DNA of 26,261 nucleotides, from positions 1 to 26,261 of the IMG/VR virus record IMGVR_UViG_3300032242_000131, one strand, 5' to 3'. Position numbers and translations under genes: made by a program. The notes beneath the pieces are model-generated. The model was not told where the DNA came from and did no database searches. It saw nothing but the letters and a program-made list of their open reading frames with translations. The stretch comes from a virus. Shown here one piece after another: positions 1 through 26,261 of the stretch; within the stretch, counting starts at the first letter, position 1; each line of letters begins with the position of its first letter.

Positions 1-559
1 AGTATCTGTCTGGATTCCGCATAGACAATGCGGCGGTAGTAGATGCGGCTGAAGAATAGGAACGAATTTCAGAACCGCCACTAGCAGCAGTCAAAAAGAA
101 ATTACCAGTCCCGTCAAACGTCAACGCACTACCAGTCGTGACCACTTTAGAGCCATTGAGGTATGCAACGCCGTTGGCTGTGCCGCCGGACAGGGTAAGG
201 TTGCCGGATACGGTTTCGCTGGTTACGCTGCTAGTGCCGCCAGATACGTTAGTCGCCGTGGTTGCAGTAGCCGCATTGCCGCCAATAGACAGGCCAGCAG
301 CCGTGCCAGTAATGTTTGTACCTACAAGTGCACTAGGAGTACCCAAAGCAGGCGTTACCAGCGTGGGAGAGGTGGCAAGCACTACTGCGCCGGAACCCGT
401 GGTGGACGCAAGCATTGTGGTCGTGACCGTGCCGGTGTCGCCAGTCGTCACCATGTTGCCGGAAGTGGCAGGGACGTTAATGTTAAAGGTAGATGCCGTG
501 TTTGGGCCAACCAAGTTAACTTGACCGCCTAGTGTGGCTTGAAAGACTAATTGACCCAT
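1..559 (-). CDS. Tail fibre protein, N-terminal part (3' end outside window)
   Basis: The frame is open from an ATG at 559 to the left edge, giving about 186 residues of a protein whose C-terminus is outside the window. It is preceded by the ribosome site AAAGGAAAC and starts 10 bases after the stop of the larger fibre gene at 570-2756, so the two are cotranscribed. The sequence is rich in Thr, Ser, Gly, Ala and Val, and contains the motif TSPTLVTPALGTPSALVG followed by a GGNAATATTAT stretch. I know this motif from many phage tail fibres, where such stretches form beta-rich trimeric shafts. The last visible part (SGGSEIRSYSSAAS) looks like the entry into a C-terminal receptor-facing domain. 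Role inferred: host recognition. The plus-strand open frame at 138-524 is a low-complexity shadow of this gene. Confidence 0.8.
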   Translation of the reverse strand, partial: MGQLVFQATLGGQVNLVGPNTASTFNINVPATSGNMVTTGDTGTVTTTMLASTTGSGAVVLATSPTLVTPALGTPSALVGTNITGTAAGLSIGGNAATATTATNVSGGTSSVTSETVSGNLTLSGGTANGVAYLNGSKVVTTGSALTFDGTGNFFLTAASGGSEIRSYSSAASTTAALSMRNPDRY

Positions 560-569
560 GATGTTTCCT

Positions 570-2756
570 TTACGGTGCGATGATTAGTTGAGAGGCTGTA
601 AGAGCGCCTGTACTTGGGTTGTATTTTAATTTCGTGGAACTGGTGTATTCAGTTGTTAGATTCCCGGCTGTCTGTGATGCAAACAACGGATATCGAGTCG
701 CGTTTGTCGTAGTGTCGTCCGTTACCGTGGCGTAAGCCGTGGGCGTTGTCCAAGTGGGCGCACCTGATGCCTGCGAGGTAAGAACCTGACCTGCTGTGCC
801 GACTGCGGAAATAGCAAGCGCCGAAGCCGTAGAGTAAACAACACCACCAGCCGCAGCCGTTAAGTTGGCGTTAGTGCCGCCGTTAGACAATGAAACTTGT
901 CCAACAATATTTCCAGCTTGAATTGACAATATGCTTTTATTAACATAAATTGCGCCGTTTGACGAACTTACATAAGCAACAGTCCCTAACTTAATTGCGT
1001 AACCAGTTGGTGGAATTGTGTTTTGGAAATAACCAGCAGAGTAAGGTGACAAATACAAAGTATCGCCAACGGTGTAGCTGCCAGTATTAATGCCTTGGAC
1101 AATACCAATTGTCGTTACATAGCCAGCCGTGCCATTTGGAATGGATTGATTAGCCAAGCCAATTACGTTACCAGTTGTCAGACTGTTCGCAATAGCAAGG
1201 GCAACATTTGGGTATGTGTATCCGCTGCTGGTAGATGTTATATAAACAGGCTGACCGACATTGATAGTGCTGCCAGTATTGTTGTAAACCTTTAACTGGA
1301 TTTCCTCGCCAATGTGCAGCGTGTTGTTTGTGACATCGTTGTAATAAGCCAACGCATTTTGGTTGGTGTCATACCATAACCGGCCTGCTGTATAAGTTGG
1401 CGCTGCTATTGCCGTAAACGTAGCGTAATTGCTAACTGATGGGTTATTTAGCGTTTCACCTGTGCTTGTTACGCTACTTAAAGTGCCGCCAGTAATCGCA
1501 ACAGAGTTAGCATTCTGCGTAGCCATCGTACCAAGGCCACTAATTGCGCCGCTAGGAATCGTGGTGGAGGCGGTCATTGCCCCTGTGCCGTTGCCGTACA
1601 CATAACCCGTTAGCGTAGTCGCACCAGTTCCACCAGACGCCACAGTTAGCGGAGTTGCCAAGCCTGACAAAGTAACGCCGGAGATTGAGCCGCCTGTGAT
1701 AGACACGTTATTGGCGTTCTGCGTGGACATTGTGCCCAAGCCGGTGACGTCGGTGTTAGGAATGCTTGATACGGTGGTAAATGCCGTGGTTCCGCTTGCC
1801 TTCAAATACCCTGCGGTAAATGTCGCTGCGCCTGTGCCGCCATACGCCACACCAACGGTAGAAGCGTTCCAAGTTCCTGCGGTCAGCGTTCCAACGCCTG
1901 TAATGCCCGTGTAAGAGCCGCTAATCAGGCTTGAGGAAATAGTACCGCTAGTGATCTGACTTGCACCAATTGCAATGGCTTGAGACGACAATGCGGTTAG
2001 CTGACCTTGCGCGTTAACAGTCGCAGACAGGGTTTGACTAGCAGAGCCGTAAGAAGCCGCAGAAACGCCCGTATTTGCGATGCTAAACGTGTTGGAGGCT
2101 AGTGATAGCCCTGTGCCTGCGTAGTAGGTAGAAATGCCTGCAAACTGCACAAACGTAATTGGAGTCGTTCCAATGGTTCCAGTCGTAGCAGAGTTAGACA
2201 CCCATGCCGTGTTTCCGTTTGCGGTTCCGTTAACGACTACGGCGTAAGCGCCTGGCACTTCTGCCCACACATCCATGTCCGTAGCGCGAGTCCATGCACT
2301 AGCCGATGCGACGTAAATGCCGTTTGTCGGTGTGCTGCCTTGATTTTTTACCAATACCCTGTCACCCGCCAGCGTGGTGTAACCGTCAATGGTTTGCAGA
2401 CCGGATAGCGTGATTGCTGCCGTTGTTGCACATTGGACGGATTGTTTGGGATTCAGACCTTGCGCTACGGCATCGACGTATGCTTTGTTGGCAATGTCAG
2501 TCGTTCCGGAAGGCGCGGTGGTGATTTGTCCGGTAGTGGACAGGATATTGGTAAAAACACCCGTGGAGGGTGTAGTCGCACCAATAGTCGTGCTATCAAT
2601 AGTGCTATTTGTGATTATCAGTCCCGTTTGAACGGGGTTAATCGTTGCGAAAAATGGCAAACCCTGACCGATAAAAGTGTTAAAACTGTTATCAAGATTA
2701 AACAGCGCCTGCACCGGCAGGATGTTTTGATCTACGGTCTTTGCTGGATTTGCCAT
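570..2756 (-). CDS. Large tail fibre protein with repeated shaft units
   Basis: This 728-residue protein starts after AAGGTAGAAA. The N-terminus (about 1-105) ends in an IANKAYVDAVAQGL segment, typical of the start of fibre shafts. Residues 106-205 hold a compact domain (GDRVLVKNQ, NGIYVASASAWTRATDMD) that I recognise from many phage fibres. Shaft repeats follow, including two copies of GLGTM(S/A)TQNAN(N/S)V(S/A)ITGG near residues 339-357 and 407-425, and AYGGTG/VASGGTG units. A second domain lies near 450-607 (GRLWYDTNQNALAYY, LHIGEE, YNNTGSTINVGQPVYI). The C-terminus returns to shaft-like sequence with no evident intramolecular chaperone. It lies in the late operon between small virion genes and a second fibre. 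Assigned as a receptor-binding fibre from its motifs; the exact attachment point on the virion is unknown. Confidence 0.85.
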   Translation of the reverse strand: MANPAKTVDQNILPVQALFNLDNSFNTFIGQGLPFFATINPVQTGLIITNSTIDSTTIGATTPSTGVFTNILSTTGQITTAPSGTTDIANKAYVDAVAQGLNPKQSVQCATTAAITLSGLQTIDGYTTLAGDRVLVKNQGSTPTNGIYVASASAWTRATDMDVWAEVPGAYAVVVNGTANGNTAWVSNSATTGTIGTTPITFVQFAGISTYYAGTGLSLASNTFSIANTGVSAASYGSASQTLSATVNAQGQLTALSSQAIAIGASQITSGTISSSLISGSYTGITGVGTLTAGTWNASTVGVAYGGTGAATFTAGYLKASGTTAFTTVSSIPNTDVTGLGTMSTQNANNVSITGGSISGVTLSGLATPLTVASGGTGATTLTGYVYGNGTGAMTASTTIPSGAISGLGTMATQNANSVAITGGTLSSVTSTGETLNNPSVSNYATFTAIAAPTYTAGRLWYDTNQNALAYYNDVTNNTLHIGEEIQLKVYNNTGSTINVGQPVYITSTSSGYTYPNVALAIANSLTTGNVIGLANQSIPNGTAGYVTTIGIVQGINTGSYTVGDTLYLSPYSAGYFQNTIPPTGYAIKLGTVAYVSSSNGAIYVNKSILSIQAGNIVGQVSLSNGGTNANLTAAAGGVVYSTASALAISAVGTAGQVLTSQASGAPTWTTPTAYATVTDDTTTNATRYPLFASQTAGNLTTEYTSSTKLKYNPSTGALTASQLIIAP

Positions 2757-2764
2757 TTTCTACC

Positions 2765-3118
2765 TTACGATTGGTCAACCAAAGGTGTGACGTAAACCAA
2801 ATTAGTCCCTGATACGCTCTTTGCAGTAACGTAGCAAGGCAATTGGTTGTTAATAACAGGGCAGGCGATAACGATGGGCATTTCCATTACTGCGGGCAGA
2901 ATGAAGTCGCCTAAAGTACCGTCTCCTGGTACTGCTGCTGAATCGGTAGAAATTTGACTGAATTTGATAGCTACGCTTCCAGTACCCACATTGAGGCAAG
3001 AAACGTAGTTAGCTTGGTCAGTCGTATTTGTTACCAATGCAACCGCCGAATGTGCGCTGGTCGTCACGGACAAGCCGAGAGTTTGACCAGCTAAACGGAT
3101 TACAGAGGTGTTAGCCAT
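2765..3118 (-). CDS. Small putative virion protein, unknown function (117 aa)
   Basis: A 117-residue Thr/Val/Ser-rich protein (N-terminus MANTSVIRLAGQT) with no cysteine-rich or nucleic-acid motif, no signal peptide and no membrane segment. It starts two bases after the upstream stop (TAATCATG) without a clear Shine-Dalgarno sequence, so translation is probably coupled to the 109-residue gene before it. Its composition and predicted beta character resemble the neighbouring 109- and 147-residue proteins. Its place between coat and fibre genes suggests a head-decoration, head-fibre or fibre-adaptor component, but no named family is recognised. Confidence is for the gene being real; the function is inference from position. 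Confidence 0.75.
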   Translation of the reverse strand: MANTSVIRLAGQTLGLSVTTSAHSAVALVTNTTDQANYVSCLNVGTGSVAIKFSQISTDSAAVPGDGTLGDFILPAVMEMPIVIACPVINNQLPCYVTAKSVSGTNLVYVTPLVDQS

Positions 3119-3120
3119 GA

Positions 3121-3450
3121 TTAGACAGCAGTCGTAGGCAACGGCAGACCTTCAGCACGCACGATTTGGAATTCGTAGATTCCAGCTTGAGGCGTAGCAG
3201 AAGATGCAGTCAGATTACCGAACTGAATAGTCAACACGTTAGCAGTCAAGCAATCGCATTCGACAATGAAAATGCCGGTAGTTTGGTTTGCAATGTAACC
3301 TTGAGCGACGATGATGTCGTTGGTTTGCAAACCTGGCAATGCGAAGGTTTGAACAGCCGTAGTGTTAGCAGCAACAGCAGCGGGAGTCAACGAGGGGCCA
3401 ATGTAGAAAGTTTCGTGGGCATTGCCACGTGCGATGGTCGTAGAAGACAT
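3121..3450 (-). CDS. Small putative virion protein, unknown function (109 aa)
   Basis: A 109-residue protein starting after AAAGGAATCAAT. It is beta-rich and ends YEFQIVRAEGLPLP. Composition (Thr, Ala, Val, Asn) matches the two neighbouring small proteins. It lies just downstream of a strong terminator-like hairpin, so its expression should be lower than that of the coat gene unless read-through or antitermination occurs. Possible roles are head decoration or tail-fibre attachment. I know similar short proteins downstream of P22-type coat genes in environmental phages but cannot name the family. Confidence 0.75.
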   Translation of the reverse strand: MSSTTIARGNAHETFYIGPSLTPAAVAANTTAVQTFALPGLQTNDIIVAQGYIANQTTGIFIVECDCLTANVLTIQFGNLTASSATPQAGIYEFQIVRAEGLPLPTTAV

Positions 3451-3491
3451 ATTGATTCCTTTGAAAAGGTGAGAAATTGTAACCCGAAAAG

Positions 3492-3523
3492 AAAAAAAGC
3501 CATCCCTTTTGAGGACGGCCTTT
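3492..3523 (-). terminator. Rho-independent terminator within the late operon
   Basis: Read on the minus strand: AAAGGCCGTCC, a 7-base loop TCAAAAG, then GGATGGC followed by T7. The stem has 11 pairs including two G-U pairs. It follows the 147-residue gene by about 20 bases. A second, smaller perfect inverted repeat (CCCGTT TAG AACGGG, 3536-3550 on plus) spans that gene's stop codon. Together they separate the coat/147-residue unit from the two small proteins and fibres. Confidence 0.8.
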
Positions 3524-3540
3524 CTTCTATCTAAACCCGT

Positions 3541-3984
3541 TTAGAACGGGACGCTGAAGTCGTAGCCGTAGACATATACGTCAAACGTAGCGCCAGCCAC
3601 AGGGGTGGACAGAGCAGCGGTTACGTTCAAGTACAGGTTTTGCACGGTAGCAGCGGTAGCGGACGACGAAGCGGCAACCAACGACACACCTTGAGGGGTA
3701 GTCAAGTTACCAGCGGTGATCGCGCCAAACAAGCTAGAACCACCCGAGGTAGTAGCAACGCCGAGTGCCAATCCGGTGGGAGTGACAGAAGCGCCTGCTG
3801 CGTTCAAGTTAGTCACCATGAGGCTTTGAGGCAGATAAACGGTGCTATTGACCACTTGGAAAGCATAGTTTCCGGTGGCGTTAGCGGTCACGTTCTTGAT
3901 CGTGCCAATAAGACGCAGGGTGGTGGCGGTAGTAGCGCCTTGGGGGTGGGTAGTATTAGTTACTGCTGGGCCTGGATTTGCCAT
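3541..3984 (-). CDS. Putative head decoration/virion protein (147 aa)
   Basis: A 147-residue protein starting after TTAAGGAAACTATC. It is rich in Ala, Thr, Val and Asn, lacks Cys, and has a beta-type pattern (TTLRLIGTIKNVTANATGNY; C-terminus DVYVYGYDFSVPF). It is the first gene downstream of the coat gene and precedes a strong terminator, so it should be made at levels close to coat. That fits a decoration or capsid-stabilising protein, but it is inferred from position only. No family name is recognised. A GGGGC-TTCG-GCCCC hairpin lies between coat and this gene and may tune its expression or protect its mRNA 5' end. Confidence 0.75.
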   Translation of the reverse strand: MANPGPAVTNTTHPQGATTATTLRLIGTIKNVTANATGNYAFQVVNSTVYLPQSLMVTNLNAAGASVTPTGLALGVATTSGGSSLFGAITAGNLTTPQGVSLVAASSSATAATVQNLYLNVTAALSTPVAGATFDVYVYGYDFSVPF

Positions 3985-4014
3985 GATAGTTTCCTTAAAA
4001 AAAAGTTAGTAAAC

Positions 4015-4028
4015 GGGGCCGAAGCCCC
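4015..4028 (-). promoter_or_regulatory. UUCG tetraloop hairpin between coat and next gene
   Basis: On the minus strand the sequence is GGGGC TTCG GCCCC followed by GTTTACTAAC and T8, then the SD AAGGAAAC of the 3541-3984 gene. The stem is perfect with the very stable C(UUCG)G loop. The T8 run is about 10 bases downstream, so it is a weak or spaced terminator, or an mRNA-processing/stability element. The same 14-base hairpin occurs on the plus strand at 16445-16458, again just before an AAGGAAAC ribosome site. Confidence 0.65.
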
Positions 4029-4036
4029 ATTCAAAT

Positions 4037-5269
4037 TTAGCTGGCGATACGGCAAGCCAACTCAGGGTAGAGAGGCGCCCAACCGTACAACACGTCCAAA
4101 CGAGTCGGGATGGAATCGTTGTTAATGGTGTACTGGCGAACCACACGCATAGACAGACCGATTTCTTTGTCCGAAGCACGACCAGCGAAGTGGACGCCAT
4201 CAGGCAACTCAAGGTCAGCCACTGCCAACGTAAACGCATTGCGGTGCATCATAATGTTCTGGGGAGAAGCAACGCCGGTGTTGTTAAACGCCGTGATGTT
4301 CTGAGAACCGGAAGATGTAATGCTCACGTTTTGGAATTGACCAGCGGTGATGATTGCGGGGCTAACTTGCACCGAGGTTGCGCCGGTTCCGACAGTAGTC
4401 GTAGCCATTACAACGAAGTTACGCAGCTTGCCGTAAGACTGACGGTTCTGAGGGTTGACAGCGTACACGCCAGGGATAGTGAACACGTCACCAGCATTGA
4501 GCGTAGAAGCAGAAGAAGCAGTCAGAGAGATCGTCGAGAATTGCGACCAGCCGGAGGTCAGGAAGCCAGTGCCGGTAGACACGTTGATAGCGATGGTGTT
4601 TGCAGACCAGCTACCAAAGGTTTGGGACACGACGTTCTGATCAAGTTTCCAGTTCACGCCAGCGGAATCACGACCCATCAAGCCCTTGCGGTATTGCTCA
4701 CCGATGGCTTCTTGAGGCACAAACAGGCCTTTCAGAGAGTCAACGATGGTAGCCGAGGTGAATGGTTCGATGATGACCGAACGACGACCGTCGCGGGGAG
4801 CGCCTTCAGAATCAAGGTAAGCACCAGCGGTCAGATAAGTAATCAGACCAGTAGGAGGCGTACCAGCGGTTCCGACGATGTTGGCGGTGTTCAAGTTAGC
4901 CATCACCATACCGTCGCGGTCAATCTTGTTAGCGATTGCAGCAACAGCGGGTTTCAGAACGCGGCTAGAGAACATATCCAGCGACAAAGCCAAGTCTTGG
5001 GTAGTAAATTGGGTGTCGACATGGAACTGCGTTGAAAGGGTAACAGGCACGCTAGATTCGTTGAAGTCTTCAACGTTCAAAGCAGGGCCGGTAGTACCAA
5101 TGAAACGACCAGGTTTGCGGACGTTAACGGTGTTACCAATTTTGGCTCCGACCACAGCAAATTGATCGTCGTAGTTACGGTCAACTTCCGAAGTGAAAGT
5201 CAATTCATTTTCCAAGACCATCAATGCTTCATTGGTGATCTTGCTGATAGTTAGCAAGTTATTTGCCAT
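4037..5269 (-). CDS. Major capsid protein, P22 coat-like
   Basis: A 410-residue protein, close to the 430 residues of P22 gp5. The N-terminus (NNLLTISKITNEALMVLENE) and the block VDRNYDDQFAVVGAKIGNTV are typical of P22-coat-type major capsid proteins with the HK97 fold. The middle has an SWSANTIAINVSTGTGF-like insertion region (I-domain analogue). The C-terminus SMRVVRQYTINNDSIPTRLD, then a Tyr-Gly-Trp ending, matches the family pattern seen in environmental phages. The SD TAGGAG lies before TTTAATC-ATG. The gene follows the scaffold, as in P22, and the product forms the icosahedral shell. Confidence 0.9.
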   Translation of the reverse strand: MANNLLTISKITNEALMVLENELTFTSEVDRNYDDQFAVVGAKIGNTVNVRKPGRFIGTTGPALNVEDFNESSVPVTLSTQFHVDTQFTTQDLALSLDMFSSRVLKPAVAAIANKIDRDGMVMANLNTANIVGTAGTPPTGLITYLTAGAYLDSEGAPRDGRRSVIIEPFTSATIVDSLKGLFVPQEAIGEQYRKGLMGRDSAGVNWKLDQNVVSQTFGSWSANTIAINVSTGTGFLTSGWSQFSTISLTASSASTLNAGDVFTIPGVYAVNPQNRQSYGKLRNFVVMATTTVGTGATSVQVSPAIITAGQFQNVSITSSGSQNITAFNNTGVASPQNIMMHRNAFTLAVADLELPDGVHFAGRASDKEIGLSMRVVRQYTINNDSIPTRLDVLYGWAPLYPELACRIAS

Positions 5270-5297
5270 GATTAAATACTCCTAAATAAAAAAAGAT

Positions 5298-6196
5298 TTA
5301 CCGAATTTTTCCCGCTTTGCGTTGCGCTTTCCAAGCCTGATAGCTGCCGTGAAATTGACCGTTAGAGTCAACACTAGCCTCCATTGAACTGTTAGCGCTG
5401 CGAATCGGGTTAATCGGCGGTTTTGCTTTAGTTCTTACGACAGTTTCACTCGGCTCCGCTTGAGTTTGCTTCTCAAACCTTGCTTCTAGTTTCCCAATCT
5501 CGCGTAGTGCGGCATTTGGCGACATAGATGTAATACGTTTTGCAACGTCATCATCTTTTGCAAGGTGATATAGGATTTGTGGGCCTACTTCACTCTCCAA
5601 GATGGCATCACGGATTGCGTCGTTAACAACAACGCTACTAGATGCCACCATGTCATCAAAATCGGGAATATCTGCCTTCGCTGCTGCAACTTTTGTCGTC
5701 CAGCTAGAAATTACTTTCTGCCGTTCGGCGTCTGCCCTGCGTTCAGCGTCTTCCCTATCTCGCCTTACCAATGCTTGTTCAGCCGACCAATCTGCTAAAG
5801 CCTCTGCGAATTCAAAGGCATCAGTAAATTGCGAGGGCTGAGGCTTTGCATCAACGGGTGCAGCCTGTTTAGGTTGCGTTTGTTGCTTCAAAGCCGCTAC
5901 TTCAGCTTCCAGTCGTTCCCGCGCTTCGCGTTCCCGTGCCGCTTCTTGCCGCGCCAGTTCACGTTGCTTGGTTATTTCTGAAAACCTTTTCTCGATCTTC
6001 GGATTCTGTTTACGTTCTTCTGTCGGTTTCGCTTCTTCTTCCTCGCTTGCATCACTCTGCGAAACTTCCTCTACCGGCTCTGATTTCTCAGCCTCGGGAG
6101 TCTGTTGTTCGTCAGCTAATCCAAGTCTATTCGAGTAAAAATCTGCTGCATTCTCGCTAGTCAATACTTGACCGGCTTCTTTTTCGCTACTTGCCA
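5298..6196 (-). CDS. Capsid scaffolding protein
   Basis: The start chosen is the ATG at 6196 (MASSEKEAGQ), because GAGGAAAC lies immediately upstream; the frame opens earlier at a TTG at 6209. The product is 299 residues. Residues 30-75 are very acidic and Glu/Pro/Ser-rich. About 70-125 is a charged coiled coil (QREL, EREARERLEAEVAALK). A DAFEFAEALADWSAEQAL segment follows, then a second coiled coil. The C-terminus is basic (YQAWKAQRKAGKIR), matching the coat-binding helix-loop-helix tail known from scaffolds. Such proteins co-assemble with coat to form the procapsid and then leave. Position between portal and coat is the P22 order. Confidence 0.85.
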
Positions 6197-6218
6197 TGAG
6201 TTTCCTCAAGAAATATAC

Positions 6219-6237
6219 CCAGTTAATACCTAACTGG
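6219..6237 (-). repeat. Inverted repeat in the portal-scaffold gap
   Basis: CCAGTTA, five bases, TAACTGG forms a perfect 7-bp stem in the 69-base gap between the portal stop and the scaffold start. An imperfect dyad (TGTGCGGT...ATACCACA) follows at 6245-6262. There is no T-run long enough for a strong terminator. It could act as a pause or mRNA-processing site that lets scaffold and coat be made at higher levels than portal. Confidence 0.5.
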
Positions 6238-6265
6238 TAAGGTTGTGCGGTTTATACCACAAATT

Positions 6266-8365
6266 CTAAATTGCGCGTTCAACCGCCTCTGCGCCAGCTT
6301 CTTTTGCTGATATACGGTTAATTCCTGCCAGCATTAGTGCCAGTTGCGCCTTAATATTTTCCACTTCCAATTGGGTTTGAGTTTTCAAAATGGTGTCGTG
6401 TGCTTGGGCATCAACTCGCATTTGCATATCGGCGTGGCGTTCTTGGTCGCGTAGTTCAAGGTCGTGGGCGCGGTTGGTTTCCTTAATCAACACACGCTTC
6501 GTCTCGGCGTCCTGCTTAACCTGCTCAATGTCAGCGCGTTGTTTCATAGCCAATTGCATTTGCTGCATTTCCTGCGCCATCTTCTGCAATTGCGCTTGAG
6601 CGTTCTTGAGTTGCATTTGCACCTGCGGAGGAATAGGCGATTTTTCGTCAATCTGCGCCAGCGGGTTAGCAGCGGCAAGGCGGTCGGCAATGATGTCAGC
6701 GCCTGGGAAGTCCATGTTGCGGAAGATAAGGTCGCCTGCTTGCTGCATAAGCGCAGGGTCAACTTTAAGCATATCCACCATTGATTCCACAGCCTCTTGG
6801 CGCTTGGAGTTGTAGCCAGGGCCAGTATCCATCACCACGTCGTATTTACCCACACTCATGTCGTGCATGACCGTCCAGACGCCTTGTTCATCCTGCTTCG
6901 GCTCATTAATGCCCACTAGGTCAGGCTTACCATCAGGGCCAATAATTCGCATTACGCGCTGCGAGTCGTAAACGTGCGGAATCAAATCAAGGATGATCTT
7001 GCCGGTGTGCTGGATAGACTTTGTAAGGTTGTCGTAGAAGTCAAAGTTGGTCAGGTCTACTTGTTGCTGCTGACCGTTCAACGCCTTACCGGACATATTG
7101 CCTGGCAGTTGTTGGCTAGGGTCGTAAATGCCCATCAGCGTGGAAATGTCCTGATTGATAGACTGTGCAGCCGCCATTACGCCGGTGGGCGGTGGTTCCG
7201 GTTGCAAACGCTGCGGTGGAGGCGCAGGCTGTCCGTCAATGTCGGTTTGCTTGTAGCGCAGCAGCGGATAGGACTTGACGTTAGCGCCTGCCCATTCGTT
7301 TTCATGGCCTTCGTCTTGGCCTTCTGCCATTATCCATTTAGCCTTCGGCGCCAGCGCAACCGATTCGGTAATGGTTGTCTGCCAGAAGTTGTACATCCGT
7401 TGGGCGTCTTTGGCGTGGCGAACCATGCCGAACTTCTTCTTTTTGTCTCCAATCACCACATGGCGACCATAGACAGGCACGACAGGGATGTAAGTGCCAG
7501 GCCATTCGCGTTCCTCAATCACTTCAATCGCGGTCAGTTTCTTCCATTTCACCGTGCGCTTGTAGCTTGGGCGCTCATTTACCACTTCCAAACCAGCCAG
7601 TTCAAGGCGCTTGAAGAAATCTTTGCCCTCTGCAAACTTGCTTGTACCGTCGCTTAGTTGGTACAGGATTGCGGATTCGCGCTGGACGTAGAAGTATTCA
7701 GCAATGCGGATGTCTTCTTTGGTAATCCACTCGGATTGCGCGTCGCCCGTTCCACGTTGGGTAAATGAAGTTCCATCGTCGCAGTCAGGATACAACTTGC
7801 GAAACTTCTCCTTGCTCATCATTGTGGTGATAAGGCAGCGGTCAGCGTCGGAACCGTCTACACGCTCGGAATTCGGGTCAAAGTAGACCGTGAACGGGTT
7901 ATCAATGGCGTCAATGTAGATTTCTTGGTCGAAACTGTCTTCGCTGACGTAGTTCGTCGTAACGCGCCAGTAGCCCCATCCCATGCGTACGGCGTGGTCA
8001 AAGGCGGTATCGTAGGCGTTATCGGCGTTGGAATTGACTTCAATGTGCCGTGTCATGCCCTCAATGACTTCAGCGGTCTTTTCCTGCGCTTGGGAGTTAG
8101 TGCCGTGTACCTTGATGCGTGGGCGCTGCTGGCGCTGCTGGTTGGTGACCTGGCGGCAGTATCCGTCCAGCTTGTTAATGGTCAGAATCGGGCGGGATTC
8201 AAGATTGCGCGAGTTTTGCAGTTCAACAGGCCATTGGTCGCCGTTAACAAACTTCAAGTCCTCCAAGGCTTCTTGGCGGTTTTGTGTATCGGCATCGTTA
8301 CACAGCTTAAGAAAATCTTTAGCTTCATCAATAATTGGGTCGTAATCACCATCGTAATCGCTCAT
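6266..8365 (-). CDS. Portal protein, P22-like
   Basis: A 699-residue protein; P22 gp1 has 725. The N-terminal part has the family pattern NRQEALEDLKFVNGDQW, then PILTINKLDGYCRQVTNQQR and HAVRMGWGYWRV, followed by DPNSERVDGSDADRC. The C-terminal third (about 575-690) is Gln/Lys/Glu-rich and predicted to be helical or coiled (KNAQAQLQKMAQEMQQMQLA), matching the barrel and crown helices of P22-type portals. The SD AAAGGACAG is 6 bases upstream of ATG, and the gene starts 9 bases after TerL stops. The dodecameric ring forms the DNA entry channel, binds terminase during packaging and later the tail. Confidence 0.92.
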   Translation of the reverse strand: MSDYDGDYDPIIDEAKDFLKLCNDADTQNRQEALEDLKFVNGDQWPVELQNSRNLESRPILTINKLDGYCRQVTNQQRQQRPRIKVHGTNSQAQEKTAEVIEGMTRHIEVNSNADNAYDTAFDHAVRMGWGYWRVTTNYVSEDSFDQEIYIDAIDNPFTVYFDPNSERVDGSDADRCLITTMMSKEKFRKLYPDCDDGTSFTQRGTGDAQSEWITKEDIRIAEYFYVQRESAILYQLSDGTSKFAEGKDFFKRLELAGLEVVNERPSYKRTVKWKKLTAIEVIEEREWPGTYIPVVPVYGRHVVIGDKKKKFGMVRHAKDAQRMYNFWQTTITESVALAPKAKWIMAEGQDEGHENEWAGANVKSYPLLRYKQTDIDGQPAPPPQRLQPEPPPTGVMAAAQSINQDISTLMGIYDPSQQLPGNMSGKALNGQQQQVDLTNFDFYDNLTKSIQHTGKIILDLIPHVYDSQRVMRIIGPDGKPDLVGINEPKQDEQGVWTVMHDMSVGKYDVVMDTGPGYNSKRQEAVESMVDMLKVDPALMQQAGDLIFRNMDFPGADIIADRLAAANPLAQIDEKSPIPPQVQMQLKNAQAQLQKMAQEMQQMQLAMKQRADIEQVKQDAETKRVLIKETNRAHDLELRDQERHADMQMRVDAQAHDTILKTQTQLEVENIKAQLALMLAGINRISAKEAGAEAVERAI

Positions 8366-8374
8366 ATCTGTCCT

Positions 8375-9646
8375 TTAGCCCATCCAACTTTGTGGCATGG
8401 CGTAGCTTGGTTTGCTTACTCTGCGCTTCGGTTCGTTAACCACTAGGCCAAGCATTCGGAATGCGTCCGCACCGTGCGAGTAGTTGTCATGCAGCGGTTG
8501 TTTGCTGAATTGCTTGGTTTCAGGGTCTACGTCGTATCTATAGTGGCGAAGGCATTGTAGCCCATCGTAGCAATTTTCCCTATCAAACCAGCAATTGCGG
8601 AATAACGTCCGCGCTGCGTTGATACTGTCCACAATGGGGGTGCGTGGGATTATTTTGGTTTTGTAGCCTGCTGCCCGCACAATTTGGTCAATCGAGCGCC
8701 CTGCCGCTGCGAGGGTTTTATTCTCGGCATCATGGGGAAGCCACAGCGTATCGTAGACGTAGCCGTAGGTTTGCATCTTTGCCAAGTAGTCGCTGATAGT
8801 CTTTTGGCTGTCCTCAATATACCGAATTAGCCGGGTTTCCATGCCAATAAACTGGACAAACCATATCGCCGTGGCGTCAGACCATCCCAAGTCAAAGACA
8901 GCGTGGACGGGTTTTGTGGCGTCATAGGCTACACGGGTAATGCGTTCTTCCAGTTCAGCCATTTGGATTTCACGGGCAAAGATAGCCCCATCCACCGTCT
9001 GGCGGCATAAGCCTTCCCATACCGTGTTGTATGCCTCAATATCCCTATCCCGCAGCGCGTCCTTCTCCAGCCGTAGCGTCTCAGGGAACCAGGGATTGTC
9101 CGACCAGTTGATCTTGACGACCTTGCAGTTTGCTGGTGAATTCAGCACAAAGCGTTGGTAGGTTTCGTCCGTGTCCAGTTCGGGGTTAAAGCTAACCCAT
9201 ATCTCGGATTCTTCCTTGCGGATGGTTGGGATTAGGGTATTCCATGAGGTCTTAGAAACGGTTTGCGCTTCCTCTACCCAACACTTATCCACACCCTCAA
9301 TAGATTTGACGTTGGTGACGTTGTTTCGCAGGCCAACAAAGAAAAACTCAGTCCCGTTCTTGCCGCGAATGCTTTTGTCGGTGATTTCATAGAAGCCAGT
9401 TAGCCCCATGCTGTCAATCTGGTCGCACAGCAGCTTATGGACGGAATCCTTGATTGAGGTCTGAAACTCACGGGCGCACAGGATACGCAGCGGAGACTTA
9501 GCGCCAAGGATTAGAAGTGCCCTAGCGATTCCCCATGATTTAGCACCGCCTCGACCACCGTAGCAAACTTTATAACGGCACGGCTCAAATAGAAACGCCA
9601 GCTTCTGCGGGAATTCAACTTGCTTGATTGCTTTTTCAATGCTCAT
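8375..9646 (-). CDS. terL: Terminase large subunit (ATPase/nuclease)
   Basis: A 423-residue packaging motor of the PBSX/Terminase_3 type. The Walker A motif GGRGGAKS is at 30-37, Walker B/catalytic glutamate CWVEEA at 122-127 and the coupling motif SFNPE at 152-156. The RNase-H-like nuclease follows with acidic residues at D252 (AVFDLGWSDATA), the PHDAENK block near 304-310 and HGADAFR near 391-397. Its length matches the family. The start overlaps TerS by 11 bases, implying translational coupling. It cuts concatemeric DNA and pumps it through the portal. The family's head-filling versus cohesive-end mode cannot be read from this sequence alone. Confidence 0.95.
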   Translation of the reverse strand: MSIEKAIKQVEFPQKLAFLFEPCRYKVCYGGRGGAKSWGIARALLILGAKSPLRILCAREFQTSIKDSVHKLLCDQIDSMGLTGFYEITDKSIRGKNGTEFFFVGLRNNVTNVKSIEGVDKCWVEEAQTVSKTSWNTLIPTIRKEESEIWVSFNPELDTDETYQRFVLNSPANCKVVKINWSDNPWFPETLRLEKDALRDRDIEAYNTVWEGLCRQTVDGAIFAREIQMAELEERITRVAYDATKPVHAVFDLGWSDATAIWFVQFIGMETRLIRYIEDSQKTISDYLAKMQTYGYVYDTLWLPHDAENKTLAAAGRSIDQIVRAAGYKTKIIPRTPIVDSINAARTLFRNCWFDRENCYDGLQCLRHYRYDVDPETKQFSKQPLHDNYSHGADAFRMLGLVVNEPKRRVSKPSYAMPQSWMG

Positions 9647-10043
9647 CAGGCTTTACAAAGCTAACTTGAATGCCGGTCAGCAGCGGAGCGCCATCTGCGC
9701 CGGTAATCTCAGTTTTAGTGCTTTCGCGGTACTTCTTGGGGAATCTCGCCGCCATTGACCGTGACCAAATACTAGCGTTCAGTTTGTCGCTTTCCTTGTT
9801 CTCAATCATGTGAGTTTGGGCAATATCCTCCCACCATTGCAGTTCAAATTCCTTCGCCAAGTCCAAGGCTTCTCGAAATTCTGGGAATTCTTCCCTCCAA
9901 CGGTACAAAGTAGCTGTGCCAACGCCCAAATAAGCGCCGATAGCCTCAGTCGACTTACCTATCTTCCCAAATTCAATTACTTGGTTAATGTAGGCGGGAT
10001 CGTAGAGGCTTGGGCGTCCTACTGGGCGTTTAGCTTCAGTCAT
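9636..10043 (-). CDS. terS: Terminase small subunit
   Basis: A 135-residue protein directly upstream of TerL. The N-terminus is basic with GRPSLYDP, followed by a helix-turn-helix (STEAIGAYLGVGTATLYRWR, about 31-50) for recognition of the packaging start site. The centre is helical and acidic (EFPEFREALDLAKEFEL), fitting oligomerisation. The tail (GADGAPLLTGIQVSFVKPDEH) probably contacts the large subunit. Its ATG overlaps the TGA of the 45-residue gene upstream (ATGA). Assignment rests on the HTH, size and position, all matching phage small terminases. Confidence 0.88.
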   Translation of the reverse strand: MTEAKRPVGRPSLYDPAYINQVIEFGKIGKSTEAIGAYLGVGTATLYRWREEFPEFREALDLAKEFELQWWEDIAQTHMIENKESDKLNASIWSRSMAARFPKKYRESTKTEITGADGAPLLTGIQVSFVKPDEH

Positions 10044-10177
10044 TTCTTTTTCTTAGCGGCTTCCCGCTTTACTGCGTAGCTAATGGCAACGGCCTGCTTC
10101 ACCGGCTTACCGGCTTTCACTTCCGTCTTGATGTTGGATTCAAATGCTTTCTTACTCTGAGACTTCTTCAGGGGCAT
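10040..10177 (-). CDS. Small basic protein upstream of terminase (45 aa)
   Basis: An ORF too short for usual cut-offs: 45 residues starting MPLKKSQSKKAFESNIKTE and ending in a Lys cluster (REAAKKKK). Fifteen of 45 residues are Lys or Arg. The pattern (KKSxSKKxxxxNIKTExxAGKPxKQAVAI) is one I recognise as a frequent small protein beside terminase genes in many siphoviruses and podoviruses; its function is not known. The stop overlaps the TerS start as ATGA, and the start overlaps the end of the preceding 52-residue gene by 26 bases. A nucleic-acid-binding packaging accessory is possible but is inference. Confidence 0.8.
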   Translation of the reverse strand: MPLKKSQSKKAFESNIKTEVKAGKPVKQAVAISYAVKREAAKKKK

Positions 10178-10310
10178 CTTGTTTCTCCAGTTCGGCAATC
10201 AGGTTTTGATAGGCTTGGATAGCGCCGTTAATCATGTGAATGTTAGCTTCCATTTGGCGGCCTTGCTTCATCAGGTCTTCAATTTTCGCGGTCAGTTGGT
10301 CTTTAGTCAT
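10152..10310 (-). CDS. Small coiled-coil protein (52 aa)
   Basis: The frame is open from 10343, but the ATG at 10310 is preferred because it overlaps the GroES-like stop as ATGA and has GGAG upstream. The product (MTKDQLTAKIEDLMKQGRQM...) is 52 residues and almost entirely an amphipathic helix with heptad spacing, ending in an acidic tail (EKQDAPEEVSE). Such proteins between co-chaperonin and terminase genes are common in environmental phages. The function is not known; oligomerisation or partner binding via the coiled coil is likely. Confidence 0.7.
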   Translation of the reverse strand: MTKDQLTAKIEDLMKQGRQMEANIHMINGAIQAYQNLIAELEKQDAPEEVSE

Positions 10311-10591
10311 TCTTGCTCCATTACAAAACACACATCCTGCCAAGAAAGCTTCAGGTGGCGTTCACCGTTGATCTCCAGCGGTTCAAACTTGAGGTATTCG
10401 TCTTTATAGTCTTTAGCCAGCGTACCGAAGCATATCCGGTCGCCTACGTTTAGCCCTTCGGACAAAGCATCGTCGCCACAGGCTACAACGGTTCCGATTG
10501 TCTCAGCTTCTGCGGTTTGTATATACAAAAGGTCGCTTTTCAGCCGTTTTTCGGGCTTGACGATGATTTTGTCGCGCAATGGCTTAATCAT
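10307..10591 (-). CDS. GroES-like co-chaperonin (gp31-type)
   Basis: Starting at the ATG at 10591 (MIKPLRDKIIVKPEKRLKSD) the product is 94 residues, the length of bacterial GroES (about 97). It has the diagnostic N-terminal PLRDKIIVKP strand, a flexible segment in the position of the GroEL-binding mobile loop (about 14-28), IGTVVACGDD, and LNVGDRICFG. The C-terminal strand is WQDVCFVME. An upstream in-frame ATG at 10648 is rejected because its leader is unlike GroES and overlaps the previous gene deeply. Phage co-chaperonins such as T4 gp31 replace host GroES to help fold the coat. Its place at the head of the packaging and capsid operon fits that role. Confidence 0.85.
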   Translation of the reverse strand: MIKPLRDKIIVKPEKRLKSDLLYIQTAEAETIGTVVACGDDALSEGLNVGDRICFGTLAKDYKDEYLKFEPLEINGERHLKLSWQDVCFVMEQE

Positions 10592-10805
10592 GCTGCACCT
10601 TTGCTGGGCGTCCGCGCTTCTTGGCGGGAATGTCGGCAGGAATGTCAAAGACTTCTACCACTTCCTCTTTCAAGGGTGGTTTAGCCTTATGTTCACCGCA
10701 CCATTCCGTTGCATGGCGGTTTGAGTATTGAGGGAAGCGCTTGCACACTCCCATCATTTTGTAGTCTTCAAAGTAGACACACGAATTACAATGTCCAGTA
10801 ACCAT
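10584..10805 (-). CDS. Small Cys-rich, probable zinc-binding protein (73 aa)
   Basis: The start at 10805 has a strong SD (CAAGGAG) seven bases upstream; the open frame to 10859 lacks one. The product has CNSC near the N-terminus, then GVCKRFP and EWCGEH, so four Cys (CxxC, C, C) plus His could bind one metal ion. The C-terminus has a basic AT-hook-like patch, KKRGRPAK. I know this family (CxSCxYF...CxRFPP...WCGE) as a common uncharacterised phage and bacterial protein. Nucleic-acid binding is inferred. It overlaps the GroES-like start by 8 bases. Confidence 0.75.
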   Translation of the reverse strand: MVTGHCNSCVYFEDYKMMGVCKRFPQYSNRHATEWCGEHKAKPPLKEEVVEVFDIPADIPAKKRGRPAKVQHD

Positions 10806-10865
10806 AGCAAATTCTCCTTGTTGTGGCCAGGGACGGTAGAGGTTGCAGCCTCTACTCAATCCCGA

Positions 10866-11192
10866 TTATTTGTACTCGGAACGCTCATGGGAGTAGACTT
10901 CGTGTTCACGACTTCCCCCCTTAAGTTCTCCTAGGCGACCATCCACTTTGCCCATGTGCGACTTATCGCGTTCGCCGATACCGTCAGCCATGCCCATGCC
11001 TACGCCGCCCATGATAGGACGACGCTTTTCGCCAGACATATCCGAAGCCAAAACGCCTTTAGGCATCTTTTCGCCGGACGCGCCAGACTTGTAGACTTCT
11101 TTATCTTCCTTGGGAGTGCCGACGCGCTTTTGGCCGGACATATCGGAAGCGGTAGCGCCTTTCGGCATTTTTTCCATTTTGGGGTAGCCCAT
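10866..11192 (-). CDS. Unknown protein with internal MPKG repeats (108 aa)
   Basis: The start at 11192 (MGYPKMEKMPKG) has AAAGGAACC upstream. The protein holds two near-identical units, EKMPKGATASDMSGQKR and EKMPKGVLASDMSGEKR, about 36 residues apart, then a Gly/Met-rich stretch (PIMGGVGMGMADGIG) and a charged tail (SREHEVYSHERSEYK). It is hydrophilic, probably disordered, and has no enzyme motif. It is the first gene after the predicted late promoter, so it should be among the most strongly expressed late genes. The function is unknown. Confidence 0.7.
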   Translation of the reverse strand: MGYPKMEKMPKGATASDMSGQKRVGTPKEDKEVYKSGASGEKMPKGVLASDMSGEKRRPIMGGVGMGMADGIGERDKSHMGKVDGRLGELKGGSREHEVYSHERSEYK

Positions 11193-11215
11193 ATTAGGTT
11201 CCTTTGAGGGTTGGT

Positions 11216-11260
11216 TGTACAATGTACACGTCCATTATAGGGGATTTTCAGCTATGGCAA
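11216..11260 (-). promoter_or_regulatory. Predicted leftward late promoter with TGTACA palindrome
   Basis: On the minus strand the -10 box is a perfect TATAAT (plus coordinates 11234-11239). A TTGCCA -35-like box lies at 11255-11260 with a short 15-base spacer; TTGTTG at 11258-11263 with 18 bases is an alternative. The predicted start near 11226 falls inside TGTACAATGTACA (11216-11228), two palindromic TGTACA boxes one base apart, a likely operator. Downstream lies the 10866-11192 gene and the whole packaging and head operon. A weaker plus-strand promoter (TTGGTT, 16 bases, CATTAT) overlaps it. Confidence 0.55.
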
Positions 11261-11469
11261 CAAATTTTAAGTTTACCAAAGGCGAGGCTAAACACAATAT
11301 GCCTGCTGTGTTTGAGATTGAGCGTGAGCATAAAGCAGAGCGCCGCAAGGTGATGGCTTTGGAAAAAGAACTCAAGGCGCATGAAAAGACTGATGCGGCT
11401 CATGCCCATCCGATGCACCGTTCTCATGAGGCTCAGTCCAAAGCCCCATTGCCTTCAATGCGGAAATAG
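11254..11469 (+). CDS. Lone plus-strand small protein, His-rich tail (71 aa)
   Basis: The start at 11254 (MATNFKFTKGEAKHNMPAVF) follows AGGGGA at nine bases; an earlier in-frame ATG at 11215 lies inside the operator and is rejected. The product is hydrophilic with a charged helix (EIEREHKAERRKVMALEKEL) and a His/Ser/Pro-rich tail (HAHPMHRSHEAQS). It is the only rightward gene between two leftward operons, and its last 98 bases run antisense to the end of the HNH gene. No family is recognised. Clean N-terminus, SD and helical pattern support a real gene; the antisense overlap lowers confidence. Confidence 0.5.
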   Translation: MATNFKFTKGEAKHNMPAVFEIEREHKAERRKVMALEKELKAHEKTDAAHAHPMHRSHEAQSKAPLPSMRK

Positions 11470-11734
11470 TCTTGATATGGGCGTTAATCCACATTAACTC
11501 CCGCCCCATCCGACTAAGGCTAGTTCCTTGGTCAAGTTCCATGTGGCAGGCATGGCATAGGCTGGCGATCTTTGTGTCGTCGGCTTTTATTCCCCTTCCC
11601 TTGCCGTGTTTAGCCATGTTGGAATGGGCTGCTGCTACCGTTCCGTCCTCTATGCCGCAATGCTGGCAGGGAATGTGTCTAGCGGCTTCCAATAGCCGTT
11701 TGTTTCTGACGTAGACGTGTTTGGGGAACATCAT
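11372..11734 (-). CDS. HNH/YbcO-like nuclease (DUF1364-type)
   Basis: A 120-residue protein with C23-x2-C26, AAHSN around H37, H43-GKG, the polar KADD block (50-53) and C60-x2-C63-H64. This layout matches small zinc-dependent nucleases of the YbcO/DUF1364 type and related HNH folds of lambdoid nin regions, with the last CxxCH providing metal ligands. Its start overlaps the upstream stop as ATGA. It is the last gene of the replication operon, beside a VRR-NUC nuclease, consistent with roles in recombination intermediates. The C-terminal 35 residues are His/Gly-rich and coincide with the antisense plus-strand gene. Confidence 0.75.
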   Translation of the reverse strand: MMFPKHVYVRNKRLLEAARHIPCQHCGIEDGTVAAAHSNMAKHGKGRGIKADDTKIASLCHACHMELDQGTSLSRMGRELMWINAHIKTISALKAMGLWTEPHENGASDGHEPHQSFHAP

Positions 11735-12063
11735 TGCATTGCCCTATCTGTGCGCCCGTTGGCGTATAAATTGGCTTTTTCAGCCTCTACCCTTGCTTGC
11801 GCCGCAATCATCAACCAGCGCGTCTTTTCCCTTTGTTCTACCGCTGCCTGTAATGCGATAAGGTGCTGAACGTACTTTGAATCTGCGTAAGCCTCGCGTT
11901 CCTGTGCTGCCGTGGTCTTGTGGCCTTGTATCTCAAATTCCTTCATTAGCTGCGCTTTTACCGTTTTCCGCAGTTCAGTCATGTAAACCAGTTGGGCTTC
12001 CGCTACCGCATAGTTTCCAGCATGGTTGCGTAAGTAATCCACCGCCATATCAAGTTTGTTCAT
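11731..12063 (-). CDS. Helical protein of unknown function (110 aa)
   Basis: A 110-residue, almost wholly helical protein. Its core (ELRKTVKAQLMKEF..., GHKTTAAQEREAYADSKY, EKTRWLMIAAQARVEA) matches a pattern I recognise from uncharacterised phage proteins near replication genes. There are no Cys, catalytic motifs or membrane segments. It overlaps the VRR-NUC gene by 14 bases and the HNH gene as ATGA, so it is translationally coupled to two nucleases. A nuclease partner or replication accessory is possible; this is inference. Confidence 0.75.
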   Translation of the reverse strand: MNKLDMAVDYLRNHAGNYAVAEAQLVYMTELRKTVKAQLMKEFEIQGHKTTAAQEREAYADSKYVQHLIALQAAVEQREKTRWLMIAAQARVEAEKANLYANGRTDRAMQ

Positions 12064-12325
12064 TTAACAATCCAATCATTCTTAACGCCGCTTCCGGCCC
12101 ATCAATTCGCACTAACGTACCGCCTGTCCAATTCTTAAAAAAATCCTCTTGCAGCTTGGTTAGCTTCTTTTTGGGGCCTGACTTGCATTCAACAAGAAAT
12201 GTATGCCCCTTGTAGCCGACAAGAATGTCCACCGGAAGGCCAATAATCCAAACGTAAGCGCCAGCCGCCCTCAATGCGCTGACAATCTGTTCTTGCGTAG
12301 CATCTACCCTAGTTGCGTATCGCAT
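12050..12325 (-). CDS. VRR-NUC domain nuclease
   Basis: A 91-residue single-domain protein. PVDILVGYKGHTFLVECKSG supplies the PD-(D/E)XK catalytic set, D33, E46 and K48, preceded by the VRR-NUC helix (ATQEQIVSALRAAGAYVWII). Small phage VRR-NUC proteins act as Holliday-junction or structure-specific nucleases that resolve branched DNA before packaging. It sits in the replication operon and overlaps its neighbours on both sides (22 bases with the 72-residue gene, 14 with the 110-residue gene). The length matches stand-alone phage versions. Confidence 0.88.
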   Translation of the reverse strand: MRYATRVDATQEQIVSALRAAGAYVWIIGLPVDILVGYKGHTFLVECKSGPKKKLTKLQEDFFKNWTGGTLVRIDGPEAALRMIGLLNEQT

Positions 12326-12522
12326 AGTTCCGTCTCCACAATTTCACGCATAAAAGACCGGCAGCGGTGGTCAAACCCTGCGCCGTAGTGTTGGGCGGCT
12401 TTTGCTATTTGGCTTGTCAACCAGACGTTAGCCTTCAGCCTGCCTATTAAATTGACGGTCGCAAAGTAGGACGGGACAAGAATTCTTGCCTCTGCCTTTT
12501 CCAATTGGGCGCGGTCACTCAT
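12304..12522 (-). CDS. Small protein of unknown function (72 aa)
   Basis: The frame is open from 12801, but upstream of 12522 it is only an out-of-frame shadow of the helicase gene. The real start is the ATG at 12522 (MSDRAQLEKAEARI), inside the helicase stop (ATGAGTGA, an 8-base overlap). The product is 72 residues and helical, with a central LKANVWLTSQIAKAAQHYG and a two-Cys C-terminal half (DHRCRSFMREIVETELC). No family is recognised. Tight coupling between helicase and VRR-NUC suggests a replication accessory such as a helicase partner. Confidence 0.7.
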   Translation of the reverse strand: MSDRAQLEKAEARILVPSYFATVNLIGRLKANVWLTSQIAKAAQHYGAGFDHRCRSFMREIVETELCDTQLG

Positions 12523-13474
12523 AGGTAAAAGGCGCGTCACCAGCGTTGCCAACAAAGCAGCCGGAATCCCTGTGCAGCCACAGACCAATAGCAGGTTCAC
12601 CGTCCGCAGACCCTTCGTAATGCCGTTGTTTTTTGCACAAAAGCAAGGAATCAGGTTCTGCCGCCAGCTTTCCAAACTGTCCAGCTTCACGCGCGTCCCG
12701 TTCCTTTTTCTTATTTCTGAAAACAATAAACAGGTTATCCACCTGGTCAACAATGGAACCACTCCCCTTGAGGTCGTATTTATCAGGGATGGCGTCCTCA
12801 TTGGCAGGCTTGCGAACGTGGTGAATCAAGTGGATGTGAACCTGCGTGTCTTTAGCTATGGCAAACAGTTCGCCGACCAGCTTCTTTTGCCCGTTCATAT
12901 CGTCCTCATCGCCCACAACTTTCATCAGCGAGTCAATGAAAACGTGCTGAATGCCCAATTCTTTGGCGCAGTAGCGGGTCATGCCTATCACCGTCTCCGG
13001 TGTCGTAACGCCTAGCTGGTCGTAAATCCACAGCTTTTTGTTGCTCCATTGCCCAAAGGAATCAAACATTTCGTCCAGCACCATGAACCCTTCGGCGTTT
13101 TGGTACTCAGGCGTAAACGGGTTGGTTCCGATAAACATCCGGCTCATCAGGCGAATTGTCTGAACTGGCTTCATTTCAAACGATGCCATGCACACCTTGT
13201 CGCCTTGGCGCATCAAGTCCATAGCGATTTGCGCGGTCATCTGAGACTTGCCGTGTCCGTTCTGTCCTGCCCATACGGTCATTTCGCCAGGTCGAAAGTA
13301 AAACGATTCGCGGGTTTTTGTCCAAGGCATCCATAGCTTACGCTCAGTCGCCATCGTCCGCATTCGGTCTTTGATGACAGGGATGTACTCTGACGCCGGT
13401 TTGACCTTTTGCTTGTTGTCAGTCTCTTTGAGGTACTGGCTGAAATCGATTGTGTCGTCAATAAAGTTAGGCAT
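12515..13474 (-). CDS. DnaB-type replicative helicase (RecA-fold ATPase)
   Basis: The start at 13474 (MPNFIDDTIDFSQYL) forms TAATG with the methyltransferase stop; the earlier codon at 13513 would overlap that gene. The product is 319 residues with a single RecA-like ATPase core. Walker A GQNGHGKS is at 70-77, a catalytic-Glu region MASFEM near 96-101, Walker B HVFIDSL at 177-183, the sensor HLIHHVRKP near 215-223 and the DNA-loop motif DLKGSGSI at 234-241. It lacks a primase domain and the DnaB N-terminal domain, so it resembles T7 gp4-type C-terminal helicases. It would unwind phage DNA with the DnaT-like protein upstream as organiser. Confidence 0.9.
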   Translation of the reverse strand: MPNFIDDTIDFSQYLKETDNKQKVKPASEYIPVIKDRMRTMATERKLWMPWTKTRESFYFRPGEMTVWAGQNGHGKSQMTAQIAMDLMRQGDKVCMASFEMKPVQTIRLMSRMFIGTNPFTPEYQNAEGFMVLDEMFDSFGQWSNKKLWIYDQLGVTTPETVIGMTRYCAKELGIQHVFIDSLMKVVGDEDDMNGQKKLVGELFAIAKDTQVHIHLIHHVRKPANEDAIPDKYDLKGSGSIVDQVDNLFIVFRNKKKERDAREAGQFGKLAAEPDSLLLCKKQRHYEGSADGEPAIGLWLHRDSGCFVGNAGDAPFTYE

Positions 13475-14213
13475 TATTCTTTTCCAAGGATTCGCCAAGC
13501 GGTAACCGCGCATAAAGGCACTTGCCCGTTTCCAATGGCTTTAAGTCTGTCCACCCTAGCGGCCACCCCATCAGCCACTCTACCCACGTTGGGTTCAACT
13601 TCCCACCAGCTTGAGCTGCCAAAGTTGGCGTGTTGCGGTTCGATTCGCTCTTGGCGTTGGTTTCCTTGGCGTTGTGCGCCGTAGGCGTTGGCCAAATGTT
13701 CTTTTTTGCCATCATTGCAAGCGTTGGTCTTGCATTGCTTGAACCGATTGAGGTGTTGAATCTCCCTGTCCCTGCATCTATCGATACAGGCGTTGGAAAA
13801 GTTTGGCGCTTCTTTAACGCTTTTCTGCTGTTGCTTCCCCCATCCAATCCCGTTGTGTTGGGCGTGTGAAATGCGGTTACGTTGTCTGGCGACAATCCAG
13901 ATTCTGTCCCTCTGATGGTTTGCTCCAACGTCCGCTGCTCCCAACACTCCCCATCTCGCATCAAACCCCATGCTGGCCAAGTCTCCGAGAACGGTTCCAA
14001 GTCCTCGAGAAGTGAGCATTGGTGAGTTTTCCACGAACGCGAATCGTGGTCGTACTTCGTGAATGATGCGCGCCATTTCTCGCCACATCCCGCTGCGCTC
14101 TCCATCAATTCCGGCTCCTCGCCCTGCTGCGCTGATGTCCTGGCAGGGAAACCCTCCCGATACAACGTCAACAATTCCTCGCCACGGCTTTCCGTCAAAG
14201 GTTTGTACGTCAT
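13467..14213 (-). CDS. Putative overprinted protein in +1 frame of the methyltransferase (248 aa)
   Basis: This frame lies on the same strand as the methyltransferase but shifted +1. It is open from 14408; MTYKPLTESRGEELLTLY at 14213 is chosen as start because similar proteins I remember begin there. There is no good SD (only TTTGGG). It contains SRSWKTHQCSLLEDLEPFSE, then TWPAWGLMRDGECW, several aromatic-xTP motifs (FHTPNT, FPTPVS, WPTPTA) and a C-terminal NPTWVEWLMGWPLGWTDLKP block. These match a phage protein family I recall as a separate annotated protein beside methyltransferases. The conserved-looking features continue where the methyltransferase sequence is variable. Function unknown. 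It may be a real dual-coded gene or an artefact of overlap with a conserved gene. Confidence 0.45.
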   Translation of the reverse strand: MTYKPLTESRGEELLTLYREGFPARTSAQQGEEPELMESAAGCGEKWRASFTKYDHDSRSWKTHQCSLLEDLEPFSETWPAWGLMRDGECWEQRTLEQTIRGTESGLSPDNVTAFHTPNTTGLDGGSNSRKALKKRQTFPTPVSIDAGTGRFNTSIGSSNARPTLAMMAKKNIWPTPTAHNAKETNAKSESNRNTPTLAAQAGGKLNPTWVEWLMGWPLGWTDLKPLETGKCLYARLPLGESLEKNNA

Positions 14214-14391
14214 CCCAAATCGGGAAAGGCGGGAGAAGGCCGTCATTTTGTCGGGCGCACAGTACGCTTGCTGGATAGGGTTCCCATTCAACGGCGCAGA
14301 CTGTTCGCCATCCAAGGAGGTGTCCACCAAGGATTCCGCCACCGGCTCCGGCAAACAAAGCGAGTTCATTAAGCGATTGCTGATTAGCCAT
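13474..14391 (-). CDS. C5 cytosine-specific DNA methyltransferase
   Basis: A 305-residue enzyme. Motif I (ALFAGAGGGILGG, 11-23) binds S-adenosylmethionine. Motif IV is GGFPCQDIS with catalytic C83, motif VI is FVENSP with E121, and motif VIII is NHQRDRIWIVA (158-168). A variable, Asn/Gln/Arg-rich stretch (about 170-265) stands for target recognition, and motif X AIGNGQVP is at 285-292. All catalytic residues are present, so it should be active. It would methylate phage cytosines, probably to escape host restriction; no partner endonuclease is seen nearby. It overlaps the 110-residue gene upstream by 8 bases and the helicase downstream as TAATG. The variable region is shorter than in typical restriction-system enzymes. 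Confidence 0.92.
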   Translation of the reverse strand: MANQQSLNELALFAGAGGGILGGHLLGWRTVCAVEWEPYPASVLCARQNDGLLPPFPIWDDVQTFDGKPWRGIVDVVSGGFPCQDISAAGRGAGIDGERSGMWREMARIIHEVRPRFAFVENSPMLTSRGLGTVLGDLASMGFDARWGVLGAADVGANHQRDRIWIVARQRNRISHAQHNGIGWGKQQQKSVKEAPNFSNACIDRCRDREIQHLNRFKQCKTNACNDGKKEHLANAYGAQRQGNQRQERIEPQHANFGSSSWWEVEPNVGRVADGVAARVDRLKAIGNGQVPLCAVTAWRILGKE

Positions 14392-14716
14392 GCCATAGTT
14401 CCATCCATCCCGTTTTAGCCACTTCGCCGTGCATTTCCGTATGGCTTGCCGCTACCCACTTCGCCCCTGCCTTTTTGCAGGCGTTAAACAGGCGTTTTGC
14501 GCGATCTTCCGAGTGACTTGTTACGCTGACCTTACATCCGACCAAAAAGCGCAAATCAAGCCCTTCTATCGCGTTTCCGTGGACACAGACGGTAGGCATA
14601 CAGTCGTAAACATCCCAATCCACCATTGGGCTAGGAAAAGGCAGGTCGTCCAGTAGGATTAATTCCGGTGCTTTGCCTGCCAGGCGTAGTTTGATAATTC
14701 CTTCGTGGCCTTTCAT
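14384..14716 (-). CDS. Protein of unknown function (110 aa)
   Basis: A 110-residue mixed alpha/beta protein starting MKGHEGIIKLRLAGKAPELI. It has a central GLDLRFLVGCKVSVTS strand pair and a conserved-looking end (AKRLFNACKKAGAKWVAASH, then GWMELWHG). I recognise the pattern as an uncharacterised phage family near replication genes, but have no function for it. It shares an ATGA overlap with the 86-residue gene upstream and 8 bases with the methyltransferase, so expression is coupled to both. Confidence 0.75.
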   Translation of the reverse strand: MKGHEGIIKLRLAGKAPELILLDDLPFPSPMVDWDVYDCMPTVCVHGNAIEGLDLRFLVGCKVSVTSHSEDRAKRLFNACKKAGAKWVAASHTEMHGEVAKTGWMELWHG

Positions 14717-14973
14717 GTGTTTTCTCCTGATCTTGCTCGGATTGCGTCAGCAGTCCATCGCTCCATATATTTGTCAGCCAACTTTGCACAAGCCTCACGC
14801 TCCTCTGCAATAGCGCCACGCATGATGCCAAGGTAATGCGTTGCACAAGCGGCACGTTCATCGGCACGGACGATGGCGGCGAACTGTTCAAGATTAAGAC
14901 AACCTGCATCAGGTTCTCCGGCTTCTGCAATCCAACCCGCCTTAATAGCAAGTTTTTTGTCTCGTTCGTTCAT
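14713..14973 (-). CDS. Small Ala/Glu/Arg-rich protein (86 aa)
   Basis: Two ATGs lie six bases apart. The second, at 14973 (MNERDKKLAIKAG), is preferred because it overlaps the upstream TGA as ATGA and leaves TAGGAG at a proper seven-base distance. The product has LEQFAAIVRADERAACA, a helix (AEEREACAKLADKYMERW) and the C-terminal AIRAR motif. Small phage proteins with RADERAAC and AIRARG endings are frequent in early regions; their function is unknown. Confidence 0.75.
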   Translation of the reverse strand: MNERDKKLAIKAGWIAEAGEPDAGCLNLEQFAAIVRADERAACATHYLGIMRGAIAEEREACAKLADKYMERWTADAIRARSGENT

Positions 14974-15656
14974 TTCCATACTCCTAGTTGAGATACGTTT
15001 GTTTTAACTTGGTCTTTTACCCAATCAGCTTTGAATGATTGCCAATTGCGGACAACGACTTCTTTCAATGCGTCTTCCAATGACCAGCCAGCTTGCGTAG
15101 CTTCTTTTGCTATGCCTTGGATGACAAGTGACGTTACGGCAGCTTTCTTAGCTTTACGGTGCTTTATGAATTCTTGCCAAACTTCTTCAGAGACGCCTTC
15201 AGGCGTTGTATTTATGTTTGAAGATGAAGATGAAGATGAAGATGAAGGGGTTGGAATTTGTTTAACCTTTTCTTCAACCTTGGGGATAACCTTAAGGTTA
15301 ACCTTCAGATTAGGGTTTCCACCTAGCTTTCCACCTTCTGCCCTCTTGTTTCGGAGGGATTCGTCTCTAACCATGCGCTTGGAGTAAATTTCACCAGCAT
15401 CGGCAAGTTCGTAAACGCCGGCCTGACGTAGTTCATCCAACCAACCTTCAACTTCATGTAAGGTTGCCCCGACCATGCTGGCAAGGTTGGCTGAAAGGAT
15501 AACCTTGTTCCCAACCTTCAAGTGTCCATAAGGATTACCTTCGTGCATGAAACAGATCATGTCAATCCATAGCCCCCTAGCCCCTGTTGAACATGATCGC
15601 AACGCCGTATCTCTTAGCCAGTCCGATGGATAGAACTGAAAAGACGGGCGTTTCAT
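14970..15656 (-). CDS. DnaT-like replication organiser/initiator
   Basis: A 228-residue two-part protein. The N-terminal 100 residues (SFQFYPSDWLRDTALRSCST, then GLWIDMICFMHEG) are a winged-helix domain of the DUF1376/phage replisome-organiser type. A basic region and a 9-serine linker follow (about 137-145). The C-terminal 75 residues (EEVWQEFIKHRKAKKAAVT, then LEDALKEVVVRNWQSFKADW) match the DnaT/DnaD-like domain that binds single-stranded DNA and loads helicase. It is the second gene of the leftward operon and precedes the DnaB-type helicase, so it probably brings the helicase to the origin. It overlaps the 60-residue gene as ATGA. Confidence 0.85.
   Translation of the reverse strand: MKRPSFQFYPSDWLRDTALRSCSTGARGLWIDMICFMHEGNPYGHLKVGNKVILSANLASMVGATLHEVEGWLDELRQAGVYELADAGEIYSKRMVRDESLRNKRAEGGKLGGNPNLKVNLKVIPKVEEKVKQIPTPSSSSSSSSSNINTTPEGVSEEVWQEFIKHRKAKKAAVTSLVIQGIAKEATQAGWSLEDALKEVVVRNWQSFKADWVKDQVKTNVSQLGVWK
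15219..15246 (-). repeat. Hexanucleotide repeat encoding poly-Ser linker
   Basis: Four and a half copies of the 6-base unit GAAGAT (plus strand) encode nine consecutive Ser as alternating TCA and TCT codons in the linker of the replication organiser. Gain or loss of a unit changes the linker by two residues without breaking the frame. Confidence 0.9.
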
Positions 15657-15835
15657 TTAATTCCCCATGCTTCGCTAATAATGTGATCTTTTTGCTCAAT
15701 CAATACTTCAAATTGATGAACCGACAACCAAATAAGAATTTTTTGGTCATCGGGCAATTTTTGTACGAAAGAAATAAACCCATCACCATCACCAACAACA
15801 TCAGTCTCTAATTCAGCTTTTAGAAAGATTGACAT
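15653..15835 (-). CDS. Small acidic protein heading the replication operon (60 aa)
   Basis: A 60-residue protein (MSIFLKAELETDVVGDGDGF) with an acidic Gly/Asp loop and a helical second half (IWLSVHQFEVLIEQKDHIIS). Its stop overlaps the replication organiser start as ATGA. Its only ribosome site is GGGG eight bases upstream, directly after the U-tract of the structured element, so its translation and transcription may both depend on that element. No family is recognised; small acidic phage proteins of this kind often bind host or phage DNA-binding proteins, but that is inference. Confidence 0.7.
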   Translation of the reverse strand: MSIFLKAELETDVVGDGDGFISFVQKLPDDQKILIWLSVHQFEVLIEQKDHIISEAWGIK

Positions 15836-15844
15836 AAAAACCCC

Positions 15845-15946
15845 AAAAAAAAAGCCTTAGGCGGAACTCTCACCGTTGCCGGTGTTGGCGGACTGGGTAG
15901 TACCAGCAGAGTTCCATCTAAGGCTTACTACAAAAATCCCCGCCAA
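15845..15946 (-). ncRNA. Structured RNA/attenuator-like terminator after cro
   Basis: Read on the minus strand, a long stem pairs 15918-15926 with 15852-15860 (AAGCCTTAG/CTAAGGCTT), then after a 2x2 mismatch 15908-15915 with 15863-15870 (GGAACTCT/AGAGTTCC), and ends in U9. Its interior has two further hairpins, CTGG-TACTAC-CCAG and CACCG-GCAA-CGGTG; the latter has a GNRA loop only on this strand. Just upstream, TTGGCGG (15940-15946) is complementary to CCGCCAA (15885-15891) in the junction, allowing a pseudoknot or anti-terminator. It fills the gap between cro and the replication operon. It is at least a strong terminator; the complexity suggests regulated termination. I cannot match it to a named RNA class. 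Confidence 0.65.
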
Positions 15947-15960
15947 GGGACGCCTTAATC

Positions 15961-16140
15961 TTAACCTAACTTCTTAGCTGCTGCAATCTGCTTTTTGTAC
16001 TTAACCCGTATCAGCGACAGCCAGCCATCAGGGACGCCCCTGGTTCGCCAGTTATGGATACGGTTCGGCTTTACGTCCAGCTTCTCAGCCAGCTTCGTAA
16101 CGCTTCCAGCAGCCATGATTGCAATTTCTAAGCTATTCAT
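15961..16140 (-). CDS. cro: Cro-like/YdaS-type HTH repressor (59 aa)
   Basis: A 59-residue ORF starting at the ATG at 16140 (MNSLEIAIMAAGSVTKLAEK). It contains a clear helix-turn-helix (VTKLAEKLDVKPNRIHNW, about 14-31) followed by the RTRGVPDGWLSLIRV motif common in YdaS/Cro proteins, and a basic end (KYKKQIAAAKKLG). It is divergent from the rightward early genes and lies beside two TCACA-TGTGA operators that would be its targets. Such proteins shut down early transcription, or act opposite a CI repressor. No CI gene is in this window. The start is the only plausible one: the ATG follows the promoter with about 30 bases of leader. Confidence 0.85.
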   Translation of the reverse strand: MNSLEIAIMAAGSVTKLAEKLDVKPNRIHNWRTRGVPDGWLSLIRVKYKKQIAAAKKLG

Positions 16141-16152
16141 ACGCCAACTCTA

Positions 16153-16201
16153 TCACATTTGTGAGTCTATCCATCATAAAAAATTCCTATCGCAAAGCCA
16201 A
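16153..16201 (-). promoter_or_regulatory. Leftward promoter of cro with operator
   Basis: On the minus strand, -35 TTGGCT (16196-16201), a 17-base spacer and -10 TATGAT (16173-16178) form a good sigma70 promoter. The predicted start, near 16166, abuts TCACATTTGTGA (16153-16164), a dyad with half-sites TCACA and TGTGA, so a bound repressor would block initiation. Confidence 0.65.
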
Positions 16202-16230
16202 AACCTATAAAAATATTGTTGAAATAAAGT

Positions 16231-16258
16231 TTGCAGTAGTCACAAATGTGTGTAAGAT
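16231..16258 (+). promoter_or_regulatory. Rightward early promoter with operator in spacer
   Basis: -35 TTGCAG (16231-16236), a 16-base spacer and -10 TAAGAT (16253-16258). The spacer holds TCACAAATGTGT (16240-16251), the same TCACA-TGTG dyad as at 16153-16164. The two operators are 87 bases apart, so cooperative repression of both promoters by Cro (or an unseen CI) is plausible. Confidence 0.6.
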
Positions 16259-16267
16259 AGCGCCATG

Positions 16268-16291
16268 CCCTGAACTTCTCGGGGTCTTTTT
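16268..16291 (+). promoter_or_regulatory. Leader hairpin with T-run ahead of first early gene
   Basis: CCCTGA, loop ACTTC, TCGGGG (6 bp with one G-U) followed by TCTTTTT. The predicted transcript starts only a few bases earlier, and the SD AGGAG lies just after the T-run. It may be an early attenuator or a 5'-end stabilising hairpin. Confidence 0.45.
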
Positions 16292-16302
16292 AGGAGTCAG
16301 AA

Positions 16303-16437
16303 ATGACAGATTTTCAAGTTATCGCTTCCGTAATTCGTTATCTCCAAGCAGAGGCTGGCGCAGTCTCTTGCAACGTCCATTTGCCAAGCGGCAAAAATGT
16401 TGTTGTATACGTTAATGGCAACGTAGAAAACGCTTAA
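16303..16437 (+). CDS. First early gene, small protein (44 aa)
   Basis: A 44-residue ORF with SD TAGGAG, starting MTDFQVIASVIRYLQAEAGA and ending in a beta hairpin-like NVHLPSGKNVVVYVNGNVEN. It is directly behind the early promoter and hairpin, so it should be the first phage protein made on this side. One Cys, no membrane segment, no recognised family. Host-takeover or anti-repressor roles are common for first early genes but are not shown here. Confidence 0.65.
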   Translation: MTDFQVIASVIRYLQAEAGAVSCNVHLPSGKNVVVYVNGNVENA

Positions 16438-16444
16438 ATTAAAC

Positions 16445-16458
16445 GGGGCTTCGGCCCC
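16445..16458 (+). promoter_or_regulatory. UUCG tetraloop hairpin before 62-aa gene
   Basis: GGGGC TTCG GCCCC followed by CTACTAAGGAAACATC-ATG. It is the same hairpin as at 4015-4028, here without a T-run, so it is unlikely to be a full terminator. It probably acts on mRNA stability or processing next to the AAGGAAAC ribosome site. Confidence 0.6.
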
Positions 16459-16474
16459 CTACTAAGGAAACATC

Positions 16475-16663
16475 ATGAGCGACATTGAAACAATCATCTA
16501 CACAGACAGCGACGAACGCCGCCGTATTTCTGTATCAAGCTACGACAACGGTGTGTTCCTTCACATCAACGGAAATGGATTCACTTCCTATGCCGTAATG
16601 AATCAAGATGAAGCGCAACAACTAATTGACGGTCTGCTGGAAATTTTGGAGGCCGCAAAATGA
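16475..16663 (+). CDS. Small early protein (62 aa)
   Basis: A 62-residue protein (MSDIETIIYTDSDERRRISV) with a strand-rich N-terminal half (VFLHINGNGFTSYAVM) and a helical end (DEAQQLIDGLLEILEAAK). A good SD (AAGGAAAC) lies nine bases upstream, and the stop overlaps the next small gene as ATGA. The pattern of strands followed by a DEAxxLIDxLLEIL helix resembles small phage and bacterial proteins of unknown role. No function is assigned. Confidence 0.75.
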   Translation: MSDIETIIYTDSDERRRISVSSYDNGVFLHINGNGFTSYAVMNQDEAQQLIDGLLEILEAAK

Positions 16664-16740
16664 AGTTCGCTGACATCGCCCTCGCTACCGCCATTGGCAT
16701 CGGCCTAGCTTACGCTTTAGTCTACGGGTGGCCTCTATGA
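16660..16740 (+). CDS. Single-pass membrane micropeptide (26 aa)
   Basis: A 26-residue ORF (MKFADIALATAIGIGLAYAL, then VYGWPL). Residues 5-22 are a hydrophobic membrane helix with small residues. The start is an ATGA overlap with the previous gene, and the stop overlaps the next micro-gene the same way, which supports real translation by coupling. GGAGG lies 10-14 bases upstream of the ATG. A regulatory membrane peptide is possible; function unknown. Confidence 0.55.
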   Translation: MKFADIALATAIGIGLAYALVYGWPL

Positions 16741-16826
16741 CATTCATCCGCATCTACTTTATGTACCGCCGCCAAGGCCGCACAGTCATTCAATCAATCA
16801 AGTCAACATGGAATCTAATCAAATGA
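16737..16826 (+). CDS. Basic micropeptide (29 aa)
   Basis: A 29-residue ORF (MTFIRIYFMYRRQGRTVIQS) held between two ATGA overlaps. It is basic and aromatic, with no recognised family. The support is its exact fit in the coupled gene chain leading to the Erf-type gene; it might only serve as a coupling leader. Confidence 0.45.
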   Translation: MTFIRIYFMYRRQGRTVIQSIKSTWNLIK

Positions 16827-17425
16827 AAGTCTATCAATCAATCAACGCAGTTCAAAAAGAACTGTCTACCGTTGGCATTACCAAAGACCGCACCAACACT
16901 CAAGGGTCTGGCTACAAATTTCGCGGCATTGACGATGTTTACAACGCCATTGCGCCTTTACTTGCCAAGTACGGCCTTTGCATCCTTCCAAAGGTTTTGG
17001 CGCGTGAATGCGTTGAACGTCTCAGCAAAAATGGAGGTGCATTGTTTTATGTGACCGTTGAAGTGGAATTTGATTTTGTATCTGCTGAAGACGGGAGCAA
17101 ACACACAGTCAAGACGTTTGGCGAAGCAATGGATAGCGGTGACAAGGCAACCAACAAAGCAATGTCGGCAGCTTACAAATACGCAGCATTCCAGGCGTTT
17201 AGCATTCCAACAGAGTCTGACAACGATGCAGACGCATCAACGCACTATGTTCAACCAACATTGACATTAGCCGGATTAAAAGCGCACCTGCAAGATATTG
17301 AAGATTGCAGCACAGAAGACGAACTAAAAAACGCCTACTTTGAAGCAATCAAAGCAGTAGGCAACGACCAAAAAGCTAAAGACGCAATTATCAAAGCTAA
17401 AGACGCAAAGAAGGCAACACTATGA
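16823..17425 (+). CDS. erf: Erf-family single-strand annealing recombinase
   Basis: A 200-residue protein from the ATG at 16823 (MKVYQSINAVQKELSTVGIT), preferred over the ATG at 16808 because it overlaps the previous stop as ATGA. The ERF domain motifs are GYKFRGIDDVYNAIAPLLAK and the block DKATNKAMSAAYKYA, then FQAFSIPTE. The C-terminal 60 residues form a charged tail with DAKKA repeats. Erf of P22 forms rings that anneal complementary single strands, used for circularisation and recombination. The following genes (exonuclease, SSB-like protein) complete the module, and the stop overlaps the nuclease start as ATGA. Confidence 0.92.
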   Translation: MKVYQSINAVQKELSTVGITKDRTNTQGSGYKFRGIDDVYNAIAPLLAKYGLCILPKVLARECVERLSKNGGALFYVTVEVEFDFVSAEDGSKHTVKTFGEAMDSGDKATNKAMSAAYKYAAFQAFSIPTESDNDADASTHYVQPTLTLAGLKAHLQDIEDCSTEDELKNAYFEAIKAVGNDQKAKDAIIKAKDAKKATL

Positions 17426-18060
17426 AACTCACCATTCGGGCTTCGACCCTCTCCTCTATCATGACCGATGGCAAAGGCAAAGATGAACTGTCAGTCGGCG
17501 CTAAGACTTACATCGCTAAGATGGCTAAAGAATTTATCTACGGCTACGATGAACGTGTATCTAACAAGTACATGGAAAAAGGTCTGCGCGTAGAAGACGC
17601 CTCGATTGACCTGCTTAACGCCGTGCGCCTGACCAGCTATGCCAAGAACACCGAACGCCGCACAAACGATTGGATTACTGGCGAGGCTGACATTGTGGCA
17701 ACGCATAAAATTATTGACATTAAATCTAGTTGGTGCTTGACTACGTTCCCTGTGCTGGCTGACCAAGGCGAAGACAAGGGCTACGAATGGCAATTACGGG
17801 CTTACATGATGCTGTGGGACAAACCCTATGCTGAGATTGCGTATTGCCTGGTATCCACACCGGAAGACCTGATCGGATGGGAATCACCCCTACTGCATAA
17901 CGTAGACCACATCCACCGCAATCTAAGAGTAACCACAGTTCAATATGAAAGGGACGCTACGTTAGAGGAAAAGATTAAAGTTAAAGTTAATGCGGCTCGG
18001 GACTACTATGCCCAAGTCATTCAAGAAATCAACCAGCAGCACAAACATGGCAATCACTAA
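17422..18060 (+). CDS. Lambda-exonuclease/RecB-like PD-(D/E)XK nuclease
   Basis: A 212-residue protein. The catalytic set is E58 (GLRVEDAS), D90 (ITGEADI), D99-x-K101 (IIDIKSSW) and the helix motif Q124-x3-Y128 (YEWQLRAYMM). The DxK plus QxxxY signature places it in the lambda exonuclease/Cas4/RecB nuclease group. Paired with Erf, it would resect double-strand ends to give 3' single strands. It overlaps the Erf gene as ATGA and the SSB-like gene by 14 bases. No iron-sulphur Cys cluster is seen, which argues against a Cas4-type enzyme. The end (QEINQQHKHGNH) is hydrophilic. Confidence 0.88.
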   Translation: MKLTIRASTLSSIMTDGKGKDELSVGAKTYIAKMAKEFIYGYDERVSNKYMEKGLRVEDASIDLLNAVRLTSYAKNTERRTNDWITGEADIVATHKIIDIKSSWCLTTFPVLADQGEDKGYEWQLRAYMMLWDKPYAEIAYCLVSTPEDLIGWESPLLHNVDHIHRNLRVTTVQYERDATLEEKIKVKVNAARDYYAQVIQEINQQHKHGNH

Positions 18061-18292
18061 AGAAATCTCCTGCATCGTAGGAACGTACACCAACAAAGAC
18101 GGACAGACCAAGAATCGCTATCAGCGCATCGGTTCTGTTGTATCCACCAAGAACGGCGAAATGCTTAAACTGGACGTAATCCCTTTGAAAGAAGGTGGTT
18201 GGAATGGTTGGGCATTTATGAACCCACCGCGCGAGGAAGATGCGCCTAAGTCACTCCGACCAATTGGTGAAGACGACTCTATCCCGTTTTAA
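18047..18292 (+). CDS. SSB-like single-stranded DNA-binding protein
   Basis: The ATG at 18047 (MAITKEISCIVGTYTNKDGQ) gives 81 residues; the open frame to 17990 is the exonuclease shadow. The N-terminal 55 residues look like a small beta-barrel (YQRIGSVVSTKNGEMLKLDV), and the tail is acidic, ending GEDDSIPF. That ending matches the DDxIPF tip of bacterial SSB, which recruits RecO, exonuclease I, PriA and others. Position after annealing protein and exonuclease supports a role in recombination or replication. I recall similar short proteins, often left as hypothetical. It is far shorter than E. coli SSB (178). Confidence 0.75.
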   Translation: MAITKEISCIVGTYTNKDGQTKNRYQRIGSVVSTKNGEMLKLDVIPLKEGGWNGWAFMNPPREEDAPKSLRPIGEDDSIPF

Positions 18293-18309
18293 CTTTAAGG
18301 AAATTTAAA

Positions 18310-18528
18310 ATGAACTATTTAAGCACTCCCACTCCTTATGGAGAACAAGCAATTAAGCAAGCAAATTATGCAAGAGAAATTGAACATAGTCCTACTGTTG
18401 AAGAAAACATAGACCACCGCATCAATTTTTTGAAGAATGAACTGGCTCGACTTGAACAAAGCAAGATTGACCTTCAGCCATTGCTAAAAATGCGTATCCG
18501 AGACATTCGTAGCGCAATGGATTATTAA
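18310..18528 (+). CDS. Small coiled-coil protein (72 aa)
   Basis: A 72-residue protein with SD AAGGAAAT. The N-terminal third is polar; residues 30-58 (NIDHRINFLKNELARLEQSK) form a coiled coil. The C-terminus has LLKMRIRDIRSAMDY, a motif (LLxxxIxDIRxAMxY) that I recognise from many small phage proteins of unknown function. It is part of the early operon. Confidence 0.75.
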   Translation: MNYLSTPTPYGEQAIKQANYAREIEHSPTVEENIDHRINFLKNELARLEQSKIDLQPLLKMRIRDIRSAMDY

Positions 18529-18533
18529 TTTAC

Positions 18534-18611
18534 GGGGGGAAAGCGGATGCCAAACTCCATAGTGATCTGCACCGTAGTTGCAGGCTTCGAGTTGGTGCAG
18601 CGAGTACCCCC
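18534..18611 (+). other. Structured leader between early genes
   Basis: G6 at 18534-18539 can pair with CCCCC at 18607-18611, enclosing a perfect 7-bp inverted repeat CTGCACC (18567-18573) and GGTGCAG (18594-18600). The element fills the gap before the 65-residue membrane gene. The G-run also serves as SD for a 31-codon ORF, so folding would block its translation. Confidence 0.4.
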
Positions 18612-18642
18612 ACCTTTTAAGACAAATTATGAACTGTTGTAA
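18547..18642 (+). CDS. Possible 31-aa leader peptide
   Basis: An ORF with a strong purine SD (GGGGGGAAAGCGG-ATG), starting MPNSIVICTVVAGFELVQRV. It overlaps the first 14 bases of the 65-residue gene in another frame, so it may couple translation to that gene. It lies inside the inverted-repeat structure. No homologue is recognised; it may be only a fortuitous frame. Confidence 0.3.
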   Translation: MPNSIVICTVVAGFELVQRVPPPFKTNYELL

Positions 18643-18826
18643 TCAAGATTGCCAACAGGGTAGAACCTGCCCTCAGTATGGCGTTTATTCCATCGTTATC
18701 CGTGCGTTGTCAGCTATCGGTATGTTTGCTGCGGTAATGTTCCTGCTTGGCTACGCTTACGCTTCTGTCCCTTTGGTGCTTGAAAAGACTTGCACACCAT
18801 CTTTTATTGACCGGATTTTTAAATGA
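18629..18826 (+). CDS. Small Cys-rich membrane protein (65 aa)
   Basis: Starting at 18629 (MNCCNQDCQQGRTCPQYGVY) the product is 65 residues. The frame is open from 18578, but this Met begins the recognisable NCNQDCxQGRxCP motif, known to me from small proteins in Burkholderiales phages and hosts. One membrane helix spans about 23-46 (VIRALSAIGMFAAVMFLLGY). Four N-terminal Cys could bind metal. There is no good SD, so it may depend on coupling to the upstream small ORF. The stop overlaps the next gene as ATGA. Function unknown. Confidence 0.65.
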   Translation: MNCCNQDCQQGRTCPQYGVYSIVIRALSAIGMFAAVMFLLGYAYASVPLVLEKTCTPSFIDRIFK

Positions 18827-19041
18827 GAGTTAACCCAACAACAGGACTTGGTTCGTTTGCTATGACTACTGGCGACAAGGCACACAAGAAGATGCGAACT
18901 GGAGCAGTATTGTTATCCAAAGACCCAAACGCCGCTACGCCTAAGACAATGAATGTTTGGCAGCAACCAACGTACAAACCGGAATCAGGCTATGTGCGAC
19001 CTGGCGCTAATGATTTCTTGTCTATCAAAAGCAGAGGTTAA
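18823..19041 (+). CDS. Unknown early protein (72 aa)
   Basis: A 72-residue hydrophilic protein (MRVNPTTGLGSFAMTTGDKA) ending YVRPGANDFLSIKSRG. The last part (RPGANDxxxIxSRG) is a pattern I recall in small phage proteins of unknown function. No membrane segment or catalytic motif is seen. It is coupled to the gene before by ATGA. Confidence 0.7.
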   Translation: MRVNPTTGLGSFAMTTGDKAHKKMRTGAVLLSKDPNAATPKTMNVWQQPTYKPESGYVRPGANDFLSIKSRG

Positions 19042-19043
19042 CC

Positions 19044-19136
19044 ATGTGGCCTTTCCCACCATACCCGCGACCAACGCCCGTTAAAGCACCGCCGCTTAAA
19101 CCTAACCCTGATAACTATGAGGACGCACCGTGGTAA
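19044..19136 (+). CDS. Proline-rich micropeptide (30 aa)
   Basis: A 30-residue ORF (MWPFPPYPRPTPVKAPPLKP) with AGAGG seven bases upstream, starting two bases after the previous stop and overlapping the next gene by 7 bases. Eleven of 30 residues are Pro. This could be a disordered ligand peptide. SD and exact packing support it; function unknown. Confidence 0.5.
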   Translation: MWPFPPYPRPTPVKAPPLKPNPDNYEDAPW

Positions 19137-19471
19137 CTAAAGACGAAACATTGGAATTTATTGCATCACATAATTTTGATGGAGCAGACGATAGAGCAAT
19201 AGCATTAATGGCTAAGTTTTTTGTGTATCGCGCTAAAGAAGCCCTAGCACAGCCAGCGCAGGAGCCTGTGGGGACAAAAAACAATGAAGGCATAACATTG
19301 CATATAGGTTGGGATGATTTGCCTGTTGGCGCAAAGCTCTACACCACCCCACCCCAGCGCCCGTGGGTAGGGTTGACGGCAGAAGATTACAAAGCACTGT
19401 CCCTAGCTGTTGCTGCTACCAAGCATCAATGCATATCTATTGAAGCCAAATTAAAAGAAAAAAACAGTTAA
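19130..19471 (+). CDS. Unknown early protein (113 aa, GTG start)
   Basis: The start is GTG at 19130 with GAGG nine bases upstream. It has a helical N-terminus (DETLEFIASHNFDGADDRAI), then AQPAQEPVG, a DLPVGAKLYTTPPQRPWVGL stretch and a final helix. The LPVGxKLYTxPPQRxWxGLT block is a very common cassette in phage proteins of unknown function, found fused to varied N-termini. No catalytic residues can be proposed. Confidence 0.75.
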   Translation: MVTKDETLEFIASHNFDGADDRAIALMAKFFVYRAKEALAQPAQEPVGTKNNEGITLHIGWDDLPVGAKLYTTPPQRPWVGLTAEDYKALSLAVAATKHQCISIEAKLKEKNS

Positions 19472-19764
19472 TGTATAGCTATAACAAAGTAGTCCGCGCA
19501 GCCTTGCGCCAATACCCTGATGGACTAACAGCCGCACAAATTTACGCAATAACCCAAGCACCGCAACACACAATCAGCACCTTACTTAGAACGATGCCGG
19601 ACGCTTACATTGATCGATGGCAAACCCGTGGTACGCAAAAGTATCTTAGCGCCGTGTGGTGTGTTGTCGTGCCACCGGAAAATTGCCCTAAGCCAGTTCC
19701 GAAGCGGCAGCTTGCACGAAAGCAACGCGCGTTGTCCAGCCTTTCCCAAACGTCCCAAACGTAG
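19471..19764 (+). CDS. Winged-helix DNA-binding-like protein (97 aa)
   Basis: The ATG shares one base with the previous stop (TAATG). Residues 1-50 form a winged helix (GLTAAQIYAITQAPQHTIST), followed by MPDAYIDRWQTRGTQKYLSA and VWCVVVPPENCPKP. This arrangement (HTH, MPDAYIDRW, PPE-x-CPKP) is one I recognise from Burkholderiales-type phages. A transcription-regulator role is inferred. The last 26 codons run antisense to the end of the muramidase gene, an unusual convergent overlap of 77 bases; the conserved part ends before it. Confidence 0.75.
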   Translation: MYSYNKVVRAALRQYPDGLTAAQIYAITQAPQHTISTLLRTMPDAYIDRWQTRGTQKYLSAVWCVVVPPENCPKPVPKRQLARKQRALSSLSQTSQT

Positions 19765-20197
19765 GCAGGCTTTGCAAGAAGCCGAGGCGTTTATCGTTGT
19801 ACGCTTTAATCAGTTCTTGTACGTCAAAAGCCGCCACAGCAGCCAAAGTACCGGAACCGATAGCGCCATCAGCGGTAACGCCTACGGCCTCTTGTAGCCA
19901 CTTTGCAGCGCGTCCAGGGCCACTATTAATTGCAGCATCAAACACGGCGTAATCAAGACCTGCGGGAAGGTCATCGCCGGACACCTTATCCCAATACTTC
20001 CGCTTATAGAGAGGCGCAACGTCATCAGGGGTAAGGCCGCGCATATCGGCTTCAGATACGGGATGGCCTACGAATTCTTCCCACACCGCTTTAGTGCAGC
20101 CAAGGTTGGTCATGCCGCCAGGATCTGCCGGATTGTCAACAAAACCGCCTTCCGATTGAAGGACGTGGGCTAGTGAGGCTTCAAAGTTTGAGTTCAT
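19688..20197 (-). CDS. Endolysin: GH108 N-acetylmuramidase
   Basis: A 169-residue protein. The N-terminus carries the glycosyl hydrolase 108 signature: catalytic E16 in QSEGGFVDNPADPGGMTNLG, then LYKRKYWDKV. The second half (DYAVFDAAINSGPGRAAKWL, GVTADGAIGSGTLAAV) matches the family's peptidoglycan-binding domain. Its length fits single-unit GH108 lysins. It cleaves the glycan backbone of the cell wall at lysis. No signal peptide is present, so release depends on the holin next door. The ATG overlaps the holin stop as ATGA and there is no good SD, so translation is coupled. Confidence 0.92.
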   Translation of the reverse strand: MNSNFEASLAHVLQSEGGFVDNPADPGGMTNLGCTKAVWEEFVGHPVSEADMRGLTPDDVAPLYKRKYWDKVSGDDLPAGLDYAVFDAAINSGPGRAAKWLQEAVGVTADGAIGSGTLAAVAAFDVQELIKAYNDKRLGFLQSLPTFGTFGKGWTTRVAFVQAAASELA

Positions 20198-20688
20198 TGT
20201 GTAGGCGTTGATTGGTGGAGAAGTTGATCTTTAGCTTGGCTAGATGCGCTACTACCAAAGAAAAAGGAAATTATCCCAGTCCATGCGGTTCCAAGGCTTC
20301 CTAGCATCATCATTAACGCATCAGACGTAGCAAAGGTTTTAGTCATTAGGCCAATCAGAATTCCAAAAAATCCAACCGTGACCACTAACGCTAAAACAGG
20401 CGGAATGATAGATCGCGTTGTTGCCTGCATATCTCGCGCAGACTTGCGGTCATCGTTTGCTAGTTTTGCAAAGTCTAGGTTCATCTCCTGCGCTTGCTTT
20501 TTCAGTTCCAGTTCGGCTTGCTGGAGAGCAGCTACTTGCGTGGCGTCAAGTTTGTTATTGCTGATGACATTTTGCACTTCTTCCGGTGTGCAGCCGATAG
20601 CCTTACTGACAGCGGATACCGCCATGCCTGCAAGTGGGCCACCCAATGCCGTGGCAATCGTAGGAGCAATTTGTGTTAGCCAATCCAT
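20194..20688 (-). CDS. Holin, 3TM type (GTA-holin-like)
   Basis: A 164-residue protein with a strong SD (GAGGAAG). The N-terminus contains a Gly/Ala-rich hydrophobic stretch (GPLAGMAVSAVSKAIG), a central amphipathic helix (ALQQAELELKKQAQEMNLDF), and two membrane helices near 93-115 (IIPPVLALVVTVGFFGIL) and 123-147 (ALMMMLGSLGTAWTGIISFF). The motif NDRKSARDM-like (ANDDRKSARDMQ) before them and FFFGSSASS after them are typical of 3TM holins. It forms the membrane lesion that lets the muramidase reach the wall. Confidence 0.88.
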   Translation of the reverse strand: MDWLTQIAPTIATALGGPLAGMAVSAVSKAIGCTPEEVQNVISNNKLDATQVAALQQAELELKKQAQEMNLDFAKLANDDRKSARDMQATTRSIIPPVLALVVTVGFFGILIGLMTKTFATSDALMMMLGSLGTAWTGIISFFFGSSASSQAKDQLLHQSTPTQ

Positions 20689-20689
20689 G

Positions 20690-21169
20690 TTACTTCCTCA
20701 TAAAGTCTGCGTATTCCATCGTTCCCCAAGCCAGCAAGGTAATCAGCAAAGCACCGGCAGCGATAGCAAGAACCATTTCAATAGTCTCGCTAATTTCTTG
20801 TTTCTTCTTGGCTTTGGCTTTTTCCATCGCTATCTCCTCTGACTTGCGTTTCTGGACAATCTTGTTGCGCTCTAGCATGATGGCTTGCCATACGTCAGCT
20901 TGGCCTGACCAAATCAACATCTGTTTAAGTTCGTTCTCAGCGTCTTGGAGTTGTTTGGCGTGCATCACCGTTTCAAACGCCTGCGCCGTGTCTGACTTAC
21001 TAAAGCCCTTTTTAGGTTCTGCCGCTGCCTTGGCTACTACGTCCTTGGCCTCAAAAAACTTCATTAAATCGCCGCTGATGCCCTGTAAGTCCTTGCCCAT
21101 CTTGATGGCAGCTTGCACCCCTTTAATGGCGGCTTGGGCGGTGGCGAACGCCGTTATCGGGTCTATCAT
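20690..21169 (-). CDS. Lysis-cassette membrane protein, unknown (159 aa)
   Basis: A 159-residue protein. The N-terminus is Ala-rich (IDPITAFATAQAAIKGVQAA), the middle is a long charged coiled coil (QLQDAENELKQMLIW, KIVQKRKSEEIAMEKAKAKK) and one membrane helix lies near 133-150 (VLAIAAGALLITLLAWG). It starts in ATGA overlap with the upstream gene and ends one base before the holin start. I recall similar proteins beside holins in environmental phages. A spanin-like or holin-accessory role fits a membrane anchor plus coiled coil, but there is no lipobox or signal peptide to prove it. Confidence 0.75.
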   Translation of the reverse strand: MIDPITAFATAQAAIKGVQAAIKMGKDLQGISGDLMKFFEAKDVVAKAAAEPKKGFSKSDTAQAFETVMHAKQLQDAENELKQMLIWSGQADVWQAIMLERNKIVQKRKSEEIAMEKAKAKKKQEISETIEMVLAIAAGALLITLLAWGTMEYADFMRK

Positions 21170-21399
21170 TTGTCTTGCTTGTGTTCCAAGCGGTCAAAGA
21201 CTTTGTTCATGATTTCTTTCAGTTCGCGGATGTCCTCGCGGTAGTCGTCTTTGGCAACATACGACTTTGGCAGGTCTTCACGAAGTTTAGAAAGGTCAGA
21301 TTTAAGTTCTTTGACAGCGCCCCACATTTCACGGGCAAACCAGCCTATTACCGCCATTGAAGCGCCAAGGCCAAGATCAATGATGTGCTGCATTTCCAT
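21166..21399 (-). CDS. Small TM plus coiled-coil protein, XhlA-like
   Basis: A 77-residue protein. One membrane helix at about 6-22 (IDLGLGASMAVIGWFAREMW) is followed by a charged coiled coil (VKELKSDLSKLREDLPKSYV, DIRELKEIMNKVFDRLEHKQ). The layout recalls hemolysin XhlA and similar lysis accessories, but with the membrane helix at the N-terminus. It starts after the tail-collar gene stop (TAATCATG) and is coupled to the next gene by ATGA. Function in lysis is inferred from position and topology. Confidence 0.75.
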   Translation of the reverse strand: MEMQHIIDLGLGASMAVIGWFAREMWGAVKELKSDLSKLREDLPKSYVAKDDYREDIRELKEIMNKVFDRLEHKQDK

Positions 21400-21401
21400 G
21401 A

Positions 21402-21944
21402 TTAGGTCTTTTGAATGTAGGCCAATGCGTAGTAGGTAGGCAGGTAAGTACCCACGTTGCTGGTAGATGCCGCAGTAAAGCCGCCTGTGTTGCCCACAGC
21501 GTAGGTATTGCCAGCGCCGACGACAAAGGAGTCTTGCAGGTTAGGTGTGCCGTTCTGACCGTTGCACAGGTTGTAGCCGGAAGGAATAGAACCGATGCTG
21601 CCTGACCACATGATGATGCCGCCAGACGGTACAGCCGAGACGCTAGGCGTAGTTCCGATGATGCCGTAGAGGTTGTCGTAAGTTTGAATGACAGCGTTAG
21701 TAGAGTCGGCAAGAACGAATTTGTAATTAGTGCCGTAGGTAAGCCAAATCTCTTGCGGAGGACGACCGTCTGTTCCTAGTTGGATGGGGTTGGTGTTGGT
21801 CGTGGTTCCAGCCGAGGTAGTGTAGGTTGCCGTGGGCGTGGTGCTGCCCGCTAGGTAGGTGTAGAGATACCCGCCAGCAAGCGGGATTCCGGTGGTGGTA
21901 AAGAACTGGAAGCCGTTACCGATGGGTGAAAGATTGACGCTCAT
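21402..21944 (-). CDS. Tail protein with phage tail-collar domain
   Basis: A 180-residue protein. The N-terminal half (PIGNGFQFFTTTGIPLAGGY, LGTDGRPPQEIWL) is an anchoring domain seen in short tail fibres and spikes of podoviruses. The C-terminal half (GGIIMWSGSIGSIPSGYNLC, NGTPNLQDSFVVGAG) is the tail-collar fold, which often takes part in fibre trimerisation and receptor contact. SD AAAGGAC is present and the start shares ATGA with the ejection protein upstream. It is much shorter than most collar-containing fibres, so it may be a small adaptor fibre working with the long fibres at the left of the window. Confidence 0.85.
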   Translation of the reverse strand: MSVNLSPIGNGFQFFTTTGIPLAGGYLYTYLAGSTTPTATYTTSAGTTTNTNPIQLGTDGRPPQEIWLTYGTNYKFVLADSTNAVIQTYDNLYGIIGTTPSVSAVPSGGIIMWSGSIGSIPSGYNLCNGQNGTPNLQDSFVVGAGNTYAVGNTGGFTAASTSNVGTYLPTYYALAYIQKT

Positions 21945-24064
21945 TTTCCAATGTCCTTTAATGATGTAACACCAGCAGCCGGTTCAAGAGCCTTTTGTGT
22001 TGCTTTGCCTGCCTTGTATTTTTGCACTTGTCCGCGAACGATAGTTCCAACAGGTACACCAAATTTACCACCGCCAAGAATGTTAGCACCAGCTTCCAAG
22101 CCGCCTGCGGCTTTGTCTGCCAAAGCACCTACTAGCGTATTGGAATTGTTTACAAAACTTCCCTTTGGTTGGGCTTGGGTGTAATGCGCTACGTTGCCCA
22201 ATGTTTTCAGCATGGACGATGCGTCAGGGTTAAACACCAAATTAAGTTTTTGATTGCTATCAAGTTGCTTGATTGCTTTGTTAAAAGCAGCCTGAGAAAA
22301 GTTGCCGGAACCGTCCACAGATTTATCACGCAACCAATTTAACGTGCCGCCACTCATGTGCTGATGTGCAACAGAATCACGGCCTAACTGGTCAATCATT
22401 GCTTGAACATTGTCGCGGCTTCCGTTGATAACAAACTTTTGCACAAAGTTATCAGGCGCAACAGCATCATTAACCGCAGCGTTATAAGCGGGGTCTTTGT
22501 CCAACATATCAAACCTAGCTTTAGCAGCAGCGCGAGCCGTGTCAGCCAATGGCTTCAGTTCTTTTGCGCCTTCTTGCAAAGGCAGGTTTTCCAGTTCCTG
22601 CACCATAAACTTAGCAGCCATGCGCGTTGGGCCATCGGCAGCAGTAGCGGAAATGTTGCTAAGATTTCGGCGCAGGCTTAGATAGTTTTCAAACGTCATT
22701 GAATTGGCGTCTGCCATTCGGTTCAATGCTGCCATTTGTCCCGATGGTGCTTCATCAGTCAACAATTCAGAACCAAGTTTCTTTTTAATGTTTTCTAGCA
22801 ATGTTGGTGCATCAATCGGAAATTGACCGCCGTTTGCATCACGCAATGCTTGATATTTTGCATTAATGTCTTGGTTACGCGCATCATCAATTTTCTTGTA
22901 TGCGTCAATAAGTGCGTCGCTATTCTCAATCGTTTTTGTGCCATACGCATCAGGTGCAGCGGTTTCACGAATAGCGTCAATGTTTTTCACCAATTGACCG
23001 TTTTGCTCATTAAATCGATTAGCCAATTGCGGGTCTGCGCCCCTGCGGTTTTGCTCAGACGACAACAAATTTACATCGCCAGTTGCTTGACCTTCAGTTA
23101 GACGAACGGGAACCGGCAAAGAATCCGCTTCAATGTGGCGCTGTAAAACGGGCAAATTTACTTTGCTTGGAGATATGTTGCTTAACGCTTTTTGCAGTTC
23201 GGGGCTTGCCGTGGACAATGCAGCCTTAATTGTGGTTTCAGTTGGCACAGCCGCCGCACCAACGCTTCCAGAAGTGCCGCCTTGAGGTTCAAACGTGTAT
23301 TCAGGCAAAGCAGCCTTAATAGCCGTACCAGCGCGTCCCAATGGGGCTTTGGCAAAGGGAGCCAACATCATTGCAGCGGATACGCCTTGCTCAATGTCGG
23401 TTGGGCTAATACCCGTGCGTTGACCTATTTCCTGTGAACCTTTTTGGACAACATTGCCCATTGTTTGTGCAGCCATTGCGGGCAAAGAAGTTTGATAGCC
23501 TGGCTGGTCAGTAACGCCCATCAAACGTCCGACAGGGTTAGCCAAGGCTTGAGACACAGGCGCAGCAGCAGCGGTAGCTTCTTGGTCATTCAAGCCAAAT
23601 GCTCGACCAGTCCAATATCCGCCTGTATTTGCAAGTTGAGAAGGCAGATTTCCAACAAAATCAAGCGCAGAAGCGATTTCTCCAGGCGCACGTTGTCTTA
23701 GTTGCAATGCACGTTGAAATGCTTGAGTAACTAAGCCGGGCTGTGCAGGCTTGACCTGCGCTTCCATTTGCTGCGGTGTTAGGTGTCCTTGAGGGGTAAC
23801 AGCACCAACAGCAGACAAGTTAGGCGAAGCAGGTGCATCAAGAAAATCAAGCAATGTTCCGCTTTTTGTTTCCTGAGAAGAACTAGGGTAAGCCTGATAA
23901 TATGATTTCAACATTGCAGCAATTTCGGGTTTCCCCTGTGCAGCTTGTGCCTCATAATTTTGCAATACTTCTTTTGGAAGTTTAGTTCCAGTCCATACCA
24001 TGCCACTTGGCGCGGCATTAGAAGTCGCTTGTTTATCGTCAATAAAGTCAAGTAGCGTAGCCAT
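21941..24064 (-). CDS. Large internal virion/ejection protein (707 aa)
   Basis: A 707-residue protein without signal peptide. The N-terminus has two copies of the motif TLLDF(I/L)D, near residues 3-9 and 70-76. A hydrophobic Ala/Gly region follows (about 195-260; QGVSAAMMLAPFAKAPLGRA). Residues 300-560 are mostly helical with RLTEGQATGD, NRRGADPQLANRFNEQNGQL and LSLRRNLSNISATAADG patterns. The C-terminus is Gly/Lys-rich. I recognise this layout from putative ejection (internal) proteins of podoviruses, which enter the cell with DNA. SD GGAAT lies upstream, and start and previous stop share one base (TAATG). It lacks a lytic transglycosylase motif. Confidence 0.75.
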   Translation of the reverse strand: MATLLDFIDDKQATSNAAPSGMVWTGTKLPKEVLQNYEAQAAQGKPEIAAMLKSYYQAYPSSSQETKSGTLLDFLDAPASPNLSAVGAVTPQGHLTPQQMEAQVKPAQPGLVTQAFQRALQLRQRAPGEIASALDFVGNLPSQLANTGGYWTGRAFGLNDQEATAAAAPVSQALANPVGRLMGVTDQPGYQTSLPAMAAQTMGNVVQKGSQEIGQRTGISPTDIEQGVSAAMMLAPFAKAPLGRAGTAIKAALPEYTFEPQGGTSGSVGAAAVPTETTIKAALSTASPELQKALSNISPSKVNLPVLQRHIEADSLPVPVRLTEGQATGDVNLLSSEQNRRGADPQLANRFNEQNGQLVKNIDAIRETAAPDAYGTKTIENSDALIDAYKKIDDARNQDINAKYQALRDANGGQFPIDAPTLLENIKKKLGSELLTDEAPSGQMAALNRMADANSMTFENYLSLRRNLSNISATAADGPTRMAAKFMVQELENLPLQEGAKELKPLADTARAAAKARFDMLDKDPAYNAAVNDAVAPDNFVQKFVINGSRDNVQAMIDQLGRDSVAHQHMSGGTLNWLRDKSVDGSGNFSQAAFNKAIKQLDSNQKLNLVFNPDASSMLKTLGNVAHYTQAQPKGSFVNNSNTLVGALADKAAGGLEAGANILGGGKFGVPVGTIVRGQVQKYKAGKATQKALEPAAGVTSLKDIGK

Positions 24065-25350
24065 TATTGGATGATTCCAAGTTTTTTAGCCATAGCTTTC
24101 TTTTGACGCAATTCTGTCAATTCTGCTGGCGTCATAGATTTAAGCATTTGCTGCGCTTCTTCAGCGGTCATTTGTTGGAAGAATCGAGGGTCTGCGGCAT
24201 TAGTAAATTGCATCAGTTTTTGACCATACGCCGTTGGGTCGTTTATATATTGAGACAAGAAATTAGCTTTAGATAATTTGAAATCTTCAAAACCAATTAG
24301 TTGATTAACAACCTTGTTTAATCCTGCTTTTGTCATTACGACATTAGGATTTGCAACCTGTGCCAAAGCGCGAGCAGCATCAGTATTGCCACCAACCAAC
24401 GTTAACAGATTTTGGTTCTTAATCAATTCCTCTGTATTTGAGGTTTTAAGCGTATCGTAAGGAATGCCAATGGCATCCGCCACCTTCTCAGCAAACAATT
24501 TCTTTTCGCTTAACAATCCAGTATATGAGTCAGGAATAAGACCTTTGATTGTTTGGAAAATGGCTTTGTTTTTAGGCGCTGTGACTGCATCTGCCTGCGT
24601 TTGTGCAACATCGGAAGCGACAGCCGTACCCGTACCCGTTCCGAATGCGGATTGCTGCGGAGTCAATGCCGCTTGAACCGTTGAAGGTGCGCCCAAATAA
24701 CCAGCTACGCCATTTCTTACAACAGGAGTTGTCGGCGGCAGTTCCGCTTGAATGCCAGGGCCGGTTGCCTGTCCAGGTGCTTGCATAGCTAATGCGCCGC
24801 CAGCAGTTGTCGGAACAGCGCGAGCGCCCGTCGGAACCATTTGATTAGCAGGGTACAGCTTATCAATCTGACTTTCAGCACTCAATGAGTTAAGAGCATA
24901 TCGACCAAGTTGAACACGCAAATCTTTGTCAGAAGCGTTTGCAGGTACGTTTTGAAGTGCTTGATTAATTGCCGCTTCGGGTGCGCCTGCATTTTTCATT
25001 GCCTGCGTTATATGGTCTTTTACTATTTGAGGTGTAATAGGGTCATCAGAGTTCAGCAGCTTCAACGTGCTTCTTGTAGCATTAGAAACGTGCTTTTGCA
25101 GATTGTCTAATTGCTCGCTATTTAGTTGGGTAGCAGCGGTTCCGGCTTGGCTTTGTGCTTGAGCAATTTTTGCAGCTTGCGTTTGTTGAGCAACATTAGC
25201 TTCCGCTTGCGCTTTTTGAAGTGCCAACGGGTTCATTTGCTGCGCTTGCTGGTAGTTCTGCACGCCGGACGCAAGGTTCAGCATATCAGCCATTGAGGTC
25301 TGCGCCCCCGCAGGAACGGGGTTTGCGTAGCCAGTAAAATAATCAGCCAT
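24064..25350 (-). CDS. Putative internal virion/ejection protein (428 aa)
   Basis: A 428-residue protein starting after AAGGTG. The first 100 residues are Ala/Gln-rich and helical (QQAQQMNPLALQKAQAEANV). A Pro/Thr/Gly linker spans about 165-240. The C-terminal 160 residues contain GLIPDSYTGLLSEKKLFAEK, then KTSNTEELIKNQNLLTLVGG and end in a Met/Glu helix. No enzyme motif is visible. It sits between two other large Ala/Gln-rich proteins in the same operon, like the P22 injection protein cluster (gp7, gp20, gp16). Assignment is by composition and position. Confidence 0.65.
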   Translation of the reverse strand: MADYFTGYANPVPAGAQTSMADMLNLASGVQNYQQAQQMNPLALQKAQAEANVAQQTQAAKIAQAQSQAGTAATQLNSEQLDNLQKHVSNATRSTLKLLNSDDPITPQIVKDHITQAMKNAGAPEAAINQALQNVPANASDKDLRVQLGRYALNSLSAESQIDKLYPANQMVPTGARAVPTTAGGALAMQAPGQATGPGIQAELPPTTPVVRNGVAGYLGAPSTVQAALTPQQSAFGTGTGTAVASDVAQTQADAVTAPKNKAIFQTIKGLIPDSYTGLLSEKKLFAEKVADAIGIPYDTLKTSNTEELIKNQNLLTLVGGNTDAARALAQVANPNVVMTKAGLNKVVNQLIGFEDFKLSKANFLSQYINDPTAYGQKLMQFTNAADPRFFQQMTAEEAQQMLKSMTPAELTELRQKKAMAKKLGIIQ

Positions 25351-25358
25351 TTTGCACC

Positions 25359-26261
25359 TTATGGTTTAACAGGGTTAATTGGGTTGATTTGGTTCAGCAG
25401 CGTAGACAACAGCACAGAATTTCCTACACCCGTTGCGCCCGATGCATTAGCTTGCGCCTGACCCAACATTCCAGCAGCGCGAACACCAGCCAATCCAGTA
25501 TTGAGATCAACCGTTCCCTTACCGTAATTTGCGCCAGCAGTAGCTGCGCCGGTGTTTGCAGTATTGCCAATGTTAGCGATTCCTGCCAAACTATTGTAGA
25601 TGTTGTTGCGTTGGGTTTGGTAGTTGTTAAACGCATTCTGATACGCATTGCCTGCGTAATTCTGCGTGTAGTTTTGCAAGCCTTGCAAGGTGTTCCCAGA
25701 CAATGCGCCGCCGCCTACGTTAGCCGCACGTTGATTAGCCATTTGCCCTTGCTGCAACATAAAGTCGTAGTTAGGGGCTAGACCCTTCTGCAAGTCTGTG
25801 GCGTCAAATTGGTGCGTTAAGTAGGGTTGTTGGGCATCTAAAGCATTAATTGCGTTTGCGCCAGCAGTTTGATACGGCTTGTAATAACCCGTTGTAGTGT
25901 CGTAAACACCCTTCAAAATGTCTTGCGATTTAGCATTAGCATCAGCTTGCGCGTTTACACCTGCACCAATTGCGCTAGAAATGTTGCTAGAGTTAACAGC
26001 ACCGATGCCACCTTGCAGCAAAGATGCCAGTTGCGTTCCATTTAATCCGGTCACGTCAGTCAATTGTTTGAGGTAGTTAGAAAGGCCAGTTCCGGCAGCC
26101 GCACCCGCAGCGCCAAGTCCAGCGCCAGCACCTGCACCAGCACCAGCCGCACCCGCAGCACCAAGTCCAGCGCCAGCAGCAGCAATGCCATTTGCAGGAC
26201 CTGCGGCAGCAGGAACTTCGCCTACAATACCAGCGGTGGGATATGCAGCAAGGTCAGAGGC
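25359..26261 (-). CDS. Putative virion/ejection protein, 5' end outside window
   Basis: The frame is open from the right edge through TTG at 26063 without a stop, so the gene begins outside the window; 300 residues are visible. The upstream part contains an Ala/Gly run (AGAGLGAAGAAGAGAGAGAG) after GIVGEVPAAAGPANG. The remainder is Asn/Ala/Gln/Gly-rich (QQPYLTHQFDATDLQKGLAP, NVGGGALSGNTLQGLQNYTQ, NAFNNYQTQRNNIYNSLAGI). That Asn/Gln-rich repeat style is common in head-tail or internal proteins of environmental podoviruses. It is the first of three structural proteins in this block. Function inferred only. Confidence 0.7.
   Translation of the reverse strand, partial: ASDLAAYPTAGIVGEVPAAAGPANGIAAAGAGLGAAGAAGAGAGAGAGLGAAGAAAGTGLSNYLKQLTDVTGLNGTQLASLLQGGIGAVNSSNISSAIGAGVNAQADANAKSQDILKGVYDTTTGYYKPYQTAGANAINALDAQQPYLTHQFDATDLQKGLAPNYDFMLQQGQMANQRAANVGGGALSGNTLQGLQNYTQNYAGNAYQNAFNNYQTQRNNIYNSLAGIANIGNTANTGAATAGANYGKGTVDLNTGLAGVRAAGMLGQAQANASGATGVGNSVLLSTLLNQINPINPVKP
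26098..26178 (-). repeat. 33-bp direct repeat in Ala/Gly-coding segment
   Basis: The 33-base unit at 26098-26130 recurs at 26146-26178 with one mismatch, a period of 48 bases (16 codons). It encodes AGAGLGAAGAA twice in the Ala/Gly-rich segment of the right-end protein. In-frame slippage or recombination could change the segment in 16-residue steps. Confidence 0.85.

Follow-up and report, generated by a model that had tools for sequence, protein, structure and literature searches.

What is the function of the RNA that lies between an early cro-like gene and the replication genes of a phage, and is it more than an ordinary terminator? The question is raised by the window analysed here, i.e., the whole 26,261-nt stretch of DNA of the virus record IMGVR_UViG_3300032242_000131. 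The element under study is a minus-strand RNA of 107 nt (15951-15845), positioned in the gap that follows a Cro-like gene (15961-16140) and precedes the next gene, which starts at 15835. Elements of this kind are carried by many freshwater bacterial viruses directly before their DNA-replication genes, and they probably decide if the remaining viral genes are switched on. The following genes flank the element in the window:

15961..16140, minus strand: upstream Cro-like DNA-binding protein with a YdaS-type helix-turn-helix (Pfam PF15943, E 2.6e-6, slightly below the cut-off; transcriptional regulator in PHROG)
15653..15835, minus strand: small downstream gene, from the ORF list and the sequence, with its start codon 9 bases past the U tract; no family match in Pfam or PHROG
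14970..15656, minus strand: replication initiator (O-like, replisome organizer), the first large downstream gene (PHROG 678, E 7e-18)

The stop codon of the Cro-like gene lies about 10 bases upstream of the first hairpin. From cro leftwards, the main genes (replication, packaging, structural, to tail) are all encoded on the same strand. The original prediction had placed the RNA between cro and the replication operon; this holds for the window and is general across the loci studied.

Read from 5' to 3', the element consists of a hairpin (P1), a short linker, a GTAGT strand, a long stem (P2) enclosing two hairpins (P3 and P4), and nine U. Its parts, aligned across 113 distinct members, are given below.

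15937..15950, minus strand: P1 hairpin, stem TCCC/GGGA with the six-base loop TTGGCG (15946-15941); compensatory changes in three of the four pairs
15941..15946, minus strand: 5' strand of the first pseudoknot (PK1), i.e., the P1 loop TTGGCG, partner of 15890-15885; its first four bases, TTGG, are invariant
15927..15931, minus strand: 5' strand of the second pseudoknot (PK2), GTAGT, immediately 5' of the terminator stem; all five pairs covary
15918..15926, minus strand: lower 5' strand of P2, the base of the terminator stem; covarying pairs with 15860-15852
15917..15917, minus strand: hinge mismatch, A opposite C 15861; sole non-canonical pair of P2 in 109 of 113 members, and at the hinge position in 106
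15908..15916, minus strand: upper 5' strand of P2; covarying pairs with 15870-15862
15892..15907, minus strand: P3 hairpin, GCTGG/CCAGT, with an invariant G.U at its base; its loop holds the 3' strand of PK2
15897..15901, minus strand: 3' strand of PK2, ACTAC, in the P3 loop
15885..15890, minus strand: 3' strand of PK1, CGCCAA, at the junction of P3 and P4
15871..15884, minus strand: P4 hairpin, with a GCAA loop in the window; the stem is formed in all members
15852..15870, minus strand: 3' strand of P2
15845..15853, minus strand: nine-T U tract of the intrinsic terminator; its first two bases are part of P2 as well

The 102-base stretch first proposed has a minimum free energy of -39.8 kcal/mol (z = -3.4), and none of 200 shuffles was as stable. 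The two-segment stem ending in U9 was borne out, with its count of 17 base pairs corrected to 18: P2 (15926-15908 with 15870-15852) consists of two 9-bp segments split by a single A.C mismatch. With this GC-rich stem followed directly by the U tract on the coding strand, the element has the sequence of an intrinsic terminator. Both enclosed hairpins, one with the GCAA loop, are present on the minus strand. The predicted location (15845-15946) was right, but the 5' boundary had to be moved to about 15951, and TTGGCGG turned out to be the loop of the small hairpin P1. Its complementarity to the junction (TTGGCGG, 15946-15940, with CCGCCAA, 15891-15885) corresponds to PK1, which is paired in 113 of 113 members and shows compensatory changes. 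PK2 is an addition of the present analysis. The GNRA loop, in contrast, lost its standing as a feature; the P4 loop differs in length and sequence across the family and has no functional support.

Is this fold conserved? The first 102 phage loci were gathered by protein homology (Cro-like gene, small downstream gene, replication gene) and not on the basis of the RNA. A profile search detected the element in 37 of them, yielding 31 distinct and well alignable sequences. The structure, including both pseudoknots, was named before pairing was counted. The 44 named pairs were formed in 96.4% of cells, compared to 77.9% in shuffles; with the partner strand shifted by 1-3 columns, pairing was at most 44%. 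Double-sided changes were found in 231 cells against 65.5 in shuffles, which correct for relatedness only partly. RNAalifold predicted P1 to P4 unaided from this alignment.

The set was then much larger in IMG/VR. At least 120 contigs match a pattern scan, and all 100 of the pattern contigs searched with a covariance model scored at least 74 bits, with a single copy per locus. More than 110 distinct relatives in phage contigs retain the whole architecture. The 113 aligned members have a mean pairwise identity of 0.71, and 42 named pairs are formed in 97.5% of cells (slid controls, below 43%); PK1, P1, P3 and P4 reach 100% and PK2 98.6%. There are 821 double-sided changes versus 223 in shuffles, with the same partial correction for relatedness. 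The search pattern itself partly dictates P3 and the constant half of PK1; the first 31 sequences, chosen independently, gave the same result. Changes were also counted on a tree built without the pseudoknot columns. In PK1, the last two pairs show double-sided changes (CG/AU/UA; GC/AU/CG), each at least five times. For the five pairs of PK2, at least 28, 33, 12, 10 and 12 changes of pair state were counted, pairing being retained. P2 covaries along its whole length, and P3 occurs as GCGGG/CCCGT in L002, L007 and L008. Conservation peaks in PK1 and P3 at about 1.8 bits per column, versus 1.2 in lower P2. The longest T run after P2 is 6-9 in all members fetched except three, and a run of at least five is present in all except one.

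Compensatory changes had been proposed as the check on the stems and on TTGGCGG/CCGCCAA. Indeed, the inner hairpins and PK1 are conserved and covary, and all relatives keep P3, P4 and PK1, none being reduced to the outer stem. A chance origin of the fold is excluded, because the protein-selected relatives and the larger set both keep nearly all named pairs.

The strand of action can be read from the non-Watson-Crick pairs. Excluding the hinge and one invariant G.U, 156 G.U pairs were counted against 10 A.C pairs, which places selection at the level of the RNA transcribed from cro towards the replication genes. A function at the DNA level, such as an origin hairpin or a cruciform, was rejected on this asymmetry. 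A coding function was rejected as well, as indels of 1-2 bases and compensatory changes occur throughout the element.

In line with the original prediction, the element matches no named class. Scanned against Rfam 15, it reached no family at gathering score and nothing meaningful at E up to 10; nine other members gave no match at E up to 1. Neither the Polynucleobacter-1 RNA (RF01718), searched in the whole record at E up to 10, nor the model of int-alpA RNA (RF02996) matched. A literature search of partial coverage returned no published description, and the element may correspond to a motif of a survey of 224 candidate RNAs that was later omitted from Rfam. Within that coverage, the double-pseudoknot terminator RNA appears to be a previously undescribed family, and on sequence grounds it is well supported, with more than 100 members absent from Rfam 15.

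The surroundings of the element are less constant than its core. The upstream gene usually encodes a helix-turn-helix protein, and several unrelated small genes also occur. Proteins encoded directly downstream fall into dozens of unrelated clusters, among them replication proteins, small proteins of unknown function, and HNH and GIY-YIG nucleases. Nonetheless, the next start codon lies 7-15 nt past the U tract in 125 of 134 loci, and a replication-type gene is nearby in 119 of 144. The RNA is therefore linked to a genomic location, at the head of the lytic operon, and to no particular gene family. A search of the neighbouring ORFs for a universal protein partner found none; the only common neighbours are the replication gene and a divergently oriented gene for an ERF recombinase (98 of 144 loci). 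The RNA also seems to have been exchanged as a module. Between the window and L002, identity is about 95% in the Cro-like gene and in the first part of the replication gene, yet only 47 of the 106 bases of the element align (81%). Diverged versions of the RNA (window 15845-15951, L002:3190-3296) are thus set between near-identical flanks. Free-standing HNH or GIY-YIG-like nucleases have often inserted precisely where the RNA adjoins the replication gene (directly after the element in L165, L080, L127, L140, L179, L195, L208, L220, L202 and L186), as though the conserved RNA sequence were a homing target.

Known phages have no DNA similarity to the 1-kb region of the window. The element of a relative gave two weak matches to them, MW202462 and MW202544, the first being a true family member by profile. 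A hypothetical protein annotated antisense across this member (MW202462.1, 33654-33896) is probably not a gene. Plasmids had no similarity to the relative's element and only short chance matches to that of the window. Among 84,980 species genomes, 26 pattern matches were found, of which two are real: L246 (Polynucleobacter) and L230 (a betaproteobacterial MAG). In searches of the genus and of the family, one of 186 and one of 401 genomes, respectively, had the element. Such rarity in chromosomes indicates a phage element and not a host RNA. The two genomes point to betaproteobacterial hosts.

The spacing to the upstream gene brings in the ribosome. In 116 of 137 loci, the end of an ORF with 45 or more codons is no further than 30 nt from P1; at control positions this holds for 6%. 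The ribosome is therefore a serious candidate input. A ribosome finishing the early gene would sit on P1 and choose between PK1/PK2 and the terminator, so that translation of the early gene sets the expression of the replication genes. This attenuator would be a special case of a regulated terminator. However, short spacing is expected anyway in compact phage genomes, the gap exceeds 60 nt in 11 of the loci, and 4 have no such ORF. We regard coupling to translation as unlikely.

How, then, could the element act? Regulated termination would be the natural reading of a conserved U tract together with alternative covarying pairings. Our favoured explanation, which we consider rather likely, is that the element, heading the replication and late operon, works in cis as a regulated terminator (attenuator) that folds co-transcriptionally. 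While RNA polymerase moves out of the cro-like gene, P1 would form, then P3. The P1 loop would dock on the junction (PK1), and the P3 loop would capture the strand just 5' of the terminator (PK2), keeping the 5' strand of P2 free. Once transcribed, the 3' strand of P2 would zip from the top. The lower nine pairs, beside the U tract, would have to compete for closure with the abutting 5' strand of PK2; the hinge mismatch divides P2, and the lower half must presumably close for termination. A pseudoknot fold that persists for long enough would let the polymerase continue into the replication genes. Otherwise, lower P2 would close and transcription would stop upstream of the ribosome-binding site of the next gene.

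Folding of the consensus is consistent with this order of events. For an RNA ending before the 3' strand of P2, the best structure is PK1 enclosing PK2; at full length, it is P2, the terminator. Both alternative pairings are under selection: P2 covaries along its length, and PK1 and PK2 covary too. Their mutual exclusion is suggested by the spacing: only 0-1 nt separates the 5' strand of PK2 from the base of P2, which argues for a steric conflict with lower P2. PK1 alone and the full terminator could coexist, and in an opposite model docking may aid the terminator.

The energetics favour the closed terminator, with -46 kcal/mol for the full fold and only about -3 to -4.5 for the PK2 duplex. 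A stabilising partner or a kinetic effect must therefore be assumed for the regulated terminator. A host-supplied partner would be the most likely input, either a small molecule or a host protein, e.g., of the transcription machinery, because the flanking phage genes vary while the RNA core is constant and the identified hosts are betaproteobacterial only. It would bind at the peak of conservation, PK1 and P3. A riboswitch would combine a conserved aptamer fold with an alternative pairing of its expression platform. In the phage element, alternative covarying pairings, which may exclude each other, are present and the core is the most conserved part; the gene context of the loci gives no hint of a small-molecule ligand.

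The same energetics could speak for a constitutive structured terminator, in which the pseudoknots lock or speed up the hairpin, or shield the cro transcript at its 3' end, with a fixed fraction of read-through and no switch. All members have a U tract and a complete P2, the full terminator exceeds every other fold in stability by a wide margin, and in a second RNA family at the same site (see below) the tertiary pairing is compatible with a closed terminator. Yet two pseudoknots and an invariant core would be superfluous in a plain terminator, and PK1 and PK2 fold earlier than lower P2, apparently at its expense. Moreover, 111 of 113 members retain a mismatch somewhere in P2, for which a simple strong terminator would have no need. 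On balance, a terminator of this fixed kind is fairly improbable.

Related phages without the double-pseudoknot element carry other structured RNAs before their replication genes. In one family, found in 47 IMG/VR stretches, the seven-base loop of a hairpin kisses the loop of the next terminator hairpin (L021:2868-2999, L024:2868-2993, L089:3686-3813, and 47 pattern loci, L375-L420 and others). Examples are GTACTAG/CTAGTAC and GGTCGAG/CTCGACC. The kissing pairs are formed in 26 of 26 distinct sequences, with double-sided changes in three of the seven pairs, and 98.8% of all named pairs form. Two members, L021 and L024, had no match in Rfam. These terminators are unrelated to the double-pseudoknot element, and a TATAAT-like box is often found directly upstream of them. 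Furthermore, the int-alpA RNA model (RF02996) matches directly ahead of the replication gene in three loci (L004:2938-3004, L024:4674-4740, L065:3907-3975). Compensatory variants of a loop-downstream pairing (CGTTAC/GTAACG, CATCAC/GTGATG) were observed in L012, L004, L006 and L173. In L066 (1086-1225) and L082 (266-394), terminators enclosing inner hairpins lie upstream of replication genes and are unrelated to the element of the window.

Because unrelated structured RNAs fill the same slot, RNA control of the replication operon is suggested to be a general habit of such phages, one of early-operon control overlooked by protein-centred annotation. A bolder and only tentative proposal is that freshwater Burkholderiales phages gate their replication and late operon by interchangeable RNA switches, with at least two undescribed families and int-alpA in one slot, and that replication is timed by direct sensing of a host-derived signal by the double-pseudoknot family, with no phage protein involved. 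If the element is a switch, it would give protein-independent control of the decision to replicate. In any case, an unusual double-pseudoknot terminator architecture occurs at a fixed place, the head of a phage replication operon. As a switch of 107 nt, with one terminator and a clear read-through assay, it would offer a simple system for the control of intrinsic termination by tertiary contacts.

Several known systems share traits with the element. Like terminating riboswitches (fluoride/crcB, ZTP/pfl), it has a conserved core overlapping the terminator and predicted alternative early and late folds; unlike them, it is phage-borne, has no Rfam match and no associated metabolic gene suggesting a ligand. 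The int-alpA RNA occupies the same place before the replication gene, and its loop can also pair downstream, but its sequence and fold are unrelated and it has no U-tract terminator of this kind.

The put RNA of phage HK022 suppresses termination without dedicated protein factors and is described as two hairpins in a V shape, the text mentioning no pseudoknot (PMC9378689). Both are cis-acting RNAs of an early phage operon. By analogy, the folded element might bind the elongating polymerase and make it terminator-resistant. It has the genomic place of putR, past the early rightward promoter and ahead of the replication genes, and a mode of action needing no phage protein is consistent with the varied gene neighbourhood. 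Nevertheless, a pseudoknotted three-way junction differs from two hairpins, and the terminator here closes the element itself; those on which put acts lie further downstream. An action like that of put is quite unlikely.

A striking likeness, though without sequence homology, exists to the repZ leader of IncI-alpha plasmids. According to titles cited in PMC10724649, the loop motif of the ColIb-P9 target RNA is UUGGCG, and a pseudoknot upstream of the replication initiator serves as the switch (among them Asano and Mizobuchi 1998 for the IncI-alpha and IncB repZ leader). As in that description, UUGGCG (exactly the P1 loop, 5'-UUGGCG-3') pairs with CGCCAA in a pseudoknot with a replication gene near. 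A counter-transcript with the loop CGCCAA could accordingly be imagined to block PK1. However, the plasmid pseudoknot controls translation and is countered by antisense RNA, while the phage element involves a terminator. The absence of similarity to plasmids also argues against antisense control. In a consensus scan, which is weak evidence, opposite-strand promoter-like sites in the element and the next 150 bases were not enriched (10% of loci versus 16% of shuffles). Control of this type is very improbable. In its favour, the invariant UUGG of the P1 loop fits a YUNR U-turn.

A parallel in position is found in phage lambda. Its terminator tR1, between a Cro-type gene and the replication genes, is controlled by N and nutR, and read-through turns on everything downstream. 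No nut-like site or N-like gene was identified for the window element. The element is likewise a terminator between a Cro-type gene and replication genes; what sets it apart from tR1 is that its terminator contains two conserved pseudoknots and a three-way junction.
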